Notes under the pieces: generated by a model
Seen by the model: only the letters and a program-made list of their open reading frames with translations
The model's database searches: none
What the model was told of the DNA's origin: nothing
In this document: piece after piece, positions 1 through 64,000 of the stretch
Layout: the number at the start of each line of letters is the position of its first letter
Position numbering within the stretch: position 1 is the stretch's first letter
Position numbers and translations under genes: made by a program
Assembly (NCBI RefSeq): GCF_002159335.1
Contig: NZ_NFHP01000002.1
Coordinates: 62,001 to 126,000 of the forward strand
Length of the DNA stretch: 64,000 nt
Source: Collinsella sp. An7
GTDB lineage: Bacteria; Actinomycetota; Coriobacteriia; Coriobacteriales; Coriobacteriaceae
Direction of reading: 5' to 3'

Positions 1-1
1 C

Positions 2-427
2 AAGTACCTCAAGATGGTCGACCTCGAGGAGTTCGCCAACCACTACCCCAAGGAGCTGTCGGGCGGCATGAAGCAGCGCGTCGCCATCGCTCGCGCTTAC
101 GCCACCAACCCGCAGGTCCTGCTCATGGACGAACCCTTCGGCGCGCTCGATGCGCAGACCCGCACCCAGCTCCAGCAGGAGCTCATCGAGACGTGGGAGA
201 AGGAGCGCAAGACCTGCTTCTTCATCACCCACGATGTCGAGGAGGCCATCATCTTGGGCAACCGCTGCGTGATCATGAGCGCCCGCCCCGGCCGCGTGAA
301 GGACATCATCGATATCGATATCCCCTACCCGCGCGACCAGGCCACCAAGATGAGCCCGCGCTTCCTTGAGCTCAAGAACGAGATCTGGAGCCAGGTCTAC
401 CAGGAGTACCTGTCCGTGCGCAAGTAG
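2..427 (+). CDS. ABC transporter ATP-binding protein, nitrate/sulfonate/taurine type (5' end cut by window)
   Basis: Only the C-terminal 141 residues are visible; the frame is open from base 2, so the true start lies upstream of the window. Visible motifs are the ABC signature ELSGGMKQR, the Walker B stretch [12 protein letters not shown] with its D-loop, and the switch histidine in ITHDVEEA. The ALD-x-QTR sequence after Walker B and the closing R-P-G-R-V segment are typical of SsuB/TauB/NrtD ATPases. It energises import of a small anion or sulfonate together with the binding protein encoded next (116-bp gap). Which substrate is used cannot be told from the ATPase. Confidence 0.9.
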
Positions 428-439
428 CGCACAGGGCGC

Positions 440-474
440 CCGGGTCGCTCGGCATTCCCGCGCGAGCGACCCGG
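440..474 (+). other. Intercistronic hairpin
   Basis: A perfect 12-bp inverted repeat (440-451 with 463-474, loop of 11) lies between the ATPase and the binding-protein gene. No T-tract follows. Such hairpins often protect or attenuate mRNA so that the binding protein is made in excess; that role is inference. A second perfect 16-bp palindrome, gcaccgcatgcggtgc, follows at 501-516. Confidence 0.5.
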
Positions 475-543
475 CTCCATCACCGCCATCCGGCCAAAGC
501 GCACCGCATGCGGTGCGAGGTTCTACCAGAGAAGGAGAACGCC

Positions 544-1617
544 ATGTCCAACCTGAACGACTTCGTCCTCAGCCGTCGCAGCATGCTCGCCGGTCTCGGC
601 GGGCTCGGCCTCGCGGTCGCCGGCCTCGCCGGCTGCACCGGCACCACTGCGCCGTCCGGCAGCACCGCCGGCAGTGCCTCCACGGGCGGCAGCGATTACG
701 AGCCCGTGACCCTGCGCGTGGCCTTCATGCCCAACCTCGGCTCCGCCGGCACCCTCTTCGCCGCCATCGATCAGGGCTACTTCGATGAGGTCGGCATCAC
801 CGTCGAGCCCGCGCAGTTCCAGGGCGGCCCGGCCGAGATCACGGCTATGCAGTCCGGCGACATCGACATCGCCCAGATCGGCCACGGTGCCCATACCCTG
901 TGCATCTCCGGCGACGCGACCGTCTTCGCCTTCGACCAGCTCTCTCAGGCCGACGCCGTCGTCGTCGACAAGAGCAAGGTACCCACGGCTGCCGACCTCA
1001 AGGGCAAGACGGTGGGCGTCTCCACCGGCACCTCGTCCGAAATCATCCTCGGCCTCGTGCTTCGTGACGCCGGCCTCACCGAGAGCGACATCAACAAGGT
1101 CGAGATGGACGTCTCCGGCATGACGACCGCCCTCATCTCCGGCCAGATCGACGCCGCCGCCACCTGGTCGCCCAACACCGTGACCATCGAGGAGCAGCTC
1201 GGCGACAACTACCTCGTCCTCGGCACCAACACTGACTACTCCGACGAGGTCGCCTTCCCCGGCAGCTTCGTGTGCCTGCCCTCCTACGCCGAGGAGAACC
1301 CCGAGATTCTCGCCCGCTTCGGCGCTGCGATCGCCAAGGGCCACGACTACCGCGCCGCGCACATCGACGAGGTCGCCAAGCTCCTCGCCACCGAGCTCGA
1401 CCTCCCCGAGGACACGCTCCTGCAGTCCACGGGCGAGGGCGACTGGCAGGGCGCCGTCGACTGCCAGGGCGACACCGACACCATCCTCGGGTACTACCAG
1501 GCCCAGCAGCAGGTCTTCCTCGATGCCGGCACGGTCACCGAGGAGGTCCCGGTGGAGAACTACGTCGACACCGCCGTCATGGACGAGGCCAACAAGATCT
1601 ACGAGGAGATCAAGTAG
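544..1617 (+). CDS. ABC transporter substrate-binding lipoprotein (nitrate/sulfonate/taurine family)
   Basis: 357 residues. The N-terminus has a twin-arginine motif (SRRSMLAG, residues 9-16) followed by a hydrophobic stretch and lipobox LAGC near residue 30, then a Ser/Thr/Gly linker, so it is probably a Tat-exported lipoprotein anchored on the outer face of the membrane. The mature part looks like the NMT1/SsuA/TauA fold (AFMPNLGSAGTLFAAIDQGYF; MQSGDIDIAQIGHGAH). The start at 544 is chosen because gaaggag lies 5-10 bases upstream; an in-frame ATG at 508 has no such site and would hide the signal peptide. It is the partner of the upstream ATPase; a permease is not seen and probably lies before the window. 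The ligand is unknown. Confidence 0.88.
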   Translation: MSNLNDFVLSRRSMLAGLGGLGLAVAGLAGCTGTTAPSGSTAGSASTGGSDYEPVTLRVAFMPNLGSAGTLFAAIDQGYFDEVGITVEPAQFQGGPAEITAMQSGDIDIAQIGHGAHTLCISGDATVFAFDQLSQADAVVVDKSKVPTAADLKGKTVGVSTGTSSEIILGLVLRDAGLTESDINKVEMDVSGMTTALISGQIDAAATWSPNTVTIEEQLGDNYLVLGTNTDYSDEVAFPGSFVCLPSYAEENPEILARFGAAIAKGHDYRAAHIDEVAKLLATELDLPEDTLLQSTGEGDWQGAVDCQGDTDTILGYYQAQQQVFLDAGTVTEEVPVENYVDTAVMDEANKIYEEIK

Positions 1618-1670
1618 CTTCCGCTGACGCGGTGTCCGCATCGCGATCGGTACCCCAACGGTTCCTCTCT

Positions 1671-1744
1671 GCAGCCGGGCATTGCACTTCGCAGCGCCCG
1701 GCTGCGCGCTATGCCCGAGAACACCGAGCCGCATGCGGCTCGGT
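1671..1744 (+). other. Two strong hairpins downstream of the binding-protein gene
   Basis: A 10-bp perfect inverted repeat (1671-1680 with 1696-1705) is followed by a perfect 22-bp palindrome at 1723-1744 with the core ccgcatgcgg. There is no T-run, so neither is a classical terminator, but the position after the transporter and 160 bp before nagB suggests mRNA end formation or stability. The rest of 1618-1904 shows no gene. Confidence 0.4.
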
Positions 1745-1904
1745 CCCGCGCAACCCCTTGCGGCAGCCACAGTGCGCTTTCGCAGCCCCTGAGGCCCGCC
1801 TTCCTCCCACACCCGCAGCCCGGCGCACCTCTGCCGGCTGCCCCACCCCATCAGCCCCGCGCCCTTGAGGCGCCCGGCGCCACCCCACGCGGAAAGGACG
1901 CGAC

Positions 1905-2726
1905 ATGGCACACGACTACTATCACATTCCGGCAGACCAGCTGGGCGAGGGCGCCAAGATTCCGCTCGAGGTGCTCGGCGACTCAGGCGAGATCTTCTAC
2001 GAGATGGCCCTCACGATGGTCGAGGAGATTGAGGCGCACAACGCCCGCGACGAGAAGACCGTCTTCATCTGCCCGGTAGGCCCTGTCGGCCAGTACCCCA
2101 TCTTCGTCCGCCTGGTGAACGAGCGCAACGTCTCGCTCAAGAAGTGCTGGTTCATCAACATGGACGAGTACCTGACCGACGATGACGAGTGGATCGACGC
2201 AGCCGACGCGCTCTCGTTCCGCGGCTTTATGGAGCGCACGGTCTACAGCAAGATTCGCCCGGAGCTCGTCGTTCCCGAGGAGCAGCGCATCTTCCCCGAC
2301 CCCACAGACCCCGGCCGCGTCGGTCGCGTCATCGATGAGCTCGGCGGCGTCGACATCGCCTTCGGCGGCATCGGCATCACGGGGCACCTCGCGTTCAACG
2401 AGCCCGACCCCGAGCTCTCCGTGGAGGAGTTCGCCGCGCTCGACACCCGCGTGCTCTCCATCCATCCCGAGACCCGCGCCACCAACTGCATCGGCGACCT
2501 CGGCGGTGCGCTTGAGGACATGCCCCACCGTTGCGTCACCATCGGCATGAAGGAGATCCTGGGCGCCCGCAAGGTGCGTCTCGGCGTCTTCCGCGACTGG
2601 CACCGCGCCGTCGCCCGCCGTGCCGCCTACGGTGAGGTCACCGCCGCCTTCCCGGCGACGCTTCTGCAGAACCACCCCGACGCGAAGATCTTCGTCAACA
2701 GCGTCGCCGCCGGTCAGGCCTACTAA
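1905..2726 (+). CDS. nagB: NagB-like glucosamine-6-phosphate deaminase/isomerase, divergent active site
   Basis: 273 residues, close to the family length. It should convert glucosamine-6-phosphate to fructose-6-phosphate and ammonia in the cytoplasm. NMDEYL (about 85-90) and GGIGITGHLAFNEP (about 154-167) match the two best-known NagB motifs. However, in E. coli NagB the second motif reads N-D-G-H and its Asp (Asp141) is catalytic; here that position is Thr159 (I-T-G-H). The N-terminal phosphate loop (LPTGGTP in E. coli) is also replaced by CPVGPVGQYP. It may therefore be a specialised subfamily rather than a classical deaminase. Start ATG has ggaaagga upstream. nagA begins 12 bp after the stop, so the two form one operon and work in consecutive steps. 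Confidence 0.8.
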   Translation: MAHDYYHIPADQLGEGAKIPLEVLGDSGEIFYEMALTMVEEIEAHNARDEKTVFICPVGPVGQYPIFVRLVNERNVSLKKCWFINMDEYLTDDDEWIDAADALSFRGFMERTVYSKIRPELVVPEEQRIFPDPTDPGRVGRVIDELGGVDIAFGGIGITGHLAFNEPDPELSVEEFAALDTRVLSIHPETRATNCIGDLGGALEDMPHRCVTIGMKEILGARKVRLGVFRDWHRAVARRAAYGEVTAAFPATLLQNHPDAKIFVNSVAAGQAY

Positions 2727-2738
2727 GGAGGCCCCTAC

Positions 2739-3908
2739 ATGACTGCAACCGAGAACTCCTTCTACCTCAAGGGCGCGACGGTCCTTCTGCCCGAGGGCAT
2801 GACGAGGACCGATGTCGTCGTCAAGGACGGCCGCATCGCCGGCCTGCCCCGCGAGACGGCGAACATCGAGGGCCTGCCCGAGCTCGACGCCGCTGGGCTC
2901 ACGGTCCTGCCCGGCTTTATCGACATCCATACGCACGGCGCGGCCAACGTCGACGTGAACGCCGCCGACGAGGAGGGCCTGCGCACCATCGGCCGCTTCT
3001 TTGCGAGCCAGGGCGTCACCGGCTGGCTCTGCTCGGTTCTGACCGACACCCCGGAGCAGACACTCTGGTGCATGGAGCAGGCGCGGCGCGTCATCGAGGG
3101 CGGCCCGTACGACGGTGCGGCGCTGCTCGGCATCCACCTCGAGGGCCCGTGCCTCTCCAGTGAGTACAAGGGCGCCATGCCCGAGCACCTGCTCATGCAC
3201 GAGGCGACCTCCGAGCTCTTCCGCCAGTATCAGGAGGCCTCGGGCGGGCACGTGCGCTACACCACGCTCGCCCCGGAGGTTCCGGGTGTGGAGAAGATCA
3301 TCCCCGAGCTCAACGCCATGGGCATCGTCTGCGCCATCGGCCATAGCGGCGCGGGCTACGACCAGTCCCAAGCCTGCGTGGCGGCGGGCGCCGCAAGCGC
3401 CACGCATCTGGGTAACGCCATGCGCCTCTTCCATCAGCACGACCCCGCAATCTGGGGCGTGGCGCTCGAGAGCGATCTCTATGTGGAAGCCATCTGCGAC
3501 GGACGCCACCTGCACCCCGGCAGCGTCCGCCTCTACCTCAAGGACAAGGGCTGGGACCGCGTCGTCGCCATCACCGACTCCATCATGGCGGCAGGCCTCC
3601 CCGACGGCAACTACAAGCTCGGCGTGAACGACGTGGTCGTGGAGGACGGCGACGCGAAGCTCGCCGACACCGGTGTGCGCGCGGGCTCGACGCTCACGCT
3701 CGCCCAGGCGCTCCGCAACATCGTGAAGTTCGCCGATACGGACGTGGCGCACGCCGCGCACCTCATGACCGCAAACCCGGCGCGCCTCATCGGCCTCCCC
3801 ACCAAGGGCAACATCGCCCGCGGCTGCGATGCCGACCTCACGCTCGTCGACGGCGACCTCGAGGTCGTCCGGACCATCGTGGGCGGCCGCACGGTCTACA
3901 CCCGTTAA
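2739..3908 (+). CDS. nagA: N-acetylglucosamine-6-phosphate deacetylase
   Basis: 389 residues, normal length. It removes acetate from GlcNAc-6-phosphate to feed NagB. Metal-site motifs of the amidohydrolase family are present: IDIHTHG (His64, His66), HLEGPC (Glu135), AIGHSGA, a CDGRHLHP loop and the late Asp in AITDSIM. The Shine-Dalgarno aaggagg overlaps the nagB stop codon, so the pair is translationally close. A good rho-independent terminator follows. A second, different deacetylase of this family lies at 39027-40196 in the PTS cluster. Confidence 0.95.
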   Translation: MTATENSFYLKGATVLLPEGMTRTDVVVKDGRIAGLPRETANIEGLPELDAAGLTVLPGFIDIHTHGAANVDVNAADEEGLRTIGRFFASQGVTGWLCSVLTDTPEQTLWCMEQARRVIEGGPYDGAALLGIHLEGPCLSSEYKGAMPEHLLMHEATSELFRQYQEASGGHVRYTTLAPEVPGVEKIIPELNAMGIVCAIGHSGAGYDQSQACVAAGAASATHLGNAMRLFHQHDPAIWGVALESDLYVEAICDGRHLHPGSVRLYLKDKGWDRVVAITDSIMAAGLPDGNYKLGVNDVVVEDGDAKLADTGVRAGSTLTLAQALRNIVKFADTDVAHAAHLMTANPARLIGLPTKGNIARGCDADLTLVDGDLEVVRTIVGGRTVYTR

Positions 3909-3947
3909 CATCGCGACCCAGCGGCGACTGCGTCGCAGGGCACGGTA

Positions 3948-3990
3948 AAGCCGCCGCCATCTCAGCGACTCGAGGTGGCGGCGGCTTTTT
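3948..3990 (+). terminator. Rho-independent terminator of nagBA
   Basis: Stem agccgccgcca (3949-3959) pairs with tggcggcggct (3976-3986), followed by a run of T. It lies 40 bp after nagA. In the opposite direction it could also serve larB, but the T-run on that strand is weaker. Confidence 0.85.
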
Positions 3991-4019
3991 CAGGGCGCTT
4001 TTTCGGGCGGAGCCTCCCG

Positions 4020-4802
4020 TTAGGCGCGCGGACCCGGCAGGTGGTTGATGAGCGATGCCTGATAGGCCGCACCAAATCCGTTGTCGATGTTGACGACGGA
4101 GATGCCGCTCGCGCAGCTGTTGACCATGGCGAGGAGCGCCGTCACGCCGCCGAGGTTGGCACCGTACCCCACACTCGTGGGAACCGCGATGACCGGGCAG
4201 GAAGCAAGACCGCCCACCACGCTCGGCAGCGCGCCCTCCATGCCGGCAACGGCGATGATCACCTGGGCGCGGTCGATATCGCCCGCGTGCCGGAGCAGCC
4301 GGTGGATGCCGGCAACGCCCGCATCGTGCACCACGCGCACCCGATTGCCCAAAAAGCGCGCCGTGAGCGCCGCCTCCTCGGCCACAGGCAGGTCGCTCGT
4401 GCCGGCCGTGATGACGAGGATCTCGCCGTTGCCCGTGGGCTCGGGGAGCGCGCCCACAACCCCCGCGCGCGCCGCCTCGTGGTAGGCGAAGGCATCCGCC
4501 GCCGGGGCAAAATCGGGCCGGGCCGCGAGCTCCGCCGCCTTAGCGGCATCGAGCCGGGTGACGAGGATGCGCTCCTGCCCCGCGGCGCGCATGGCACCCA
4601 CGATGCCCGCGATCTGCTCCGCCGTCTTGCCGGCACCGTAAATCACCTCGGAGACGCCCGTACGGGCCCCGCGCGCCGTGTCGACCTGCGCATAGCCGAG
4701 GTCGGCCACCGCGTCGAGGTGCACGCGGCGCACGAGCTCCTCGGGCGCGAGCTCGCCCGAGGCAACGGCACGCGCAAGCGCCTCCAGATCCGTTGCGTCC
4801 AT
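4020..4802 (-). CDS. larB: LarB, nickel-pincer cofactor biosynthesis protein
   Basis: 260 residues. LarB carboxylates nicotinic acid adenine dinucleotide and hydrolyses its phosphoanhydride to give pyridinium-3,5-biscarboxylic acid mononucleotide, the first step of the nickel-pincer nucleotide cofactor of lactate racemase-type enzymes. The C-terminal half carries the PurE-like core: TAGTSDLPVAEEA, a GMEGALPSVVGGL loop and VPTSVGYGA. The N-terminal LarB region (ALARAVASGELAPEELVRRV) is also present. The usual partners larC, larE and a larA-like enzyme are not in this window, so the cofactor can only be made if they lie elsewhere. It stands alone, convergent with nagBA. The 203 bp upstream (4803-5005) shows no gene. 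Confidence 0.88.
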   Translation of the reverse strand: MDATDLEALARAVASGELAPEELVRRVHLDAVADLGYAQVDTARGARTGVSEVIYGAGKTAEQIAGIVGAMRAAGQERILVTRLDAAKAAELAARPDFAPAADAFAYHEAARAGVVGALPEPTGNGEILVITAGTSDLPVAEEAALTARFLGNRVRVVHDAGVAGIHRLLRHAGDIDRAQVIIAVAGMEGALPSVVGGLASCPVIAVPTSVGYGANLGGVTALLAMVNSCASGISVVNIDNGFGAAYQASLINHLPGPRA

Positions 4803-5005
4803 ACGTCCCTCCCCCGCCGCTTGCGTCTCGAGCGCCCGCGGCTTATCGTGCCTTTCTTGCTATCGTCGCATGTGAAGCGCGCTCCAGGTCAAGCCGAGCG
4901 CAGACTGCACGCGATTGACTGCGGCCGCCCGCTCAGGCCGACTAGACGAGGCCTCCGGCGGCTACCGATGGCCTGCGCTGCCAGCCCGACGGCATCGCGA
5001 CGGCG

Positions 5006-5377
5006 CTAGAGCAATGCCTCTGCCCACGCCGGCTCGCGAAAGCCCACGAGCACCGTGTCGCCCGCCACAACGATCGGCCGCTTGACGAGCATGCCGTCCG
5101 TCGCCAGCAGCGCGCGGGCCTCTTTGTCGGACATGCCGGCGTCGAGCTTGGCCTTGAGTCCGAGCTCGCGGTAGCGCATGCCGCTCGTGTTGAAGAACCG
5201 ACGCACGGGCAGTCCCGAGCGGGCCTGCCAGTCGGCGATCTCCTCGGCGGTGGGGGCGTCCTCCACGATGTGCCGGTCGGTGTAGGCAACGCCGTGCTCG
5301 TCCAGCCACTTCTTGGCCTTTTTGCAGGTGCTGCACTTGGGATACTCAACAAACAGGATGGGGGTAGCCTCTGCCAT
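5006..5377 (-). CDS. ArsC/Spx-family thioredoxin-fold protein
   Basis: 123 residues, single domain. The N-terminal FVEYPKCSTCKKAKKWLDEH holds a CxxC motif at about residues 15-18, and the later RRFFNTSG, LLATDGMLVKRPIVV and VGFREPAW segments are shared by arsenate reductase, YffB and Spx/MgsR proteins. The conserved Cys-Arg chemistry of true ArsC is not obvious; the CxxC resembles Spx/MgsR, which are redox-sensing partners of RNA polymerase, and many actinobacterial homologues are simply annotated as arsenate reductase family. The function (thiol reductase or regulator) stays open. It is divergent from the PHP gene across 142 bp. Confidence 0.8.
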   Translation of the reverse strand: MAEATPILFVEYPKCSTCKKAKKWLDEHGVAYTDRHIVEDAPTAEEIADWQARSGLPVRRFFNTSGMRYRELGLKAKLDAGMSDKEARALLATDGMLVKRPIVVAGDTVLVGFREPAWAEALL

Positions 5378-5519
5378 GGTGCTCTCCTCGTGTCGTAAGA
5401 TGGTGGCACACGTCCGCCAGAGCGTCGGCGTTTTGCGTGGTGCCGGGCGCTACCATGGTACCCCAACGCACTGCTCCACTAACGCCGCCCCGCCCGCCAT
5501 TCCAACCTGAGGAGCCCCC

Positions 5520-6446
5520 ATGAGCCTGCCTGCATGCGCGCGCATCGACTGCCACACCCACACGAGCTTCTCCGACGGCGTCTCCACCTTTGCCGAAAAC
5601 GTGCGCGCCGCCGCGGCGTGCGGCTGCCGTGTGCTCGTCTCGACCGACCACCTTACCCTGCCTGCAAGCATGGACCCCGCGTGCGAGGTCTCGGTGGCAG
5701 AAGACGAACTTGCCGCCCATCGTGCGGCGTGGGAGGAAGCTCGTGCGCTTGCGGCCGAAATCGCGCCCGAGCTCGAGCTTGTCTACGGCTTTGAATGCGA
5801 CTGGTACGAGGGATGCGAGGCAAACGTGGCCCGCTGGAGTGCGGGCGCGGTGGTGCGGCTGGGGAGCGTGCACTGGATCGGCGACCCGGGCGATGTTACC
5901 ACGGTCGCCGCACATCCCGAGGCGGTGGATGACCCGGCTCTCCGTGTGGCGCGCGCGGGCATGCCCGGCAGCGACGCCGGGTGGATCGACGACGGAGACG
6001 ACCTGCACCTTTGGCACGAGCTTGGGCCTGACGAGCTCTGGCGCCGCTACGTTGCGACCTGGTGCCGCGCCTGCGAGAGCCCGCTCGACTTTGACGTGAT
6101 GGCCCACCCCGACCTCGCCATGCGCTTTGCCGCCGAGGGGCTCGCCCCCACCATCGACCTCGCACCGCTCTGGGGCGAGATGGTCGCGTGCGCCCACGAC
6201 ACCGGGCGCCGCATCGAGCTCTCGACGGCAGGCCTGCGCAAGGGTGTGGGCGACTACTACCCCGCCGCGGGGCTCTTAGCGCGCTTTGCCCGGGCGGAGG
6301 TGCCGCTCGTATTCAGCTCCGACGCGCACGTGGCGCGCGATATCTGCTGGGGCATCACCGACGCTCAGCGCCATGCCTGGGAGGCCGGTTACCGCAGCTT
6401 TGAGGCGCCGCACGCCGACGGTTCTTGGGAGACCGTCGCGCTGTAG
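5520..6446 (+). CDS. PHP-domain phosphoesterase, candidate histidinol-phosphatase
   Basis: 308 residues. The N-terminus IDCHTHTSFSDG is the first PHP metal motif, and STDHLTLP the second; later FDVMAHPDL and FSSDAHVARD supply further metal ligands. This is the HisK/YtvP-type fold, which removes phosphate from histidinol-phosphate. The his operon next to it (convergent, ending 71 bp away) contains no other histidinol-phosphatase (its hisB is dehydratase only), which supports the assignment but does not prove it. Shine-Dalgarno gagg lies 8 bases before the ATG. Confidence 0.8.
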   Translation: MSLPACARIDCHTHTSFSDGVSTFAENVRAAAACGCRVLVSTDHLTLPASMDPACEVSVAEDELAAHRAAWEEARALAAEIAPELELVYGFECDWYEGCEANVARWSAGAVVRLGSVHWIGDPGDVTTVAAHPEAVDDPALRVARAGMPGSDAGWIDDGDDLHLWHELGPDELWRRYVATWCRACESPLDFDVMAHPDLAMRFAAEGLAPTIDLAPLWGEMVACAHDTGRRIELSTAGLRKGVGDYYPAAGLLARFARAEVPLVFSSDAHVARDICWGITDAQRHAWEAGYRSFEAPHADGSWETVAL

Positions 6447-6517
6447 GGTCTGCCGCGCCGCACCGGCACAAAGGGACAGGGGCTTTGTACCTACACCGGT
6501 CCGACACGGCGCTCAGG

Positions 6518-6835
6518 CTAGCGCCTGCGTGCGTTGAGCTCGCCGGCGAGTTCGTCCAAGGTCACGCCGTAGCGTTCGAGCACCACGAGCAGATGATAGA
6601 CGAGGTCCGCCGCCTCGTAGCGGATGTGGTCGTGGTCGTTGTCCTTGCAGGCCATGATGACCTCGCTTGCCTCTTCGGCGAGCTTCTTGAGGAGGCTGTC
6701 CTCTTTGCCGGTGAGGAGCCGGGCTGTGTAGCTCTCCTCGGGTGAGGCGACGCGCCGGCCGCTGATTGTGGCGGCAAGGCCCGTGAGCGTCTCGCCGATG
6801 TTGCCGTCTTGCACGTTTGCCGTGCGTTCTCCCAT
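6518..6835 (-). CDS. hisE: Phosphoribosyl-ATP pyrophosphohydrolase
   Basis: 105 residues, the expected length of a stand-alone HisE. It hydrolyses phosphoribosyl-ATP to phosphoribosyl-AMP, step 2 of histidine synthesis. Diagnostic features are SYTARLLTGKEDSLLKKLAEEASEVIMA with the E-E-x-x-E metal ligands, followed by EAADLVYHLLVVL. It is the last gene of the his operon, 53 bp after hisI. In many bacteria hisI and hisE are fused; here they are separate. Confidence 0.95.
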   Translation of the reverse strand: MGERTANVQDGNIGETLTGLAATISGRRVASPEESYTARLLTGKEDSLLKKLAEEASEVIMACKDNDHDHIRYEAADLVYHLLVVLERYGVTLDELAGELNARRR

Positions 6836-6888
6836 AACCGTTCCCTCCCTGCGCGCCTCAGGCCCTTCGGCCCGCGGCGATACATTTC

Positions 6889-7206
6889 TCAGTCGAGCTC
6901 GTTAAAGAAGCAGCTGCGTGCGCCCGTATGGCAAGCGGGGCCGGGCGAGTCGACCTTTACGAGCAGCGTATCGGCATCGCAATCGGCCAAAATCTCCCGC
7001 ACTTGCTGCATGTTGCCGCTCGTGGCGCCCTTGTTCCAGAGCTTCTGGCGGCTGCGGCTCCAAAACCACGTGGTGCCCGTCTCGCGCGTGAGACGCAGCG
7101 ACTCGGCGCTCATCCACGCCACCATGAGCACCTCGCCCGTGTCGTACTGCTGCACCACCGCGGGAATGAGCCCGCGGTCGTCAAACGTGAGCGCATCGAT
7201 CGTCAT
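6889..7206 (-). CDS. hisI: Phosphoribosyl-AMP cyclohydrolase
   Basis: 105 residues. It opens the purine ring of phosphoribosyl-AMP, step 3. Motifs: [31 protein letters not shown], and the zinc-binding cysteines Cys76, Cys92 and Cys99 within [10 protein letters not shown]. Stand-alone form without a HisE domain. A 256-bp gap with a degenerate repeat separates it from hisF upstream, the widest gap in the operon. Confidence 0.95.
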
Positions 7207-7241
7207 CGTCTGTCTCCTTCAGTCGCAGATGGTAACCCGGT

Positions 7242-7369
7242 AGGTCGGCGAAAAACCCTCTCAGATCGGTAAGGACGTCCCAAGCGCGGTCCTCGGGATA
7301 TCCTCAGGCCGTCGAGAACCCCCCCCCAGGTCGGCGAGAACCCCTCTCAGGTCGGCGAGAACGTCTCAG
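7242..7369. repeat. Degenerate direct repeat in the hisF-hisI gap
   Basis: Copies of aggtcggcgagaacccctct or close variants occur at 7242-7263, 7328-7349 and 7349-7369, with a more diverged one at 7306-7327. The last two are head-to-tail with a 21-bp period. A single related fragment (caggtcggcgagg) recurs at 10077-10089 between hisH and hisB. No coding frame follows the repeat. Confidence 0.6.
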
Positions 7370-7462
7370 GTGCCGCAGATCGACCTGAACGAGGAGGGAG
7401 CAGGCCTTTGCGCCGCGACCGACGAGTGAAGGCCGAGGTGCGGTGCCTGGGGCGTTCGCAGC

Positions 7463-8238
<776 letters not shown>

Positions 8239-8245
<7 letters not shown>

Positions 8246-9030
8246 ACGCCCTCCTCTCCGGATGCGGCAGCCGTATCCTTGGCCGCCGTGCCGGAATCCT
8301 CCGCCGCGGCGAGCGCCTCGGCAACCGAGAAGACTCCCTCGTAGATCGCCCGGCCCGTGATGGCGCCCTCGATCGCGTCCGACCCCGCCACCGCAAGCGC
8401 GCGGATGTCGGCGAGCGACGAAATGCCGCCCGACGCCACCACGGGAAAGCCCGCGAGCTCGGCCACGCGGCGGTAGGCCGCAACGTCGATGCCCGTCTGC
8501 ATGCCGTCGCGGGCGATGTCGGTGTAGACGAGGTGCCGAAAGCCCAGACTCGTGAGCTCGCCGACCACATCGTCGAGCGTGCGAGCCACGTCGTCGCGCC
8601 ACCCGTTGACCTTGACCATGCCGTCGCGGGCGGCAACGTCGGCAACCAGAAGATTGCCAAAGCCGCGCGCGGCCACCTCGGCAAACCCCGGCTCGGTAAC
8701 GAGCACCGTGCCAAGCGCAATGCGGCGGCAGCCGTAGCCCGCAAGCTCGTCGATTCGCGCGAGCGAGCGCACGCCGCCGCCCACGTCGACCGAGAGGCCC
8801 TCGACCTGGCAGATTGCCCGGATCGCAGCGGCGTTGGCCGCGCAGGCGTCGTCATCCTCCTCGAGCGCGGCCGAAAGGTCGACCACATGCACCCAAGAAG
8901 CACCCTGCTCGGCAAAGGAGCGGGCAACGGCCACTGGGTCGTCGGAGTAGACCTTCATGCGCGCGCGGTCGCCGCGCTCCAGGCGCACGACCTTGCCGGC
9001 AATGAGGTCGATAGCAGGGAATACGATCAT
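8239..9030 (-). CDS. hisA: Phosphoribosylformimino-5-aminoimidazole carboxamide ribotide isomerase
   Basis: 263 residues. It isomerises ProFAR to PRFAR, the substrate of His[22 protein letters not shown] contains the catalytic Asp8; the second is in [26 protein letters not shown] and [13 protein letters not shown] are the two phosphate loops. The C-terminus carries a short Ala/Glu-rich tail of about 20 residues beyond the usual end. The start overlaps the hisH stop (ATGA) and its own stop overlaps hisF, so hisH, hisA and hisF are translationally coupled. Confidence 0.95.
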
Positions 9031-9986
9031 GCGCGCACCTCCCCGGGAGCCGCCGAGCCCGACGCTCCGCATACGGCGACCGGCGCCGCATCTGCCGCCG
9101 CCTCGATCTTGGCCTGCGCCGCGGCGAGCGCATCCTGGTCGACATCGTCTGCACCCGCCCGTGCGCGCACCGTGCGCACGAAGTTCCGCAGGATGTCGAG
9201 GCCACGCCCGGAGCTCTTCTCGGGGTGGAACTGGCAGCCGAACACGTTGCCGCACGCCACGATGCTCGCAAAGCTCCGTGTGTAGTGCGTCCGCGCCGCC
9301 ACGACGGCAGGGTCCACGTCGTCGTCGAGCGCGTAGGAGTGGGTGAAGTACATGTTCGCCCCCTCGGGGAATCCCTCGATGAGGGGGCACGACGCGCCGA
9401 CGGCGGTGGGATGCACCTGGTCCCAGCCCACATGCGGCACCTTGAGGCGGCTCCCGTCGAGGCGCACGCAGCTGCCCTTGAGGATACCAAGGCCGCGCAC
9501 CCAGCGCTTGCCCTCGGCCTCGAAGACCGTACCCGGAGTCAGACCGGAGCCGTACGCATCGGCGAGCTCAGCCTCTGGCACGCACGGCGCATCCGCCGGC
9601 ACGCCCTCGTCGCCCCGCTCAAAGAGCAATTGCTGGCCAAGACAAATCCCTAAGAAGGGCACCCCGACGGCAATTGCGTCGGCCACCGCTGCCGCCTCGC
9701 CGCTCTGGGCCATGAAGTCGATGGCGTCGTAGAACGAGCCCACGCCCGGCAGCACCACACCCGCAGCTCCGCGGATAGCGTCCACGTCGTCCGAACTCGA
9801 CACCTCGACGGCGCCCGCATGGGAGAGCCCCTGGATCACGCTCGAGAGGTTGCCCTTGTGATAATCCACGACCACGATCGGTGCGCGCCAGGCCCGCCAC
9901 GCAGCTGCCTCGGCATCGCTCAGGTTAACGACCGGCACCGTGCACGAAATCGTCGCAGTGGCATCTGCCACGTTGCTTGCCGTCAT
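9027..9986 (-). CDS. hisH: Imidazole glycerol phosphate synthase, glutaminase subunit (enlarged)
   Basis: 319 residues against about 200 for ordinary HisH. The class I glutamine amidotransferase triad is intact: Cys115 in GICLGQQL, His254 and Glu256 in CQFHPEKSS; the oxyanion loop PGVGSFYDA is also present. Extra material sits in three places: about 36 residues before IVVVDYHKGN, about 35 between ERGDEG and LGILKGSC, and an Ala/Asp-rich tail of about 45. The start at 9986 is supported by ggggg just upstream; a still longer frame to 10058 runs into a dispersed repeat and is not preferred. It works with HisF. Confidence 0.92.
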   Translation of the reverse strand: MTASNVADATATISCTVPVVNLSDAEAAAWRAWRAPIVVVDYHKGNLSSVIQGLSHAGAVEVSSSDDVDAIRGAAGVVLPGVGSFYDAIDFMAQSGEAAAVADAIAVGVPFLGICLGQQLLFERGDEGVPADAPCVPEAELADAYGSGLTPGTVFEAEGKRWVRGLGILKGSCVRLDGSRLKVPHVGWDQVHPTAVGASCPLIEGFPEGANMYFTHSYALDDDVDPAVVAARTHYTRSFASIVACGNVFGCQFHPEKSSGRGLDILRNFVRTVRARAGADDVDQDALAAAQAKIEAAADAAPVAVCGASGSAAPGEVRA

Positions 9987-10036
9987 AGCGTCCCCCTTCC
10001 AACATATAAAACAGTCAGCCTGCCCGCCGGTCCCGC

Positions 10037-10076
10037 GAAAATGGTGCAAACGGAACACGTCCCCAAACGACCCATT
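10037..10076. repeat. Single copy of a dispersed repeat (half of the 22531 palindrome)
   Basis: The stretch from aaaatggtgcaaacgg to gacccattt matches one arm of the 73-bp palindrome at 22531-22603 and the copy at 40393-40430. It lies in the 126-bp gap between hisH and hisB and carries no gene. Confidence 0.75.
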
Positions 10077-10112
10077 TCAGGTCGGCGAGGCGTGCCACGG
10101 TGCGCCTCGCAG

Positions 10113-10826
10113 CTAGAGGGCGCCCTTGGTGGAAGGCACACCCTCCACCCGCGGGTCCAGCTCGCAGGCAAAGCGCATCGCCCGGCCGACCGCCTTAAAC
10201 GCCGCCTCGATGATGTGATGCGAGTTGCCGCCGGCGAGCTCGCGCACGTGCAGAGTCACCCCCGCGTCGCGCGCAAAGGCATAGAAGAACTCCACCGCAA
10301 GCTCAGTGTCAAAATCCCCCACGCGCTCGGTGGGCAGCGGCAGCTCGCAGTACGCCTGACCGCGGCCCGAGATGTCCACGGCGGCCATCACGAGCGTCTC
10401 GTCCATGGGGATGGCCACGTTGGCAAAGCGCGTGATGCCCGCCTTGGCACCGAGCGCCTGGGCAAACGTCTGGCCGAGCACGATGCCCGTGTCCTCAACG
10501 GTATGGTGCGCATCGACCTCGGTATCGCCCGTCGCGTCGATCTTGAGGTCAAAGAGCCCGTGCCGCCCAAAGGCGTTCATCATGTGATCGAAGAACGGCA
10601 CGCCCGTCTTGATGTCGCAGGTACCCGAGCCGTCGAGCCCGAGCGTGATGGAGATGTCCGTCTCGCCGGTGGTGCGGCGCACACTCGCGGTGCGCGGCGC
10701 GTCGGCCGTGAGACCCGACCCCTTAAAGAGCGAGGTCAGGCCCGAGCTCTGGCGCGCATCCACCTCCGAGACGGTTGCGGCCGAGGTCTCGGCGAGGGTC
10801 TTAGGCTGCTTACGGTAAACAGTCAT
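10113..10826 (-). CDS. hisB: Imidazoleglycerol-phosphate dehydratase
   Basis: 237 residues. Single-function dehydratase (no phosphatase domain). The manganese-binding HHTVED occurs at 107-112 and a second His pair in GNSHHIIEAAFKA near 206. The first 45 residues are an extension relative to the typical 195-residue enzyme, but RRTTGETDI shows where the conserved domain begins. The start overlaps the hisC stop (ATGA). Confidence 0.95.
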   Translation of the reverse strand: MTVYRKQPKTLAETSAATVSEVDARQSSGLTSLFKGSGLTADAPRTASVRRTTGETDISITLGLDGSGTCDIKTGVPFFDHMMNAFGRHGLFDLKIDATGDTEVDAHHTVEDTGIVLGQTFAQALGAKAGITRFANVAIPMDETLVMAAVDISGRGQAYCELPLPTERVGDFDTELAVEFFYAFARDAGVTLHVRELAGGNSHHIIEAAFKAVGRAMRFACELDPRVEGVPSTKGAL

Positions 10827-11929
10827 CGGGTTTCCCCTTTCACAAGGTCGGTGAGGGCGCGAAGCACCGCGTCGTTCTCCTCGGGCGTGCCCACCGTAAT
10901 GCGGAGGCATCCCGCGAGCCCCGGCGCGGCGGAGAAATCGCGTACGAGGATATCGTAGTCGTCACGGAGCCGACGGCGGATCTCGGCGGCCCCGGGCAAC
11001 CGCACGAGCAGAAAATTGCCCTCACTCGGCCACACCACAGCGCCGATCGCCCCGGCGGTAAGCCCCTCAAGACCGGCGAGCATCCGGGCGCGCTCGGCGC
11101 GGATCTTCTCCACCACCGGCGCAAAAGCCGCGCGCTCGCGGATGGCAACGAGCCCCGCCGCCTGGGTGAGCACGTTTACCGAGTAGATCTGGCGCACCGC
11201 GGCAAAAACGTCAATCACGTCCGCGGTGGCGAGCACGTACCCGCAGCGGATGCCCGCCTCGCCAAACGCCTTGGAGAGCGTGTGCAAGATCACGAGGTTG
11301 GGGCAGCGCTCGAGCAGCGGCTGCACCGACGCCCCCGGCCGGGCGAACTCGATGTAGGCCTCGTCCACCATCACAAGCCCGCGGCACGCCGCGCAGAGGC
11401 GCTCGGCAAACTCGGGCGCGATGAGGTTTCCCGTGGGGTTATTGGGCGAGGTCACGATCACCAGATCCGCCTCGGCAGCCGCGGCGAGCGCCTCGTCCTC
11501 CGGTATCTCAAAGGTTGCAGGGTCGCGCCAGACGTTTACCACGGCGGTCTCGGTCATCTGAGCAAAGAGCTCGTACTCCGAGAACGCCGGTGGCAGGTTG
11601 AGGAGCGTGCGCCCCGCCCCGCCAAAGGCAAAGAGGAAGTTGAACAGGAGCTCGTCTCCGCCGTTGCCCACGCAGACCTGACGCGGCTCCACCCCATGGC
11701 GCTCGGCGATGGCCGCCCTGAGCTCGCCCGACATGGGATCGGGGTAGCGGTTGAGCGGCGTTGCGGCGAGCGCCCGATCGAGCTCCGCGCGCACGGCCGC
11801 GGGCATGGGGTAGGTGTTCTCGTTGGCCGAAAGGTTGATGCGCGTGGGCGTAAAGGCCGGGTCGTACGGCTCAAAGTCGGCAAGGCGCGGCTGCACGAGC
11901 GCGCGCATGCGGTCGGAGAGCGCGGCCAT
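10823..11929 (-). CDS. hisC: Histidinol-phosphate aminotransferase
   Basis: 368 residues. PLP-dependent class I/II aminotransferase. Visible are LSANENTYPMP, CVGNGGDELL, SPNNPTGNLI, VDEAYIEFA and HTLSKAFGEAGIRCGY, in which the Lys of SKAF binds PLP. It transfers an amino group from glutamate to imidazole-acetol phosphate. The ATG at 11929 is one base past the hisD stop; the upstream open frame belongs to hisD in another frame. Confidence 0.95.
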   Translation of the reverse strand: MAALSDRMRALVQPRLADFEPYDPAFTPTRINLSANENTYPMPAAVRAELDRALAATPLNRYPDPMSGELRAAIAERHGVEPRQVCVGNGGDELLFNFLFAFGGAGRTLLNLPPAFSEYELFAQMTETAVVNVWRDPATFEIPEDEALAAAAEADLVIVTSPNNPTGNLIAPEFAERLCAACRGLVMVDEAYIEFARPGASVQPLLERCPNLVILHTLSKAFGEAGIRCGYVLATADVIDVFAAVRQIYSVNVLTQAAGLVAIRERAAFAPVVEKIRAERARMLAGLEGLTAGAIGAVVWPSEGNFLLVRLPGAAEIRRRLRDDYDILVRDFSAAPGLAGCLRITVGTPEENDAVLRALTDLVKGETR

Positions 11930-11930
11930 G

Positions 11931-13367
11931 CTAGGCCTCCCCGCCGGCAGCGGGCGCGGCGGCCCCACCGACACCCTCGGCGCAGGTCTCGGCCACATCG
12001 CCCGGCCAGGCCACCGCGGTAAGGTCGGCCGACGCCAGCGCCTCGGCCGAGACCGCCTCCGGCCCCTCCTCGAGCATGCGGCGCCTGAGCCCCGCCGAGA
12101 GCGCGTGCGCCCAGAGGCCCTCGGCCTCGGCCAGGCGCTGCGTGGCGGGCGCATCGGCCAGCAGGCCCTCGGGCGTGTAGCAGACCACCGACGACTTCTT
12201 TTGGAAGTGCTCTACCGAAAGCGGGCTCGAGAAGAGCGCCGTCCCGCCCGTGGGCAGCGTGTGGTTGGGCCCGGCCACGTAGTCGCCGAGCGGCTCGGAG
12301 CTCCAGGCGCCCACAAAGATGGCGCCGGCGTTGCGGATGGAGCCGAGGAGCCCGAGCGCATCGGCGCAGTGGAGCTCCAGATGCTCGGGAGCGATCGTGT
12401 TGACGGCGTCCACCGCAGCGGCGCGGTCGGCCGCGACCACGATCACGCCCTCGTTATCGAGCGAGGTGCGGGTGATCTCGGCTCGCGGGCTCTGTGCCAC
12501 GAGCGTCTCGATGCCGCGCTCAACGGCCTCGGCAAAGGCGGCATCCTCCGTTACGAGGTAGCACGCGGCGAGCGGGTCGTGCTCGGCCTGGGCCATCAGG
12601 TCGGCCGCGACCACCATGGGCTCGGCCGTGGCATCGGCGAGTACACAGACCTCGGAGGGGCCGGCGACCATGTCGATCCCCACATCGCCCGAGACGAGTT
12701 GCTTGGCCGCCGCCACGTAGGCGTTGCCCGGCCCGGTGATGACGTCGACCCGCGGGATGGACTCGGTGCCGTAGGCGAGCGCCGCCACGGCCTGCGCGCC
12801 GCCCACGAGGTAGACCTCGTCCACGCCGGCGAGCTTGGCCGCCGCGAGCGTGTAGGGCGAGATGGCGGGCTCGCCGGGGGCGGCCTCGCGCTGGGGCGGT
12901 GTGACCATGACGACCCGCTCCACGCCCGCAACCTTGGCGGGGATGGCGTTCATGAGCACCGTGGAGGGGTACTGGGCGCGCCCGCCGGGCACGTAGATGC
13001 CGGCGGCGGCCACGGGCGTGACCTTGACGCCGAGGAGCGTCCCGTCCGCGCGCGTGGTAAACCAGCTCTGGGTGAGCTCGCGCTCATGGAAGGCGCGGAT
13101 CTGCGCCGCCGCCTTCTCGAGCGAGGCCACAAACGCCGGGTCAAGCCCGTCGAGCGCGCGGTCGAGCACCTCATCGGGCAGACGGAAGCACGCAGGCTCC
13201 ACCCCGTCAAACTCGAGCGAGAGCGCCCGCAGCGCCGCGTCGCCCTCTCCGCGCACGCGCGCCACGATATCGCGCGCCGCCTCCACGATCTTAGTGGGCA
13301 GCACGCCCTCGCGCGTGAGCTGCCGCGCGTCCAGCCGCTCACCACTCGCCAGTTGAATGGTCTTCAT
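11931..13367 (-). CDS. hisD: Histidinol dehydrogenase
   Basis: 478 residues. First gene of the operon; it oxidises histidinol to histidine in two NAD-dependent steps. GIYVPGGRAQYPSTVLMNAIPA, VDVITGPGNAYVAAAKQLV, DMVAGPSEVCVLAD and APEHLELHC are all HisD landmarks, the last containing the catalytic Glu-His pair. An Ala/Glu-rich C-terminal tail of about 40 residues exceeds the usual length of about 430. The 50 bp upstream carries gagagg before the ATG and a weak promoter-like pair; there is no room for a T-box or long leader. Confidence 0.96.
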   Translation of the reverse strand: MKTIQLASGERLDARQLTREGVLPTKIVEAARDIVARVRGEGDAALRALSLEFDGVEPACFRLPDEVLDRALDGLDPAFVASLEKAAAQIRAFHERELTQSWFTTRADGTLLGVKVTPVAAAGIYVPGGRAQYPSTVLMNAIPAKVAGVERVVMVTPPQREAAPGEPAISPYTLAAAKLAGVDEVYLVGGAQAVAALAYGTESIPRVDVITGPGNAYVAAAKQLVSGDVGIDMVAGPSEVCVLADATAEPMVVAADLMAQAEHDPLAACYLVTEDAAFAEAVERGIETLVAQSPRAEITRTSLDNEGVIVVAADRAAAVDAVNTIAPEHLELHCADALGLLGSIRNAGAIFVGAWSSEPLGDYVAGPNHTLPTGGTALFSSPLSVEHFQKKSSVVCYTPEGLLADAPATQRLAEAEGLWAHALSAGLRRRMLEEGPEAVSAEALASADLTAVAWPGDVAETCAEGVGGAAAPAAGGEA

Positions 13368-13480
13368 AGCCTCTCCTCGGTCTGGAGTAAATTCAAGTCA
13401 TTAGCTCGTCTACTTTAGCATGGTAAAGCGTCTGCGACAAACCGGTAACAAAGCGGTGACGAACACCCCGCCGCGGTGGC

Positions 13481-13517
13481 AAAAGGCGGCCGGGCACATG
13501 CTCACCCCGGCCGCCTC
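13481..13517 (-). terminator. Rho-independent terminator of the amino-acid ABC operon
   Basis: On the minus strand, aggcggccggg pairs with cccggccgcct and is followed by TTTT. It lies about 40 bp after the ATPase stop and separates this operon from hisD. Confidence 0.8.
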
Positions 13518-13557
13518 CCGTCGCCTCAAGTTGTCTCTCGCCTCCGCCGAGCGCTCG

Positions 13558-14367
13558 CTACAGCTGACCGATGAAGGCCCGCGTGCGCTCGTTCTTGGGG
13601 TTGCCAAAGATCTGCTCGGGCGAACCCTCCTCCACGATCACGCCACCCTCCATAAAGACCACGCGGTCGGCCACATCGCGGGCAAAGCCCATCTCGTGCG
13701 TTACCACCACCATCGTCATGCCGCCCTGGGCGAGCTCGCGCATGACGTCGAGCACGCCGCGCACGAGCTCGGGGTCGAGGGCGGAGGTCGCCTCGTCGAA
13801 GAGCATCACGTGCGGGTCCATGGCGAGCGCCCGCGCGATGGCGACGCGCTGCTGCTGGCCGCCGGAGAGCTCGGAGGGGTAGTGGTCCGCACGGTCGGCA
13901 AGACCCACGCGGTCGAGCTGCTCGCGGGCAACGCGCTCGGCCTCTTCGCGGCTGCGGTGCAGCACCTTCATCTGCGCGAGCATCACGTTGTGCAGCGCAT
14001 CCTTGTGCGGAAAGAGGTTGAACTGCTGAAACACCATCCCCATGCGCTCGCGCACCTTGTTGATGTTGACCTTGGGCGAGGTGATGTCCTCGCCCTCAAA
14101 GAGGATCTGGCCGCTCGTGGGCTCCTCTAGGCGGTTAAGGCACCTGAGCAGCGTCGACTTGCCCGAGCCTGAGGGCCCGAGCATCACCACGACTTCGCCG
14201 CGGTGGATGTCGAGCGAGATGCCCTTGAGGACGTCGAGCTCGCCAAAACTCTTGTGCAGGTCGCGGATGGAAATGATGACGTCGTCTGTCGCGCCCGAGC
14301 CCGCCTGCGGGGTCGCCGCCGCGCCCGCCGTCTCGGCCGTTGCGGCCGCGCTGTGTGTATCGGTCAT
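13558..14367 (-). CDS. Polar amino-acid ABC transporter, ATP-binding protein (GlnQ/ArtP type)
   Basis: 269 residues. Walker [10 protein letters not shown] near residue 63, Q-loop in [13 protein letters not shown], signature [15 protein letters not shown], Walker [15 protein letters not shown] and switch [14 protein letters not shown]. The MGMVFQ...[10 protein letters not shown] pattern is characteristic of polar amino-acid importers. An Ala/Thr-rich N-terminal extension of about 28 residues precedes the domain. It is encoded 41 bp after the permease and completes a three-gene importer with the permease and binding protein. Confidence 0.95.
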
Positions 14368-14408
14368 GGGAGTCCTCCCCTGTCTGCTCGTAAATCTGCC
14401 CGCCTGCG

Positions 14409-15740
14409 TTACGCCGCCGCACGTGCCTTGCGCCGACGCCGCTTGCCGCCGAGCGCGCGCTGCTCCAGATGGTGCGTAACCTTAGAGAGCGGCAGGGTGA
14501 TCACCAGATAGAACACCGCCGCCACGATGTAGGGCGTGATCGAGCCCGTCGAGGCCACGATGGTGCGCGCGTACATCACGAGCTCCATGACGCCCACGGC
14601 CGCAAGGAGCGACGTGTCCTTGTAGAGCGTGATGAACTCGCTCGTCAGGTTGGGGATCACCAGACGGAACATCTGCGGCAGCACGACGTTCAGCATGGTC
14701 TGCGTGCTCGTCATGCCTAGCGAGCGCGCCGCCTCGGTCTGCCCCTTGTTGATGGCGAGGATGCCCGCGCGGAAGATCTCGCACATGTAGGCGCCCGAGT
14801 TGAGCGTCATCACGATCACGCCGAGCGGGAAGTTGGGAATCTGGATCCCCGCGAGCGGAAGGCCAAAGAACGCCACGTAAATCTGGAGGAAGAGCGGGGT
14901 GCCGCGCATGAGGTTCACGTAGGTGGTGGCAATGCCGCGCCACACCACAAACTTGGACATGCGCATGAGCGCGAGCACGAGTGCCACGGGGATGGCCAGC
15001 GGAAAGGCCAGCGCCACGATGGCCACCGACATAAAGAAGCCGTTGAGCACCACGGGGAAGCTCGTAACGAGGATCGTGGGGTCGAGGAAGAGGTGGAGGA
15101 AGCGGTTGGCGTTCCACGCCTGCACCCACGGCTGCTGCTCGAGCCACTGCGAGAGCGCCTCGGTGGGCGAGATGCCCTGGACGGGGATCACGGGGATACC
15201 CTCGACATCATGCTCGTCGCCGTCTGCGAGGCGGTAGCTCGCCTCAACCTGCATGTCGCCGCCCGCCTGCGGGAAGTACACCCCGTAGACGATGATGTTG
15301 AGGTTGCCCGCCTCATCGAGCGGCTCGTCAAAGGTGAGGATGATGTTCTGGCCCTTGACGTCGAGGTCGTAGGCAACGTCGTTGCGCGTCATGAGGTCGG
15401 GGCCCGTGAGGAGCGTGACCGCAAGGTCCTCGGTCTCAAAGGTGGTGTCGGGCGGAATGGTGAGCGTGAGCGCGCTCACGCCCTCGCCCTCCTCGATCGA
15501 GGCCTCAAAGGTGATGCGCGACTGCGTGGCGCCCTGGATAACGGTCTTGTCGTCGGTAGAGTTGGGACGACCGGTGCAGCGCACGATGTCCATGGCGAGC
15601 GCCTGCCGGGGAGCGGCAAACGCGCCAAGACAGGCCGTTAGGCAAAGCGCGATCGCGATGAACGCCAGAGATAGACGGCGCACACCGCGGGGGGAATGGA
15701 TGCTCGGAATGGTCACGGAGGGGCCTCGCTTCCTCAACAC
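14409..15740 (-). CDS. Polar amino-acid ABC transporter permease with extracytoplasmic N-terminal domain
   Basis: About 443 residues, roughly twice the usual 220 for a HisM/GlnP permease. A signal-like hydrophobic segment (about 22-45) is followed by an exported domain of about 150 residues rich in beta-strand patterns ([21 protein letters not shown]), then the permease core from about residue 205 with several membrane segments. The EAA motif reads [21 protein letters not shown]. The exported domain is not a known solute-binding lobe that I can recognise. The start is uncertain: GTG at 15740 (agaagg upstream, inside a hairpin) or GTG at 15716 (gagg upstream). Confidence 0.85.
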
Positions 15741-15778
15741 GCACGGCCCTTCTCCCGCTCACGGAAGAAGGGCCGCTG
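15741..15778 (-). other. Intercistronic hairpin between binding protein and permease
   Basis: An inverted repeat of about 12 bp (gcggcccttct with agaagggccgtgc on the minus strand) stands directly after the binding-protein gene, without a T-run. This is the usual place for an attenuating or stabilising structure that lets the binding protein be made in excess. Confidence 0.6.
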
Positions 15779-15806
15779 GAGCGTTCGTATGTGCTAACGA
15801 TACCGC

Positions 15807-16652
15807 TTAACCCATGTTCTTGGCGATAAGCTCGTCCAGGGTGCCGTCTTCCTGCAGGTTGGCGATCGCGTCGTTGATCTTGGCCAGCAGCTCGGGGTTA
15901 TCCTTAGAGACGGCGATGGCGTACTCCTCGCCGGTGGCCGAGGTGTAGACGGTGTGCAGGTCGGTGTAGGCGCCGGAGAGCATCTGGCTCACCACGGCGC
16001 TGTTGCCGCACACAGCCACAGCCTGGCCGGAGTTGACCGCAGCGAAGGCGTCGGTGAAGTTGGGGAACGAGACGAGCTCGGCGTTGGGGAAGTTCTCCGC
16101 CGCAAAGCTCTCGCCGGTGGAACCGCTCTGGACGGCGATCTTGACGCCCTCCTGGTTGAGCGCCTCGGCGGCGTTGTCCTCGGTGATGTCGGCGTTGTCG
16201 GCCATGACGGCGACCGCCTGGTTATCGACGTAGTACGGCTCGGAGAAGTCGACCTGGTCCTCGCGCTCCGGGGTGATGGAGATGCCCGAGAGGCCCGCGT
16301 CGGCCTGGCCGCCGGCGACGATGGCCGGAATGATGCCGTCGAAGTCGATGTTGGTGTACTCGCACTCGAGGCCGAGCTCCTCGGCGATGGCGCGGCCGAG
16401 GTCCATGTCGAGGCCGACGTACTCGCCGTCCTCGAGGTTCTCGAACGGCGGGTAATCGGGCGAGGTGGCAAACGTGATGGTGCCATCGGTCATGGTGAAG
16501 CTACCGGTGGCCTGGTCGGTGGTGGCGGAACCGGCGGCGGAGCCGGTGCCCTCGGTTGCGGGAGCGCCGCCGCAGGCCGTGAGCCCGAGAGCGAGCGCGC
16601 AGGTGGCCGCGAGCGCGACCGGCGCCTTGAGTATTGCCTTGAAGTTCTTCAT
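15807..16652 (-). CDS. Polar amino-acid ABC transporter substrate-binding lipoprotein
   Basis: 281 residues. Signal peptide with lipobox LTACGG near residue 23, Ala/Thr/Ser linker, then a periplasmic-binding-protein type 2 domain: ITFATSPDYPPFENLEDGEYVGLDMDL, LSGISITPEREDQVDFSEPYY, KIAVQSGSTGESFA. These match the GlnH/ArtJ/HisJ family. The start at 16652 has ggaag seven bases upstream; longer readings cross the promoter region. It is the first gene of the importer operon, and the ArgR-like sites upstream suggest arginine or a related basic amino acid as ligand, which is inference. Confidence 0.92.
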   Translation of the reverse strand: MKNFKAILKAPVALAATCALALGLTACGGAPATEGTGSAAGSATTDQATGSFTMTDGTITFATSPDYPPFENLEDGEYVGLDMDLGRAIAEELGLECEYTNIDFDGIIPAIVAGGQADAGLSGISITPEREDQVDFSEPYYVDNQAVAVMADNADITEDNAAEALNQEGVKIAVQSGSTGESFAAENFPNAELVSFPNFTDAFAAVNSGQAVAVCGNSAVVSQMLSGAYTDLHTVYTSATGEEYAIAVSKDNPELLAKINDAIANLQEDGTLDELIAKNMG

Positions 16653-16695
16653 GAGGTCTTCCTTCCCTGTCCCCATTTGCAGTGGGCGCAAGTAC

Positions 16696-16767
16696 ATGCA
16701 ACTGATTTGCATAAACTTGCGTTGCTATGCACGTTAGTATGCACTTTTTGGCTTGTATATGCAAATG
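16696..16767 (-). promoter_or_regulatory. Promoter with ArgR-box-like TGCA repeats upstream of the amino-acid importer
   Basis: Plus-strand 16696-16712 is a 17-bp palindrome, atgcaactgatttgcat; 16726-16744 is a direct repeat, tatgcacgttagtatgcac; 16755-16767 adds a further atgcaa. The minus strand offers a promoter TTGCAT (16764-16759), 16-bp spacer, CATACT (16742-16737) embedded in these sites. Similar half-sites occur before argC (54995-55034). TTGCAT-type half-sites resemble actinobacterial ARG boxes, so ArgR control is proposed. Confidence 0.5.
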
Positions 16768-16930
16768 AAAGAGAAATGTTGCAGAAAGTTCGCACGTCTG
16801 AAACATAACCGACACGCTTGGGGTGCGCCGGGCGGGACACAGGGGCTGCGGCGCGTCACCATCCATGCCGAAACCCACCGGGGCCCGCACGTCCGCACCG
16901 CCGCTCGGCACGGCGTCCACCCCTTCAAAC

Positions 16931-16992
16931 ACAAAGAGGCCCCGAGGGCACACGGCCGCGCATCGCGCGCAACCGGGCACCATCGGGGCCTC
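16931..16992 (-). terminator. Terminator of aspS
   Basis: On the minus strand gaggccccga (16992-16983) pairs with tcggggcctc near 16945-16936, followed by a T-rich tttgtgttt. It begins about 25 bp after the aspS stop. The loop is long (about 36 nt) and itself GC-rich. Confidence 0.75.
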
Positions 16993-17015
16993 CCAAACGG
17001 CAAAAGCCGCACCCG

Positions 17016-18830
17016 CTACATCAGGCGCAGGCCGACCTCCTTGAGCTGGCCCATCGAAACCTCGCTCGGGGCGGCGCTCATAAGGTCGGAGCCGCTCGAC
17101 GTCTTGGGGAACGCCATGACGTCGCGGATTGAGTCGCAACCGGCGAGCAGCATGCACACGCGGTCGAGGCCGAGGGCAAAGCCGCCCATCGGGGGCGCGC
17201 CGAACTCGAGGGCGTCCATGAGGAAGCCGAACTGCGTACGGGCGCGCTCCTCGGTAAAGCCCATGAACTCGAGCATCTTGAGCTGGAGGGCGGAATCATG
17301 GATGCGCATGCCGCCACCGCCCGCCTCGAAGCCGTCCATCACAAAGTCGTACGTGCAGCTGCCCATGGCGAGCGGGTCCGTCTCCAGCAGCTCGACCTGA
17401 TCGAGGTGCGGCTGGGTGAAGGGCTGGTGCTCGGCCTCGTAGCGCTTGGCCTCGTCGTCCCAGTGGAAGAGCGGGAAGTCTACCACCCAGAGGAAGTCGT
17501 GGCCCTCGCGCGGAATCTCGAGCGCGTCGGCCATGTGTGAGCGCATGCCGCCCAGGATCTCGTCGGAGGCAAGGCGCGGGCCGGCGGCGAACATCACGAG
17601 GTCGCCCGGCTCCACGTCGCAGCGGCGGCGCAGCTCGGTCATCTCCTCGTCGGAGAAGAACTTGACGATCGGAGAGTTGATGGAGCCGTCCTCGCGGAAG
17701 GCAATCCAGGCGAGGCCCTTGGCGCCAAAGGTCTCGGCCACCTTGGCGAGCTTGTCGATCTTGGCGCGCGGCCAGGTGCCGGCACCCTTGGCGTTGAGGG
17801 CCTTGACCACGTGACCCTCGGTGTTTGCCGCGCTCGAGAAAACCTTAAAGGCCGAGCCCTTAAAGACGTCGGTAAGGTCGACGAGGTGCATGCCGTAGCG
17901 CGTGTCGGGCTTGTCGGAACCGTAGGTGTCCATGGCATCCCAGTACGAGATGCGGCGCAGCGGCGTGGGCATCTCAACGCCCACACGAGCGAAGGCGTCG
18001 GAGAGCACGTCCTCGAGGGCGCCCATGACGTCGTCCTGGTCGACGAAGCTCATCTCGATGTCCACCTGCGTGAACTCGGGCTGACGGTCGGCGCGCAGGT
18101 CCTCATCGCGGAAGCACTTGGCTACCTGGTAGTAGCGCTCAACGCCGCCCACCATGAGGAGCTGCTTGAGGAGCTGCGGGCTCTGCGGCAGAGCGTAGAA
18201 GCTGCCCGGCTGCAGGCGGGAGGGCACGATAAAATCGCGCGCGCCCTCGGGGGTGGACTTAAAGAGCGCTGGCGTCTCGACCTCCATAAAGGCGCGGTCG
18301 TGGAGTGCGGTGCGGATGGCAAAGGTAAAGTCGGAGCGGAGCTTCAAGCGCTCCATCATCTCCGGGCGACGGATGTCGAGGTAGCGGTACTTAAGGCGCG
18401 TGTCCTCGGCTGTCTCGATGCCGTCCTCGATTTGGAAGGGCGGGGTCTTGGAGCGGTTGAGGACCTCGACGCGGTCGACCAGAACCTCGATCTCGCCGGT
18501 GGGGAGCTTGGGGTTCACAGTCTCGGCGTCGCGCGCGATAACGGTGCCGTGCACGAGGATCGGCCACTCGGGGCGCATGGTCTCGGCCGTGTGGAAGGCC
18601 TCGCCCGCAGCGTGCTCGGGGTCGAAGGTGCACTGCGTCATGCCCGTGCGGTCGCGCAGGTCGCAGAAGATGAGACCACCATGGTCGCGGCGGCGCCACA
18701 CCCAACCGGTGAGGGTGACCTCCTCGCCGATGTTCTCGGCGCGGAGCTCGCCCGCGGTGCGGGTGTGCATGGAATGGGTGTCAGCGGGGTTGGTGCCGGT
18801 CTGGCAGCCGGCGGCGTGGTGCTCTGCCAC
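17016..18830 (-). CDS. aspS: Aspartate--tRNA ligase
   Basis: 604 residues, the size of bacterial-type AspRS with a GAD insertion. It charges tRNA-Asp (or also tRNA-Asn in organisms that use amidation). An N-terminal anticodon-binding OB domain (EEVTLTGWVWRRRDHGGLIFCDLRDR) is followed by the class II core with LPQSPQLLKQLLMVGGVERYYQVAKCFRDEDLRADRQPEFTQ and the C-terminal GFALGLDRVCMLLAGCDSIRDVMAFPK. The GTG start at 18830 is chosen for its clean aggagg four bases upstream; an internal ATG at 18770 lacks one. Stands alone with its own terminator. Confidence 0.96.
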   Translation of the reverse strand: MAEHHAAGCQTGTNPADTHSMHTRTAGELRAENIGEEVTLTGWVWRRRDHGGLIFCDLRDRTGMTQCTFDPEHAAGEAFHTAETMRPEWPILVHGTVIARDAETVNPKLPTGEIEVLVDRVEVLNRSKTPPFQIEDGIETAEDTRLKYRYLDIRRPEMMERLKLRSDFTFAIRTALHDRAFMEVETPALFKSTPEGARDFIVPSRLQPGSFYALPQSPQLLKQLLMVGGVERYYQVAKCFRDEDLRADRQPEFTQVDIEMSFVDQDDVMGALEDVLSDAFARVGVEMPTPLRRISYWDAMDTYGSDKPDTRYGMHLVDLTDVFKGSAFKVFSSAANTEGHVVKALNAKGAGTWPRAKIDKLAKVAETFGAKGLAWIAFREDGSINSPIVKFFSDEEMTELRRRCDVEPGDLVMFAAGPRLASDEILGGMRSHMADALEIPREGHDFLWVVDFPLFHWDDEAKRYEAEHQPFTQPHLDQVELLETDPLAMGSCTYDFVMDGFEAGGGGMRIHDSALQLKMLEFMGFTEERARTQFGFLMDALEFGAPPMGGFALGLDRVCMLLAGCDSIRDVMAFPKTSSGSDLMSAAPSEVSMGQLKEVGLRLM

Positions 18831-19150
18831 GGTTCCTCCTTTGCATCTGCGCCGCCCCGTGCCGGAACGGGCGGCTTCTCTACAGACCGTCGCCCTGCGT
18901 AAACGGCGCAGGCGCGACGTGGGAGCGGGCGCATGCGTCTACCGGACGCGCGCGTGGGGCGCGGCACCCGGGCGCAGTCTGCCCACGTGAGGCAGTATGC
19001 TACCATCTCGGCCGCACGCACGCCAACCGCCGGCGGGGCCCGCGGCGGCACGGTAACAGTGGGGCAACAATTACAGCCCGGGGCGCCGGGCACCAGGCTG
19101 CCGACGCAGGGGCAGCCACGCCCACATTCCTCAAAACAGCAAACCAGCAC

Positions 19151-19231
19151 TGTCGAGTTCTATCTACCAGATAGAATCCGACATTTTTGGGCCCGATTTC
19201 GACCGATTCAATCTAGCAGAAGGAATTGGAC
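19151..19231. repeat. Paired 31-bp palindromes, family copy 1
   Basis: Two imperfect 31-bp palindromes (19152-19182 and 19201-19231) with centres 49 bp apart. Pattern: gtccgattc-n-ttcta-nn-agaa-n-gaatcggac with changes. The same arrangement, also with centres 49 bp apart, occurs at 49609-49688. Confidence 0.7.
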
Positions 19232-19276
19232 ATGCCCGGTCTACCCCCGAGCAACCGCCAACGAAACCCTTCCCAA

Positions 19277-19530
19277 GCGCCCGAAGGGCGCACCATCTTT
19301 TTCTCTCTCCCCTGCAACGACGGCGACGCAGGGAGAAACGGGCGGGGCGGTGGCCCTCCCCAGTTTGTCGCTCGCGAAGCGAGCGCCCGCAGGGCGCACC
19401 ATCTTTTCCTCCCCTCCCCGCAACGACGGCGACGCAGGTCGGAACGGAGAGCGCCCCTCCCTCAGACGTCGCTCGCGAAGCGGTGCCCAAAGGGCACAAG
19501 CACGTCTGAGGGAGGGGCGCTCTCCGTTCC
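19277..19530. repeat. Nested repeat block with a perfect 29-bp inverted repeat
   Basis: Direct repeats: gcgccc-n2-agggcgcaccatc at 19277-19297 and 19383-19403, each followed after about 15-20 bp by gcaacgacggcgacgcagg. The stretch gtcgctcgcgaagcg occurs twice (from 19368 and 19468). The block closes with a perfect 29-bp inverted repeat, 19441-19469 against 19502-19530, loop 32. As it stands directly after ppc on the minus strand, the last hairpin may also end the ppc transcript. Confidence 0.75.
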
Positions 19531-19556
19531 AGCCGATGGGAGCCACGGCGATTGCA

Positions 19557-22364
19557 TCACCCTGTGTTCTGGAGCCCCGCCGACACGCCGGTCACGGTCG
19601 AGAGGATGAGCGCCAGGTACTCGGCCTTGGCCTCGGCCGCAAGCTCGTCTTGGTTCTCACGCACCTGGCGAAGCGCGCGCACCTGCGCGAGCGACAACGC
19701 GTCCACATAGGGATTGCGCACGCGGACGGCGCGGCCGAGCACGCGACGGTGCTCGAGCGGCCACTCGTCGCCCACAATCTTGAGCACCCACGAACGCGTG
19801 AGCTGCATCTCGCTGTAGACCGTCTCGGCAAGGTCGCGCCGGTCTCCGAGCGCCAGGTACATCTTGGCGATACGGCCGTCGGTCTTGGCGATCGACATCT
19901 CGATGTTGTCGATGAACGTCGCAAAGAGCGGCCACTCCGTATAGGCGCGGCGCAAAAGCTCGAGGTCGCCGAGCGCCTCGCACGCAGACCCGAGGCCGTA
20001 CCAGGCGGCGAGGTTGATGCGCGCCTGGCTCCACGAGAACACCCACGGGATGGTGCGCAGGTCGTCGAGTGACTGCGCGCCGAGACCGCGCTTGGCGGGG
20101 CGGCTGCCGATGGGCAGCAGGCCCACCTCGGTGAGCGGCGTTACCGTCGAGAACCACGGCGCAAAGTCGTCGGTGTGCAGCAGCTTGAGGAACGCCTCGT
20201 GCGACGCGTCCGAGAGCCGGCCCGCCATCTCGGCGTAGCGCTCGGTGGTCTCGGTGTTGGTGCGCTCCACCGAAGGCGCCGAGTTGAGCAGCGTCGCTGC
20301 CGCCACGCTCTCGATGTGCCGCATGGCGAGCGCCTGGTTGCCGTAGCGCGCAAAGATAACCTCGCCCTGCTCCGTCACCTTAAAGAAGCAGTTGACCGAG
20401 CCCGCCGGCTGCGCGAGCACCGCGCGGTTGGCCGGGCCGCCGCCGCGGCCCACGGCGCCGCCGCGGCCGTGCATGAGCACGAGGTCGATATCGTGCTCCT
20501 CCGCCCAACGGGCGATCCGCTCCTGCGCAGAGTGCAGCGCAAGCGTGGCCGTGGTGGGGCCGGCATCTTTGGACGAGTCGGAGTAGCCGAGCATGACCTC
20601 CAGCTTGCGCCCGGTCTGGGCCAAGCGCTTCTGCACGGGCGGCAGGGCGATCATCTCGTCGAGCACGCCGATGCAGCCCTCGAGGTCCTCGAGCTGTTCA
20701 AACAGCGGGATGACGTCGAGCACCGGCACGTCCTCGGCATGCGCAAAGGCGAGGTTGGCGAGCTCGTACACGTCAGCAACGTGCTGGGCCGACTTGGTGA
20801 AGCTGATGATGTAGCGGCGGGCCATCTTTTGGCCGTAGCGCCGCTGGATCGACCCGATGGCGCGGAATGTGTCGAGCACCTCGCGAGTCATGGGGTCGAG
20901 CGGGCCGCGCTCGCCGTGCAAGCCGTGCTCGCGGATGTCGGCGAGCGCGCGGGTGTGCACCAGTGAGTGCTGACGAAACTCCATCTCGACCATGTGGAAG
21001 CCAAAGGTCTCGACCTGCCAGATGAGCGTCTGCACCGGGCCGTACGCGGCGCGCGTGGCGCCGGCAGCCGCGAGCGAGCGCTGCACCACGCGCAGGTCGG
21101 CAAGGAAGTCCTCGGCCGAGCGGTACATGGTGTCGGCGTTGCGGCGCACCGTAGCATCCAGCCGCGCGGCCATAACGAGCATCACGGCGCGGTGCGGCTC
21201 GGAAGCCGAGATCTCGCTCGCGCGGCGCGTGAGCACCTCACTCATCTCGACCTGGTGGTTCCAGAGGTTCATGAGCTCCTCGGACGGCTTGGTGTAGCGC
21301 GACTCGAGGGTGAGGTTTCGGCCCACGCGGCGACACTTGTCGGCGAGCTTCTGAACCATGTGGGTCGAGAACTTGGCCGCCACCTCACGGCTCACCTTGG
21401 CGGTGACGTTGGGGTTGCCGTCGCGATCGGACCCGATCCAGCTGCCGGGGTGGAAAAACGCCGGGCACACGGGCTCCACGCTGCCGGCGAGGTCGCCCAT
21501 CACCCAGTCGTCAAAGCGCCGGTAGACGAGCGGCACAACGTCAAAGAGCGTGTTGTCGAAGATGTCGATGATGGTGTCGGCCTCTTCCACGGGCGTGGGC
21601 TTTTTGATGGCCGTGGGGCTCGTGCGCACGAGGGCGTCAATCTCTTGCAGCATGTGGCGCTCGTTCTCCACGAGCGCGGAGCCGCCGAGGTGCGGGTGCT
21701 CGTCGAGCAGCTCGGAGATGCGGCGAATCTTGCCCTCGACCGCCTTGCGGCGCGCCTCGGTGGGATGCGCGGTAAAGACCGGGTGGAACTCGAGCTTGCG
21801 CAGCAGCGCGTTGGCGCGCTCGGGGCCGACCTCCTCGAGCAGCTGGTGGTAGGCCACGGTGAGCTCGTTGGAGATGTCGACGGCCGAATCGATGGAGACG
21901 GACCGCTCGCGTTCGCGCAGCTTCTCTACGCGGTAGTTCTCCTCGGAGAGGTTGGCGAGGTGGAAGAACGAGGTAAACGCACGGACCACCACCTGGGCGT
22001 GGTCGAGCGGCAGGGCGTCGATGAGCTCGACCGCATGGCGGAAGGCCGCGGCCCCCGGAGTGTCGGCGGTGGGAACGCCCTCGCCGTCGACGGGCTCGGA
22101 CGCGGCAGCGGAGCCGGGGTTGCCCTCGTTGGCGTGAATCACGCTGTTGAGCAGCTGGTCAAAGGCGTCACAGATGGCGGGATCGTACTCCTGGAGCACA
22201 CGGCGCTCAAGGCGCAGAAAGAGCGCCAGGTTGTCGCGCAGGCTCTGCGGAATATCGATCTCGGTGTAGGACTCGATGGCCGAGTCGGTGTCAGCTGCGC
22301 CGAGCCGGTGGGCCCCCGCCCACACGCACTCGTGGCCAACGGTCGAAGCGGATGATGCGGTCAC
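19557..22364 (-). CDS. ppc: Phosphoenolpyruvate carboxylase
   Basis: 935 residues, normal length. It fixes bicarbonate onto PEP to give oxaloacetate, an anaplerotic step leading to aspartate and succinate. Catalytic landmarks: FTAHPTEARRKAV with the essential His near residue 196, GSDRDGNPNVT, MLGYSDSSKDAG, and LMHGRGGAVGRGGGP. The C-terminal GLQNTG is the hallmark end of the family. GTG start at 22364 with ggagg five bases upstream. Monocistronic by appearance. Confidence 0.97.
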   Translation of the reverse strand: MTASSASTVGHECVWAGAHRLGAADTDSAIESYTEIDIPQSLRDNLALFLRLERRVLQEYDPAICDAFDQLLNSVIHANEGNPGSAAASEPVDGEGVPTADTPGAAAFRHAVELIDALPLDHAQVVVRAFTSFFHLANLSEENYRVEKLRERERSVSIDSAVDISNELTVAYHQLLEEVGPERANALLRKLEFHPVFTAHPTEARRKAVEGKIRRISELLDEHPHLGGSALVENERHMLQEIDALVRTSPTAIKKPTPVEEADTIIDIFDNTLFDVVPLVYRRFDDWVMGDLAGSVEPVCPAFFHPGSWIGSDRDGNPNVTAKVSREVAAKFSTHMVQKLADKCRRVGRNLTLESRYTKPSEELMNLWNHQVEMSEVLTRRASEISASEPHRAVMLVMAARLDATVRRNADTMYRSAEDFLADLRVVQRSLAAAGATRAAYGPVQTLIWQVETFGFHMVEMEFRQHSLVHTRALADIREHGLHGERGPLDPMTREVLDTFRAIGSIQRRYGQKMARRYIISFTKSAQHVADVYELANLAFAHAEDVPVLDVIPLFEQLEDLEGCIGVLDEMIALPPVQKRLAQTGRKLEVMLGYSDSSKDAGPTTATLALHSAQERIARWAEEHDIDLVLMHGRGGAVGRGGGPANRAVLAQPAGSVNCFFKVTEQGEVIFARYGNQALAMRHIESVAAATLLNSAPSVERTNTETTERYAEMAGRLSDASHEAFLKLLHTDDFAPWFSTVTPLTEVGLLPIGSRPAKRGLGAQSLDDLRTIPWVFSWSQARINLAAWYGLGSACEALGDLELLRRAYTEWPLFATFIDNIEMSIAKTDGRIAKMYLALGDRRDLAETVYSEMQLTRSWVLKIVGDEWPLEHRRVLGRAVRVRNPYVDALSLAQVRALRQVRENQDELAAEAKAEYLALILSTVTGVSAGLQNTG

Positions 22365-22530
22365 GCTGCCTCCCTACACGTGTGCGGTCAACGGCTTCTT
22401 ATTATAGGCACCCGGGCGGACACGAAATGAAGCCGTTACCAAAGCACCCCCGCCTTCGCAAGAAAAACTTTGCCGACGGTGGTCCCGCTTCGGTTGGCGG
22501 CGCGGGTGGCAGGTGACAGGGCCGGCCGCT

Positions 22531-22603
22531 GGGTCAGTTGGGGACGTGCTCCATTTGCACCATTTTCAAAATGGTGCAAATGGAGCACGTCCCCAACTGA
22601 CCC
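22531..22603. repeat. 73-bp perfect palindrome, fused inverted pair of a dispersed repeat
   Basis: Arms of 36 bp (22531-22566 and 22568-22603) match perfectly around a single central base. Each arm equals the single copies at 10037-10076 and 40393-40430 apart from a few changes. It starts 17 bp after the hisS stop on the minus strand, so it can form a very long hairpin in the hisS transcript. No T-run follows. The remainder of 22365-22619 shows nothing else. Confidence 0.85.
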
Positions 22604-22619
22604 ATTGATCGGCGTTGCC

Positions 22620-23942
22620 CTAGCACCCGGCCAGCTCGGCCTCCACCTCGGCGGCAACCTCCGCGCGCGCCACGAGGCGCTCCTCGTGCGTGGCCATGTT
22701 GCGCAGGCGCACCTGGCCGGCCGCGAGCTCATCGCCGCCCACGACCACCATGAGCGCCGCGCCGAGCTTGTCGGCCTGCTTAAACTGGCTCTTGAGCGAG
22801 CGGCCCTGGTAGTTGGCCTCGGTCACAAGGCCCGTGGCACGCAGCTCCCGGCAGATGCCGAAGACTTCGCTGCGCAGCTCGTCGCCCGCGTTGGCCACGT
22901 ACACGCAGCCCGCCGGCTCGTCGCCGAGCTCCACGCCCTGCGCCTCGAGCGCCAAGAGCACGCGTTCAAAGCCCACGGCAAAACCCACGCCCGGGGTCGG
23001 TTTGCCGCCCTCGAGCTCCACGAGCCCGTCGTAGCGCCCGCCGCCGCCGATGGAGCCCACGCCGGCGCCCGGCGCCTCGACCTCAAACACCGTGCGGGTG
23101 TAGTAATCGAGTCCGCGCACGAGCGTCGGGTCCTCCACGTACTCGATGCCCGCGGCGTCCAGATAGCGCTTGACCTGCTCGTAGTGCTCGCGGCAATCGT
23201 CGCAGAGACTCTCGCGCATGAGCGGAGCGGCCTTCATAACCTCGCGGCAGTGCCCGTTCTTGCAGTCGAAGGCACGGAGCGGGTTGAGCTCGGCGCGCTC
23301 GCGGCACTCGTCACACATCTCGTCGGCGTGGTCGAGGATGAACGAGCGCACCTGCTCGCGATAGGCCGGGCGGCACGCCGGATCGCCCATGGAGTTAATG
23401 AGCAGGCGCAGCTTGGAGAGGTCAAACCCAAGGCGACGGTAGAAGTCCATGAGCATGATGATGCACTCGGCGTCGGCCGCAGGGTCGGGCGCGCCCAGCC
23501 ACTCGATGCCCACCTGGTGGAACTGGCGCAGGCGTCCCTTCTGCGGGCGCTCGCCGCGAAACATCGCCTCGGCGTACCAGGCCTTAAAAGGCGTGCCGCC
23601 CTGGGGCACGAGGTTGTTCTCCACCACCGAGCGCACCACGCCCGCAGTGCCCTCGGGACGCAGGGCCAGGCGCTGCTTGGGCTTGAGGCGCGCGTCGGCG
23701 CCCTCCTCGAGCACGCGGGCAAAGTTGGCGCCCGAGAACACGCGGAACATCTCCTTGCGCACCACGTCGGTGGACTGGCCGATGCCGTGCACAAAGACGT
23801 CGAGCTGCTCGATCGCTGGGGTCTCCATGGGGGCGAACCCGTAGGGACCAAACGTCTCGGCCGCCACCTGCTGCATCTTTTGCCACGCGCGCATCTCGCG
23901 CCCGATGAGGTCCCTCGTGCCTTCGGCCTTCTGTGCCTGCAT
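22620..23942 (-). CDS. hisS: Histidine--tRNA ligase
   Basis: 440 residues, class II synthetase. Motifs: KAEGTRDLIGREMRAWQ, RPEGTAGVVRSVVEN, GERPQKGRLRQFHQVGIE, and the histidine-specific LVRGLDYYTRTVFE, followed by SIGGGGRYDGL and GFAVGFERVLL. A cysteine-rich insertion (CDECRERAELNPLRAFDCKN and CDDC) is typical of one bacterial subgroup. The start is set at 23942 because ggagg then lies six bases upstream; the ATG at 23948 touches the Shine-Dalgarno directly. Ends next to the long palindrome. Confidence 0.96.
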   Translation of the reverse strand: MQAQKAEGTRDLIGREMRAWQKMQQVAAETFGPYGFAPMETPAIEQLDVFVHGIGQSTDVVRKEMFRVFSGANFARVLEEGADARLKPKQRLALRPEGTAGVVRSVVENNLVPQGGTPFKAWYAEAMFRGERPQKGRLRQFHQVGIEWLGAPDPAADAECIIMLMDFYRRLGFDLSKLRLLINSMGDPACRPAYREQVRSFILDHADEMCDECRERAELNPLRAFDCKNGHCREVMKAAPLMRESLCDDCREHYEQVKRYLDAAGIEYVEDPTLVRGLDYYTRTVFEVEAPGAGVGSIGGGGRYDGLVELEGGKPTPGVGFAVGFERVLLALEAQGVELGDEPAGCVYVANAGDELRSEVFGICRELRATGLVTEANYQGRSLKSQFKQADKLGAALMVVVGGDELAAGQVRLRNMATHEERLVARAEVAAEVEAELAGC

Positions 23943-24075
23943 GCGCATCCTCCGTTATCGTTGCCGCGCCCGGGGCGCCACCTGCATTCGTTATCGACGC
24001 CCCATTATACGAGAAGCCGCGACGCGGGATGGAAGTGCGACAATAGGTTCGCAATCAGACACCATGGAGGTACCC

Positions 24076-25158
24076 ATGCACCAGTTCCGCAACGACTACT
24101 CCGAGGGCGCCGCGCCGCAGATCCTCGAGGCGCTCGTGCGCACCAACGCCGAGCAGTGCCCCGGCTACGGTGCCGACGCGCACTGCGAGCGCGCGGCCGA
24201 GCTCATTCGCGCCGAGATCGGCCAACCCGACGCGTACGTGGCGTTTGTCCCCGGCGGCACGCCCGCCAACATCCTCGCCATCACCGCGCTCACCGAGGAG
24301 TTTGAGGGGCCGCTCTGCGCGGCCGACGCGCACCCGACCATCCACGAGACGGGCGCCATCGAGGCGCACGGGCGACGCCTCCTTGCCACCGCGGACCCCT
24401 TGGGACGCCTGACTGTGGCGGGCATGCAGCCACTCTGGGAGGCGTCCGTTGCTAACGGGGCCGCCACCACGCGCCCGGGCATGCTCTACTTCTCCAACAC
24501 GAGCGAGCTCGGCCACGTCTACACACGCGCCGAGTTTGACGAGCTTTGCGATTGGGCCGCCGAGCGCGAGCTGGCCGTCTACGTGGACGGTGCGCGCATG
24601 GCGAGCGCCATGATGGCCGAGGGCTGCGACCTTACCATCCAGCACCTGGCTGAGCGGGCCGATGTCTTTACCCTCGGCGGCACCAAGAACGGCATGCTTT
24701 TTGGCGAGGCCCTTGTGGTGAGCCCGCGCACCGCACGCGGGCGGCGCGCCATCGAGCGGCTCCCCTACCTCACCAAGCGCGCCGGGCAGCTCTCGGCCAA
24801 AGGGCGCGTCATGGGCGTTATGTACGAGGCTGCCTTTGACCCAGAGCTTGCCGACGCCTCGGGCCGCGCGCTCTACTGGCAGCTCGCCGCGCACGCCAAC
24901 GCGCTCTCGGTCGCCCTTGCCAAGGGGTTTGAGGGGGCGGGCTTTGAACCGTATCTCTACACCACCGGCAACCAGCAGTTCTTCTGGGTCACGCCAGAGG
25001 AGGGGGCGCGGCTTGCCCAGGCGCTCGGCGCCGAGCTGCAGGTGCAGCCCGATCCGTTGGGCGCGGGGCGCATCGTCGCGCGCTTTGTGACGAGCTGGGC
25101 CACCGAGCAGGAGCACGTGGACGAGGCCGTTGCCTTCGCGCACACACTGCGGGGGTAA
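24076..25158 (+). CDS. Low-specificity L-threonine aldolase / beta-eliminating lyase family protein
   Basis: 360 residues. PLP enzyme of fold type I. RNDYSEGAAPQILEAL at the N-terminus, PGGTPANILAI, VYVDGARMASAM with the Asp that contacts the pyridine ring, and TLGGTKNGMLFGEA with the PLP-binding Lys near 207. Such enzymes split threonine to glycine and acetaldehyde; the substrate range cannot be read from sequence. The ATG at 24076 follows ggagg with a 5-bp spacer. Divergent from hisS. Confidence 0.88.
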   Translation: MHQFRNDYSEGAAPQILEALVRTNAEQCPGYGADAHCERAAELIRAEIGQPDAYVAFVPGGTPANILAITALTEEFEGPLCAADAHPTIHETGAIEAHGRRLLATADPLGRLTVAGMQPLWEASVANGAATTRPGMLYFSNTSELGHVYTRAEFDELCDWAAERELAVYVDGARMASAMMAEGCDLTIQHLAERADVFTLGGTKNGMLFGEALVVSPRTARGRRAIERLPYLTKRAGQLSAKGRVMGVMYEAAFDPELADASGRALYWQLAAHANALSVALAKGFEGAGFEPYLYTTGNQQFFWVTPEEGARLAQALGAELQVQPDPLGAGRIVARFVTSWATEQEHVDEAVAFAHTLRG

Positions 25159-25215
25159 CGGGCCGGAGCAGTGCGGGGGGCGCGGCAGGCCAGCCGGGCG
25201 CCCCCTCCAACGCTG

Positions 25216-25746
25216 CTACGAGCGGGCCTCCCTGAGGGGGCGCGCCAAGAAGGCGAGTTTGGTCTCAGAGACCACGATTGAGCAGAAGATGAGCGCAAAG
25301 CCCGCCACGGGCCGCGCCGAGAGCATCTCGCCCGCCAGCAGCACCGAGAAGAGCACGCCCGAGGGAGACTCGAGCGAAAGCAAGAGCGACCCCGTTGCCG
25401 AGGGCACATGTGCGAGCGCGAGGTTCTGCACGAGGATCGCCACGCAGGTGCATCCCACCGAGAGGAAGGCGAGCACGCCCACGAGCGACGGCGCCCATAC
25501 AACGCCCGCCACCTGCGCGGGCTCAAGCATCACCGTCGGGACAGAGCAGACCACAGCCACGGTGACGAACATCCAGAACGTGGAGACGTTGACGTCGAGG
25601 TCGCGCCCATAAATCGACGCAACCGAGATCTGAATCGCATAGAACACCGCCCCGGCGAGCGTAAGCAGATCGCCCATGCGGATGGAAAGATCATCGAGCG
25701 CCACGAGCATGAGCTTCCAGTAGGGCGGCGAGCGAGCCACCACCAC
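25216..25746 (-). pseudogene. Truncated EamA/DMT-family transporter (C-terminal half only)
   Basis: 176 codons open. The recognisable part is a single EamA repeat with five hydrophobic segments (DLLTLAGAVFYAIQI, FWMFVTVAVVCSV, VGVLAFLSVGCTCVAILVQN, GVLFSVLLAGEMLS, GFALIFCSIVVS). The family normally has two such repeats and about 300 residues. The first repeat is missing and no frame upstream supplies it, so this looks like a 5'-deleted remnant. The first ten residues are unrelated to the family. A functional half-size transporter is less likely but not excluded. Confidence 0.65.
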
Positions 25747-26257
25747 CGTTGCATCTCCCTGCCCCCCCCGCAGCGCGACGGCACCGCAGCGGCCGCGGTC
25801 TTTGTCGTACCAGCACCCACCGCGCAGCCTGGCAAGCTACCGGGGCGCCGCGAGCGCACGCCTCATTATGCTGCTCGGCCACGCAAAGGGTAAAAACGGA
25901 GCGGTTCGCGCCGCCACGCTGGGCGGCTGTCACGGTGACAAGAGGGGGAACGGGGGCTTGGCACAAGAGCGGGGAGCTGACGACAGGGCGGAGCTTGGCG
26001 CCAGAGCGGTGCGATAGACCCGCAGGCTCCCTCACCCTCATGCAAAAGCGGCGCCCCCTCCATCTGGAAGGGGCGCCGCATACATCGTGCAGAACGCAAG
26101 CGTCAAGCAGCCCGTGCGCTAGCCCGGCAATCGATCAGCCAAAAGCCGCGCACGCCGCCCGCAGGCAACGAGCGCCACTCACCGGGCTCGCACGCTGCCC
26201 GCCGACCGCTCCGGCTGCAACCGCGCCGCGCAGGCACCACGCAAACCCGTGCAGCCG
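25747..26257. other. Intergenic region with no gene
   Basis: 511 bp upstream of the EamA remnant and downstream of pyk. Apart from the pyk terminator at 26043-26079 and a run of eight C at 25771, nothing convincing is seen. It may be where the missing half of the transporter was lost. Confidence 0.5.
26043..26079 (-). terminator. Probable terminator of pyk
   Basis: On the minus strand gcggcgcccc pairs with ggggcgccgc and is followed by TTTT. It lies about 180 bp after the pyk stop codon; no closer candidate was found. Confidence 0.65.
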
Positions 26258-27718
26258 CTACATCACCTGCGACACGTAGACCACGTTGGTCGAGACCTCG
26301 CTGTCGCGGAGCTTAACGGGGATGGCAGGGTCGCCCGCAGTCACCACCACAAGGTCGCCCTCCTTGACGATGCCCGTCATCTTGGCCTCGACCACGGCGT
26401 TGTCGACCACGTAGGCGATGCTCCCCACCGAACGGCCGGAGAGAATCGGCTCAACGCCCCAGTAGATGGTCATGGTGCGGACGGCCCACTCGTTGGGCGT
26501 CACGGCCTGGATGGGCAGCACCGGGCGGAAGTTGGAGACCAGGCGCGCCGAACGGCCCGAGTTGGTGGGCGTGAGGATGGCCTTAGCGCCCACGTTAAAG
26601 GCGGTCGTCACAGCCGAGAGGCCCACGGCGGCGTTGACCTTGTTGCGGCCGGGCTCGAGCGCGTCAAAGTCGAGCGGCTTGTGCTCGGGCATGGTGGCCT
26701 CGGCAATGAGCGCCACGTTGGCCATCATCTTCACGGCCTCGACGGGGTACTTGCCCGCAGCGGTCTCGCCGGAGAGCATCGTGGCGTCGGTACCGTCGTT
26801 GATGGCGTTGGCAACGTCAGTGACCTCGGCGCGCGTCGGGCGCGGGTTGCGGATCATGGAGTCGAGCATCTGCGTGGCCGTGATGACCGGCTTGCACGCG
26901 GCGTTGCACTTGGAGATGATCTCCTTCTGGATGACCGGGCAGACCTCGGGCGCAACCTCCACGCCCAGGTCGCCGCGGGCAACCATGATGCCGTCGGAGA
27001 CCTTGAGGATGTCGTCGAAGTGGTAGACCGCCAGCGCGCACTCGATCTTGGGGATGATGCTCACGTGCTCGCCGCCGTTCTCGCGGCAGAGCTGGCGAAT
27101 CTCCTTAACGCCCTCGGCGTCGCGCACAAACGACGCGGCGATGAAGTCGATACCCTCCTCAAGACCGAAGAGGATGTCGGCGCGGTCCTGCTCGGTGATG
27201 GTGGGCAGCGACAGCTTGGCGTTGGGGACGTTCACGCCCTTCTTCTCGCCCAGCTCGCCGCCGTTCTGCACGGTGCAGTGAATGTCCTGGCCGTCGATGG
27301 AGTCGACAGTGAGGCCGATGAGGCCGTCATCGATAAGAATGGTGCTGCCGGGCTTGACCTCGCGCGGCAGCTCGAGGTGATCGAGGTAGAAGTGCTCGGC
27401 GTTGCCCTCGAGTTCCTCGGAGGTAACGGCGGCAGTTATCGTGACCTGCGAGCCCTCGGCGAGCATAACCTTGGCGTGCCCCTCGAGGAAGCCCGTGCGG
27501 ATCTCGGGACCCTTGGTGTCGAGCAGAATGCCCACGGGGATGCCGAGCTCGTGGGAGATGCGCTTGACGCGCTCCATGCGCTCGTGGTGCTCCTCGTGGC
27601 TGCCGTGGCTAAAATTAAAGCGGGCCACGTTCATGCCCGCCTTGATCATCTCACGCAGAATATTCTCGTCATCGCACGCCGGTCCCATGGTGCATACGAT
27701 CTTGGTGCGCTTGTTCAT
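26258..27718 (-). CDS. pyk: Pyruvate kinase
   Basis: 486 residues. It makes pyruvate and ATP from PEP and ADP. Key sites: KIVCTMGPA at the start, NFSHGSHEEH, LDTKGPEIRTG, IPKIECALAV with the catalytic Lys-Glu, MVARGDLGVEV, and ATQMLDSMIRNPRPTRAEVTD. The C-terminal domain is present and ends without the extra PEP-utiliser domain found in some Gram-positives. gggagg lies five bases before the ATG. Monocistronic. Confidence 0.97.
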   Translation of the reverse strand: MNKRTKIVCTMGPACDDENILREMIKAGMNVARFNFSHGSHEEHHERMERVKRISHELGIPVGILLDTKGPEIRTGFLEGHAKVMLAEGSQVTITAAVTSEELEGNAEHFYLDHLELPREVKPGSTILIDDGLIGLTVDSIDGQDIHCTVQNGGELGEKKGVNVPNAKLSLPTITEQDRADILFGLEEGIDFIAASFVRDAEGVKEIRQLCRENGGEHVSIIPKIECALAVYHFDDILKVSDGIMVARGDLGVEVAPEVCPVIQKEIISKCNAACKPVITATQMLDSMIRNPRPTRAEVTDVANAINDGTDATMLSGETAAGKYPVEAVKMMANVALIAEATMPEHKPLDFDALEPGRNKVNAAVGLSAVTTAFNVGAKAILTPTNSGRSARLVSNFRPVLPIQAVTPNEWAVRTMTIYWGVEPILSGRSVGSIAYVVDNAVVEAKMTGIVKEGDLVVVTAGDPAIPVKLRDSEVSTNVVYVSQVM

Positions 27719-28154
27719 GCAATCCTCCCAGAGGTTCTGACCGGTACCATCTCATCTAGTGTACCGGCTCTCGCCGGCATATGGGTCGAAAGTTTTTGCC
27801 ATTCGCCCCGCTCGCACAGCCCTTACACGGCGCATAACCTGCCCTTACCAGCATTCCGACATAAATTGTTCGAATTCGGCAGCATATCTCTACCAGACAG
27901 ACAAGCAGGTGCCGGGCACCCATCCCTAGAGACGGATACCCAGCACCTCATGTCGCTACCTAAAGCGTTACTCAAAATGAACCACATCTCTCGCGGAGCG
28001 CCGCTGCGCCCCGTAGCTTCGCGGGCTGCCCAGGCGCGCGGCCGCCAGAACTCCTTGTTCAGCCGCGCGGGTGGGCATATCGGTGATGAGGGCGGGTTGA
28101 CGAGCGGATGCATGGTCGGGCATTCGACGATATCGCGCCTTAATCGGCGTCTCC
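27719..28154. other. Intergenic region between pyk and the DUF4143 ATPase gene
   Basis: 436 bp. It holds the pyk 5' region and, at about 27910-27955, an imperfect inverted repeat (aggtgccgggcaccc against gggtatc/cagcacct) that could end a transcript. The remaining open frames lack family features and ribosome sites. Confidence 0.45.
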
Positions 28155-29441
28155 CTAGCAGAGCGCGTTGATGGGCGCGACGAGCACACCAGAGGGCAAC
28201 CGATACATAAAGTCGGTCTTCCCAACGAGCACCAGCATAAAGCTCGGTTCGGGATTTCGAGCCGCGGGGTTGTTGGCTATCTTCCTCTTGAGGCGCAACA
28301 GGTTGCCCTCGGCGTCCGCCGCTTTGTTGGCCCCCAGCTTGATTTCAATGGCGCCCCATCTCCCGTCGCGGAGCTCGATGATTGCGTCGACTTCCAGCCC
28401 ATCGGAATCGCGGTAGTAGTGAAGAGCATCCGGACCCGCCTCCGGCATGGCCTCAACGTACACGCGCAGATCGCGCAAGCAGAGCTCCTCAAACAGCTGA
28501 CCCATGAGCTGAAGATTCCCCAAGAGTCGCTCAGGCGCGGCACCGAGGAGAGATGCTGCCAACGACGGATCCGCAAAGCAGCGTTTGGGCTTGACGCGCA
28601 GGCGCTGCGGGGACTTGATGGGGGCATCCCATCCCGTCAGGTCGCATAGAACATAGCGGTTCTCTAAATAATCGATGATGGCGCTCACATTGCGCTCGCT
28701 CGCATCCCGATGCTCCACGTCGACGGGCAAGCCCATATCTGCGGCAATGGTCTGAAGCTTCGCCGCACTTCCGATGTTGCGCGCCAGCGACCTCAAGCAG
28801 GAGCGAAGACTCCGTTCAGAGGCGGGAGCCTTGTCGTCATCTTTTGCGAGCAACGCCTCGAGGTATTGATCTGGCACCAGAAGCGCCGCGGAATCATCGA
28901 GGTCGCGCGCCGCCGGCCAACCACCCCGGCAGATCCAGCGCGCTATATCCAGCAAGTCGGTCGACGTCGAGCCACTTTCGAATTCTCCGTCGAAAAGCCG
29001 GGCGAGTGAAATCCGCCCGGTCGATAACCCGAGCTCCGCAAGGCTCATGGGCCACATGCGCACGCGCGAGATCCTGCCGGACCCCGTATGGTGCGTTTTG
29101 CCCCGAGCGGGACGAGAAGAGCCCGTCAGGATGAACAGGCCGCGCTCGCCCGCTGCGTCATCAACCTTGTTGCGAACGGCATCCCAAACAGCAGGCACTT
29201 CCTGCCATTCATCGATAATATGCGGACTATCCCCGTCGAGCACCGCCTGAACATCGAGCTCGGCGAGAGCCCGAGCCTGGTCATTGTCGAACGACACGCG
29301 GCTACTGCCATGGGCCATGGCGGTCCACGTCTTGCCCGACCACATCGTGCCCGTAATTTCCACCGCACCAAAAGCACGGAGGTGCCGGTCAACGACTTCG
29401 TCGATGTAACGGGGAAGGTAGCCGTTCTTCTTGAGCGTCAC
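28155..29441 (-). CDS. AAA-type ATPase with C-terminal DUF4143
   Basis: 428 residues. N-terminal ATPase: a P-loop GTMWSGKT at 31-38, Walker B IIDEWQ at 75-80 and sensor FILTGSS near 105. C-terminal DUF4143 region with EVDAII followed by GAIEIKLG, a pattern resembling PD-(D/E)XK nuclease folds. Such proteins are widespread, often isolated and of unknown role; some are thought to belong to defence or toxin-like systems. Codon use is less GC-biased than its neighbours, hinting at transfer. GTG start at 29441 has only a weak ribosome site. A striking tandem-repeat array lies 50 bp upstream. Confidence 0.85.
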   Translation of the reverse strand: MTLKKNGYLPRYIDEVVDRHLRAFGAVEITGTMWSGKTWTAMAHGSSRVSFDNDQARALAELDVQAVLDGDSPHIIDEWQEVPAVWDAVRNKVDDAAGERGLFILTGSSRPARGKTHHTGSGRISRVRMWPMSLAELGLSTGRISLARLFDGEFESGSTSTDLLDIARWICRGGWPAARDLDDSAALLVPDQYLEALLAKDDDKAPASERSLRSCLRSLARNIGSAAKLQTIAADMGLPVDVEHRDASERNVSAIIDYLENRYVLCDLTGWDAPIKSPQRLRVKPKRCFADPSLAASLLGAAPERLLGNLQLMGQLFEELCLRDLRVYVEAMPEAGPDALHYYRDSDGLEVDAIIELRDGRWGAIEIKLGANKAADAEGNLLRLKRKIANNPAARNPEPSFMLVLVGKTDFMYRLPSGVLVAPINALC

Positions 29442-29490
29442 GAGATCATCGCCCTAGCCGCATGTTTTAGCAGGTACAGCGCAATTATAC

Positions 29491-29623
29491 CGCGAATATC
29501 GGACTGAATCTCCCGTAATTATTGAAGTGATTCCCCGTAAATATTGGATTGAAGTTCCCGTAATCATTGGATTGAGATACCCGAAAATATCGAATTGGAA
29601 CCCCGTAAATATCGATTTCAACC
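29491..29623. repeat. Tandem 23-bp repeat array upstream of the DUF4143 gene
   Basis: Six degenerate head-to-tail units: 29491-29513, 29514-29536, 29537-29559, 29560-29582, 29583-29604 and a partial 29605-29623. On the minus strand the unit reads about tcaatccaatatttacggga. The block is AT-rich in a GC-rich genome. The 23-bp period is about two helical turns, so protein dimers could bind on one face. It starts 50 bp before the ATPase start codon, where a promoter would be expected. Confidence 0.8.
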
Positions 29624-29795
29624 ACAAGGCATTTTCGCCAAAGATGGCCCCTCGCGCCCTACGCAGAAAGCCCGATACGCGCAGGGCCGGCACGCTGCTT
29701 CCTGAGCGAACATCCCGCAGGCGCGCTTTTTGCGCCGAGGACATTCGCGTGGAAGCAGCGCGCCGGCCCGTAGGGAGCAGATCGGCTATCCGGAG

Positions 29796-30647
29796 TTACG
29801 CGCGGCCCACGGAGCCCAGGTTCTCCATGCGCACCTTCACGAGCTTGGTGATCTCGGCCATGCCCTCCTTGGCCGGCTTCTTCGGGTCGAACACATCCGG
29901 GTTCTCGGCCATAAAACCCATAAAGCCGCGCATGAACGCCTGGCGCAGCTCGGTGGCGTAGTTGACCTTGCAGATGCCGTTCTTAACGGCCTCGGCCACC
30001 TGCTCGTCGGGCACGCCGGAGGTGCCGTGGAGCACGAGCGGCACACCGGCGGAGGCGGCGCACGCCTTCACCACGTCCTGCTCGATGTGCGGGGTCTCGG
30101 TGTAGACGCCGTGCGCGGTGCCCACGCCGATGGCGAGCGAGGTGCAGCCGGTGCGCTCAACAAACTCGGCGGCCTCCGCGGGGTCGGTGTAGGGGTTCTC
30201 GCCCTCCACCGCCGGGCCGTCGTCCTCCTTGCCGCCGACCTTGCCGAGCTCGGCCTCCACGGGGATACCCATGGCGGCGCCCACCGCGGCGACCGACTTG
30301 GTGAGGGCGATGTTCTCCTCAAAGCCCACGTGGCTGCCGTCGATCATGACGGAGGTGTAGCCCGTGCGCAGGGCCTGCATGCAGCGGTCAAAGCCGTCAC
30401 CGTGATCGAGGTGCAGGGCCACCGGAACGCTCGCCCGCTCGGCCGCAGCCTTGACCATGCCGTAGAAGTAATCAAGACCGGCCGACTTGACGGTGCCCGG
30501 CGTGGTCTGCATGATCACGGGCGACTTGGTCTCCTCGGCGGCGGCAAGCACAGCCATGACAAACTCGAGGTTCTCGATGTTGAAGGCGCCGACGGCGTAA
30601 TGGTTCTTCTGCGCGTCGAGCAGCATCTCCTTGGTGGTAACGAGCAT
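29796..30647 (-). CDS. Class II aldolase, fructose- or tagatose-bisphosphate type
   Basis: 283 residues. Zinc-dependent class II aldolase: ALHLDHGDGFDRC with the catalytic Asp and first zinc His, SVMIDGSHVGFEEN, GIPVEAELGKVGGKED, GTAHGVY, LHGTSGVP and CKVNYATELRQAF. It cleaves fructose-1,6- or tagatose-1,6-bisphosphate to dihydroxyacetone phosphate and glyceraldehyde-3-phosphate. It lies downstream of lacABC on the same strand, where lacD (a class I enzyme) would normally be, suggesting that it finishes the tagatose pathway; it could equally be the housekeeping fba. A 420-bp gap with an inverted repeat separates it from lacC. Start 30647 is preceded by aaaggag. Confidence 0.9.
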   Translation of the reverse strand: MLVTTKEMLLDAQKNHYAVGAFNIENLEFVMAVLAAAEETKSPVIMQTTPGTVKSAGLDYFYGMVKAAAERASVPVALHLDHGDGFDRCMQALRTGYTSVMIDGSHVGFEENIALTKSVAAVGAAMGIPVEAELGKVGGKEDDGPAVEGENPYTDPAEAAEFVERTGCTSLAIGVGTAHGVYTETPHIEQDVVKACAASAGVPLVLHGTSGVPDEQVAEAVKNGICKVNYATELRQAFMRGFMGFMAENPDVFDPKKPAKEGMAEITKLVKVRMENLGSVGRA

Positions 30648-31067
30648 TGCGCTCTCCTTTCGTCTGCGCCCGTGCAGCACGGGCAATCACCAGCGTCTAT
30701 TCTATGCCAGGCAACCGGCGCCAACTGGGCCAAAATGGGCGTACCAGCGCAAAGGCCCGTCGTTCCCGCCGCGCTTCGCCCCCCGAGGCCCCTTTTTCTG
30801 GGCCGAGGAGCCCTCTCGCTAAAACTCGATGCCCGATGTGAGTGTATCTTTTGGGATGTGCGAGTAGCACTGCAGCATGCTAAAGCGCTTTCCTGCGGAA
30901 ACGATGGCGCTCGGGTCATCAAAATGGGGTGCTACCGGAGGTTCCCAAAAGATACACTCACATCCGGGGTCGAGTTTTTTGCAGAGCGAAAACCGTGGCC
31001 AGAGGAGCCTCAAACAGCCCTGCGGGACGGCTCCAGCCCCGGTGCGCCGTCTCCCGCCGCGTCGCTC
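30648..31067. other. Gap between lacC and the aldolase gene, containing a palindromic element
   Basis: 420 bp without a credible gene. It contains the inverted-repeat element at 30821-30979 and otherwise GC-rich sequence without recognisable signals. Confidence 0.5.
30821..30979. repeat. MITE-like inverted repeat element (about 159 bp)
   Basis: Terminal arms of about 33 bp, 30821-30855 and 30943-30979, are inverted copies with a few changes (core tgtgagtgtatcttttggga). Inside, agtagcac (30863-30870) faces gtgctac (30930-30936), giving a second nested stem. No coding capacity. The ends carry AAAA/TTTT. Confidence 0.7.
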
Positions 31068-32003
31068 TTAGAGCTCCGTCACCTCGACGGCGTTGTAGAC
31101 CTCGTCCCAGCGGTCGATCACGAGGTGGCCCGTCTGGGGATCCATAGCGTTGAGCTTTCCGCAGGTATTGCCGCACCTCAACACCGTGTCGTCGTCAGCC
31201 CCGGCGGCGATGGCGTGCGCAAAGCCCGCGATGGTGGAGTCGCCCGAGCCGGTGGCGTTGACGGCCGGGATGTTAGGCATAATCACGCGGTAGCCCGTGC
31301 CCTCGTGGAAGGCCACGGCACCCGCACCGCCCATCGTCACCACGACCCAGGGGATCCCGGCAAAGCGCGCGTCTTCGGCGAGCGCCTGCTGGAGGGCCGG
31401 CAGGTCGTCGGGGGTAAAGCTCGTGCCGAGGAGCCCGTTGATCTCGGTGAGGTTGGGTTTGATGAGCGTCGGCTTTACGTCAGCGGCAAGGGCGGCGTCA
31501 AGCGCGGCGCCCGAGGTGTCGAGCAAAACCGGCTTGCCGGCCTCGGCGGCAACCTTGACCATCTCGGCGTAGTAGCCGGCATCGATGCCCTTGGGGAGGC
31601 TCCCCGAGATGGTGATGCAATCGGCCTTAGCCGCGAGCTCGGCAAAGTGCGCGCTGAAGGCGGCGAGCTCCTCGGGCGCAACCGTGGGACCGCTCTCGAG
31701 GAACTCCGTCTGGTTGCCGTCGTGGAGGACCGCGATGCAGATGCGGCTCTCGCCCGCGATGGGCGTAAAGTCGTGCGGGATGCCGTCGTCGTCCATACGG
31801 TCGGCGAGGAACTCGCCCATGTGGCCGCCGAGGAGGCCCGTGGCGAGCACGTCATCGCCCAGCTGCACAAGCACGCGGCTGACGTTGAGGCCCTTGCCGC
31901 CCGCGGTTTTGATGGGCGTTACGCGGTTAACGTCGTCGATGACGAGGTGATCGAGCTGGTAGGCCGTGTCGATTGACGGGTTCATGGTAACGGTGAGAAT
32001 CAT
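31068..32003 (-). CDS. lacC: Tagatose-6-phosphate kinase
   Basis: 311 residues. PfkB-family kinase that phosphorylates tagatose-6-phosphate to tagatose-1,6-bisphosphate. MILTVTMNPSIDTAYQL and TAGGKGLNVSRVL form the N-terminal signature; AVNATGSGDSTIAGFAHAI is the PfkB anion hole with catalytic Asp. LacC rather than FruK is chosen because lacB and lacA lie directly upstream in the same direction. aaggagga lies before the ATG. A 200-bp gap with a duplicated segment separates it from lacB. Confidence 0.92.
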   Translation of the reverse strand: MILTVTMNPSIDTAYQLDHLVIDDVNRVTPIKTAGGKGLNVSRVLVQLGDDVLATGLLGGHMGEFLADRMDDDGIPHDFTPIAGESRICIAVLHDGNQTEFLESGPTVAPEELAAFSAHFAELAAKADCITISGSLPKGIDAGYYAEMVKVAAEAGKPVLLDTSGAALDAALAADVKPTLIKPNLTEINGLLGTSFTPDDLPALQQALAEDARFAGIPWVVVTMGGAGAVAFHEGTGYRVIMPNIPAVNATGSGDSTIAGFAHAIAAGADDDTVLRCGNTCGKLNAMDPQTGHLVIDRWDEVYNAVEVTEL

Positions 32004-32073
32004 GGGTCCTCCTTGAAGCAGGCCAAACGTGGCCTTATTGTAACCCCCGCGGGGACGGTATGCGCGGGGCGGG

Positions 32074-32190
32074 CGCCGCGTCGCAACACCTCGCGGCTGG
32101 ACGAGCGCCCCGTTGCCAGGCCCCGCAACAGGCCGCGCGGCGCGTCGCAGCACCCCGCGGCTGGGCGGGCGTCCCGTACAACGTCCCGCA
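32074..32190. repeat. Imperfect direct repeat between lacB and lacC
   Basis: Two copies of about 50-55 bp beginning near 32074 and 32136, sharing gcgtcgca-r-cacc-y-cgcggctgg and then a cccgt...cccgca segment. The copies are 62 bp apart. No frame or hairpin of note. Confidence 0.55.
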
Positions 32191-32203
32191 GCAGCGCCGC
32201 CCC

Positions 32204-32722
32204 CTAGTCGTGGTATTCGCCGCGGTCCCACTTCTCCAAGAACTCGTCAAAGAAGTGCGGGTCGGCCTGGGCTACTGGGTCGGCCTGATTGATGGCGTCG
32301 AGCTTGGCCACAAAGGCGTCGTGCTCGGGCGTGGGCTCGTAGCTTGCCTTGAGGAAGGCGAGCATGATGTCGGCCATGAGGAACTCGCCGGTGATCTTGC
32401 CGCCGAAGCCCACCACGTTGGCGCCCAGGCAGCGGCGGGCGTAGAGCGCGCTCGTCATGTCGCGCACCAGGGCGCAGCGCGCGCCCGGCACCTTGTTGAC
32501 GGAGTTGGTGATGCCGATGCCCGTGCCGCAGAGCACCACGCCGGCGTCGGCCCGACCGCTCGCCACGGCCTCGCCCACCGCCTTGCCAAAGATCGGGTAG
32601 TGGGTGCGGGTGTGGCTGTAGGTGCCCACGTCGAGCACCTCGTAGCCCGCCTCCTCGAGGCGGTCGTGCAGATAGGTCTTCTCATCGGTCACGATGTGGT
32701 CGCAGCCTAAAGCGATAATCAT
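32204..32722 (-). CDS. lacB: Galactose-6-phosphate isomerase subunit B
   Basis: 172 residues, RpiB/LacAB fold. With LacA it converts galactose-6-phosphate to tagatose-6-phosphate. [71 protein letters not shown] and the end [12 protein letters not shown] are almost diagnostic of LacB of streptococci and staphylococci. It begins 12 bp after the lacA stop. Confidence 0.95.
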
Positions 32723-32734
32723 GGTCGGTTCTCC

Positions 32735-33163
32735 TTACGCCATCTTGTTGAGCATGTCGACGCGGATCTGGTGACGCCCGCCGGCGTAGTCCGCCGCGAG
32801 GAATTCGCGCGCGATCTTTTTGGCAACCTCGGTGCCCACGACGTTCGGACCCATGCAGATCATGCGGGCGTTGTTGTGTTCGCGCGTCATGTAGGCGCTG
32901 CGCTCGTCGGAGATGTTGGCCGCGACCATACCCTTTACGCGCGTGGCGGCCATGTAGCTCCCCACGCCGTACCCATCAAAGGCAAAGCCGAGCGAGTCCT
33001 CATGCTCAAGCAGATCGTGCGCCACGGCAAGCGCCGAGTCGATGCAGTCGGCCGCCGGGACCTCGGCATAGTCGACCACCTCATACCCGTCGGCGATGAG
33101 CGCCTGTTTGACGGTCTCTTTGAGGGGCATGCCCTCGGTGTCGGATGAGATAACGACTCTCAT
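32735..33163 (-). CDS. lacA: Galactose-6-phosphate isomerase subunit A
   Basis: 142 residues, the usual LacA length. MRVVISSDTEGMPLKETVK, FDGYGVGSYMAATRVKGMVAANISDERSAYMTREHNNARMICMG and a short C-terminus match LacA; it pairs with LacB in the isomerase. aaggagga precedes the ATG. First gene of the lacABC unit, read from the promoter at 33209-33237. Confidence 0.95.
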   Translation of the reverse strand: MRVVISSDTEGMPLKETVKQALIADGYEVVDYAEVPAADCIDSALAVAHDLLEHEDSLGFAFDGYGVGSYMAATRVKGMVAANISDERSAYMTREHNNARMICMGPNVVGTEVAKKIAREFLAADYAGGRHQIRVDMLNKMA

Positions 33164-33183
33164 GCGTCCTCCTTATTGGAAAC

Positions 33184-33293
33184 GTTCGATATTGTTTATT
33201 TCTAGTTTATTAGAACACAATTAAACAATGTATTCAACATATACAAACATATTACTGAATAATACGTATGAATTTGTTTGATATTGTGCTTTT
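33184..33293 (-). promoter_or_regulatory. lacABC promoter with probable LacR operators
   Basis: An AT-rich island. On the minus strand, TTGAAT (33237-33232), 17-bp spacer, TCTAAT (33214-33209) makes a good sigma-70-type promoter. Two direct copies of caatatc-r-aac flank it, on the minus strand near 33285-33272 (upstream) and 33195-33184 (downstream). An additional inverted pair, attgttta/taaacaat, sits at 33191-33198 and 33222-33229. The lacR gene lies just upstream, so these are the likely binding sites of that DeoR-family repressor. The rest of 33294-33479 shows nothing. Confidence 0.65.
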
Positions 33294-33479
33294 AGGCGAA
33301 GCAGTGGTTTGGCGAGGAGCGCCCCGATGCACCATCTGTCCGTGCGCTGTCTGCGCTAGGCGCGCTGCCCATGGAGGGCGCGGCGATCGATGTGCGGCCA
33401 AGCAGCCAAAAGCGCGCTCACGCCAGAGGCAGCGTCTCTAGCACCCGCGTGGCACGAGACGCTGCGGACGCTGCCGGTT

Positions 33480-34244
33480 TTACACGATGACCTCGCAGTA
33501 CTCCTCTACCCGGGCGCGCGCCTCGGGAGCGATGCCGGGGTCGCACACGAGCCCATCGAGCTTGATAAGGTGGTAGAAGGTGTAGAAGTCACGGCGGCCG
33601 AGCTTGCTCGCATCGGTTACGAGGTAGCGCGCGTCAGCCTTGTCAAACGCCAGCTCCTGAAAGCGCCCCTCCTCGGCGTTGGAGGTGCTCACCTCGCCGG
33701 CGGCAATACCGTTGGCCCCGATGAAGGCGATATCGAGCCCCAGCTTGGCGATGGCATCCTCGGCGAGCGGCCCCACAAAGGCGGCGGTACGGGGGCGGTA
33801 CGTGCCGCCGATAAGGCAAAGCTCCAGGTTGGGACGCGCCTCCAAGAGGTTGAAGATCGCGAGGGAATTGGTCACGATGCGCAGGTGGCACGCCGGCAGA
33901 AGCGGCACCATCTGCTCAACCGTGGTGCCCGCCCCCAAAAAGACCGTGGTGTCGGCCTCGATGAGCGCAACGGCGCGCTCGGCCGCAGCACGCTTCTCGG
34001 CGACGTTGCGGCTGCGCTTCTCGGCGTGGCTGTACTCGCGGCGAAGCATCGACGGCCGGCGACCGGCCATGCTCCGGGCGCCACCGTGCACGCGCACGAG
34101 CTCCCCCGCACCCGACATCTCCTCGAGGTCGCGGCGGACCGTCATCTCGGAGACCCCAAGCTCGGAGGCGATCTCGCGCACCGAGACCGAGCCGCGCTCG
34201 TCCACGAGCCCCTTGATGCTCTGCTGCCGCTCTGCCTTGATCAT
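33480..34244 (-). CDS. lacR: DeoR-family transcriptional regulator, probable lactose/tagatose repressor
   Basis: 254 residues. N-terminal winged helix-turn-helix (MIKAERQQSIKGLVDERGSV, then SVREIASELGVSEMTVRRDLEEM) and C-terminal sugar-phosphate-sensing DeoR domain (VFLGAGTTVEQM, TNSLAIFNLL, GGTYRPRTAAFVGPLAE, VTDASKLG). It precedes lacABC in the same direction with an operator-rich 316-bp gap, so it most likely represses them and is released by tagatose-6-phosphate, as in Gram-positive lac systems. The start at 34244 puts the HTH at the N-terminus with aagggg upstream. It is divergent from galM across 266 bp that show no clear element. Confidence 0.88.
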   Translation of the reverse strand: MIKAERQQSIKGLVDERGSVSVREIASELGVSEMTVRRDLEEMSGAGELVRVHGGARSMAGRRPSMLRREYSHAEKRSRNVAEKRAAAERAVALIEADTTVFLGAGTTVEQMVPLLPACHLRIVTNSLAIFNLLEARPNLELCLIGGTYRPRTAAFVGPLAEDAIAKLGLDIAFIGANGIAAGEVSTSNAEEGRFQELAFDKADARYLVTDASKLGRRDFYTFYHLIKLDGLVCDPGIAPEARARVEEYCEVIV

Positions 34245-34510
34245 GCCGGGCCCCTTGTCTTGCCGCGTCTGCCGGAGCCCCATTGTACCCCGCGGCCACA
34301 AACCATCGCGCCTCGGTAGCATCGAGGACGTGGGGCGGTAACGCGCGGAGGGCGGGAGCGGACCACGCAGGTGCAGCCCGGACCTCCCCGACCTCGCACC
34401 CCGCACCACTGTGCATATCGCAAATTGGTCGATAGTTTACGCACACCCCGCGCACCGCTAGCCCCATAATGAAACAGTACGGACACCGCCCGAACACCAA
34501 GGGAGGCTCG

Positions 34511-35605
34511 ATGATCGCAATCGATCGCTTTGGCCGCACGCCTGACGGGCAGGAGGCGCACGTCTTCACGCTCACCTCGCCCGACTGCGGCGTTGAGGTG
34601 CGCCTGTCGGACTTTGGCGCGACGGTGCTCGGCATCACCTGCCCCGACCATACCGGCGAGCCGGCCGACATCGTGCTCGGCTTTGGCGAGCTCGCGGGCT
34701 ACGCCGGCGTCAACGCCGCCTGCTACGGCGGAACGATCGGCCCCGTGGCCAACCGCACGGAGGGCGCCTCGGTTGAGGTTGCCGGCGAGGTCTGGCACCT
34801 CGAGCCCAACGAGGGCGAGAACAACCTCCACACCAGTCTCGGCCACGGCTTCCACAAGCGCCTGTGGAGTGCCACGGTGGACGAGGCGGCAAACGCCGTT
34901 ACCTTTAGCTGCATGCTCGCCCACGGCGAGCTCGGCCTCCCTGGCGAGCGCACCGCCACCGTGCGCTACGAGCTGACGGGTTCCACGCTCACGCTCACCC
35001 AGCGCTGCGAGACCGACCGCCCCACGTTTGCGAACATGACCAACCACACCTACTTCAACCTTGCCGGGCACGGCTCCGGCACCGTCGAAGACCAGATGGT
35101 GACCATCGAGGCGGCGAGCTACCTGCCCATCCGCGAGGACTCCGTTACCACCGGGGCGGTCGAGCCGGTAACCGGCACGCCCTTCGACCTGCGCTATGGC
35201 AAGCGGCTCGGCGAGGGCCTCGGCTCAGAGGACGAGCAGATCCGCCTCGGGCGCGGCTACGACCACTGCTTCTGCGTGGACGGCTTTGAGCCCGGTGCGG
35301 CGCCCCGGCGCGCACTCGCGGCCGAGGACTCCGCAAGCGGGCGCGCCCTCGAGGTTTTTATCACCCAGCCCGGCATCCAGCTTTACACCGGCAACTGGCT
35401 CGACGACGAGCCCGTTAAGGACGGCGGTGCCTACGGCCCGCGTGCTGGCTTTGCCGTGGAGCCCGAGTACTACCCCAACGGCATGCACCACGCAGACTGG
35501 CCGCAGCCCATCTGCACACCCGAGCACCCCTACGAAGAGACCATCGTCTACCGCTTTGGCACCACCGAGACCCTCGGCGCGCAGGAGGCGCACGTCGAGG
35601 GGTAA
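34511..35605 (+). CDS. galM: Aldose 1-epimerase (mutarotase)
   Basis: 364 residues. It interconverts alpha and beta galactose before GalK. LSDFGATVLGI, TIGPVANRTEGA with the Asn-Arg pair, NNLHTSLGHGFHKRLW, MTNHTYFNLAGHG containing the catalytic His, and FAVEPEYYPNGMHH with the catalytic Glu near the end. The start at 34511 follows gggagg. First gene of the galM-galK-galT unit; 175 bp of gene-free sequence separates it from galK. Confidence 0.92.
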   Translation: MIAIDRFGRTPDGQEAHVFTLTSPDCGVEVRLSDFGATVLGITCPDHTGEPADIVLGFGELAGYAGVNAACYGGTIGPVANRTEGASVEVAGEVWHLEPNEGENNLHTSLGHGFHKRLWSATVDEAANAVTFSCMLAHGELGLPGERTATVRYELTGSTLTLTQRCETDRPTFANMTNHTYFNLAGHGSGTVEDQMVTIEAASYLPIREDSVTTGAVEPVTGTPFDLRYGKRLGEGLGSEDEQIRLGRGYDHCFCVDGFEPGAAPRRALAAEDSASGRALEVFITQPGIQLYTGNWLDDEPVKDGGAYGPRAGFAVEPEYYPNGMHHADWPQPICTPEHPYEETIVYRFGTTETLGAQEAHVEG

Positions 35606-35780
35606 GCCGCGCTGACGGCTCTGGCGGTGCCGACCCGGCAATCAAGACCCAGCGGCCGGCTCCGCGCGCCGGCTCACCGCCCGTCCCCCGCCGCGCCCGA
35701 TCGGCCAACCCCGACCTACCGCGGCGCTCCACTCGTCCATCAACCGCCCCGCACGGGGCCGTCGAAAGGAAGTACCGTCC

Positions 35781-36986
35781 ATGTCCGACTTTACGCAAGC
35801 CCCTGAGTTCGCGCGCGCCCGCGCCCTCTTTGAGGAAGAGTTTGGCACGCCCGCGCCCGACACCAAGCTCGTTGCGGTCTACGCCCCCGGCCGGTCCGAG
35901 ATCGCCGGCAACCACACCGACCACGAGGGCGGCCACGTAATCGCCGGCGCCGTGGACGTGGCGGTCTTTGGCGTGGCGGCCGCCAACGGCACCGACCAGA
36001 TCCGCGTGGCCGACGAGGGCTACCCGAGCTTTGGCATCACGCTCGACAACCTCGATCCCGTTGAGGAGGAGAAGGTCTCCTCGGCCAGCCTCGTGCGCGG
36101 CATGGCGCGCGCCCTCGCCGACACGGGCCGCACCCCCGTCGGCTTTGACTTTGCCTTCGTCTGCACCGTGCCCTCAGGCGGCGGCCTCTCCAGCTCGGCA
36201 GCCGTCGAGGCGGCGTACGGCCGCGCCATGGAGCTTCTCTGGCCCGGGCGCGCCATCGCCCCGGTCGAGCTCGCGCAGATGAGCCAGATGGCCGAGAACC
36301 GCTACTTTGGCAAGCCCTGCGGCCTCATGGACCAGCTCGCCGTATGCATGGGCGGCCTCGCCTTTATGGACTTCCGCGAGAGCGAGCCCGCCACGGCCAA
36401 GCTCGACTTTGACTTCGATGCCGCGGGTTATGCGCTCTGCCTCGTGGACGTGGGCTGCGACCACGCGCCCTTTACCGACGACTACGCCGCCGTGCCCGTG
36501 GAGATGCAGCAGGTCGCGCGCGAGTTTGGCGTCGAGCGCCTCTGCGAGGTCGACCCCGCCGCCTTTAACGCGCGTATCCCCGAGCTCCGCGAGAAGCTGG
36601 GTGATCGCGCCGTGCTGCGCGCCATCCACTACTGGTACGAGAACGACCTTGTGGACGAGCGCTGGGACGCCCTCAACGCCGGCAACGTGGACGAGTTCCT
36701 CGCCCTCACCCGCGCCTCGGGTGCAAGCTCGGGTATGTTCCTCCAGAACGTCTCCACGGGCGGCTCCTTCCAGCCCGCGATGCTCGCCCTCGGCCTGGCC
36801 GAGCGGCTGCTCGGCGGCAAGGGCGCCATCCGCATCCACGGTGGCGGCTTTGGCGGCTCCATCCAGTGCTTCGTGCCGATCGACATGGTAGACGACTTCG
36901 CGCGCCAGATGGACGCTTGGCTGAGCGAGGGCGCGTGCCGCCACTACCACATCTCCGAGGAGGGGGCGACCGCCGCATGGCTGTAA
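35781..36986 (+). CDS. galK: Galactokinase
   Basis: 401 residues, GHMP kinase. It phosphorylates galactose at C1. The family signature is a variant, PGRSEIAGNHTDHEGG (about 37-51) instead of the more common GRTNLIGEHTDYNGG; the Glu to Asn change in the G-E-H-T-D motif is notable but His-Thr-Asp is retained. VPSGGGLSSSAAVEAA is the ATP-binding glycine/serine loop and GGGFGGSIQ the third motif. Its 3' end overlaps galT by 10 bases. Confidence 0.95.
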   Translation: MSDFTQAPEFARARALFEEEFGTPAPDTKLVAVYAPGRSEIAGNHTDHEGGHVIAGAVDVAVFGVAAANGTDQIRVADEGYPSFGITLDNLDPVEEEKVSSASLVRGMARALADTGRTPVGFDFAFVCTVPSGGGLSSSAAVEAAYGRAMELLWPGRAIAPVELAQMSQMAENRYFGKPCGLMDQLAVCMGGLAFMDFRESEPATAKLDFDFDAAGYALCLVDVGCDHAPFTDDYAAVPVEMQQVAREFGVERLCEVDPAAFNARIPELREKLGDRAVLRAIHYWYENDLVDERWDALNAGNVDEFLALTRASGASSGMFLQNVSTGGSFQPAMLALGLAERLLGGKGAIRIHGGGFGGSIQCFVPIDMVDDFARQMDAWLSEGACRHYHISEEGATAAWL

Positions 36987-38593
36987 CCGCAGACACCTGG
37001 GGTGCCGCCGCCTCGGCGCTCGTCGACTACGCCGTGAGCGCGGGCATGATCGAGCCCGCCGACCGCGTGTGGGCCTACAACACCGTGCTCGACCAGATCG
37101 GGGCCGAGGGTCCCGCGCCCGCCGAGGGCTGGGCGCTCGGCGAGGCCGTCGCGCCGGCGGACTTTGACCTCGACGCCACGCTCGCGGTGCTCGCCGAGGC
37201 CTCTGCCCAAAACGGGCGCGTCGAGGACACCTCGACCGGCCACGACCGCGCCGCGATGCGCGTGATGGGCGCGCTCCTGCCGCGCCCCTCCGTCATCGCC
37301 GCGCGCTTTGACGAGCTGGCGGACGAGGCCGGCCCCAAGGCGGCGACCGACTGGTTCTATCGCCTCTGCTGCGACGCCGGCTACGTGCGGCGCAGCGCCA
37401 TCGCGCGCAACATCGGCTGGACCACGCCTACCCGCTGGGGCGAGCTCCAGATCACCATCAACCTCTCCAAGCCCGAAAAGGACCCGCGCGACATCGCCGC
37501 GGCCGGCGCCGCCAAGAACACCGGCGAGAAGTACCCCGCCTGCCAACTGTGCATTGAGAACGAGGGCTACTCGGGCCGTGGCGCGGCGAGCCCTTCGGGC
37601 GACCACCCTGCACGCCAGAACCTGCGCATCGTGCCCATCGAGCTCGGCGGCGAGCGCTGGGGCTTCCAGTACAGCCCGTACGCCTACTTTAACGAGCACT
37701 GCATCGCCATGAGCGCGCGCCATCGCCCGATGCACGTCGACCGTGCGAGCCTTACCTGCCTCTTTGACTTTGTGGACACGCTCCCCCACTACTTCATTGG
37801 GTCCAATGCCGACCTGCCCATCGTGGGCGGCTCCATCCTCTCGCACGACCACTTCCAGGGCGGCGCGCACGTCTTCCCCATGATGCACGCCGAGGTTGCC
37901 GAGAGCTTTACCATCCCCGGGTTTGAGGACATCGAGGGCGTGGTGCTCACCTGGCCCCTCTCGGTGCTCCGCCTGCGCGGGGCCGACCGGGAGCGTCTAC
38001 TCGACGCCTGCGTGCACGTCATCGACGCATGGCGCGACTGGACCGATGAGAAGGTCGACGTCATCGCCCGCACGCCGGACGGCACGCCCCACAACACGGT
38101 GACGCCGGTCATCCGCCGCGTGGATACCGAGGGCCGCGTGGGCGGCGAGCGGTATGAGGCGTACCTCGCGCTGCGCTGCAACATCACCAGCGAGGAGCAT
38201 CCCCTGGGGGTCTTCCACCCGCACGCGGAGTACCACCACATCAAGAAGGAGAACATCGGGCTCATCGAGGTCATGGGCCTCGCGATCCTGCCCGCGCGCC
38301 TCAAGGATGAGCTCGCGGTGACGGGCGCGCACCTCAAGGCCGCCGCGGATGCCGGGCAGTCCCCCATCGATGTTCTTGCCACGCTGGAGTCCGACCCGGC
38401 GTGCTCCTCCCACGCCACGTGGGCGAGCGGCATCTACGCGCATCGCAGCGACGAGATCGCCGCGGGCGATGTGGACGCGATCCTGCGCGAGGAGGTCGGC
38501 GCCGTCTTTGGCCACGTGCTCGAGGACGCCGGCGTCTTTAAGTGGGACGAGGCGGGTCGCGCCGCACAGCAGCGCTTCATCGACGCGCTGTAA
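36977..38593 (+). CDS. galT: UDP-glucose--hexose-1-phosphate uridylyltransferase, type 2
   Basis: 538 residues, the length of the GalT class II family found in Gram-positives (class I is about 350). It moves UMP from UDP-glucose to galactose-1-phosphate. Landmarks: CDAGYVRRSAIARNIGW, WGELQITINLSKPEKDPRDIA, PACQLCIENEGY, and the active-site loop SHDHFQGGAH. The start lies inside galK (shared bases ATGGCTGTAA), with gaggaggggg upstream, so translation is coupled. No galE occurs in this window, so the epimerase must be encoded elsewhere. Confidence 0.95.
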   Translation: MAVTADTWGAAASALVDYAVSAGMIEPADRVWAYNTVLDQIGAEGPAPAEGWALGEAVAPADFDLDATLAVLAEASAQNGRVEDTSTGHDRAAMRVMGALLPRPSVIAARFDELADEAGPKAATDWFYRLCCDAGYVRRSAIARNIGWTTPTRWGELQITINLSKPEKDPRDIAAAGAAKNTGEKYPACQLCIENEGYSGRGAASPSGDHPARQNLRIVPIELGGERWGFQYSPYAYFNEHCIAMSARHRPMHVDRASLTCLFDFVDTLPHYFIGSNADLPIVGGSILSHDHFQGGAHVFPMMHAEVAESFTIPGFEDIEGVVLTWPLSVLRLRGADRERLLDACVHVIDAWRDWTDEKVDVIARTPDGTPHNTVTPVIRRVDTEGRVGGERYEAYLALRCNITSEEHPLGVFHPHAEYHHIKKENIGLIEVMGLAILPARLKDELAVTGAHLKAAADAGQSPIDVLATLESDPACSSHATWASGIYAHRSDEIAAGDVDAILREEVGAVFGHVLEDAGVFKWDEAGRAAQQRFIDAL

Positions 38594-38635
38594 CCTGTCG
38601 CAAGTCTGCGCAAGTCTGAGCATCGCACGTACACA

Positions 38636-38676
38636 AGCGGGGCCGAGGGCAACCACCCTCGGCCCCGCTGTTGTTT
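38636..38676 (+). terminator. Terminator of galMKT
   Basis: Perfect 14-bp stem agcggggccgaggg (38636-38649) with its complement at 38656-38669, six-base loop, then gttgttt. It stands 40 bp after galT. Confidence 0.85.
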
Positions 38677-38710
38677 GACAGCCTGCGGTAACCGTGAAGG
38701 ACAACGCTGC

Positions 38711-38912
38711 GGTTGCCGCACTTTTTCACCTAAGGCCCACCTAGAACCGCCTTAGGTGACGATCTGCGACAACGGCGAAAACGCTTGTTCATGGTTGCCG
38801 CACTTTGTTAGCTAAGGGCGGCTTGAAGCCCTCTTATATAACAAAACGCGGCAACGGCAGCAGGCCAGCTCACGGCTGCCGTAGATTGTCACCTAAGGGC
38901 GCCCTCGGGGCT
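38711..38912. repeat. Array of 66-bp palindromic elements, three copies at about 82-bp spacing
   Basis: Copy A 38711-38776 and copy B 38793-38858 are full hairpin elements that start ggttgccgcacttt and end gacaacggcg or gcaacggc, with inner tcaccta-agg / cttaggtga arms. Copy C from 38874 has the left half (gctgccgtagattgtcacc) only. Starts are 82 and 81 bp apart. Copies D and E of the same family occur at 51140-51290, again 83 bp apart. The remainder of 38594-39026 holds the two terminators. Confidence 0.8.
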
Positions 38913-38962
38913 AAACGGGGAACCAGAAGCAAGCCACCGCAGCGCCCGCTCCCGCCCCGCGC

Positions 38963-39000
38963 GAAAAAAAACGAGCCGGAGGCGGCTGCCCCCGGCTCGC
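38963..39000 (-). terminator. Terminator of the agaS-agaA side
   Basis: On the minus strand gcgagccggggg pairs with the later cctccggctcgt and is followed by eight T. It lies 27 bp after the agaA stop and is the strongest terminator of the window. Confidence 0.9.
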
Positions 39001-39026
39001 TTGGCGTGCGAACTTGTACCGACCGG

Positions 39027-40196
39027 CTACGCGGTAACGGAAACGCCGCCCACGTAGGTGTCCGCAAGCGTCATATCGGCGTTGAAGATGGTGAGGTCGG
39101 CCGCGCGACCGGGCTTGATGTAGCCAAAGCGGTCGTCCACGCGCACGGAGCGCGCCGCGACCTCGGTGCCCATGCGGATGGCCTGCTCGGCCGTCACAAT
39201 CTGCCAGTCGACCATGTTCTTGACCCCGCGTGCGAGGGTGAGCACCGAGCCGGCGATGTTGCCGGTGGCGCCGTCCTCGCCCTTGAGGTAGCACAGGCCG
39301 TCCTTCATGACGACGGCCATACCGCCCGAGACGTACTCGCCCTCGGGCATGCCGCCGCAGATGAGGCAGTCGGTGATGAGCACGCAGTGCTGCCAGCCCT
39401 TGGCGTCCACGAGTGCCTTGATGGCGCCCGGCACCACGTGCTTGCCGTCGCAGATGATCTCGGCATAGGTCTCGGGGGTGGTCATGGCGGCGCCCGTCAC
39501 GCCCGGGTCGCGGTGATGCAGGCCACGCTGGCCGTTGTAGGTGTGCACAAAGCAGCTCGCGCCGGCGTTGACGGCGGCGAGCGCCTCGTCGTAGTGCGCG
39601 TCGGAGTGGCCGATTGCGGTTACCACACCGCGCTGGTCGAGAGCGGCGATGTAGTCGCAGGCACCGTCTTTCTCGGCTGCCAGCGCGCTCTTGACGATGC
39701 GGCCGCCCGCCTTCTCTTGCCAGCCATCGAAGATCTCAACGTCCGGGTCGATGAGAAAGGCCGGGTTCTGGGCGCCCACGTGCGCCGTGGTAAAGAAGGG
39801 GCCCTCGAGGAAGATGCCGGCGATGCGCGCACCGCGGAAGTCGTCGTCGCGGCGCTCGTCGGCCTCTGCGATGGCGGCACAGGCGCGGGCGATGTCGTCG
39901 ACTGACTCGGTAAAGGTCGTGGGCACCCAGGCCGTCGTGCCCGACTGGGCGAGCGCAATGCTCGAGTCGTCGATGGCGTCGGGGTCGCAGTCGGTGGTCG
40001 CGTGGTTGTGGAAACCGTGAATGTGCGTGTCCACGAGGCCCGGGCCCACGATGCAGCCCGTATAGTCGCGGATCTCGCACGCGGGCTCCTCGGCACTCCA
40101 CATGCCAAAGACGCCGTCCTTGATGGTGAGGTAGCCGCCCTGCATGGTCGCCCCCGGCAGGACGAAGCGGTCGGCCTTGATCGCAAAGGTACTCAT
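39027..40196 (-). CDS. agaA: N-acetylhexosamine-6-phosphate deacetylase (AgaA-like)
   Basis: 389 residues of the NagA amidohydrolase family, clearly different from nagA at 2739. VDTHIHGF (His58, His60), FLEGPFF with Glu131, AIGHSDAHYD, EIICDGKHVVPGA and VLITDCLI give the metal and catalytic residues. Its place behind agaS and the PTS suggests N-acetylgalactosamine-6-phosphate (or a galactosyl-hexosamine derivative) as the natural substrate. Start ATG with ggag ten bases upstream. Last gene of the cluster; 299 bp separate it from agaS. Confidence 0.88.
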   Translation of the reverse strand: MSTFAIKADRFVLPGATMQGGYLTIKDGVFGMWSAEEPACEIRDYTGCIVGPGLVDTHIHGFHNHATTDCDPDAIDDSSIALAQSGTTAWVPTTFTESVDDIARACAAIAEADERRDDDFRGARIAGIFLEGPFFTTAHVGAQNPAFLIDPDVEIFDGWQEKAGGRIVKSALAAEKDGACDYIAALDQRGVVTAIGHSDAHYDEALAAVNAGASCFVHTYNGQRGLHHRDPGVTGAAMTTPETYAEIICDGKHVVPGAIKALVDAKGWQHCVLITDCLICGGMPEGEYVSGGMAVVMKDGLCYLKGEDGATGNIAGSVLTLARGVKNMVDWQIVTAEQAIRMGTEVAARSVRVDDRFGYIKPGRAADLTIFNADMTLADTYVGGVSVTA

Positions 40197-40333
40197 CGTT
40201 ACGCGCTCTCCTTACTCTTGCGGCGCCGCTTGCGGCGCGCGCCGAACTAACACCCTGCCTGCAAGATACCCCGCCGCGCCCTGCGCCACAGCGGGAATTT
40301 GGGGACGAGCCCGTTTTTGCCACCCGACGACCC

Positions 40334-40430
40334 TGTGACAATGGGGACAGGTTCGTTTGCCACGTGACAAAATAACCTGTCCCCCTTGTCACGAAATGGG
40401 TCAAACGGAACACGTCCCCAACTGACCCAT
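40334..40430. repeat. Two repeat elements between agaA and agaS
   Basis: First, a 19-bp inverted repeat with one mismatch, gtgacaatggggacaggtt (40334-40352) against 40374-40392. Directly after it, 40393-40430 is a single copy of the family seen at 10037 and 22531, here bounded by an inverted atgggtc/gacccat. No gene in 40197-40495. Confidence 0.75.
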
Positions 40431-40495
40431 CAACACGTGCGGCCACCGACGATTGAGGGACAAGATCGGGTGCCACGGGAGGCCGCTCAGGTGCG

Positions 40496-41659
40496 CTATC
40501 CCAACGGGTGGATCGTCACGCCCTTCACCACGCGGTTCACGGTACCGGTGGGGCTCGGGGTGTCGGGGGTGTTGCCCACGCGCACCGAGTTCAGGAGCGA
40601 CACGGTCTGGCCCACCATGATAAACGGCAGGGCGAGGTAGCCCTCAGGCAGCGCCTCGTAGCCGCTGAAGGTGAAGGCCTCGTGCTCAAAGGCGGGCTCA
40701 ACGTCCTGCTGGATGGCGATGGTCTTCTGGGCGATGCCGTCGCCGTCGATTTCGTTCAGGATGTCGAGGTCGTACTGGCGCGTGTAGGGGTCGTTGTTCA
40801 CAAAGACAAAGACGAGGGTCTTGTCGTCAACGAAGCTCTTGGGTCCATGGCGATAGCCCATGCAGCTGTCCCACGAGGTGGCCACGAGGCCGTGCGCGAG
40901 CTCGAGGATCTTGAGCTGGGCCTCCTGGGCAAGGCCAGTAAAGGAGCCGGAGCCCAAGTAGGTCACGCGGTTAAAGTCGCCGGCAAGGTAGCTCGCAATC
41001 TCGTCCTCGCGGGCGATGACCTCGCGACCCATCTTGGCGATCTCGTCGACCCAAGCTTTCTTCTGCTCGTCAGAGGCGGTGTCAAAGATGAGCGTAGCGA
41101 GCAGCGTCATGCAGCTAAAGCTGCCGGTCATAGCAAAGCCCTTGTCGTTCGCGCGCGGGATGAGGAGCGTCAGCGCATCCGGGTCGTCGGCGCTCTCGAC
41201 GGCGAGACGCCCTTCAGGCGCGCAGGTGATGTTGAGGAACTTGACGTTCTTGACAACCTGCTTGGCGATCTGAACCGCAGCGAGGCTCTCGGGGCTGTTG
41301 CCGGAGCGGGCGAACGACACCACGATCGTGGGGTCGGCCGGACGCAGGTAGTCGTAGGGCGCCGAGACGATATCGGTCGTGGCGATCGGCTTGAAGTCGT
41401 AGGTGTCGGTGTCGCCGGCGCGGCGGAGGTAGCTCGCGCAGGTGTCGCCCACGTAATCGGAGGTGCCGGCGCCGGTAAAGACCACCACGGTGCGCCCCTC
41501 GCCCATGGCGTTGGCCTCGGCAAGGAAGGTCTCGATCTCTGCCTTGTGGTCGGCGTAGATCTGGAAGGTGTCCTCCCACAGATCGGGCTGCTGGGCGATC
41601 TCGGCGGTGGTGATATCGGCACCCATCGCCTTGAGCTCGTCGGTCGACTTCTCGAACAT
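40496..41659 (-). CDS. agaS: SIS-domain sugar isomerase, AgaS (galactosamine-6-phosphate deaminase/isomerase)
   Basis: 387 residues with two SIS domains. VFTGAGTSDYVGDTCASYLRR and VVSFARSGNSPESLAA are the first SIS site, YLGSGSFTGLAQEAQLKILEL and SCMGYRHGPKSFVDD the second. AgaS-type enzymes deaminate and isomerise galactosamine-6-phosphate to tagatose-6-phosphate, which the lacC product can use. In Streptococcus pneumoniae agaS sits in the same cluster as bgaC and a mannose-family PTS, the arrangement seen here. aagga lies before the ATG at 41659. Confidence 0.92.
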   Translation of the reverse strand: MFEKSTDELKAMGADITTAEIAQQPDLWEDTFQIYADHKAEIETFLAEANAMGEGRTVVVFTGAGTSDYVGDTCASYLRRAGDTDTYDFKPIATTDIVSAPYDYLRPADPTIVVSFARSGNSPESLAAVQIAKQVVKNVKFLNITCAPEGRLAVESADDPDALTLLIPRANDKGFAMTGSFSCMTLLATLIFDTASDEQKKAWVDEIAKMGREVIAREDEIASYLAGDFNRVTYLGSGSFTGLAQEAQLKILELAHGLVATSWDSCMGYRHGPKSFVDDKTLVFVFVNNDPYTRQYDLDILNEIDGDGIAQKTIAIQQDVEPAFEHEAFTFSGYEALPEGYLALPFIMVGQTVSLLNSVRVGNTPDTPSPTGTVNRVVKGVTIHPLG

Positions 41660-41723
41660 GCTCGTTCCTTTCTGGTTACTCTGGGCCGGGCCTCCCTGCA
41701 CCATGCCGGAGGCCGGCTGCGGG

Positions 41724-42455
41724 CTACTCCCCGCGATGGTGATAGACCTTGTACTTAAACTGGTCGCCGCGCGCCACGGAGAGCGTGTACTCAACGACCT
41801 CGTTGTTGACGTTGTAGGTGGTGCGCACCAAGTCGAGCACCGGCGCGTTCTCGGCGATGCCGAGCAGCCGCGCATCTGCCGGCCGGGCGATGCTCGCGTA
41901 GAACTCCTCCTCCGCCACGCGGATCTCCTCGTGGAAGTCCTGCTCGATGATGTCGTAGAGGGGTTTCTGCTCGAGAAGCGGGCGGCGGAGCGACAAGAAC
42001 TTGCGCACCGGCAGGTACGAGCGCTCAACCATCATGGGCATGCCGTCGGCGGAGCGCAGGCGCTTGAGCTTAAAGAGCCGGTCCCCAGGCCGCATACGCA
42101 TGCACTCGGCGATCTTGGGATCGGCGTCCTGCTCGGCAAACTCCAGGATGGTGGTCTCGGGCGTGCGCCCAAGCTCGCGCATCTGCTCGGTAAAGCTGTA
42201 GGAGGAGAGGAGGTTGGTGGTGCGGGCGGAGCGGTCGGCCACGAACGTGCCGCGGCCGTGCTGGCGCACGACGAGCCCCAGGCGCTCGAGCTCCTGGAGC
42301 GCAAGGCGCACCGTGGTACGCGAGAGCCCATAGCGCTCCGAAAGCTCGCGCTCGGAGGGCATGAGGTCTCCCGGACGGTACTCGTATTCGATTTTCTGTG
42401 ACAGGATGTCTACGAGCTGGTCGTAGAGCGGCTGTCGCTTTGCCCGCATGGCCAT
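41724..42455 (-). CDS. GntR-family (HutC-type) transcriptional regulator
   Basis: 243 residues. N-terminal winged HTH (LYDQLVDILSQKIEYEYRPGDLMPSERELSERYGLSRTTVRLAL, residues about 9-52, with the usual R-G-T-F-V end) and a C-terminal UTRA ligand domain (SYSFTEQMRELG, VERSYLPVRKFL, VEYTLSVARGDQFKYKV). Related regulators (NagR, AgaR, the gnb regulator) sense amino-sugar phosphates. The start at 42455 has agagga four bases upstream, better than the ATG at 42473. Lying inside the PTS cluster, it probably controls it; candidate sites are described upstream of bgaC. Confidence 0.88.
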   Translation of the reverse strand: MAMRAKRQPLYDQLVDILSQKIEYEYRPGDLMPSERELSERYGLSRTTVRLALQELERLGLVVRQHGRGTFVADRSARTTNLLSSYSFTEQMRELGRTPETTILEFAEQDADPKIAECMRMRPGDRLFKLKRLRSADGMPMMVERSYLPVRKFLSLRRPLLEQKPLYDIIEQDFHEEIRVAEEEFYASIARPADARLLGIAENAPVLDLVRTTYNVNNEVVEYTLSVARGDQFKYKVYHHRGE

Positions 42456-42530
42456 GGAGTCCTCTTCCGCCATGCGCCGTGCCGCGGGGAGCGTCTGGCC
42501 GGCACGCTCCCCGCCACAGCGCCCTGCTTG

Positions 42531-42965
42531 CTACATCTCGTCGTCTTCGTCGTCGTCAGCGGCAGCGGCGCCGAGCGTCATGGTGGTGACACCGTCCTTG
42601 CCCACTTGGACGGCCTTCTCCACGAGCTCACCCAGGGTCGGGTCGCCAAAGCTGCGGGTCATGATGAGCTCGACGAGCATGGGCAGGTTGGTGCCGGCCA
42701 CGACGGCCATGTTGTCCACATCGGCCGAGACGAGCATCGACTGGTTGAAGGGGGTACCACCGAGGAGGTCCACAAACACGAGCACGCCTTCGCACTCGCC
42801 CGCCATCTTGGTGATCACGGCGCGGAGCGTGTCGGCGTACTCGCCGGCCTTGTCGCCCTCAAAGGGAACGATCTCGAAGGCGGGCTGCTCGCCGGCAACC
42901 ATGTCGATGGCGCTCTTGAGACCGTTGGAGAAGTGGCCGTGGCCAGTCAGGATGAATCCGATCAT
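42531..42965 (-). CDS. PTS mannose-family IIA component
   Basis: 144 residues. Accepts phosphate from HPr and passes it to IIB. MIGFILTGHGHFSNGLKSAI contains the phosphorylated His9; FEGDKAGEYADTL and VFVDLLGGTPFNQSM are further ManX-IIA motifs. An acidic tail (ADDDEDDEM) ends the protein. The start at 42965 has aggagg nine bases upstream. With IIB, IIC and IID it forms one transporter, but it is separated from iid by an unrelated gene and a terminator. Confidence 0.93.
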   Translation of the reverse strand: MIGFILTGHGHFSNGLKSAIDMVAGEQPAFEIVPFEGDKAGEYADTLRAVITKMAGECEGVLVFVDLLGGTPFNQSMLVSADVDNMAVVAGTNLPMLVELIMTRSFGDPTLGELVEKAVQVGKDGVTTMTLGAAAADDDEDDEM

Positions 42966-43160
42966 GGGTTGGTACCTCCTTTGTGCAAACCCCACTCCTT
43001 CTTGGGGTTAAGACCAAATGGAACGGGCGGGCGTGCCCGGGAATAGTCAAACTTGGGCGCGCGCCGTTGCACCGCGCCGCATCGCACGGAAGGCGTGGGA
43101 GCAACTTGCGCAGACACGCGTATGCGCGGCACCGCCGGGGCGGGTCCGCGCCTGGGCCGT

Positions 43161-43784
43161 TTAGGCCTCGTTGGGTTGCACCTCGCGCTCGCGGCGCCTG
43201 AGCTCATTGAGCTCTGCGCGGTAGTGGCGGGCGCGCTCGCGGTTGCCGGCGTTGGCGTACTGCTTTGCCAGCAGGTAGTAGAGCTTCCCCTTGAGCTGCT
43301 GGTTGGCACGGGGCAGCATGGCTTCCATCTTGTCGATCATGTCGCAGCGCTTGCCAAAGACGATCTCGTAGGTGAGCTGGCAATCGGCAATAACCGCCTT
43401 GTCGGCCCCCTTCGTCTCCTTGAGCTCGGCCAAGAGCTCCTTGGCGCGCTTCTTGTTGCCGTTCTCGGCAAAGTAGTTAAAGGCGATGGGCAGAATCTGA
43501 GCCTGCCGCTTGGCGGAGTTGCGCATACGAACGAGCAGCTCGATCATGCGCTCCGCCAGCTCGCGGTCCCCGCGCGCATCGTGCACGAGGAAGCGGTAGT
43601 AGTGCTGTTTAAACGTGGTGAGTAGGATGCGCGGCAGAAACTTATTGAGCTCATCGAGACATTCGTCAAAGAGACCGGCGTTGTAGAACGCCTGGATCTT
43701 GGCGTCGTAATAGCGCTTAAGGCCCTCGCTGCCCACGAAGTACACGACGACCACGATGATGAACGCTACGACCTCTGGTCTCAC
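43161..43784 (-). CDS. Membrane-anchored TPR-like protein of unknown function in the PTS operon
   Basis: 207 residues. One N-terminal membrane helix (PEVVAFIIVVVVYFVGSEGL, about 3-22) and a cytoplasmic part that is nearly all helical with TPR-like spacing (YYDAKIQAFYNAGLFDECLDEL, YYLLAKQYANAGNRERARHYRAELNEL near the end). I do not recognise a named family. GTG at 43784 is preferred (aaagg six bases upstream); an upstream in-frame start at 43853 would put 23 extra residues before the helix and cross the terminator hairpin. It lies between iid and iia of the PTS, same strand, which suggests a role in assembling or tuning that transporter; this is inference. Confidence 0.65.
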   Translation of the reverse strand: MRPEVVAFIIVVVVYFVGSEGLKRYYDAKIQAFYNAGLFDECLDELNKFLPRILLTTFKQHYYRFLVHDARGDRELAERMIELLVRMRNSAKRQAQILPIAFNYFAENGNKKRAKELLAELKETKGADKAVIADCQLTYEIVFGKRCDMIDKMEAMLPRANQQLKGKLYYLLAKQYANAGNRERARHYRAELNELRRREREVQPNEA

Positions 43785-43837
43785 GATGAACCTTTCCGCG
43801 TATGGTATCTGCTCGCTCGGGCCTGCGCCCGAATGTG

Positions 43838-43910
43838 AAAAACGGGCGCGCACCTCGGGAGAATGGGAGGGAACCGCAGCGTTCCGACCGTGAGATGCGC
43901 GCCCGCCCGT
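43838..43910 (-). terminator. Terminator or attenuator downstream of the IID gene
   Basis: On the minus strand an arm at 43910-43892 (acgggcgggcgcgcatctc) pairs imperfectly with gaggtgcgcgcccg near 43856-43843, followed by TTTTTC. A perfect 11-bp hairpin (43928-43938 with 43946-43956) comes first, 18 bp after the IID stop. Together they could end or reduce transcription before the TPR-like gene and iia. Confidence 0.7.
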
Positions 43911-43973
43911 ACGGTCGCCGAGCGACGGGGATGCCCGGAGCGTGCCCGGGCATCCCGGAGGGGGACCTTACCC

Positions 43974-44795
43974 TTAGCCCTTGACGGCGAGGCCGAGGCC
44001 ACCGAGGACGATGCCGATGACCAGGATGATGAGAATCGCCTTGGTCGAGGTCATGCCCTTCTTGCCGAGGAGCCAGTACACGAAGCCAACGAGGGCCGCG
44101 GGCACGAGCTTGGGGCAGATGGTGTTCAGGATGTCCTGAACGTCGACGGTAACGCCGCCGATGTCGGGGACGATGTTGAGCACGACGCCCACGTTGGTGG
44201 AGATCAGCGCGCCGACCATGAAGACGCCCATGACGGTGGCGGCGTCGGTGATGGAGTTGAGCCGGTCGCTCATCGTGGTGACGAGCTTCATGCCCTGATC
44301 GTAGGCGATGTAGGTCTGCTTGCAGCGGAACCAGTCGACCACGATGTTAACGGCGATCCAGATGAAGATGCCGAGCGGGTTGCCCTGCATGGCCATGTTG
44401 GCCGCGAGGGCGCCGAAAATCGTCGGCAGCAGCGAGCCGAAGATCGAGTCGCCGATGGAGGCGAGCGGGCCCATCAGGCCGGTCTTGAGGGAGGCGACCG
44501 TCTCCATGCCGTCGAGACCGTCGGTCTCCTCGATGGCGAGGTCGATACCGGTGATGATGGTGTTGAGGAAGTTCGAGGTGTTGAAGAACGGCGAGCACTG
44601 GGTGCGGCAGGCGGTCTTCAGGGCCTCGGTGCCATCCCCGTAGATCTTACGGAGCTGGGGCAGGATGATCCACAGATAACCGGAGTGCTGCATGCGCTCG
44701 TAGTTCCAGCCAGCCTGGAAGCCAGCGAGGTTACGGCGGTTAATCTGCTGGAAGTCAGCCTTGGTGAGCTTGTAGCCGGTGGTCTTAGAGCTCAT
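43974..44795 (-). CDS. PTS mannose-family IID component
   Basis: 273 residues. Membrane component with IIC. YKLTKADFQQINRRNLAGFQAGWNYERMQHSGYLW at the N-terminus, then TGLMGPLASIGDSIFGSLLPTIFGALAA and a C-terminal hydrophobic helix, all typical of ManZ/AgaD. The start at 44795 (MSSKTTG) gives the Shine-Dalgarno ggaggg an 8-bp spacing; ATG 44804 would be only two bases from it. It overlaps the IIC stop by 11 bp. Confidence 0.94.
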   Translation of the reverse strand: MSSKTTGYKLTKADFQQINRRNLAGFQAGWNYERMQHSGYLWIILPQLRKIYGDGTEALKTACRTQCSPFFNTSNFLNTIITGIDLAIEETDGLDGMETVASLKTGLMGPLASIGDSIFGSLLPTIFGALAANMAMQGNPLGIFIWIAVNIVVDWFRCKQTYIAYDQGMKLVTTMSDRLNSITDAATVMGVFMVGALISTNVGVVLNIVPDIGGVTVDVQDILNTICPKLVPAALVGFVYWLLGKKGMTSTKAILIILVIGIVLGGLGLAVKG

Positions 44796-45672
44796 CGTCG
44801 TCATCTCCCTCCACGCCAGCAGAGACAGCCGCAACGGGAGCGTTCTGATGCTGCTGATAGTAGATGTAGGCCAGAGCGAAGCCGATGAGAGCGACCGTCA
44901 GCATGGACAGGCTCTTGAAGTTGCCACCGGTGATGGTGGTCTCCGTGGCACCGGCGATGGTCGCCACGTCGCCACCGATGGTCACGATGCTCGTGAAGGC
45001 GGTGCCAAGGAGGGCGGCGATCACGAAGCCGAGGATCAGGTAGGCGATGTGCTTCTTAACGGGCAGGTAGCGGAGCAGGATGGCGAAGCCCACGGCCGGA
45101 AGCATAGCGCCGGCGAGGGTCAGGCCGTTGCCCAGCCACGCGAAGTCGCCGTTGAGGGCCGCGGTGATGGCCTCGACGAGCGGCTGGCCGAATGCGAGGG
45201 CCAGGAACACGGGGACCATACGGGAGAGGCACCAGGAGACGGCACCCATCCAGTAATGGAAGTTGTAGGCGTTCCAGTTCATCTTCTCGATATCGGCGTC
45301 GCAGGCGTGACCCCAGAAGGTGTTGGCCATACGACCGAGGATGTCGGTGTAGACGAGGATGGCGGCCACCGGCACGCCGAGGGCGGCGAGCGCCTGCTCG
45401 GGGTCCATGCCGGAGCTCACGGCAAACGCCGTGGCGATCAGGGTACCGGAGTTGGCGTCGATACGGGACGCGCCACCGAAGGTGCCCACACCCAGGATGG
45501 TGAGCTGCATGCTACCACCGATGAAGAGACCCGTTGCCATGTCGCCCATGATGAGGCCGGTGATGAAACCGGAGAACACGGCGGAACCCGCGCTGGAGTA
45601 CCAGCCGAGCTCGTCCATGATCTGGAAGCCTGCATATGCCGTGAGCAAAATGATTTGCCACCAAGCAATCAT
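44785..45672 (-). CDS. PTS mannose-family IIC component
   Basis: 295 residues, about eight membrane segments. MIAWWQIILLTAYAGFQIMDELGWYS, GLFIGGSMQLTILGVGTFGGASRIDANSGT and GPTS-like AFAVSSGMDPEQALAALGVPVA are ManY/AgaC family motifs. It forms the sugar channel with IID. A Met start at 45672 follows aaggagg. IIB lies upstream with a 120-bp gap. Confidence 0.94.
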   Translation of the reverse strand: MIAWWQIILLTAYAGFQIMDELGWYSSAGSAVFSGFITGLIMGDMATGLFIGGSMQLTILGVGTFGGASRIDANSGTLIATAFAVSSGMDPEQALAALGVPVAAILVYTDILGRMANTFWGHACDADIEKMNWNAYNFHYWMGAVSWCLSRMVPVFLALAFGQPLVEAITAALNGDFAWLGNGLTLAGAMLPAVGFAILLRYLPVKKHIAYLILGFVIAALLGTAFTSIVTIGGDVATIAGATETTITGGNFKSLSMLTVALIGFALAYIYYQQHQNAPVAAVSAGVEGDDDDEL

Positions 45673-45792
45673 GGTTTTCCTCCTTCTTTCCTTCGAACGT
45701 AAACGTACATTCCCTACGTTATGTCAAGCCGTGCATCTCCCCTCACGGCTCAGCACCAAGTTTGGGTGGTCGGATGCACTCCCCCAGCGGGA

Positions 45793-46257
45793 CTAGAGGG
45801 AGAAGTCGACCGGGTTATCCTGCGGGGTGAGCTGGATGACCATGGGGATGCCCATCTCCTTGAGCTCGGTGAGGGCGTCGACGTCATCCTGGCCGCAGTT
45901 GAGGTTACGGCTGTAGCTCTTGACAATATCCATCGAGGTGATGTTGCCCAGAATGATCTGGTCGAACTTCACGCCGGCCTTGGCCAGCTTGACATAGGTC
46001 TCGGGCTTCTTGACCACGATGAATAGGCGCTGCGCGTCGTACTTGCCGGCGGTGATGTTGGCCGCGGCCTTCTCGACGGGAAGAACCGAGAGCTTGCAGG
46101 TGGCGGGGGTGGCCATGCGAAGGACCTGCTTCTGGGTGGCGTCCTCGGCGATCTGGTCGTCAACGACCATAAAGCGGCTCACCTGACGGGCGTTGGCCCA
46201 AAGGTTGCCCACCTGGCCATGAATCAGACGGAAGTCAACTCGTGCTCCAACGATCAT
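45793..46257 (-). CDS. PTS mannose-family IIB component
   Basis: 154 residues. MIVGARVDFRLIHGQVGNLWAN has the phosphorylated His13; the later FIVVKKPETYVKLAKAGV and GNITSM segments match ManX-IIB/AgaV. Cytoplasmic; it phosphorylates the incoming sugar. The ATG is one base past the bgaC stop and its aaggag lies inside bgaC, so the enzyme and transporter are co-made. Confidence 0.94.
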   Translation of the reverse strand: MIVGARVDFRLIHGQVGNLWANARQVSRFMVVDDQIAEDATQKQVLRMATPATCKLSVLPVEKAAANITAGKYDAQRLFIVVKKPETYVKLAKAGVKFDQIILGNITSMDIVKSYSRNLNCGQDDVDALTELKEMGIPMVIQLTPQDNPVDFSL

Positions 46258-46258
46258 G

Positions 46259-48067
46259 TCACTCAACTCCTTCGGTCTCAAGGTGACGGATGAGGGGCTC
46301 GGCACACAGGGAGATGGTGTCCGCCGTGCGGCCCTCGGTTTCGAACAGAACGAGCTCGTTTGCGCCGGCGCGCGTGAGGCCATGCGGGACGTAGAGCGTC
46401 ATGATGGGACCGATCTCCCAGTAGCGCCCCACGTTAACCCCGTTGACGAACGCGACACCCTTGCCAAAGCCCGTGGTGTCGATAAAGGTATCTGCCGGCT
46501 CGTCGAGCGTGAACTCGAAGCGGGTGAACGAGGGCGTGCCCTCGCGCCAGCCGGCGGTATAGTCAACGCCCGAGATGTCCTCGAGCGGGAGGGGATACAT
46601 GTCCCACCCGGTTGCAAAGTGCAGGTCGACGCACACACCGGTGCGGATGCCCTTGCGCTGGGTGTCGGCCAAGAACTTGTGGCCGTAGTTCACGCGGCCC
46701 ATGTTCTCGGTGAGGATGTCGAGGCGGCTCTCGGCCGCAGGCAGCGGCGTGCGGATGTCCTCGCCGATGTGCTCCTGGTACTGCGTGGCCACGAGCTCGC
46801 CCTCAACAAAGACCTGCGCGCGGTCGCGCCCGTCGATGACGCGAATGCGCTCCTCGGTGCCCTCGGCCACGTCGCGCTCGATGCTCGTGCGGTAAAGGGT
46901 GTAGCCATAAGACTGGCCAAGGTCCTCCATGGAGCAGGGGTAGAGCGCGTGCACAGGGGCGCTCAGGTTCTCGAGGTTCTCGAAGAGCCCCGCGCGGCCG
47001 GTCAGGCGGATGCGGTCGGCGGGCACGGTAACGGCCTGCTTGATGAGCGGCTCGGCCTGCTCCGCTTCGGGGAAGAGCTCGCGCACTACGTCGCGCAGGC
47101 GGTACCACTTCTCGGTGGGGTTGCCCTCCTCGTTGAGGACGGCGTCGTAGTCGTAGCTCGTGACCTGGTGCAGGTCGTGGGTATGGCGGGCCGAGCAGCC
47201 GTTCATAAAGCCAAAGTTCGTGCCGCCGTGGAACATGTAGAGGTTGATGCTGCCGCCGAGCTCGAGGAGCTCGCGGACGCATGCGGCGAGGTCGTCGGCA
47301 TCGCGGGTGATGACGTTCTCGCCCCAGCGATTAAACCAGCCGTCCCAGAACTCCATGCACATGAGGGGCCAGTTCTTACCGTGCTCCTCGTGGAAGGCCT
47401 TGAGGTTCTTGAAGTTCTCGGCGGCGCGGCTGCCAAAGTTGCCGGTGACAAAGACATCGTCGTCGATGAGCGTGCCCGCGCGGAGGCACCCGCGCCACGG
47501 ACCGTCGGAGGTGCACAGCGGCACATCGACGCCGCGGTCGGTCATGAGCGCGCGGATGGCGCGGAGGTACTCCTTGTCCTCGCCGTATGAGCCGTACTCG
47601 TTCTCGACCTGCATCATGATGATGTTGCCGCCGCGCGTGATCTGGCGCTCGGTGAGGATGGGCATGAGCTCGTCGTAGTAGGCAGCGACGCGCTCAAGGA
47701 AGCGCGGATCGCGCGAACGCGGGCGCATGTCGCGGTCGGCCAGGAGCCACGCGGGCAGACCGCCCCACTCCCACTCGGCGCAGATGAACGGGCTCGGGCG
47801 GACGATCGCCCAGAGGCCGAGCTCGGCCGCCTCGTCGAGGAAGCGCGCGAGGTCGAGCGCACCGGCAAAGTCAAAGCTGCCGCGCTCAGGCTCGTGCAAG
47901 TTCCAGGGAACATAGGTCTCGACCGTATTGAAGCCGAGGGCCTTCAGGTTGTAGAGGGAATGGTGCCAATCGGTGGGGTGAACGCGGAAGTAGTGAATGG
48001 AGCCGGACAGGATCGTGAACGGCGCTCCGTCGAGCAGAAACCGGTCGCTGATCTCAAACGTGTGCAT
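46259..48067 (-). CDS. bgaC: Beta-galactosidase, GH35 family (BgaC-like)
   Basis: 602 residues, no signal peptide, therefore cytoplasmic. GSIHYFRVHPTDWHHSLYNLKALGFNTVETYVPWNLHEP is the GH35 signature region; MQVENEYGSYG holds the acid/base Glu (Glu155 or Glu157) and MCMEFWDGW the nucleophile Glu239. The C-terminal half has galactose-binding-like beta domains. The pneumococcal BgaC is specific for terminal beta-1,3-linked galactose on GlcNAc and is the first gene of the same PTS-agaS cluster. The start at 48067 has aaggagg seven bases upstream. First gene of the operon. Confidence 0.94.
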   Translation of the reverse strand: MHTFEISDRFLLDGAPFTILSGSIHYFRVHPTDWHHSLYNLKALGFNTVETYVPWNLHEPERGSFDFAGALDLARFLDEAAELGLWAIVRPSPFICAEWEWGGLPAWLLADRDMRPRSRDPRFLERVAAYYDELMPILTERQITRGGNIIMMQVENEYGSYGEDKEYLRAIRALMTDRGVDVPLCTSDGPWRGCLRAGTLIDDDVFVTGNFGSRAAENFKNLKAFHEEHGKNWPLMCMEFWDGWFNRWGENVITRDADDLAACVRELLELGGSINLYMFHGGTNFGFMNGCSARHTHDLHQVTSYDYDAVLNEEGNPTEKWYRLRDVVRELFPEAEQAEPLIKQAVTVPADRIRLTGRAGLFENLENLSAPVHALYPCSMEDLGQSYGYTLYRTSIERDVAEGTEERIRVIDGRDRAQVFVEGELVATQYQEHIGEDIRTPLPAAESRLDILTENMGRVNYGHKFLADTQRKGIRTGVCVDLHFATGWDMYPLPLEDISGVDYTAGWREGTPSFTRFEFTLDEPADTFIDTTGFGKGVAFVNGVNVGRYWEIGPIMTLYVPHGLTRAGANELVLFETEGRTADTISLCAEPLIRHLETEGVE

Positions 48068-48142
48068 GCTCCTCCTTGCTCGATCCTTCCCCTGGGGTCG
48101 ACGCCCACGGCGGTGCCGAGGGGGTTGGACCCGATGCTTGCT

Positions 48143-48330
48143 ATCATACACACTTTCCGAATAGTTATCGAAGAATTGTGAAGCAAACGCCGAACGGTAT
48201 GATTTGCCCCGCGAGCGGTAGCAAACAATTCCGCAGGTAAAGTGGTGTCTGATTTGAGAACCACCGTCGAGGTGACTGTTTACCAAGTGTTTAACTGGTA
48301 GTAACAACCCCAACTGTTAGACCACTGGTA
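48143..48330 (-). promoter_or_regulatory. bgaC promoter and possible GntR-family operator
   Basis: On the minus strand TTCGAT (48172-48167), 18-bp spacer, TATGAT (48148-48143) is a plausible promoter 75 bp before bgaC. Further upstream, 48281-48300 is a TACCA-N10-TGGTA palindrome, followed by accactggt near 48321. UTRA-type GntR regulators bind comparable dyads, so this may be the site of the regulator at 41724. Confidence 0.45.
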
Positions 48331-48477
48331 TTGACGCGTGAACAGCATTCGTCACTAGGGGGTCAAAATGGGCGCGGAGCGGTAGGTGCGCGCGACTGCG
48401 GGACGGCACTGGGCACCCGCCAGGGCGGCTGTGGCCAGCCGCGGGACCCCTCTCGTCCCTACCTGACCCCCACACAG

Positions 48478-48577
48478 CCGGATAGTTAGGTACCCGGCCA
48501 TTACCTGAGCGGCAAATCGTGCCCGATTTGGCCCATGATTTGCCGCTGGTGTAATGGCCGGGTACCTAACTATCCGG
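48478..48577. repeat. 100-bp near-perfect palindrome
   Basis: Outer arms 48478-48504 and 48551-48577 are a perfect 27-bp inverted repeat (end ccggatagttaggtacccgg). Inner arms agcggcaaatc (48509-48519) and gatttgccgct continue the stem with one mismatch. No T-run. Apart from the bgaC promoter the stretch 48068-48775 shows no other feature. Confidence 0.8.
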
Positions 48578-48775
48578 TTCAGATGAACCCGAGCGGGGGC
48601 GTTTTACCCCACTCCGCTGCATAACGCGATGGACGCCATGCCGCGCTTTGCGCCGGGGACCGATAGCGCCGCAGCAACATACGTCGAGCATTTTCTTGTG
48701 GGCATCTTGCGCCGCGCGGCATTTCCACGTAATATAGTCACTCGTTGGTGCGGCTCTCGCGCCATCCATAAGGAC

Positions 48776-48851
48776 GCCAGCATAGCTCAGTTGGTAGAGC
48801 ACCGCTCTCGTAAAGCGGGGGTCATCGGTTCGAGTCCGATTGCTGGCTCCA
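48776..48851 (+). tRNA. tRNA-Thr (anticodon CGT)
   Basis: Acceptor GCCAGCA (48776-48782) pairs with TGCTGGC (48841-48847), D-arm agctcagttggtagagc, anticodon loop ctCGTaa, T-arm with ggttcgagtcc, and an encoded CCA at 48849-48851. A factor-independent terminator follows at once. Confidence 0.95.
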
Positions 48852-48861
48852 TGATTTTTCG

Positions 48862-48887
48862 ACGCCTCCTAGCTAGGAGGCGTTTTT
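48862..48887 (+). terminator. Terminator of tRNA-Thr
   Basis: Stem acgcctcct (48862-48870) with aggaggcgt (48875-48883), four-base loop, then TTTTT. Confidence 0.9.
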
Positions 48888-49814
48888 GGTATGAGCCCCT
48901 CTCATGGATTCGAACCGATGAGGTCGCGGAGCTAGGCAAAGCGCATGAGCGTCTTTGCCAGCGCAGCGCGCGAGGCGGGAAGCGCCGAAGCGACCCTGCA
49001 CAGCCACGCGCGGCACCGTACGGCGCAGTGCGCCGAAGGGTGCATTCGCGGGTTCACGGCTGGGCCTTTTGCCAAGGCGCTCCGTGCGTTTCTCGCGGCA
49101 ATGAACCCGCAGATGCGCTACAGGGCGGTTTCCCCGCGAGCGGGCGCGTTGCGCGCGAAAACGCACGCCCCCTACCTGCGCTCCCCTCACGGGTTCATTT
49201 GCGGGTTCATCGCCGGGTTCACTGACGGGCCTTTTGCACGGCGCGGTCGGCCGGGGCGCACTTGATCGAGACGCGGCCGGCGGCACGCAGGCAAACGGCC
49301 GACGCGCGCCCGGGGATCCACACGACGCCCCGGGGAAGGGCCGGCTTCTCACCTCCACGAGAGCTCTGAACGGGTCAGCTGGGGGCGTTTTCGCTCTAAC
49401 CCATTTTTAGGCTCTCGCGCCCCGGACAGCCGCGGCGGGCGCCTACGGCCTCAGGCCGCGCCGGGGCAGCGCCGCTGCGCCCTCCCCGCCTTCGAACCCG
49501 ATGCCCCGCTGTTCGCCTTCTTCACCTTCGGGCCCATCCACCCAACCGTGCGTCCGGCCCGGCGCGTCCGCGTCGCGCCCTCCGCGCCATGCACCCGCCT
49601 ATCGCTGCGTCCGATTCCTTCTAGCAGAATGAATCGGTCAAAAACGGAGCCCATTCTGTCCGATTCGTTCTAATAGAACGAACGAGACAGAAGAGATCAG
49701 ACATGACGGGGTCAACAGGCATGACGGGGTCAAGATAGAAGGAGTCGGACGTAGCGGGGACCAGGCACAAGGGATCACGCAGGGCGAAGCGCCCCGAAAC
49801 GCTATGACCAGCGC
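48888..49814. other. Long gene-free, repeat-bearing region
   Basis: About 930 bp between the tRNA-Thr terminator and argD. At 48905-48927 the minus strand reads ctcatcggttcgaatcc, similar to the T-arm of the tRNA just before but inverted. Several cgggttca repeats occur at 49040-49220. Paired palindromes lie at 49609-49688 and catgacggggtcaa is repeated at 49702-49715 and 49720-49733. Open frames here are Arg/Pro-rich and match no family, so I call none of them genes. Confidence 0.55.
49609..49688. repeat. Paired 31-bp palindromes, family copy 2
   Basis: Palindromes at 49609-49639 and 49658-49688, centres 49 bp apart, exactly as at 19152-19231. Each reads about gtccgattc-n-ttcta-nn-agaa-n-gaatcggac; the spacer carries gagcccat here and gggcccga there. 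Confidence 0.7.
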
Positions 49815-51098
49815 CTACCCCAGCACGCAGGTGAGCGCCGCCGCGAGTGCGTCAACATCCGCTCGCTTGCAGATGAGCGGCGGAAGGAAGCGCAACGTGT
49901 GCGCACCGGTTGCGTTGGCGACGATGCCCTCCTCAAGCAGGCGCGACACCACATCGTGTGCATCGCCCGCGGCCTCGTCGAGGTCGGCGCCGCGCATCAG
50001 GCCCGCCCCGCGCACCTCCGTTACGTGCGGCACCTCGGCAAGACGCTCGGCCAAGTACTCCCCCACCTCGGCGGCATGCGAGGCATAGTCGCCACGGACG
50101 AGCTCCGAGAGAGTCGCCCATGCTGCCGCCACCTCGAGGCTGCTGCCGCCAAAGGTGGAGCCATGGTCGCCCGGACGGAACGCAGACGCGATCTCGGACC
50201 GCGCGGTAAAGGCACCCATGGTCATACCGCCGGCGATGCCCTTGGCGAGGCTCATGATGTCGGGCGTCACACCGAGCAGCTGCACCGCGAACGGCTTGCC
50301 ACTGCGGAAGATACCGGCCTGCACCTCGTCCGAGATGAGCACGCCGCCCACACCGTGCACGAGCTCGGCCGCCGCCTCGGCAAACTCAGGCGTGAGCGGA
50401 TGCACGCCGCTCTCGCCCTGGATGGGCTCAAAGAGCACCGCGCAGATCTCGCTCCCCAGGCGCTCGAAGATGGCCCGCAGCTCGTCTACATCGTTGGGCG
50501 TGCACGCCACAAAGCCGCCCGGCAGCGGACGGAAGCTCTCCTGCAGCCAATCCTGCATGGTGGCCGCGATGGTCTCGAGCGTTCGCCCATGAAAACCGCC
50601 CTTGAGGCACACAATCGTGTTGCCGCCGTTGCCCTGGCGCTGAGCGTAAAGGCGCGCGAGCTTCATGGCGCCCTCGTTGGCCTCGGCGCCCGAGTTGGCA
50701 AAGAACGTCTGCCACACCTGCTCGCCCTCCGCAGGGGCGGTCGCAGCGGCGAGCGCCTCGGAGTCGCCCGCGTCCACGGCGTCCACGATCGCCCGGGCGC
50801 CGGCAAGGTCATCGTTGGCGAGCTTGGAGAGGAGTGCCGCCACCTCGCCGCGATGCTCGGCATAGAAGTAGTTGGAGACGGTGAGGAGCTTCTGCGCCTG
50901 CTCGGAAATGGCCTGTGTCAGCACCGGGTTTGCGTGGCCGAGCGCGCACACGCCGATGCCGCCTAGAAAGTCGAGGTAGCTGCGGCCCTCGCTATCGACG
51001 AGGGTCATCCCCGAGCCGCTCGCAAACTCCACGGGCATCCGTCCGTAGGTGGGCATTACGTAGGTGCCCTCCAATACGCGCTCCTGTTCAAAGGACAT
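49815..51098 (-). CDS. argD: Acetylornithine aminotransferase
   Basis: 427 residues. Class III PLP aminotransferase that converts N-acetylglutamate semialdehyde to N-acetylornithine. YLDFLGGIGVCALGHANPVL, FFANSGAEANEGAMKLAR, GGFHGRTLETIAAT, EPIQGESGVHPL, LISDEVQAGIFRSG and MSLAKGIAGGMTMGAF, where the Lys binds PLP. An insertion of about 25 residues near 95-120 (DAVDAGDSEALAAATAPAEG) is unusual. Last gene of argC-J-B-D; 283 bp containing two palindromic elements separate it from argB. Confidence 0.95.
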   Translation of the reverse strand: MSFEQERVLEGTYVMPTYGRMPVEFASGSGMTLVDSEGRSYLDFLGGIGVCALGHANPVLTQAISEQAQKLLTVSNYFYAEHRGEVAALLSKLANDDLAGARAIVDAVDAGDSEALAAATAPAEGEQVWQTFFANSGAEANEGAMKLARLYAQRQGNGGNTIVCLKGGFHGRTLETIAATMQDWLQESFRPLPGGFVACTPNDVDELRAIFERLGSEICAVLFEPIQGESGVHPLTPEFAEAAAELVHGVGGVLISDEVQAGIFRSGKPFAVQLLGVTPDIMSLAKGIAGGMTMGAFTARSEIASAFRPGDHGSTFGGSSLEVAAAWATLSELVRGDYASHAAEVGEYLAERLAEVPHVTEVRGAGLMRGADLDEAAGDAHDVVSRLLEEGIVANATGAHTLRFLPPLICKRADVDALAAALTCVLG

Positions 51099-51139
51099 GT
51101 CGTTCGCCTTTCTCGTTCAATACCGCTACTCTGCTATCG

Positions 51140-51290
51140 CAATTGCCGCAGATTGTCTCCTACGGTGGCCAGCGAAGGCCCTCAGGTAACAAAAATGCGG
51201 CAATGCCGTTATCCCGTTTACGCCGCTGCCGCAGATTGTCACCTAGGGCCCGTTTTTTAACCTCGTAGGTGACAATCTGCGGCAACGGCG
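51140..51290. repeat. Two 66-68-bp palindromic elements, same family as 38711-38912
   Basis: Copy D 51140-51208 and copy E 51223-51290; starts 83 bp apart. Copy E is nearly perfect, from gctgccgcagattgtcaccta to its complement ending ggcaacggcg. They fill the argB-argD gap and would form long hairpins in the arg transcript. Confidence 0.8.
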
Positions 51291-51381
51291 GTCTGCCCAC
51301 TGGGAACGGGCCGCCCCGCGCCCAGGCCGTCCGGCTCGTACCGCACGGGCCACGTTGCCCCGCGCCCAGCGCACGCCGCCG

Positions 51382-52419
51382 CTACGCCACCGGTTCCTCG
51401 CCCGCGCCGTCGATGTTCTCGGCAAGGCGCGAGGCAAAGGTCCCGAGCGGGTGCGGCTCGCGGTCGAGCTCGTAGGCAACCCGGGTGGAGTGAATCACCG
51501 TGCCCAGGCCCGCGTCGGTCAGAAGCTCGAGCAGAAGCGCGTGCGGAGTCGTACCGTTGATGATGTGCGCGCGGAAGACCCCGCCCTTGAGCGCGGTCAC
51601 GCACGACTGCAGCTTGGGAATCATGCCCTTGGCGATGTCGCCGTGCTCAATCATCTCATCCGCCTCCTCGAGCGTGAGGTTGGAGATAAGCGAGGTCTTG
51701 TCAGAGAAGTCCTCGTAGAGGCCGTCGACGTCGGTGAGGAAGATCGCCTTGTGCGCGTGCACGGCAGCGGCCACGGCGCCCGCTGCCACGTCGGCGTTGA
51801 TGTTATAGAAGCCGCCGTCCTCCCCCTGAGCCACCGTGGCCACCACGGGGATGTACTCGCCACGCATGAGGCTCTCGAGGTAGTCGGCGTTAACGCGCGA
51901 GATCTTTCCCACGCGCCCGAGCTCCGGGTCGAGCTGCTCGGCCACGATCGTGCCGGCGTCGGTGCCCGACACGCCCACGGCCACGTTGCCGTGCTGGTTG
52001 AGCGCCGCCACAAGCTCTTGGTTGACCTTGCCCACGAGCACCTCGCGCACGATCTCCATCACCTCGGGCGTGGTCACGCGCTGGCCGCCCTTAAACTCCA
52101 CTGGCAGGTCGTAGTGACTGAGAGCCTCGTTGATGGCCGCACCGCCACCGTGCACGATCACGATGTTCACGCCGATGATCTTGAGCAGGAGGATGTCGGC
52201 CATCACGTCGCGCCGCAGCTGTTCGTCCACCATGGCCGCGCCGCCGTACTTGATGACGATGGTCTTGCCCGTGAGGTTCTTGATCCAGGGCAGCGCCTCA
52301 AAGAGGAGCTGCGCCGTCTGCTCGTTGGAGATGGGCGAGCGCCGATCGCGTGCGTACTTCATATAGAACTCTCCCGTGGGAACGAAGGGACTACCCGGCA
52401 GGGCGTCTTCTTGAAACAT
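51382..52419 (-). CDS. argB: Acetylglutamate kinase
   Basis: 345 residues, longer than the usual 290-300 because of an N-terminal stretch and a 45-residue tail. KTIVIKYGGAAMVD, ILLLKIIGVNIVIVHGGG, VNQELVAALNQHGNVAVGVSG, YNINADVAAGAVAAAV, IFLTDVDGLYED, GMIPKLQSCVTALKGGV and AHIINGTTPHALLLELLTDAGLGTVI are all present. It phosphorylates N-acetylglutamate, the step commonly inhibited by arginine. The start at 52419 has aggagg seven bases upstream. Confidence 0.96.
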   Translation of the reverse strand: MFQEDALPGSPFVPTGEFYMKYARDRRSPISNEQTAQLLFEALPWIKNLTGKTIVIKYGGAAMVDEQLRRDVMADILLLKIIGVNIVIVHGGGAAINEALSHYDLPVEFKGGQRVTTPEVMEIVREVLVGKVNQELVAALNQHGNVAVGVSGTDAGTIVAEQLDPELGRVGKISRVNADYLESLMRGEYIPVVATVAQGEDGGFYNINADVAAGAVAAAVHAHKAIFLTDVDGLYEDFSDKTSLISNLTLEEADEMIEHGDIAKGMIPKLQSCVTALKGGVFRAHIINGTTPHALLLELLTDAGLGTVIHSTRVAYELDREPHPLGTFASRLAENIDGAGEEPVA

Positions 52420-52527
52420 GCTGACCTCCTGGTGATCACAACGGGGCGGGCGAGCCCGCGGTTCGGAGCGGCACCGGCAGGGCGCCACCGGGGACTGCCG
52501 CCGCAGGGGCGGCGACCCCGCTGCGGT

Positions 52528-53808
52528 CTACGTACGGTAGTCGCCGTTGATGGAGACGTAGTCGTGCGTGAGGTCGCAGGTCCACACGGTCGCCTCGCCC
52601 TCGCCTGCGCCGAGGTCGGCCGCGATGATGATCTCGGGCGCCTCAAAGCGCTTGAGGGCCTCGTCCTCGTCAAAGGGCACCGTGAGGCCACCACGGCACA
52701 CGGGAAGCCCCATGATATCGATCGCCACATCGGCCTGGTCAAAGCGGGCTCCGCACTTGCCGAGCGCCATGGCGATGCGCCCCCAGTTGCAGTCGTGCCC
52801 AGCGATAGCGGTCTTTACGAGCGGCGAGTTGGCGACGGCGCGGGCGGCAAGGTCGGCCTCCGCATCGTTGGCCGCACCGTCAACATGCACCGTCACGAGG
52901 CGCGAGGCACCCTCGCCGTCGGCCGCGATGGCGCGCGCGAGCGTCTCGCACACCACACCGATCGCGCGCTCGAGCTCCTCGTAGGCGAGCGTCCCCGGGG
53001 TGATGCCGGGAACCTCGCAGTCGGGCTCGGCCGCCACGGCGGAGCCGGAGGCGAGCATGAGGCACGTGTCGTTGGTGGAGGTGTCGGAGTCGACCGTCAC
53101 CTTGTTGAAGGTCCGGTTGACGGCGCCCACCAGAAGCTCGTGCAGCACCTCGGGCGAGACGGGAGCGTCGGTGGTGAGACAGGCAATCATGGTGGCCATG
53201 TTGGGCATGATCATGCCCGAGCCCTTGCACATGCCGCCCACGGTAAAGGTCGCGCCCGCGTAGGCCTCGTCGGCCGTCTCGTAGGTGACGGCGTACTCCT
53301 TGGGATGCGTGTCGGTGGTCATGATGGCGCGCGCGGCGTCCGCCCCGCCCTTGCGAGAGAGCGCCTCGGCCGCCATGGGCACGCCCCGCTCAAAGGGGGC
53401 GATGTCGAGCAGCTGGCCAATCACGCCGGTGGAGGCCACGAGCACCTCGCCGGGCTCGCAGCCCATCACCTGCGAGACGATCTCGCAGGTCTCGCGGGCC
53501 GTGGCGATGCCCTCCTCGCCCGTGGCCGCGTTAGCGTTGCCCGAGTTGACGGCGATGGCCCGCACGCGCCCGTAACCAACGCCGCCGAGCTGCGCGCGGC
53601 TCACCGTGACGGGCGCTGCGCAAAAACGATTCTTGGTAAAGACGCCCGCGGCGGCAACCGGCCGGTCGGCCGCAACGAGGGCAAAGTCGAGCCGCTCGGG
53701 GTTCTTGCGAAAGCCCGCGTGCACGCCCGCCGCGGTAAAGCCCCGCGCACTTGTGACGCCGCCGTTGGGGATGCCCCTCAGACGCGTGTCGAAATCATCG
53801 ATATCCAT
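52528..53808 (-). CDS. argJ: Bifunctional ornithine acetyltransferase / N-acetylglutamate synthase
   Basis: 426 residues. It transfers acetyl from N-acetylornithine to glutamate, making the cyclic arginine pathway. GGVTSARGFTAAGVHAGF, AIAVNSGNANAATGEEG, CKGSGMIMPNMATMIACLTTDA with the self-cleavage Ala-Thr (KGSGMI-x8-ATM-type) site, SDTSTNDT and HDCNWGRIAMALG. Cleavage at the Thr gives the two subunits in this family. Starts 106 bp after argC. Confidence 0.95.
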   Translation of the reverse strand: MDIDDFDTRLRGIPNGGVTSARGFTAAGVHAGFRKNPERLDFALVAADRPVAAAGVFTKNRFCAAPVTVSRAQLGGVGYGRVRAIAVNSGNANAATGEEGIATARETCEIVSQVMGCEPGEVLVASTGVIGQLLDIAPFERGVPMAAEALSRKGGADAARAIMTTDTHPKEYAVTYETADEAYAGATFTVGGMCKGSGMIMPNMATMIACLTTDAPVSPEVLHELLVGAVNRTFNKVTVDSDTSTNDTCLMLASGSAVAAEPDCEVPGITPGTLAYEELERAIGVVCETLARAIAADGEGASRLVTVHVDGAANDAEADLAARAVANSPLVKTAIAGHDCNWGRIAMALGKCGARFDQADVAIDIMGLPVCRGGLTVPFDEDEALKRFEAPEIIIAADLGAGEGEATVWTCDLTHDYVSINGDYRT

Positions 53809-53913
53809 GCGTTCCCGTTCCCTAAACGTGGTTGACCGTGCCGTAGATGGTACCCCTCTCGCGGGGCGCGCAGACCCGTCGCCGCCGCAACGCCGCAACG
53901 TCGCGCCCGTGCG

Positions 53914-54981
53914 CTACACCGGAAGCGCCATGACGGGGAGACCCGCCGCTTCGGACAGGCCAAAGACGATGTTGGCGCACTGAACGGCCTGACCGGCCGC
54001 GCCCTTGCAGAGGTTATCGATAGCGCCCATGGCTACGAGCACGCCGGTGCGCGCATCGAGCGCAAGCCCCACCTGGCAGACGTTGCTCCCCGCAACCGAG
54101 GCCGTCTGCGGGCACGCGCCCGCGTCGAGCACGTGCACAAAGGGACGGCCGGCATAGAAGGCGCGGTAGCGCTCCACGAGCTCCTCGGCGGTGAGGTCTG
54201 CGGCGGCGGGCCCCAGGGGAAGCGTCACCGTAGAGAGTAGGCCGCGCTTGAGCGGCGCCAGGTGCGGCGTAAAGACCACGCGCCCCGGCAGATCGAGAAT
54301 CTGCTCGATCTCGGGCGTGTGCCGGTGGCGGCAGACGTTGTACGCCTCGACGTTCTCCTCGGCATGGCAGAAGTGCGTGCGGGCGCTCGGGGTCTTGCCT
54401 GCGCCCGTTACGCCCGAGATCGCGTCCACCACAACGGGCGCACCGGGGGCCACGAGCCCTGCGCGAACCGCCGGCGCCGCAGCGAGCGAGGTTGCCGTGG
54501 GGTAGCACCCCGCGCAGGCCACGAGCACGGCGTCGCCCGCCGCATGGCGCGTGGCAAGGGCGGCAAGCTCGTCGGCGAAGAGCTCGGGGAGGCCGAAGGC
54601 GCGCTCGGCAAGGAGCTCCGGGGAGGTGTGGGGCACGCCGTACCATGTCTCGTAGACCGCCGGGTCGGAGAGGCGGTAATCGGCCGAGAGGTCGACGACC
54701 GTAACCCCCGCGGCAAGAAGCGAGGGCACCTGGGCGAGCGCCGCCGTGTGCGGCACCGCCAGAAAGACCACGTCGCAGCCTGCGAGCTCCGGCGCATCGT
54801 GGCCCGAGAAGACCAGGTCGCTCGCCCCGGTAAAGGCCGGATAGGTCGATGCGAGCGGGGTGCCCGCATCGGCGTTGGACGTGATGACCGTCAGCTCAAA
54901 GTCCGGGTGAGCCAGCAGCAGGCGGACAAGCTCCACCCCCGCGTAGCCGGCTGCGCCCACCACACCCGCCCGATATGCCAT
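53914..54981 (-). CDS. argC: N-acetyl-gamma-glutamyl-phosphate reductase
   Basis: 355 residues. NADPH-dependent reductase, the second step after ArgB. GVVGAAGYAGVELVRLLLAHP is the Rossmann motif; VACAGCYPTATSLA contains the catalytic Cys; HTPEIEQIL and FTPHLAPLKRGLLSTVTL follow. The start at 54981 is preferred since aaggag is then nine bases upstream; TTG at 54990 touches the Shine-Dalgarno. First gene of the operon, behind ArgR-like boxes. Confidence 0.96.
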   Translation of the reverse strand: MAYRAGVVGAAGYAGVELVRLLLAHPDFELTVITSNADAGTPLASTYPAFTGASDLVFSGHDAPELAGCDVVFLAVPHTAALAQVPSLLAAGVTVVDLSADYRLSDPAVYETWYGVPHTSPELLAERAFGLPELFADELAALATRHAAGDAVLVACAGCYPTATSLAAAPAVRAGLVAPGAPVVVDAISGVTGAGKTPSARTHFCHAEENVEAYNVCRHRHTPEIEQILDLPGRVVFTPHLAPLKRGLLSTVTLPLGPAAADLTAEELVERYRAFYAGRPFVHVLDAGACPQTASVAGSNVCQVGLALDARTGVLVAMGAIDNLCKGAAGQAVQCANIVFGLSEAAGLPVMALPV

Positions 54982-54994
54982 CGCGCTCAACTCC

Positions 54995-55062
54995 TTTGCA
55001 TATTATTTGCCATTATTTGCAATATTCTGCATATTATGGCCCTGCTATGTAGTTCTCTGGAA
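54995..55062 (-). promoter_or_regulatory. argC promoter with ArgR-box-like repeats
   Basis: Plus-strand 54995-55034 is a run of tttgcat / atttgc half-sites (tttgcatattatttgc, then cattatttgcaatattctg), ending next to the Shine-Dalgarno of argC. On the minus strand CATAAT (55038-55033) with TTCCAG 18 bases upstream is a plausible promoter whose start would fall in these boxes. It resembles the region before the amino-acid importer (16696-16767). Confidence 0.55.
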
Positions 55063-55218
55063 GAATAGCACGATATGATGCGGTATGCCACCGCAGGATG
55101 CCCATTGCGCAACACGACACGAAGTCGCAACAGTTGGGGGCGGGAGCGACGAGGACGCGGGCTGCGAAACGGCCAATAGCCCGGCCGACACGCTGTGAGC
55201 CGCCGCCCACCATACACA

Positions 55219-55262
55219 AACGCCCGGTGATGGACCCACAGCTTGGGTCTATCGCCGGGCGC
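55219..55262 (-). terminator. Terminator of the HAD phosphatase gene
   Basis: On the minus strand agcgcccggcgatagaccca pairs almost fully with tgggtccatcaccgggcgtt, then ttgtgt. About 30 bp after the stop. Confidence 0.75.
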
Positions 55263-55291
55263 TCAGCGCGTCCCTGCAGGCAAGCGTGCCG

Positions 55292-56149
55292 CTAGATCAG
55301 GCCAAAGTGCGCGAGGCCCGCGGGCACGCCGTCGTCCGCGGCGGAGAGCGTCACGTAGTCGGCAACCTCCTTGACCTGCGGAAGGGCGTTGCCCATGGCC
55401 ACAAAGGTCTCCACCGCGGGTGCCATGGAGAGGTCGTTTTCCGAATCGCCAAAGGCGAAGGTGCGCTCGCGGCCGTGGTTGAGAAAGCGCAGCGCCGCCT
55501 CGATACCCGTCCCCTTGTCGACCCCCTTGAGCGAGCACTCGTACACCCCGCCCTGCAGGTCGCAGATGGTAAAGTGCTCCTCAACAAACGCGCGGAGCGC
55601 CGCGTCCTCCAAAAACGCGGTGCCGTACACGCAGAACTTCTGGAAGCGGCACGGCTCCACGTAAGGCTCCACGTCGGCGACCGTCCGCGCAAGGACCGAG
55701 CGCCCGTTGTGGAGCTCAGCGCCCGAGGGCCGCAACTCGACGTTACGCACGTTGCTCTCAAAGGTGAGGTCGACGCCGGCGCGCACAAAGCGCTCCGCGA
55801 CCTCGAGCACAAGCTCCGGGCTCAAATGCTCGTCGCGCACGACGGTATCCCCCACCTGCACGTAGGCACCCGCTGCGCCCACAACGCCCGTGGGCTCGAG
55901 CTCCCAGAGTGAGGGCATCACAAACGGCAGAGAGCGGCCCGTGCAGATAAAGGTGAGGTTGCCGCGCTCGCGCATCCGGCGGAAGGCGTCGTAGACCGCA
56001 GGCGTGGGCTTGATCTGCTCCGCGCTGTTGACGTCGGCCGTCTTTTGCTTCTCCATCTGCTTAAAGTCGCGCCACACGAGCGTGCCGTCCACATCAAAGA
56101 ACGCCACGGCGCAGGTCGTTGCCGCATCAGTTGCTGCCGTTGCCTCCAT
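55292..56149 (-). CDS. Cof-type HAD-superfamily hydrolase
   Basis: 285 residues. Phosphatase of the Cof/IIB class that acts on sugar phosphates or cofactors. AFFDVDGTLVWR is HAD motif I (nucleophile and acid Asp), FICTGRSLPF motif II, and the conserved Lys followed by FAFGDSENDLSMAP is motif IV; the cap lies between. The start at 56149 has aaggggacc upstream; the longer upstream frame has no family features. Substrate unknown. Confidence 0.88.
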   Translation of the reverse strand: MEATAATDAATTCAVAFFDVDGTLVWRDFKQMEKQKTADVNSAEQIKPTPAVYDAFRRMRERGNLTFICTGRSLPFVMPSLWELEPTGVVGAAGAYVQVGDTVVRDEHLSPELVLEVAERFVRAGVDLTFESNVRNVELRPSGAELHNGRSVLARTVADVEPYVEPCRFQKFCVYGTAFLEDAALRAFVEEHFTICDLQGGVYECSLKGVDKGTGIEAALRFLNHGRERTFAFGDSENDLSMAPAVETFVAMGNALPQVKEVADYVTLSAADDGVPAGLAHFGLI

Positions 56150-56618
56150 CGGTCCCCTTTCGCGCATCGTCTTTTCCGGGGGACAGTGTACTCCAGCGCC
56201 GACCATCCCGCTTGGGGCGTGTCGCACGGGGACGGGTGCGAATTGCGGCTGCTGGCGGGGCAAGCCGCGAGGGCAGTCAGGATGCGTGTTCGATGCGCCC
56301 ACGGGGCGTCGTGGGACATTGCGCCAACGTAGAGACGACCGCACGCGACCGGAGTGCCCGCTCATAGCGTGGAGCCGCTTGCCCGATGTTCGCTTTTGTG
56401 CCCGAGACATGCGACAATGCTGGCTCAGTATACACCGGTTAACAGGTAGCTCGCGCTCCGGCGATGGCCGCACAGCCGCACTGCTAAGCTGGCCGCACTC
56501 GTGCCAGAGCTTGGCAGCGTTCCAGCCAAGGCGCGCACCACCGTCCAACCGCGCCCCTACACCCCGTGCCCGATGTGCCGCCCCGTGACCGCGCGGCCGA
56601 CGCCCCAAAGGAGGAACC
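56150..56618. other. Intergenic region, nothing recognised
   Basis: 469 bp between the divergent HAD and NusG_II genes. Presumably it holds two promoters, but I can point to no convincing boxes. Open frames lack ribosome sites and family features. Confidence 0.4.
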
Positions 56619-57035
56619 GTGCCCAAACTCAAGACTGGAGACTGCGTGCTCATCGTACTCGCGCTCGTTGCCTGCCTTGTCGCGGCGGTGTGGTTTGGCG
56701 GGCAGGGCCTGGGGTTTTGGGGTGCCGACGGATCGGCGGACGACGCGGGCCTTATTGTTGTCGCCCAGTCGCGCAACGGCTTCTATCGGGCAGACCCGCT
56801 GAACTCCGACGTTACCTATACCGTCGAGGCTGCGGGGGACGCCTCGGCCGAGCACGGCTACAACACGGTACGCATTCACGACGGCGTAGCGGAGGTTGCC
56901 GAGGCGGACTGCTCCAACCAGATCTGCGTTGAGCACGACCCCATCAGCCAGCCCGGCGAGCAGATCGTCTGCCTTCCCCATGGCCTGGTGGTTGAGGTCG
57001 TGGCCGACGAGGAAGACGCCGCAGAGCTTGTATAG
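56619..57035 (+). CDS. NusG_II-domain protein with membrane anchor
   Basis: 138 residues. One N-terminal membrane helix (CVLIVLALVACLVAAVWFGG, about 9-28), a short linker, then an extracytoplasmic NusG domain II-like domain with VRIHDGVAEVAEADCSNQIC and PGEQIVCLPHGLVVEV. The two paired cysteines (D-C-x4-C and I-V-C-L-P-H) are the hallmark of this family, often found beside ApbE or quinone-related genes; no such neighbour is seen here. GTG start after aaaggagg. Role unknown, possibly redox or flavin related. Confidence 0.8.
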   Translation: MPKLKTGDCVLIVLALVACLVAAVWFGGQGLGFWGADGSADDAGLIVVAQSRNGFYRADPLNSDVTYTVEAAGDASAEHGYNTVRIHDGVAEVAEADCSNQICVEHDPISQPGEQIVCLPHGLVVEVVADEEDAAELV

Positions 57036-57212
57036 CGACGGGGCGGGACGGACAAACCAGCCGACCGTCCTCCACACCCCACCCTCCCTCGCGTCCCCGC
57101 GCCGCCACACCGCCTTCACCCAGCGGGTACACTGATGTGGTACTCTATCCCATTCGACCATGGCCGGGAGCCAATCTAGACCCGGCCGCAGAACAAGGCG
57201 AAGGGAGGCGCC

Positions 57213-58295
57213 ATGGCGTTCGACCCCATCCAAGAAGACTGCCTGCGCCTCACGCTCGAGGCCATGCGCCGCGAGCATATCTACCCGCTTGAGGACGCTG
57301 TTTTTGCCGAGCAGTGCGCAGAGGCGTATCGGCGCGACCCGGCGAGCCTCATCGTGCACGACCGCGACCGCTCCTTCCACCTCGTGGCGCTTGCCACCGA
57401 GGCCATCGACTACCGCATTCCCTTTATCGGCGACGACGCCGAGGCCGAGCGCCTGACCTCCCAGGCTGAGCACCAGCTCCAGGAGGCCCTCGATCTTGAC
57501 CCGGGCAACTGGGACGCGCGGCGCATGCTCGCCGCGCTCGGGGCGGCCTCCAACGACGAGTATGTAACCTATCTGGTAGACCACCGCGCAGAGGTCGAGT
57601 TGGCCACAGAGGCGCTCGCCGCCGACGCGCACGACCCCTACAGCCGCGAGTATGCCATCGGGCTCGGCCGGCTCCCCTACCTGCGCTGGCTCGCCGCGCT
57701 CGCCTCGCACGCACTCATCGCCGGCAAGTACCGCCTAGCGCTCCAGGCTGTCGAGGACTGCCTTGCCGCCGCCCCCGACGACCCGGGCGACGTGCGACAT
57801 ACCGGCATGCTCGCCCTCGCCAAGCTCGAGACCCCGCGCGAGGAGCTCGCCCGCTGGCGCCGCGCCCACGCCACGGCTTACCTGCCGCCCATCCCCTTCC
57901 GCCGCCGGCATCACACGACCGAGAAGACGCCTGACGCCTGGACGCTCCTCGCCGAGCTTGCCGCGGCATACCACGAACTCGACTTTACCGGCGCCACCAG
58001 AGCGCTCCGCTCCCTCATGCGCGCCTATCCCCGTGCGGCCGAGCCGCTCTACTACCAGGCGGAGTTTCCTGAGGGGGTCTTTGCCCGCGTGCACGTGCTG
58101 CCGCAGAGCGATGACGAGCTGATCCTTGCGCTCAGCGAGGCCACGCCGCTGCTGCAAGAGGGCATCGGCTCGCCCGAGAGCGCCTGCCTGGCATCGTGGA
58201 TCGCCACTAACCCGCTCGTGACCAACGGGCTCGAGCGGCGCGCTGCGCCGTCCGCCGGCACCGAGCGCCGCCGGCCGCTGGGAGGGGAGCTCTAA
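57213..58295 (+). CDS. Helical-repeat protein of unknown function (paralogue A)
   Basis: 360 residues, soluble, Ala/Leu-rich and helical. It has TPR-like stretches (AEHQLQEALDLDPGNWDARRML about 88-110; ASHALIAGKYRLALQAVEDCLAAAPDDPG about 170-198; WTLLAELAAAYHELDFTGATRALRSLM about 248-275). I cannot assign a family. It resembles the protein encoded next in order and spacing of two segments, so the two are probably paralogues. The stop overlaps the next start (TAATG), hence coupled translation. aagggagg before the ATG supports the start. Confidence 0.75.
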   Translation: MAFDPIQEDCLRLTLEAMRREHIYPLEDAVFAEQCAEAYRRDPASLIVHDRDRSFHLVALATEAIDYRIPFIGDDAEAERLTSQAEHQLQEALDLDPGNWDARRMLAALGAASNDEYVTYLVDHRAEVELATEALAADAHDPYSREYAIGLGRLPYLRWLAALASHALIAGKYRLALQAVEDCLAAAPDDPGDVRHTGMLALAKLETPREELARWRRAHATAYLPPIPFRRRHHTTEKTPDAWTLLAELAAAYHELDFTGATRALRSLMRAYPRAAEPLYYQAEFPEGVFARVHVLPQSDDELILALSEATPLLQEGIGSPESACLASWIATNPLVTNGLERRAAPSAGTERRRPLGGEL

Positions 58296-59413
58296 TGGAG
58301 CCGCGCGCCTACCTCTGCGCCTATCTGGAGGCGCGCTATCTGAGCGAGCACGCCGAGCTCACGCCTGCCGCGCGCGAGCTCGTGCACAGCGACGTGCGCA
58401 CCCGGCCCGAGAAGTACGCCCAGACCGACCATGCGCAGGCACTCCTTGCCTACACGCGTGCGCATGAGCAGCTCATGGCGGCGCTTGCGAGCTTTGACGA
58501 TCTTTCGGACGAAGAGTTTGAGCGCCGCCGTGCCCAGCTCTTTGGCGAGGCGCGCGGCACCTTTGGGCGCATCGCCCACGAAGACCAGCTCTGCGTGGAC
58601 GCGCGGCTTATGACGATCCTTCTTGCAGACGTGCCCATCGATGCGGCCCTCGGCGACCTCCTTAAGCTCGAAAGCGAGGTTCGGGCGCATCTTACCTCTG
58701 GCGTTACGGGCTTTGACCTCGAGGCTCCTCACTATTGGCGCGCAGACGAGCTCTCAGCGCGCGGCCTGAGCGCTGCGGAGCGCACCGTGCGCGAGCCCGA
58801 GGTTGTGGGCTGGCTGCACGTGCTCGAGGCGCTCGCGAACCTCTGCCTTGCCAGTGCTCGCTACCGCCCCGCCATCTCGTACGCGCGCATGGTGCGCGCC
58901 GCCGTGGGCTACCCCAACCATGCCGAGGGCACGGTCTTTCTGGCGCTCGCGCGCCTCGAAGACGAAGAGGGGTTCTTCTCGTTTGCGCACGAGCTTGAGA
59001 GCGAGAGCCATACGGAGGACGGCACTGGTAGCGACGCGGTCGCTGCCGCCGGGGCCGAAATCAGCGCAGACCTGCCCGTCGGCGCGCCGCTCGCGGTGGA
59101 CGACTCGCCGTGGTATCTCCTTGGCCGGACGCTTCTGCTCTACAAGCTCGGCAAGCGCAAGCCCGCCCAGCGGTCGCTGCGCGACTTTGCCGCGCGGTGC
59201 GAGGGCGGCGCGTTCTTCTTGCTCAACCCCACCTACCTCGACCCCTACCTACCCGTGCGGCCCGCCCCGCGCGAGGCGTGGGACCTCACCCACCAGGCGG
59301 TCTGGGAAGCCGACGGAATCATCGCCGATACGCCCGACTTTGTGGGGTGGGCCGAGGGCGTGAACGGCATCTTTGACAGCTCCGAGGGCTTTGCGGCGCG
59401 CAACGGGTTCTAG
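58295..59413 (+). CDS. Helical-repeat protein of unknown function (paralogue B)
   Basis: 372 residues. Segments parallel paralogue A: LANLCLASARYRPAISYARMVRAAVGYPNHAEGTVFLALARLEDEE (about 187-232) matches A's ASHALIAGKYRLALQ... region, and SPWYLLGRTLLLYKLGKRKPAQRSLRDFA (about 270-298) matches A's WTLLAELAAAYHELDFTGA... region. A and B are coupled by TAATG and likely form a complex or sequential pair. No catalytic motif, signal or membrane segment is seen. ggaggggag precedes the start. Confidence 0.75.
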   Translation: MEPRAYLCAYLEARYLSEHAELTPAARELVHSDVRTRPEKYAQTDHAQALLAYTRAHEQLMAALASFDDLSDEEFERRRAQLFGEARGTFGRIAHEDQLCVDARLMTILLADVPIDAALGDLLKLESEVRAHLTSGVTGFDLEAPHYWRADELSARGLSAAERTVREPEVVGWLHVLEALANLCLASARYRPAISYARMVRAAVGYPNHAEGTVFLALARLEDEEGFFSFAHELESESHTEDGTGSDAVAAAGAEISADLPVGAPLAVDDSPWYLLGRTLLLYKLGKRKPAQRSLRDFAARCEGGAFFLLNPTYLDPYLPVRPAPREAWDLTHQAVWEADGIIADTPDFVGWAEGVNGIFDSSEGFAARNGF

Positions 59414-59484
59414 GGAGCCGTTCGGCGCCCATCTGCCGTGCCCGCATCCCACGGCGCGCGCCCAAGGGACCCGCGCTCCCCGCG

Positions 59485-59536
59485 CCCACCCAACGCCCCG
59501 CGCGCCCGGGCCCACCCAACGCCCCGCGCGCCCGGG
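59485..59536. repeat. Perfect 26-bp tandem duplication
   Basis: Two identical head-to-tail copies of a 26-bp unit starting cccacccaacgccccg (59485-59510, 59511-59536), with a partial third before them. Located 50 bp before the FKBP gene. Confidence 0.7.
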
Positions 59537-59589
59537 CCCACGCCTGCGGTATAGTAATCGGCGACCATTCCGCACGTACAAGGAGCAAG

Positions 59590-60048
59590 ATGCCCAACTT
59601 CTCCCTCAAGAACAAAGTCACCGTCCATTACACCGGCCGCTTTGACGACGGCGGGGTTTTTGACACCACCGAGGGCCGCGAGCCCCTCACCTATGTGGAG
59701 GGTGCGCACGAGGTCGTTCCCGGGTTTGAGGCGGCCGTTGCCGGCATGCAGCCCGGAGAGAAGAAGACCGTAACGCTCGCGCCCGCCCAAGCGTACGGCG
59801 AGCGCCGTGCCGACCTCATCTGCAGCATGCCCACCGTGGAGATTCCCAACTACGACGACCTCGTGGTGGGTCAGCTCATCTACCTCATGAACAGCGACGG
59901 CTACCAGCGGCTCGCCCGCGTGCTGCGCGTGCAGGACGACGGCGAGACGGTCTTTGACTTCAACCATCCCATGGCGGGGTGCACGCTCACGTTTGACCTG
60001 GAGCTCGTCTCGCGCGAGCCCGTTGAGGAGGATGAGGCCGATGCGTAA
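59590..60048 (+). CDS. FKBP/SlyD-type peptidyl-prolyl isomerase
   Basis: 152 residues. VTVHYTGRFDDGGVFDTT and VVPGFEAAVAGMQPGEKKTVTLAPAQAYGER are FKBP core motifs; residues about 75-125 form the SlyD-type insert-in-flap region, and the core closes with FDFNHPMAGCTLTFDLELV. There is no His-rich metal tail. It assists protein folding at proline peptide bonds. aaggagc precedes the ATG. It overlaps the next gene by 8 bases, hinting at functional coupling to an Fe-S protein. Confidence 0.92.
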   Translation: MPNFSLKNKVTVHYTGRFDDGGVFDTTEGREPLTYVEGAHEVVPGFEAAVAGMQPGEKKTVTLAPAQAYGERRADLICSMPTVEIPNYDDLVVGQLIYLMNSDGYQRLARVLRVQDDGETVFDFNHPMAGCTLTFDLELVSREPVEEDEADA

Positions 60049-60874
60049 GCCCGAGCAGGGGGTCGCGTGCCCCGGTTGCCCACATCGCGCGGCGTTTGTG
60101 GTGGTAAAGGATGCCGTGGGGCGTGGCCGCGGGCGCGTGTTCTGCGGCAACGGCGGCTGCCCGGTGGTGGGGCAGATGCACCCTGCCGCCCTCACCTGCC
60201 CCGGTGGCGATGCCGCGCTGCTGCCGCGCTATCGGCAGCAGGTCCCCAGCGGGGACGAGCAAGTGCCGGCACGCGTGTGCGCTCACTTTGTAACCGACCG
60301 CGAGCTTATGGCCGGTGCGGAGGGCCTCTCTGCGGAGCAGGCGCGCGTCGTGGCGGCGCAGGCACCCGACCTTGGGCATCTGAGCGCCGAGGGCGAATGC
60401 GTGCTCCTCTGCGTGCTGGCGTCGAGCCGTGCCTGGGCCGCTGGTGAGGGTCTCAACCGCCTTGCGGACCGCGCGCGGGAGCTCGGCTGTGGCGACGCGC
60501 GCATCCTCGACCCGTTCGATACCGCCGCGAGCGGAGCAGCTGTCTTCTCTGCGCTCGAGCAGCCCGGCGTGCACGCACTCATCTTTGCCTCGCCGTGCGT
60601 CCAGCTGATGAGCGAGACCTTTGAGCCGGCCGAGATCAACGAAATAGCCTGCGTGGGCTGCATGCGCTGCACGCAGATCACCGGGTGCCCGGCACTCTCG
60701 TTTGTGCCGCCCGTCTGTGTCATCGATACGGAGGCGTGCGCCGGCTGCGACCTGTGCGCCGACTACTGCCGCACGCACACCATCCTCTCGCCGCGCCAGC
60801 GCATGACGCCCGCCGAGAAGCGCTTTGCGCGCTATTCGGCGGCGCGGTTTGACGAGGAGCAGGGTGAGGACTGA
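60041..60874 (+). CDS. Short Fe-S protein related to indolepyruvate:ferredoxin oxidoreductase alpha subunit
   Basis: 277 residues, while IorA itself has about 580-620. The N-terminus ACPGCPHRA (Cys10, Cys13) and CGNGGCPVVG (Cys35, Cys40) echo the IorA segment around its thiamine-diphosphate domain (CPGCPHR, later GDIGCY). The C-terminus has two [4Fe-4S] sites, Cys204/207/210/216 and Cys233/236/239/243, spaced as in IorA. The pyruvate-binding and most of the thiamine domain are absent, so activity as an oxidoreductase is doubtful; it may be a redox or electron-transfer derivative. Start overlaps the FKBP stop (ATGCGTAA). Confidence 0.7.
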   Translation: MRKPEQGVACPGCPHRAAFVVVKDAVGRGRGRVFCGNGGCPVVGQMHPAALTCPGGDAALLPRYRQQVPSGDEQVPARVCAHFVTDRELMAGAEGLSAEQARVVAAQAPDLGHLSAEGECVLLCVLASSRAWAAGEGLNRLADRARELGCGDARILDPFDTAASGAAVFSALEQPGVHALIFASPCVQLMSETFEPAEINEIACVGCMRCTQITGCPALSFVPPVCVIDTEACAGCDLCADYCRTHTILSPRQRMTPAEKRFARYSAARFDEEQGED

Positions 60875-60965
60875 GGTGCCGGCCGTGCGAGTGCCAGCGG
60901 ATAATCGCAGACCCCCTCTCGCGCACTATGCCAAGAGCGATGTGTCTGTTATACTGAGCAAGTCT

Positions 60966-61042
60966 GTCCCCATCGTCTAGCGGCCCAGGACGCCACCCTT
61001 TCAAGGTGGATATCGCGGGTTCGAATCCCGCTGGGGGCACCA
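60966..61042 (+). tRNA. tRNA-Glu (anticodon TTC), integration site
   Basis: Acceptor GTCCCCA (60966-60972) pairs with TGGGGGC (61032-61038); anticodon stem ccacc/ggtgg with loop ctTTCaa; T-arm gcgggttcgaatcccgc; encoded CCA at 61040-61042. The recombinase gene of the adjoining element ends inside it, on the other strand. Confidence 0.95.
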
Positions 61043-62446
61043 TTTGAAAAAAGTACGAACCCGTGAGACCTCAAGTCTTGCGGGTTCGTTGCTTTCTGCG
61101 TCGAAGTTCATCGTCACCACAACGGCATCGTCCGACACCATCACCTGATACACGAAGGCGTCAAGAAGAAGCTCGTCGGTGAGCGTGGCCCCGAACTGAA
61201 GGAACCGCGCGAAGTTCTCCGGGTCTATGCGCTTTCGGTCGTACATGGCCAGCTCGCGCTCGGCGCGATCCTTCTGCGCCTCAAGCTCCTCGGCCCTCTC
61301 CTTGGTTCCGGGAACCACGATGCCCTGCTCCACCGCCTTGAGGATGTTGGAAAGGCCCGTCTGGGCGGCTCTCAGCGCCGCTGCGGCCCGTTTGCGCCCC
61401 TCGGCTATCTCCTTAGGCTCACCGCCGTCAACGCACATCTCGGCGATTCTGCGCGCCTCCTCCGGCTGCGACAGCAGCTCCCTCAATGCCTTCACGATCT
61501 GCCCCTCAAGCCAGTCGCGGCGGACGGGCTTGACCTCCTTGCAGCTGCCGCAGGCGTAGTACTCGTACTTCCGCTTCGAGGAGCCGCGACCGGAGACCCC
61601 GCGCATGTTGCGCCCGCACGCCGAGCAGATCACGCGCCCGGAGAGCGCGAAGTCCCCCCACTGCTCGTTCTGGCGCTGCTTCTTGCCCTTCACCCTCTGA
61701 GCCTTCATGAAGACCTCCTCGCTGATTATCCTCGGCATGCCGTCCTTCTGGGTTATCCCGCCCCACGAGTAGATGCCCCGGTACTTGTCGTTGTGGAGCA
61801 TGTTGTTTACGAACGTGTCCTTTATGGGGTTGCCGGCCCTCGACACGACGCCGCGCTGCCGCAAGTCCATCGCTATCGAGTTGACGGACTCGCCGTGCGT
61901 CCTGCGGCGGAACACCTCGCGGACTATCTCCGCCTCCTCCGGCACGATCTCATAGCGCCCGTCATCGCCCGTCCGGTACCCGAAGCACCGCACGCCGTTG
62001 GTCTTGCACTGAAGCGCGTTGCCCTCCATGCCACGGCGCGAGCGTATCGAGGTCTTGCGGGACTCGCACGCGGCAAGGCCCTCAAGAAGCTTCTCGTAGA
62101 TGATGCCCTCGGGGGAATCGGGTATGGCCTCAAGGGCGGAAACCAGCTTCACCCCGTGGGCCTGAAGCTCGCGCTTGTATATGGGGGCATCGAACGGATC
62201 GCGGCTGAACCTGTCCATCATGTAGACGAGGACGATGTCGGACTCGCCGGCGTTGGCGATCATCTTCTGGAACTGCGGGCGGTCATCCGTGCGCCCGGAT
62301 ATGGCGTAGTCGCAGTACTCCGCCACTATGGCGTAGCCCTCGCGGGCGCACCAGTCGCGGCACACCCTGAGCTGGCCCTCGATAGACTCCTCGCGCTGCT
62401 TGGAGCACGAGAACCGCGCGTAGAGAACGGCGGTCTTCTGTGACAT
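61001..62446 (-). CDS. Large serine recombinase (integrase)
   Basis: 481 residues. N-terminal resolvase domain with catalytic Ser13 in LYARFSCSKQREESIEGQL and ILVYMMDRFSRDPFD; recombinase domain with VRCFGYRTGDDGRYEIVPEEAEIVREVF and MLHNDKYRGIYSWGG; zinc ribbon VICSACGRNM and YYACGSCKE; then a coiled coil (residues about 345-400). The last 13 residues (WCPQRDSNPRYPP) are the antisense translation of tRNA-Glu, so the C-terminus changes when the element excises. It catalyses integration and excision. aaggagg lies upstream with a wide spacing of about 11. Confidence 0.93.
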   Translation of the reverse strand: MSQKTAVLYARFSCSKQREESIEGQLRVCRDWCAREGYAIVAEYCDYAISGRTDDRPQFQKMIANAGESDIVLVYMMDRFSRDPFDAPIYKRELQAHGVKLVSALEAIPDSPEGIIYEKLLEGLAACESRKTSIRSRRGMEGNALQCKTNGVRCFGYRTGDDGRYEIVPEEAEIVREVFRRRTHGESVNSIAMDLRQRGVVSRAGNPIKDTFVNNMLHNDKYRGIYSWGGITQKDGMPRIISEEVFMKAQRVKGKKQRQNEQWGDFALSGRVICSACGRNMRGVSGRGSSKRKYEYYACGSCKEVKPVRRDWLEGQIVKALRELLSQPEEARRIAEMCVDGGEPKEIAEGRKRAAAALRAAQTGLSNILKAVEQGIVVPGTKERAEELEAQKDRAERELAMYDRKRIDPENFARFLQFGATLTDELLLDAFVYQVMVSDDAVVVTMNFDAESNEPARLEVSRVRTFFKWCPQRDSNPRYPP

Positions 62447-62480
62447 AATGTGCTCGCCTCCTTTCTAGGAGGGGTTTGCT

Positions 62481-62521
62481 GCCCCGGTGATGTGTCTTGG
62501 CGGACGCACCGGGGCTCTTTT
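62481..62521 (+). terminator. Hairpin between recombinase and lipoprotein genes
   Basis: Stem gccccggtg (62481-62489) with caccggggc (62507-62515), followed on the plus strand by TCTTTTATT. Both flanking genes read the other way, so either it serves incoming plus-strand transcripts or it works as a bidirectional stop. Confidence 0.6.
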
Positions 62522-63254
62522 ATTCGGTCATAGGCCAGCCGCAGTCAACGTAGGCCTCAACGCTCGCATGCTCGGGAACCTCCTGAGAAATCGTAGAGAA
62601 CGGGGCCGTTGAGCCGGGGGCAAGCTCGCCGTTGACGTACGTGTACGTGCCTCCCACGATTCCGCCGTCGGCGTTGCGGAACACCACCTGCACGCGGGTG
62701 CCCGAGAAGGTTCCCTCTGTGTTGTTGGCGATCTCACCAGCAACGGTGGTCTCTCCCCACTCGTCAACGCTCTCGGTGATGTTCTCGATGGGAAGCTGGT
62801 CGTAGAAATCCTTCTGGGTTATGTCCTGCTTCGTCCAACCGCTCGAACCAACCGAAGCGGTTACGTCCAGGCTCGCGGTGCTATCCGGTGCGCCCATGTC
62901 GCCGCAAATGGCGGTCTGACCGTCCGGGAACATCAGGGTGATGTAGTCGTCAAGCGTATCGACAACGTTGCCATCTGAGTCGCGAGCTGCAACGGTCACG
63001 TGTATGTTCTCCGCTGCCCACGATGAGTTCGGGTTGCTCACGATCGCTGCAAAGTGCGCGCTTCCGTACGAGTCGAAGTAAAAGCCAGACTCAACGACCT
63101 CAAGATCAATCGGCTCAGCCTCAGACACGGCATCTGTGGTTGCTGGCTCATTCACCTGATTCGAGCCCATTTCTTGCGTTTTGCCGGTGCAACCGGAAAG
63201 GCCCAAAAGGGCAGTTCCTGTTACGAAAACGAACTCTCTTCTCGTAAGGCTCAT
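62520..63254 (-). CDS. Lipoprotein with FxLYD-like C-terminal domain
   Basis: 244 residues. RREFVFVTGTALLGLSGC gives a Tat-like twin arginine and lipobox LSGC near residue 24, so the mature protein is a surface lipoprotein. A Thr/Ser/Glu linker is followed by two beta-rich parts; the second (WGETTVAGEIANNTEGTFSG, then VQVVFRNADGGIVGGTYTYV) resembles FxLYD domains. ATGA overlap with the repressor gene makes it part of the lysogenic transcript. In Streptococcus thermophilus phage TP-J34 the superinfection-exclusion lipoprotein Ltp occupies the equivalent position between integrase and repressor; the same job is proposed here, unproven. gaggagg precedes the ATG. Confidence 0.75.
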   Translation of the reverse strand: MSLTRREFVFVTGTALLGLSGCTGKTQEMGSNQVNEPATTDAVSEAEPIDLEVVESGFYFDSYGSAHFAAIVSNPNSSWAAENIHVTVAARDSDGNVVDTLDDYITLMFPDGQTAICGDMGAPDSTASLDVTASVGSSGWTKQDITQKDFYDQLPIENITESVDEWGETTVAGEIANNTEGTFSGTRVQVVFRNADGGIVGGTYTYVNGELAPGSTAPFSTISQEVPEHASVEAYVDCGWPMTE

Positions 63255-63466
63255 TGATCCTCCTCGCATGTCATCCGTGCCATCTCCTCAAGCGAAACAC
63301 CTAGGGCATCTGCTATAGCCTTCGCCTTCCCCAGCGTTGGCTCCTTCGCCCTTCCCTTCAAAAGTGCATTGATAGTCGATCGCGGCGAGCCAATGGCGTG
63401 CGCAAGCTCAGCAGGCGTCATCCCCTTCTGCTCAAGGTAGTGCGCAAGCACGTCCCGGTACTCCAT
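63251..63466 (-). CDS. Small HTH repressor (XRE/Cro-CI family)
   Basis: 71 residues, essentially one HTH domain (about residues 15-60): MTPAELAHAIGSPRSTINAL with recognition helix in SPRSTINALLKG, then PTLGKAKAIADALGVSLEEM. There is no peptidase or dimerisation domain, unlike lambda CI. It is divergent from the Cro-like gene across 113 bp holding three operators and is coupled to the lipoprotein gene (ATGA). Confidence 0.85.
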   Translation of the reverse strand: MEYRDVLAHYLEQKGMTPAELAHAIGSPRSTINALLKGRAKEPTLGKAKAIADALGVSLEEMARMTCEEDQ

Positions 63467-63499
63467 CTCACGCCTCTCTTAGAGTCCAATTATTTACAC

Positions 63500-63561
63500 G
63501 TACAAAGTATTGCACGGTGCAAAACTTTGTACAATACTAACAGGCGTACAAAGTTTTGTAC
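63500..63561. promoter_or_regulatory. Three 16-bp operators in the divergent regulator region
   Basis: O1 63500-63515 gtacaaagtattgcac, O2 63517-63532 gtgcaaaactttgtac, O3 63546-63561 gtacaaagttttgtac, each an imperfect palindrome. Centres are 17 and 29 bp apart. A plus-strand promoter TTGCAC (63510-63515), 17-bp spacer, AATACT (63533-63538) is covered by O1 and O2; O3 lies just past its start point. Confidence 0.8.
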
Positions 63562-63579
63562 GCGAGAGAGGGGAGAGAG

Positions 63580-63795
63580 ATGACCCTGCAAGAGAAGGTA
63601 GGCCAGTATGTCGAGGCCAACCAAATGACAATGGGCGCGTTTGCCGACAAGCTCGGGATGAGCCGCTCGTCGTTGTTTAACAAAATGCGCGGATCAAACG
63701 AGTTCAGCCTTTCCGAGGCTTTCAACATGTCGCGCATCCTCGGCATGTCGCTTGACGAGTTTTATCGCCTCGCGGTTATCCAGCAGGTTTGCTAG
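63580..63795 (+). CDS. Cro-like HTH regulator
   Basis: 71 residues, HTH family: EANQMTMGAFADKLGMSRSS with recognition helix SRSSLFNKMRGSNEFS, then SEAFNMSRILGMSLDEFYRL. The start at 63580 follows gagggga. Opposite strand to the 63251 repressor; together they make the switch. As in lambda-like phages the rightward gene is expected to favour lytic or early genes. Confidence 0.8.
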   Translation: MTLQEKVGQYVEANQMTMGAFADKLGMSRSSLFNKMRGSNEFSLSEAFNMSRILGMSLDEFYRLAVIQQVC

Positions 63796-63803
63796 GGCTC
63801 GCC

Positions 63804-63893
63804 ATGGAAATCAACGAGCGCATCGAGTACATGCGCGACTTCCTCACAGCGCTCTACCTGCAATGGCTCGAGGAAGGTGAGCCGGTCAGGTGA
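63804..63893 (+). CDS. Very small protein, 29 residues
   Basis: ATG at 63804, eight bases after the Cro-like stop, encodes MEINERIEYMRDFLTALYLQ and nine more residues. Amphipathic, probably helical. It overlaps the next start by 4 bases (GTGA), typical of compact phage early operons. Too short for family assignment. Confidence 0.5.
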   Translation: MEINERIEYMRDFLTALYLQWLEEGEPVR

Positions 63894-64000
63894 AGTGGAC
63901 TACCCGAGAAATCAAGTACCTCGAGGAGCACGCGGGCGACGGGGCGGCGGCAATAGCCGATGTGCTAGGACGCTCGGTTCGCTCGGTCGAGTCGCAGGCA
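63890..64000 (+). CDS. Phage-type HTH (Myb/homeodomain-like) protein, 3' end beyond window
   Basis: 37 codons visible from GTG at 63890, which overlaps the previous stop. MKWTTREIKYLEEHAGDGAA and the following VLGRSVRSVESQA match the W-T-x-x-E-I-x-x-L ... LGRS-x-x-x-V pattern of short DNA-binding proteins common in prophage early regions. The remainder lies outside the window. Confidence 0.6.
   Translation, partial: MKWTTREIKYLEEHAGDGAAAIADVLGRSVRSVESQA

Follow-up and report, generated by a model that had tools for sequence, protein, structure and literature searches.

A perfect palindrome downstream of hisS in Collinsella sp. An7 belongs to a dispersed family of REPIN-like repeats that has probably lost its RAYT transposase

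Results

The palindrome between hisS and ppc

The DNA analysed was a stretch of 64,000 nucleotides of Collinsella sp. An7 (the window), in which hisS (22620..23948, minus strand; NCBIfam TIGR00442) is followed in the same direction by ppc, for PEP carboxylase (19557..22364, minus strand; start uncertain, at 22364 or 22325), identified with NCBIfam NF000584 at 672.8 bits, under the curated cut-off of 815. The 3' UTR of hisS holds, 15 nt after the stop codon, a perfect palindrome of 75 bp (22530..22604, no strand), with two 37-bp arms and one central base between them. According to the palindrome scan and the unit catalogue described below, the left arm (22530..22566, plus strand; TGGGTCAGTTGGGGACGTGCTCC..TGCACCATTTT) is one repeat unit and the right arm (22568..22604, minus strand) is the same unit inverted, with TGGGTCA facing TGCACCA within each arm. 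The perfect arms and single central base noted in the preliminary description of this DNA were thus retained, whereas its extent (36-bp arms, 22531-22603) was too short, and the hairpin that it placed in the 3' end of hisS lies in the untranslated region and not inside the gene.

This was the sole perfect palindrome in the window with arms of at least 15 bp and a spacer of up to 11, the runner-up having an arm of 14 bp. As hisS-sense RNA it was predicted to fold at -105.8 kcal/mol (141 nt), compared with -52.5 +/- 4.1 in 200 shuffles (z = -13). Rfam at lax thresholds yielded 10 matches, mostly to microRNA-like hairpin models and none up to the gathering score, on which ground a known structured RNA was rejected; an intrinsic terminator was likewise rejected, since the scan of positions 22300-22700 found none and no T run lies behind the stem. 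No promoter was detected by scan at the palindrome. A TATAAT box before ppc (22401..22406, minus strand; GTGCCTATAAT) is kept in the relatives according to the alignment, and a full sigma-70 match was not obtained for it.

The element was absent from the hisS-ppc gap of the four close relatives that were aligned, and the focal core was found in the hisS gap of 0/80 hisS loci, from relatives in Collinsella, Enorma and Coprousia. In an uncultured Collinsella (L154), some 50-90 bases beyond hisS, there is a different palindrome (CGCTTTTGGTCGACATGTGTCGACCAAAAGCG, ending in GTCCCCAATTGG), which carries a GTCCCCAA end; the hisS 3' gap seems to have been hit by insertion twice, in the focal genome and in L154.

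Two single units of the same family, reported as single arms in the preliminary description, were found in the window between minus-strand genes: one (10040..10074, minus strand) in the gap between the genes at 9027-9938 and 10113-10826, and the other (40395..40429, minus strand) in the gap 40197-40495. The latter adjoins a unit of a sister family (40363..40393, minus strand; CGTGACAAGGGGGACAGGTTATTTTGTCACG), for which an inverted partner (40335..40363, plus strand; GTGACAATGGGGACAGGTTCGTTTGCCAC) was read by eye, so that positions 40335-40429 form a mosaic of three consecutive units from two families, a GGGGACAGG doublet beside a GGGGACGTG single. A core search also detected a probable decayed unit (49371..49408, plus strand; CGGGTCAGCTGGGGGCGTTTTCGCTCTAACCCATTTTT, corresponding to C11:111371), which sits in a long gap without confident genes. 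Among 34 GGGGAC units in the window, a scan for stem-loops picked out 4, two of these being members of the family or its sisters.

Copies and unit of the family

The 18-base core, with up to two mismatches, had 90 copies (43 forward and 47 reverse) in the focal genome (G000; a 2.37 Mb draft in 18 contigs, 99.7% complete), and its reversed control had 0; BLAST of the 73-bp query against this genome returned 83 matches, both strands counted. With up to four substitutions, 100 core matches were obtained, which made up 21 inverted pairs and 58 singles; this catalogue comprises 209 kb of fetched stretches of the focal genome and is a lower bound, at least one more doublet-like copy (C13:243681) and one more unit (C16:116519) being present. 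The inverted doublets, at least 21 and of 63-97 bp, are built from the unit TGGGTCA[G/T]TTGGGGACGTGTTCC..TGACCCATTTT, whose first part is followed by a variable triplet, TGACCCA and a T run. In a doublet the units join tail to tail, while a single unit makes an imperfect hairpin by pairing of TGGGTCA with TGACCCA. Across the order, a 15-base core was found in 14/297 genomes, 13 of them in the same family, Coriobacteriaceae.

Pairing of the arms

Perfect arms over 32 nt were observed in 7/21 doublets, the focal one included. Mismatches between the two arms of a doublet summed to 60, compared with a mean of 132 when the right arms were re-dealt (0/10000 as low), and 94.3% of the arm-pair cells in the 21 doublets were standard pairs. 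Changes on both sides occurred in 16/36 helix pairs, and the 36-pair helix had 57 doubly changed cells, compared with 17.8 +/- 3.1 in shuffles (0/500 as high) and with 4 to 11 when the partner was slid by 1-3 columns. At the level of sequence, this shows that the arms stayed complementary while the elements diverged. Local correction of one arm by the other (gene conversion) was rejected as the cause of the perfect arms: of 54 symmetric arm changes only 1 was private to one doublet, so inheritance from doublets that had already diverged suffices to explain them. One-armed changes also numbered 54.

The unit's own 7-bp stem was intact in 32/58 singles compared with 9/42 doublet arms; doublets keep the long hairpin and singles keep the short one. 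Mean identity was 0.851 in singles and 0.801 in doublets, a difference opposite to that sought in a singlet-decay test in the style of Bertels, and not significant when only left arms were used (369/3000 permutations). The weak single matches C11:110453 and C11:111371 were left out of this analysis, as well as of those of stop distance and orientation.

Doublets as the copied form, and empty sites

Several doublets at separate loci have an asymmetric centre in common: TTTTCAAAAAT in three (C1:142333, C1:165098 and C1:167031), TTTTGCGGCAATG in C11:377377 and C16:21449, TTTTGGATGG in C13:85241 and C13:233285, and TTTTTGAAAATGG in C14:91405 and C16:83576. Since the folding back of one unit would not give shared asymmetric centres, the doublet was copied as a doublet. 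For the 77-bp element at C16:21449 the flanks were matched in the congeners, and by match coordinates the site was empty in 8/8 of them, the flank matches lying 4, 4 and 2 bp apart in G006, G003 and G007, respectively. Close alignment, which covers G006 and G007 (G003 being judged by match coordinates alone), revealed the insertion of the palindrome plus 2-3 bp with no target duplication. Taken together, the shared asymmetric centres and a clean empty site without target duplication indicate that the doublet moves as a unit. At C1:165098, a second site compared in this way, the two flanks matched at different places in the congeners.

RAYT transposases in the family

The focal genome has one Y1_Tnp gene (G000:C12), coding for a RAYT with a C-terminal helix-turn-helix (PF01797; HTH_7, 2e-6; HTH_23, 5.6e-5) that scored 75.6 bits with the NCBIfam model REP_Tyr_transpos (cut-off 80), and whose protein has relatives in 53/65 genomes of the family. 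It is flanked by inverted ends of its own (GTCAATTTGGGGACGGGTACAAATTGTG), unlike the focal unit, and this end type (GGGGACGGGTAC) has only 6 copies genome-wide with up to three mismatches.

In a tree of 48/49 RAYT loci, taken from about half of the matches listed (L133 was left out for length), the RAYTs of G011, G053, G054, G059 and G064 formed one clade (support 100/97), with the resident RAYT outside it. All five clade members (5/5) are flanked by GGGGACGTGTTC units, those of G064 having a TGGGTCA stem identical to that of the focal family, whereas RAYTs outside the clade have other cores and stems (GGGGACGGGTTC, GGGGACGGGGTC, GGGGACGGGTAC); two of the latter, L110 (G062) and L125 (G048), also have a GTGTTCC unit (GGGGACGTGTTCC) nearby. 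The G064 protein contains PF01797 with weak HTH matches, and matched the TnpArep structure 4er8 of the PDB with an E value of 0.0036. Among the 65 genomes of the family, a clade RAYT was present in 5/9 genomes with at least 15 core copies and in 0/56 of the others (Fisher, 1.5e-5). The core-rich genomes without one are G048, G060 and G061, which are 76-87% complete, and the near-complete G000; the search of this 99.7% complete draft found no clade RAYT, although the gene may sit in an assembly gap between its 18 contigs.

The 3' end of the clade RAYT is itself an in-frame repeat unit, with the protein tail GVSWGRVPSDP in G064 (L257:2749-2803) and GVGWGRVPSDP in G011 (L119), so that part of the coding sequence of the transposase doubles as a copy of the presumed target. 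Genes or gene fragments for IS200-type transposases, some of them broken, were observed at L087, L088, L092 and L094 of the congeners G002 and G003, in a setting unlike that of the RAYTs, and no GGGGACG ends were seen at these four loci.

The gpmI-secG locus

In G064, the gap between gpmI and secG contains, in order, a terminator, doublet A, the RAYT, a gene for a HAD-type phosphatase and doublet B, whereas the same gap of the focal genome contains a single doublet. The left side of the focal gap aligns to the left flank of doublet A, with an identical terminator stem, and its right side to the right flank of doublet B, the secG leader; tblastn of the focal gap gave no RAYT remnant beyond unit matches and matches at chance level. 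On the gpmI 3' side the focal genome has an additional unit-like stretch (L253:1749-1790; GACTCATTTTGGGACGGGGTAATTTT) between gpmI and the terminator, which G064 does not have. In five congeners (G001, G002, G003, G006 and G007) gpmI is immediately followed by a RAYT that belongs to another clade and then, as far as the stretch shows, by secG; G004 has a doublet without RAYT and G005 has neither.

The simplest reading of these alignments is that the RAYT cassette was probably lost from the focal genome by recombination between doublets A and B. As G064 and the focal genome belong to different genera, the scar could also mean that the cassette reached the line leading to G064 at a doublet already in place.

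Placement relative to genes

Based on gene positions from a simple codon-usage gene finder, and not from annotation, the 79 elements divide into 62 in tandem gaps, 12 in convergent gaps, 2 in divergent gaps, 2 that fall within predicted genes and 1 at an edge. Fourteen of the 21 doublets lie within 30 bp after a stop codon, compared with 7.0 expected if doublets were placed uniformly within those gaps (p = 5e-5 by simulation). Among single units in tandem gaps, 31/45 were sense to the flanking genes and 14 opposite (p = 0.016, with neighbouring units counted separately); these sense-biased singles may act as RNA hairpins or may reflect strand-biased insertion.

Discussion

The palindrome downstream of hisS is probably a non-autonomous mobile hairpin, REPIN-like, with a GGGGACG core as at the ends of the TIRYT/TnpAREP 2.1 RAYTs of Coriobacteriaceae, and a member of a population orphaned of its transposase; this reading draws on sequence comparison. 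The preliminary description, which had taken the palindrome for a dispersed repeat, extragenic and of REP/RAYT type, is confirmed in this by the copy count (90 core copies and 0 in the control), by the RAYT clade that is flanked by the focal core in relatives and missing from the focal genome, and by the comparison of occupied with empty sites, C16:21449 being cleanly empty in congeners and the hisS gap being without the element in relatives. The alternative it envisaged, of only three copies with positions fixed across distant relatives, does not agree with about 90 copies and an empty hisS gap. Its suggestion that perfect arms imply recent formation or active maintenance found no support as regards recent formation: with 7/21 doublets perfect and the cognate transposase missing, the focal arms need not be recent, and the arms covary.

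With the IS200/IS605 and TnpAREP transposases as the model, a former RAYT of the clade would have recognised the single-stranded form of the hairpin, made its cut close to the base and inserted copies where single strands were exposed; the insertions tolerated would have been mainly those directly downstream of stop codons. Loss of the RAYT cassette, probably through recombination of the doublets on either side of it, would then have left about 90 units as orphans, which would now only be decaying. The hisS doublet would be a passenger in the 3' UTR, and its RNA, if made, should form a stem of 37 bp, located 15 nt past the stop. An effect on the hisS mRNA, for instance on 3'-end stability, is plausible, and such a stem could mark the 3' end of the mRNA or protect it, a role that is not needed to explain the element.

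A local origin, in which one unit was duplicated in inverted orientation (fold-back), would make the palindrome the two fused copies that it was first taken for. Arms that are perfect and yet differ between elements, a centre at the unit's T run and singles that outnumber doublets would all suit such an origin, which is nevertheless very improbable: unrelated loci yielded at least four sets of doublets with an asymmetric centre in common, the precise empty site lacks both arms, and doublets occur at the RAYT locus of G064, in another genus, as well as at the corresponding locus of the focal genome, indicating that the doublet is the copied form. The mobile hairpin might, on the other hand, still be served in trans by the resident RAYT (G000:C12), in which case the family would be active and not orphaned. 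The TTGGGGACG core and the stem-loop layout are common to both end types, and REP classes whose RAYT switched ends (orthoswitch) have been described (Nunvar 2013, PMC3686654, in the part available); we consider continued activity unlikely, however, given that this enzyme falls outside the clade carrying the focal ends, that its own end type has only 6 matches and that the gpmI-secG gap of the focal genome is without RAYT.

The placement data bear on a different possibility, that selection retains the hairpins for a function at mRNA 3' ends, where they would process, stabilise or terminate the transcript of the preceding gene, mobility being secondary. The doublets within 30 bp of a stop (14/21, with 7.0 expected), the sense bias of the singles in tandem gaps (31 against 14, p = 0.016) and the very stable predicted fold are what it would lead one to expect; tolerance alone, however, would also leave insertions just after stops, and other REPs are reported in a like placement (Di Nocera 2013, PMC3733652, in the part available). 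As the hisS palindrome has no terminator-like signal and the hisS gap of the relatives has no element, selection of this kind has, in our judgement, a low probability as the main explanation.

Our preferred reading, the orphaned mobile hairpin, can be extended into a tentative scheme, to which we give less than even weight: subclass 2.1 RAYTs may drive true REPIN populations in Coriobacteriaceae, recognition resting on a constant GGGGACG loop and the outer stem being free to vary from one RAYT lineage to another, and this host may have shed its RAYT by recombination between the two REPINs beside it, the stranded singles surviving as sense mRNA 3'-end hairpins. The present family extends the range of REPIN-like mobile hairpins to gut actinobacteria of one family, and to a RAYT group said to have no such repeats. 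Its interest is heightened by its orphan state and by a probable former RAYT locus that can still be seen, G064 (RAYT at gpmI-secG) and G000 (none) forming a natural pair for the ageing of a repeat population after loss of the transposase. Co-evolution among loop, stem and enzyme can be tested with the five genomes that have a clade RAYT and the nine that are core-rich.

As regards known systems, compared here with the available portions of the papers cited, the best reading is that the palindrome works like a REPIN and is closest to the TIRs of Di Nocera 2013 (PMC3733652) and to TnpAREP subclass 2.1 (RAYT group 1; PMC6006769), which probably comprises the TIR/TIRYT elements. In TIR/TIRYT elements (TIRtrons; PMC3733652), as in the present family, a Y1 transposase gene is flanked by inverted repeats with a GGGGW.. 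motif (e.g. at L109, L116, L122 and L223 in the relatives), the enzyme has a C-terminal helix-turn-helix, and the repeats are dispersed, partly as dimers, without a GTAG tag. The focal repeats fit this kind of element apart from two motif positions: the TIR/TIRYT motif is GGGGWSAS, and the focal core, GGGGACGT/GGGGACGG, is not strictly so, sharing GGGGAC but having GT or GG at positions 7-8, with GGGGACAG in the sister family of the window. Unlike the TIR/TIRYT elements described there, the focal doublets are near-perfect palindromes and their outer stem varies between RAYT lineages. According to PMC6006769, REP-like sequences were not found in the vicinity of subclass 2.1 genes.

REPINs (Bertels and Rainey 2011, PMC3116915) and the focal doublets are both extragenic inverted REP pairs that form a hairpin with compensatory changes, are associated with a RAYT and are copied as a unit. 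REPINs, however, have a GTAG tag beside the stem, which the focal unit consensus does not have; in classical REPINs doublets predominate and singlets are more decayed, whereas here singles outnumber doublets (58 to 21) and show no greater decay (mean identity 0.851 against 0.801); and their cognate RAYT is in the same genome, whereas here it was found in G011, G053, G054, G059 and G064 and not in the focal genome. In this last respect the family resembles the orphan REP classes of Nunvar et al. 2013 (PMC3686654), abundant REPs without a cognate RAYT that is present in relatives, with the difference from the orphans described in the available part of that paper that the probable former locus is visible, as one doublet between the same flanking genes. 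The CGTC-tagged REPs (PMC3733652) are also short palindromes, mostly dimers, with the letters CGTC; there, according to the part available, CGTC is terminal, the loop has 4-5 nt and no transposase is known, whereas in the focal family CGTC lies inside the loop and copies flank RAYTs in relatives.

The words Coriobacter, Eggerthella, Olsenella, Atopobium and Slackia are absent from the main text of PMC3733652; limited literature searches on RAYT with Collinsella found nothing on the subject by title and abstract, nor was there a paper on such repeats in Coriobacteria among those listed. Since the GTAG tag and the doublet excess of REPINs are lacking, the TIR/TIRYT elements fit in all but two positions and the host group is not named in the main text of PMC3733652, the focal repeats form a new family within a kind of element that is already known.

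Follow-up and report, generated by a model that had tools for sequence, protein, structure and literature searches.

A 23-bp tandem array in front of a DUF4143 ATPase gene

We analysed a 64,000-nucleotide stretch of contig NZ_NFHP01000002.1 of Collinsella sp. An7 (the window), in which a gene for an AAA_14-DUF4143 ATPase is preceded by AT-rich tandem repeats. The features of the locus are as follows.

29597..29619, minus strand: array unit 1 (gene-distal), GAAATCGATATTTACGGGGTTCC
29575..29597, minus strand: array unit 2, CAATTCGATATTTTCGGGTATCT
29552..29574, minus strand: array unit 3, CAATCCAATGATTACGGGAACTT
29529..29551, minus strand: array unit 4, CAATCCAATATTTACGGGGAATC
29507..29529, minus strand: array unit 5, CACTTCAATAATTACGGGAGATT
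29484..29506, minus strand: array unit 6 (gene-proximal), CAGTCCGATATTCGCGGTATAAT, terminating in the probable -10
29484..29489, minus strand: probable -10 hexamer TATAAT of the ATPase promoter (from the sequence; promoter predicted)
28155..29441, minus strand: AAA_14-DUF4143 ATPase, PDC-S01 group (candidate), 428 aa, GTG start at 29441
28962..29441, minus strand: ATPase domain (approximately residues 1-160; Walker A around K36, Walker B D76-E77), from Pfam, conservation and the AlphaFold2 model
28578..28820, minus strand: predicted winged helix-turn-helix (residues 208-288), from the AlphaFold2 model
28662..28712, minus strand: predicted recognition helix (residues 244-260; the strongest covariation with the repeat unit is at 251 and 255), from the model and covariation
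28335..28517, minus strand: PD-(D/E)XK-like nuclease core in DUF4143 (residues 309-369), from Pfam, conservation and the model

Unit-by-unit fitting resolved six contiguous head-to-tail units of 22-23 bp each on the minus strand, running from 29619 to 29484 with steps of 22, 23, 23, 22 and 23 bp and a six-unit consensus of CAATCCAATATTTACGGGGAnnT. TRF independently reported a period-23 array at 29495-29612 (5.2 copies, 70% matches, score 89), and an autocorrelation score gave a best lag of 23 with a value of 25, a level reached by 0 of 2,000 dinucleotide shuffles (maximum, 15). Together, these analyses confirm the six AT-rich units described in an earlier note made from the letters alone, which had also singled out their base composition, rightly so: the array has a GC content of 0.38 compared to 0.66 for the whole window, where only 0.16% of 136-bp stretches are equally AT-rich. 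Its placement before the ATPase gene likewise held, but the limits shifted from 29491-29623 to 29484-29619; the period proved to be 22-23 bp, which is 2.1-2.2 helical turns and not exactly the two that had been suggested.

Elsewhere in the window, a best lag of 22-24 occurred only in two overlapping stretches (44821-45090, period 24, score 14), and the array core was not found again in the rest of the genome when at most one mismatch was allowed. The window also contains two GC-rich tandem repeats, at 32073-32200 (period 64, 2 copies) and at 59470-59541 (period 26, 2.7 copies, 93% matches). A CRISPR-like or spacer array was ruled out, as the degenerate 22-23-bp units are contiguous and have no spacers between them. 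The repeats adjoin or overlap the predicted promoter of their own gene: in the window, a perfect -10 hexamer lies inside the last unit, 43 bp ahead of the GTG start, while the -35 is poor (2/6 match, at 17 bp).

Domains and classification of the encoded ATPase

The protein matched both DUF4143 (E = 1e-27) and AAA_14 (E = 1.3e-11) above the Pfam cut-offs, and the PADLOC PDC-S01 model PDLC04790 aligned to residues 7-389 with E = 2.5e-56. An AlphaFold2 model (mean pLDDT 94, lower in the wing loop) comprised an ATPase domain, a winged helix, assigned from the helix-strand order of the model, and a PD-(D/E)XK-like domain. Residues K36 and D76 of the ATPase and E317, D351, E365 and K367 of the nuclease core are conserved in homologues. 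Because both motifs are conserved, self-regulation is probably not the only function of the protein.

Sequence searches of solved structures gave no convincing homologue. Structural comparison of the model retrieved 2qen (PABY2304, Z 13.9), 2fna (SSO1545, Z 12.8) and CED-4 (Z about 12), with the nucleotide-binding and winged-helix parts of these and related NLR ATPases aligning over approximately 250 residues (Z 12-14) at approximately 14% identity and the DUF4143 nuclease part left unaligned. STAND/AP ATPases are a class known to oligomerize. Nothing on cognate DNA arrays was seen here for SSO1545, PABY2304 or the CED-4/NLR ATPases.

The source preprint of PDC-S01 is said to be that of Payne et al. 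from 2024. The group consists of an ATPase fused to a nuclease assigned to the PD-(D/E)XK type, and it is reported to rank fourth by frequency among prokaryotic defences; most such defence candidates, PDC-S01 among them, still await experimental validation (PMC12988326). The window protein shares the PADLOC profile match and the ATPase-PD-(D/E)XK-type fusion with the published group (PMC12988326), which makes it a candidate defence gene of PDC-S01 on the strength of its sequence.

Period and position are conserved across homologues

We searched 297 genomes of the same order, 170 of which had a homologue, and, in the 180 bp before each start codon, recorded which lag from 15 to 40 bp gave the strongest self-match. 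Among the 115 homologues with upstream DNA, the lag was 23 in 99 and 22 in 13 (112 of 115 in total), while the same lag test on the coding sequences of these genes gave scattered values. We also assembled a cross-phylum set of 80 homologues by profile search, with one genome per species and a few members shared with the same-order set; according to record titles, it spans Actinomycetota, Bacillota, Bacteroidota, Spirochaetota, Synergistota, Saccharibacteria and Methanomassiliicoccales archaea. An exact 23-bp lag was found in 77 of these 80 homologues. At a fixed threshold, 71 of the 80 target upstream regions were positive, as opposed to 7 of 2,705 other stretches of the same loci. The earlier note had made its proposal depend on the array recurring near homologues, which it does, both within the order and across phyla. 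One of the seven positive non-target stretches was a second copy of a gene's own array just downstream of that gene (L193:5470-5570), so that array copies flank the gene; no second ATPase gene followed this downstream copy.

Across 178 arrays, the step between units was 23 bp in 450 cases, 22 bp in 59 and 24 bp in 2. Most arrays had 3-5 units, with at least three copies in 173 of the 178, and copy number was unequal between the relatives L059 and L060. A -10-like hexamer was found in 107 of the 178 arrays at a median of 3 bp from the array end; -35 elements upstream of these genes were weak, yet slightly better than shuffled background.

Unit sequences are private and track the predicted recognition helix

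The array is a family trait with a conserved period and position but a variable unit sequence. Units of different homologues are unlike one another (CTCGAAAAT, CTCTATTTTG, CTACATTTTCGG, TCGGAAAATC, GCGTAAAAT, GTCCAACTC and many more), and unit similarity stays flat at 0.41 for proteins less than 45% identical, rising to 0.68 above 80% identity. Geometry is thus common to the family and the letters are private, since the period persists where unit similarity falls to 0.41. The idea that homologues would share the same unit was therefore not borne out, each homologue group having a unit of its own. This extends to paralogues within the genome of the window, where the window array and that of L031 are clearly different and the window unit was not found at other genes. 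Among the genomes with a clear outcome, units occurred only in their own promoter in G000, G290 and G159, as they did in G085 and G200 at 0-1 mismatch, while a unit pattern taken from other genomes gave scattered weak matches in G014. In five arrays (L101, L132, L125, L081 and L046), the central tract reads GGAAAAT in some units and GGATTTT in others inside one array with constant flanks, which might reflect contact in the minor groove or a bend at this tract; by a simple count, in-register swaps from AAAA to TTTT were few (2 of 178 arrays).

We next compared unit similarity with residue identity over pairs among 102 non-redundant proteins, with overall protein identity removed. The best sliding 13-residue window was 243-255 (partial r 0.26), compared to a best value of 0.10 outside the winged helix, and residues 251 and 255, which are separated by one turn of the recognition helix, ranked first and second of all columns. 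The mean over this helix exceeded 200 of 200 permutations, and it beat all permutations again when the own-order subset and the cross-phylum subset were each analysed alone, although in the cross-phylum subset single columns elsewhere ranked above the helix columns. Hypergeometric enrichment in the non-redundant set was modest (P about 0.01-0.05), and phylogeny was only roughly controlled in all of these statistics. Overall, no other segment of the protein tracks unit similarity as well as the predicted recognition helix. The proposed tie between the array and the DUF4143 ATPase thus gains credibility, as homologues keep the array and its unit appears to follow the predicted DNA-reading helix.

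Array and gene behave as a single mobile cassette

At the site between fba and pyk where the window gene resides, the insert is absent from three congeneric genomes and the DNA in others is different (L443-L451), marking this intergenic region as a variable insertion spot. For 84 pairs of homologues, median identity was 0.64 within the array, 0.46 from the array to the start codon and 0.39 in the DNA upstream, where homology between relatives drops to roughly background level, and in several pairs homology starts at the array (for example, 0.43 then 0.97 in L055/L065). Because homology between relatives begins there, the array forms the front end of the cassette. An imperfect inverted repeat upstream of fba (30821-30978; arms of approximately 35 bp, ACTCGATGCCCGATGTGAGTGTATCTTTTGGGA ... 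TCCCAAAAGATACACTCACATCCGGGGTCGAGT) may be a MITE-like element.

The trait did not extend to all DUF4143 genes. Among matches to PDLC04789, the best lag was 23 bp in 13 of 29, leaving about half without the array, and the PDLC04787 branch had no 23-bp arrays. Instead, a promoter inverted repeat exceeded all shuffles in 8 of 13 PDLC04789 matches without an array and was present in 13 of 28 members of the PDLC04787 branch, whereas inverted-repeat arms in array-family promoters were at background level. Long promoter inverted repeats were seen in array-less upstream regions of L222-L281, as in L227 (AAAATCGGGAGT-agc-ACTCCCGATTTT), L248 and L231.

Three-unit patterns matched many viral contigs, but phage-borne versions of the array were rejected, as the repeats in question are different and often palindromic (TCGGAAAAA-TCCGA or CGCCAAA). 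Only 6 of 161 viral loci had an ATPase homologue, which equals the number fetched by protein search, and plasmid and phage records yielded few homologues, mostly distant. The viral contigs (L285-L404 and L405-L436) carry short-period TCGGAAAAAAATCCGA-like or CGCCAAA-like units, often palindromic, followed by AATACNAATAC-like repeats; these may be origin iterons located in replication genes, with no relation to the ATPase.

A probable autoregulatory operator

We consider it probable that the repeats serve as a cognate autoregulatory operator array, to which the PDC-S01 ATPase would bind and so most likely hold its own expression low until a trigger arrives. This reading follows from a promoter-overlapping site that is private to its gene and whose sequence appears to follow the encoded reading helix. 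The winged helix would read one 22-23-bp unit per protomer, and protomers would align head to tail along the row of 3-6 units, which extends into the promoter of the gene. The constant spacing of the direct repeats suggests a single protomer on each unit, all stacked in the same direction. We infer direct binding, possibly cooperative, through which the bound array would control how much ATPase-nuclease is made, most likely keeping the amount low (negative autoregulation) until infection or some other trigger removes the protein from the array or alters its nucleotide state; any link to defence is putative. Array and gene move as a self-contained cassette, the unit of each lineage having diverged with its own reading helix. 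The inverted repeats often seen in other PDC-S01 branches are in line with an operator that a differently arranged protein reads.

The weak -35 elements also fit activation, in which the ATPase would act as its own activator, the proximal unit replacing the -35 and the promoter switching all or none once protein suffices. The array indeed runs upstream from the -10, mostly without a good -35, a layout typical of activator sites; we nevertheless regard this as unlikely, given -35 matches slightly above shuffled background, sister-branch inverted repeats that resemble simple repressor operators and the negative autoregulation of the AbiE defence system (PMC7319586). Alternatively, the array could be a docking or assembly platform that loads a head-to-tail ATPase oligomer on its own gene and keeps the nuclease inactive or stored, with transcription control as a by-product. 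Direct repeats at a constant 22-23-bp spacing in at least three copies, the STAND/AP-ATPase-like fold of an oligomerizing class and the conserved ATPase and nuclease motifs are all compatible with such a platform, but the array always lies at the promoter and sister branches manage with a single inverted repeat, making this account rather doubtful. With similar reserve, we can imagine that a large branch of this widespread candidate immune gene pairs a STAND-like ATPase-nuclease with a private array whose constant 22-23-bp spacing loads it on its own promoter as an ordered head-to-tail oligomer; the array would serve as a sensor or safety dock, so that displacement would both raise expression and free the nuclease. 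As a matter of arithmetic and not of evidence, a step of 23 bp corresponds to 2.19 turns, or a rotation of approximately 69 degrees between successive protomers, which would roughly match an AAA+ spiral of five to six members.

Binding by some other host regulator of defence genes would suit the promoter position alone; it is very unlikely considering that units differ between paralogues of one genome (the window and L031), occur only at their own gene and follow the encoded recognition helix. Least probable is a non-functional, microsatellite-like expansion or the end of a mobile element, despite a mobile cassette and a copy number that varies between relatives (L059 and L060). A fixed 22-23-bp period combined with freely changing sequence at almost every homologue in two domains, together with an array better conserved than its flanking DNA, requires selection.

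Comparison with known systems and significance

The literature that we found on PDC-S01 covers the protein only and does not mention an upstream array, and a search of work on DUF4143, PDC-S01 and 23-bp repeats, with bioRxiv preprints outside its scope, gave no description of one. Several systems nonetheless resemble it in part. Iteron and Pho-box operators are tandem direct repeats approximately two helical turns apart that are bound by a regulator or by the product of the adjacent gene. They share tandem direct repeats and similar spacing with the window array, which by contrast is not a replication origin, has no shared regulon and has a unit sequence private to each locus. The closest tested parallel is AbiEi/Rv2827c of the type IV toxin-antitoxin AbiE, which combines a winged helix with 23-bp promoter repeats: AbiEi, a phage-defence protein, binds these repeats, autoregulates and leaves non-cognate promoters unbound (PMC7319586). 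The likeness is one of description, as AbiE has inverted repeat pairs and an antitoxin of a two-gene system, whereas here 3-6 direct repeats precede a single-gene ATPase-nuclease. An AbiEi-type operator of paired inverted 23-bp repeats was accordingly rejected for the window, whose units are direct repeats.

No trigger or control of PDC-S01 was described in the literature that we found. A cognate array present family-wide would offer a ligand for purification, a measurable footprint and reporters with which to search for the trigger, and the approximately 178 natural protein-site pairs would provide material for learning the recognition code. The cis-element also separates branches of PDC-S01, with a direct array in one and an inverted repeat in others.
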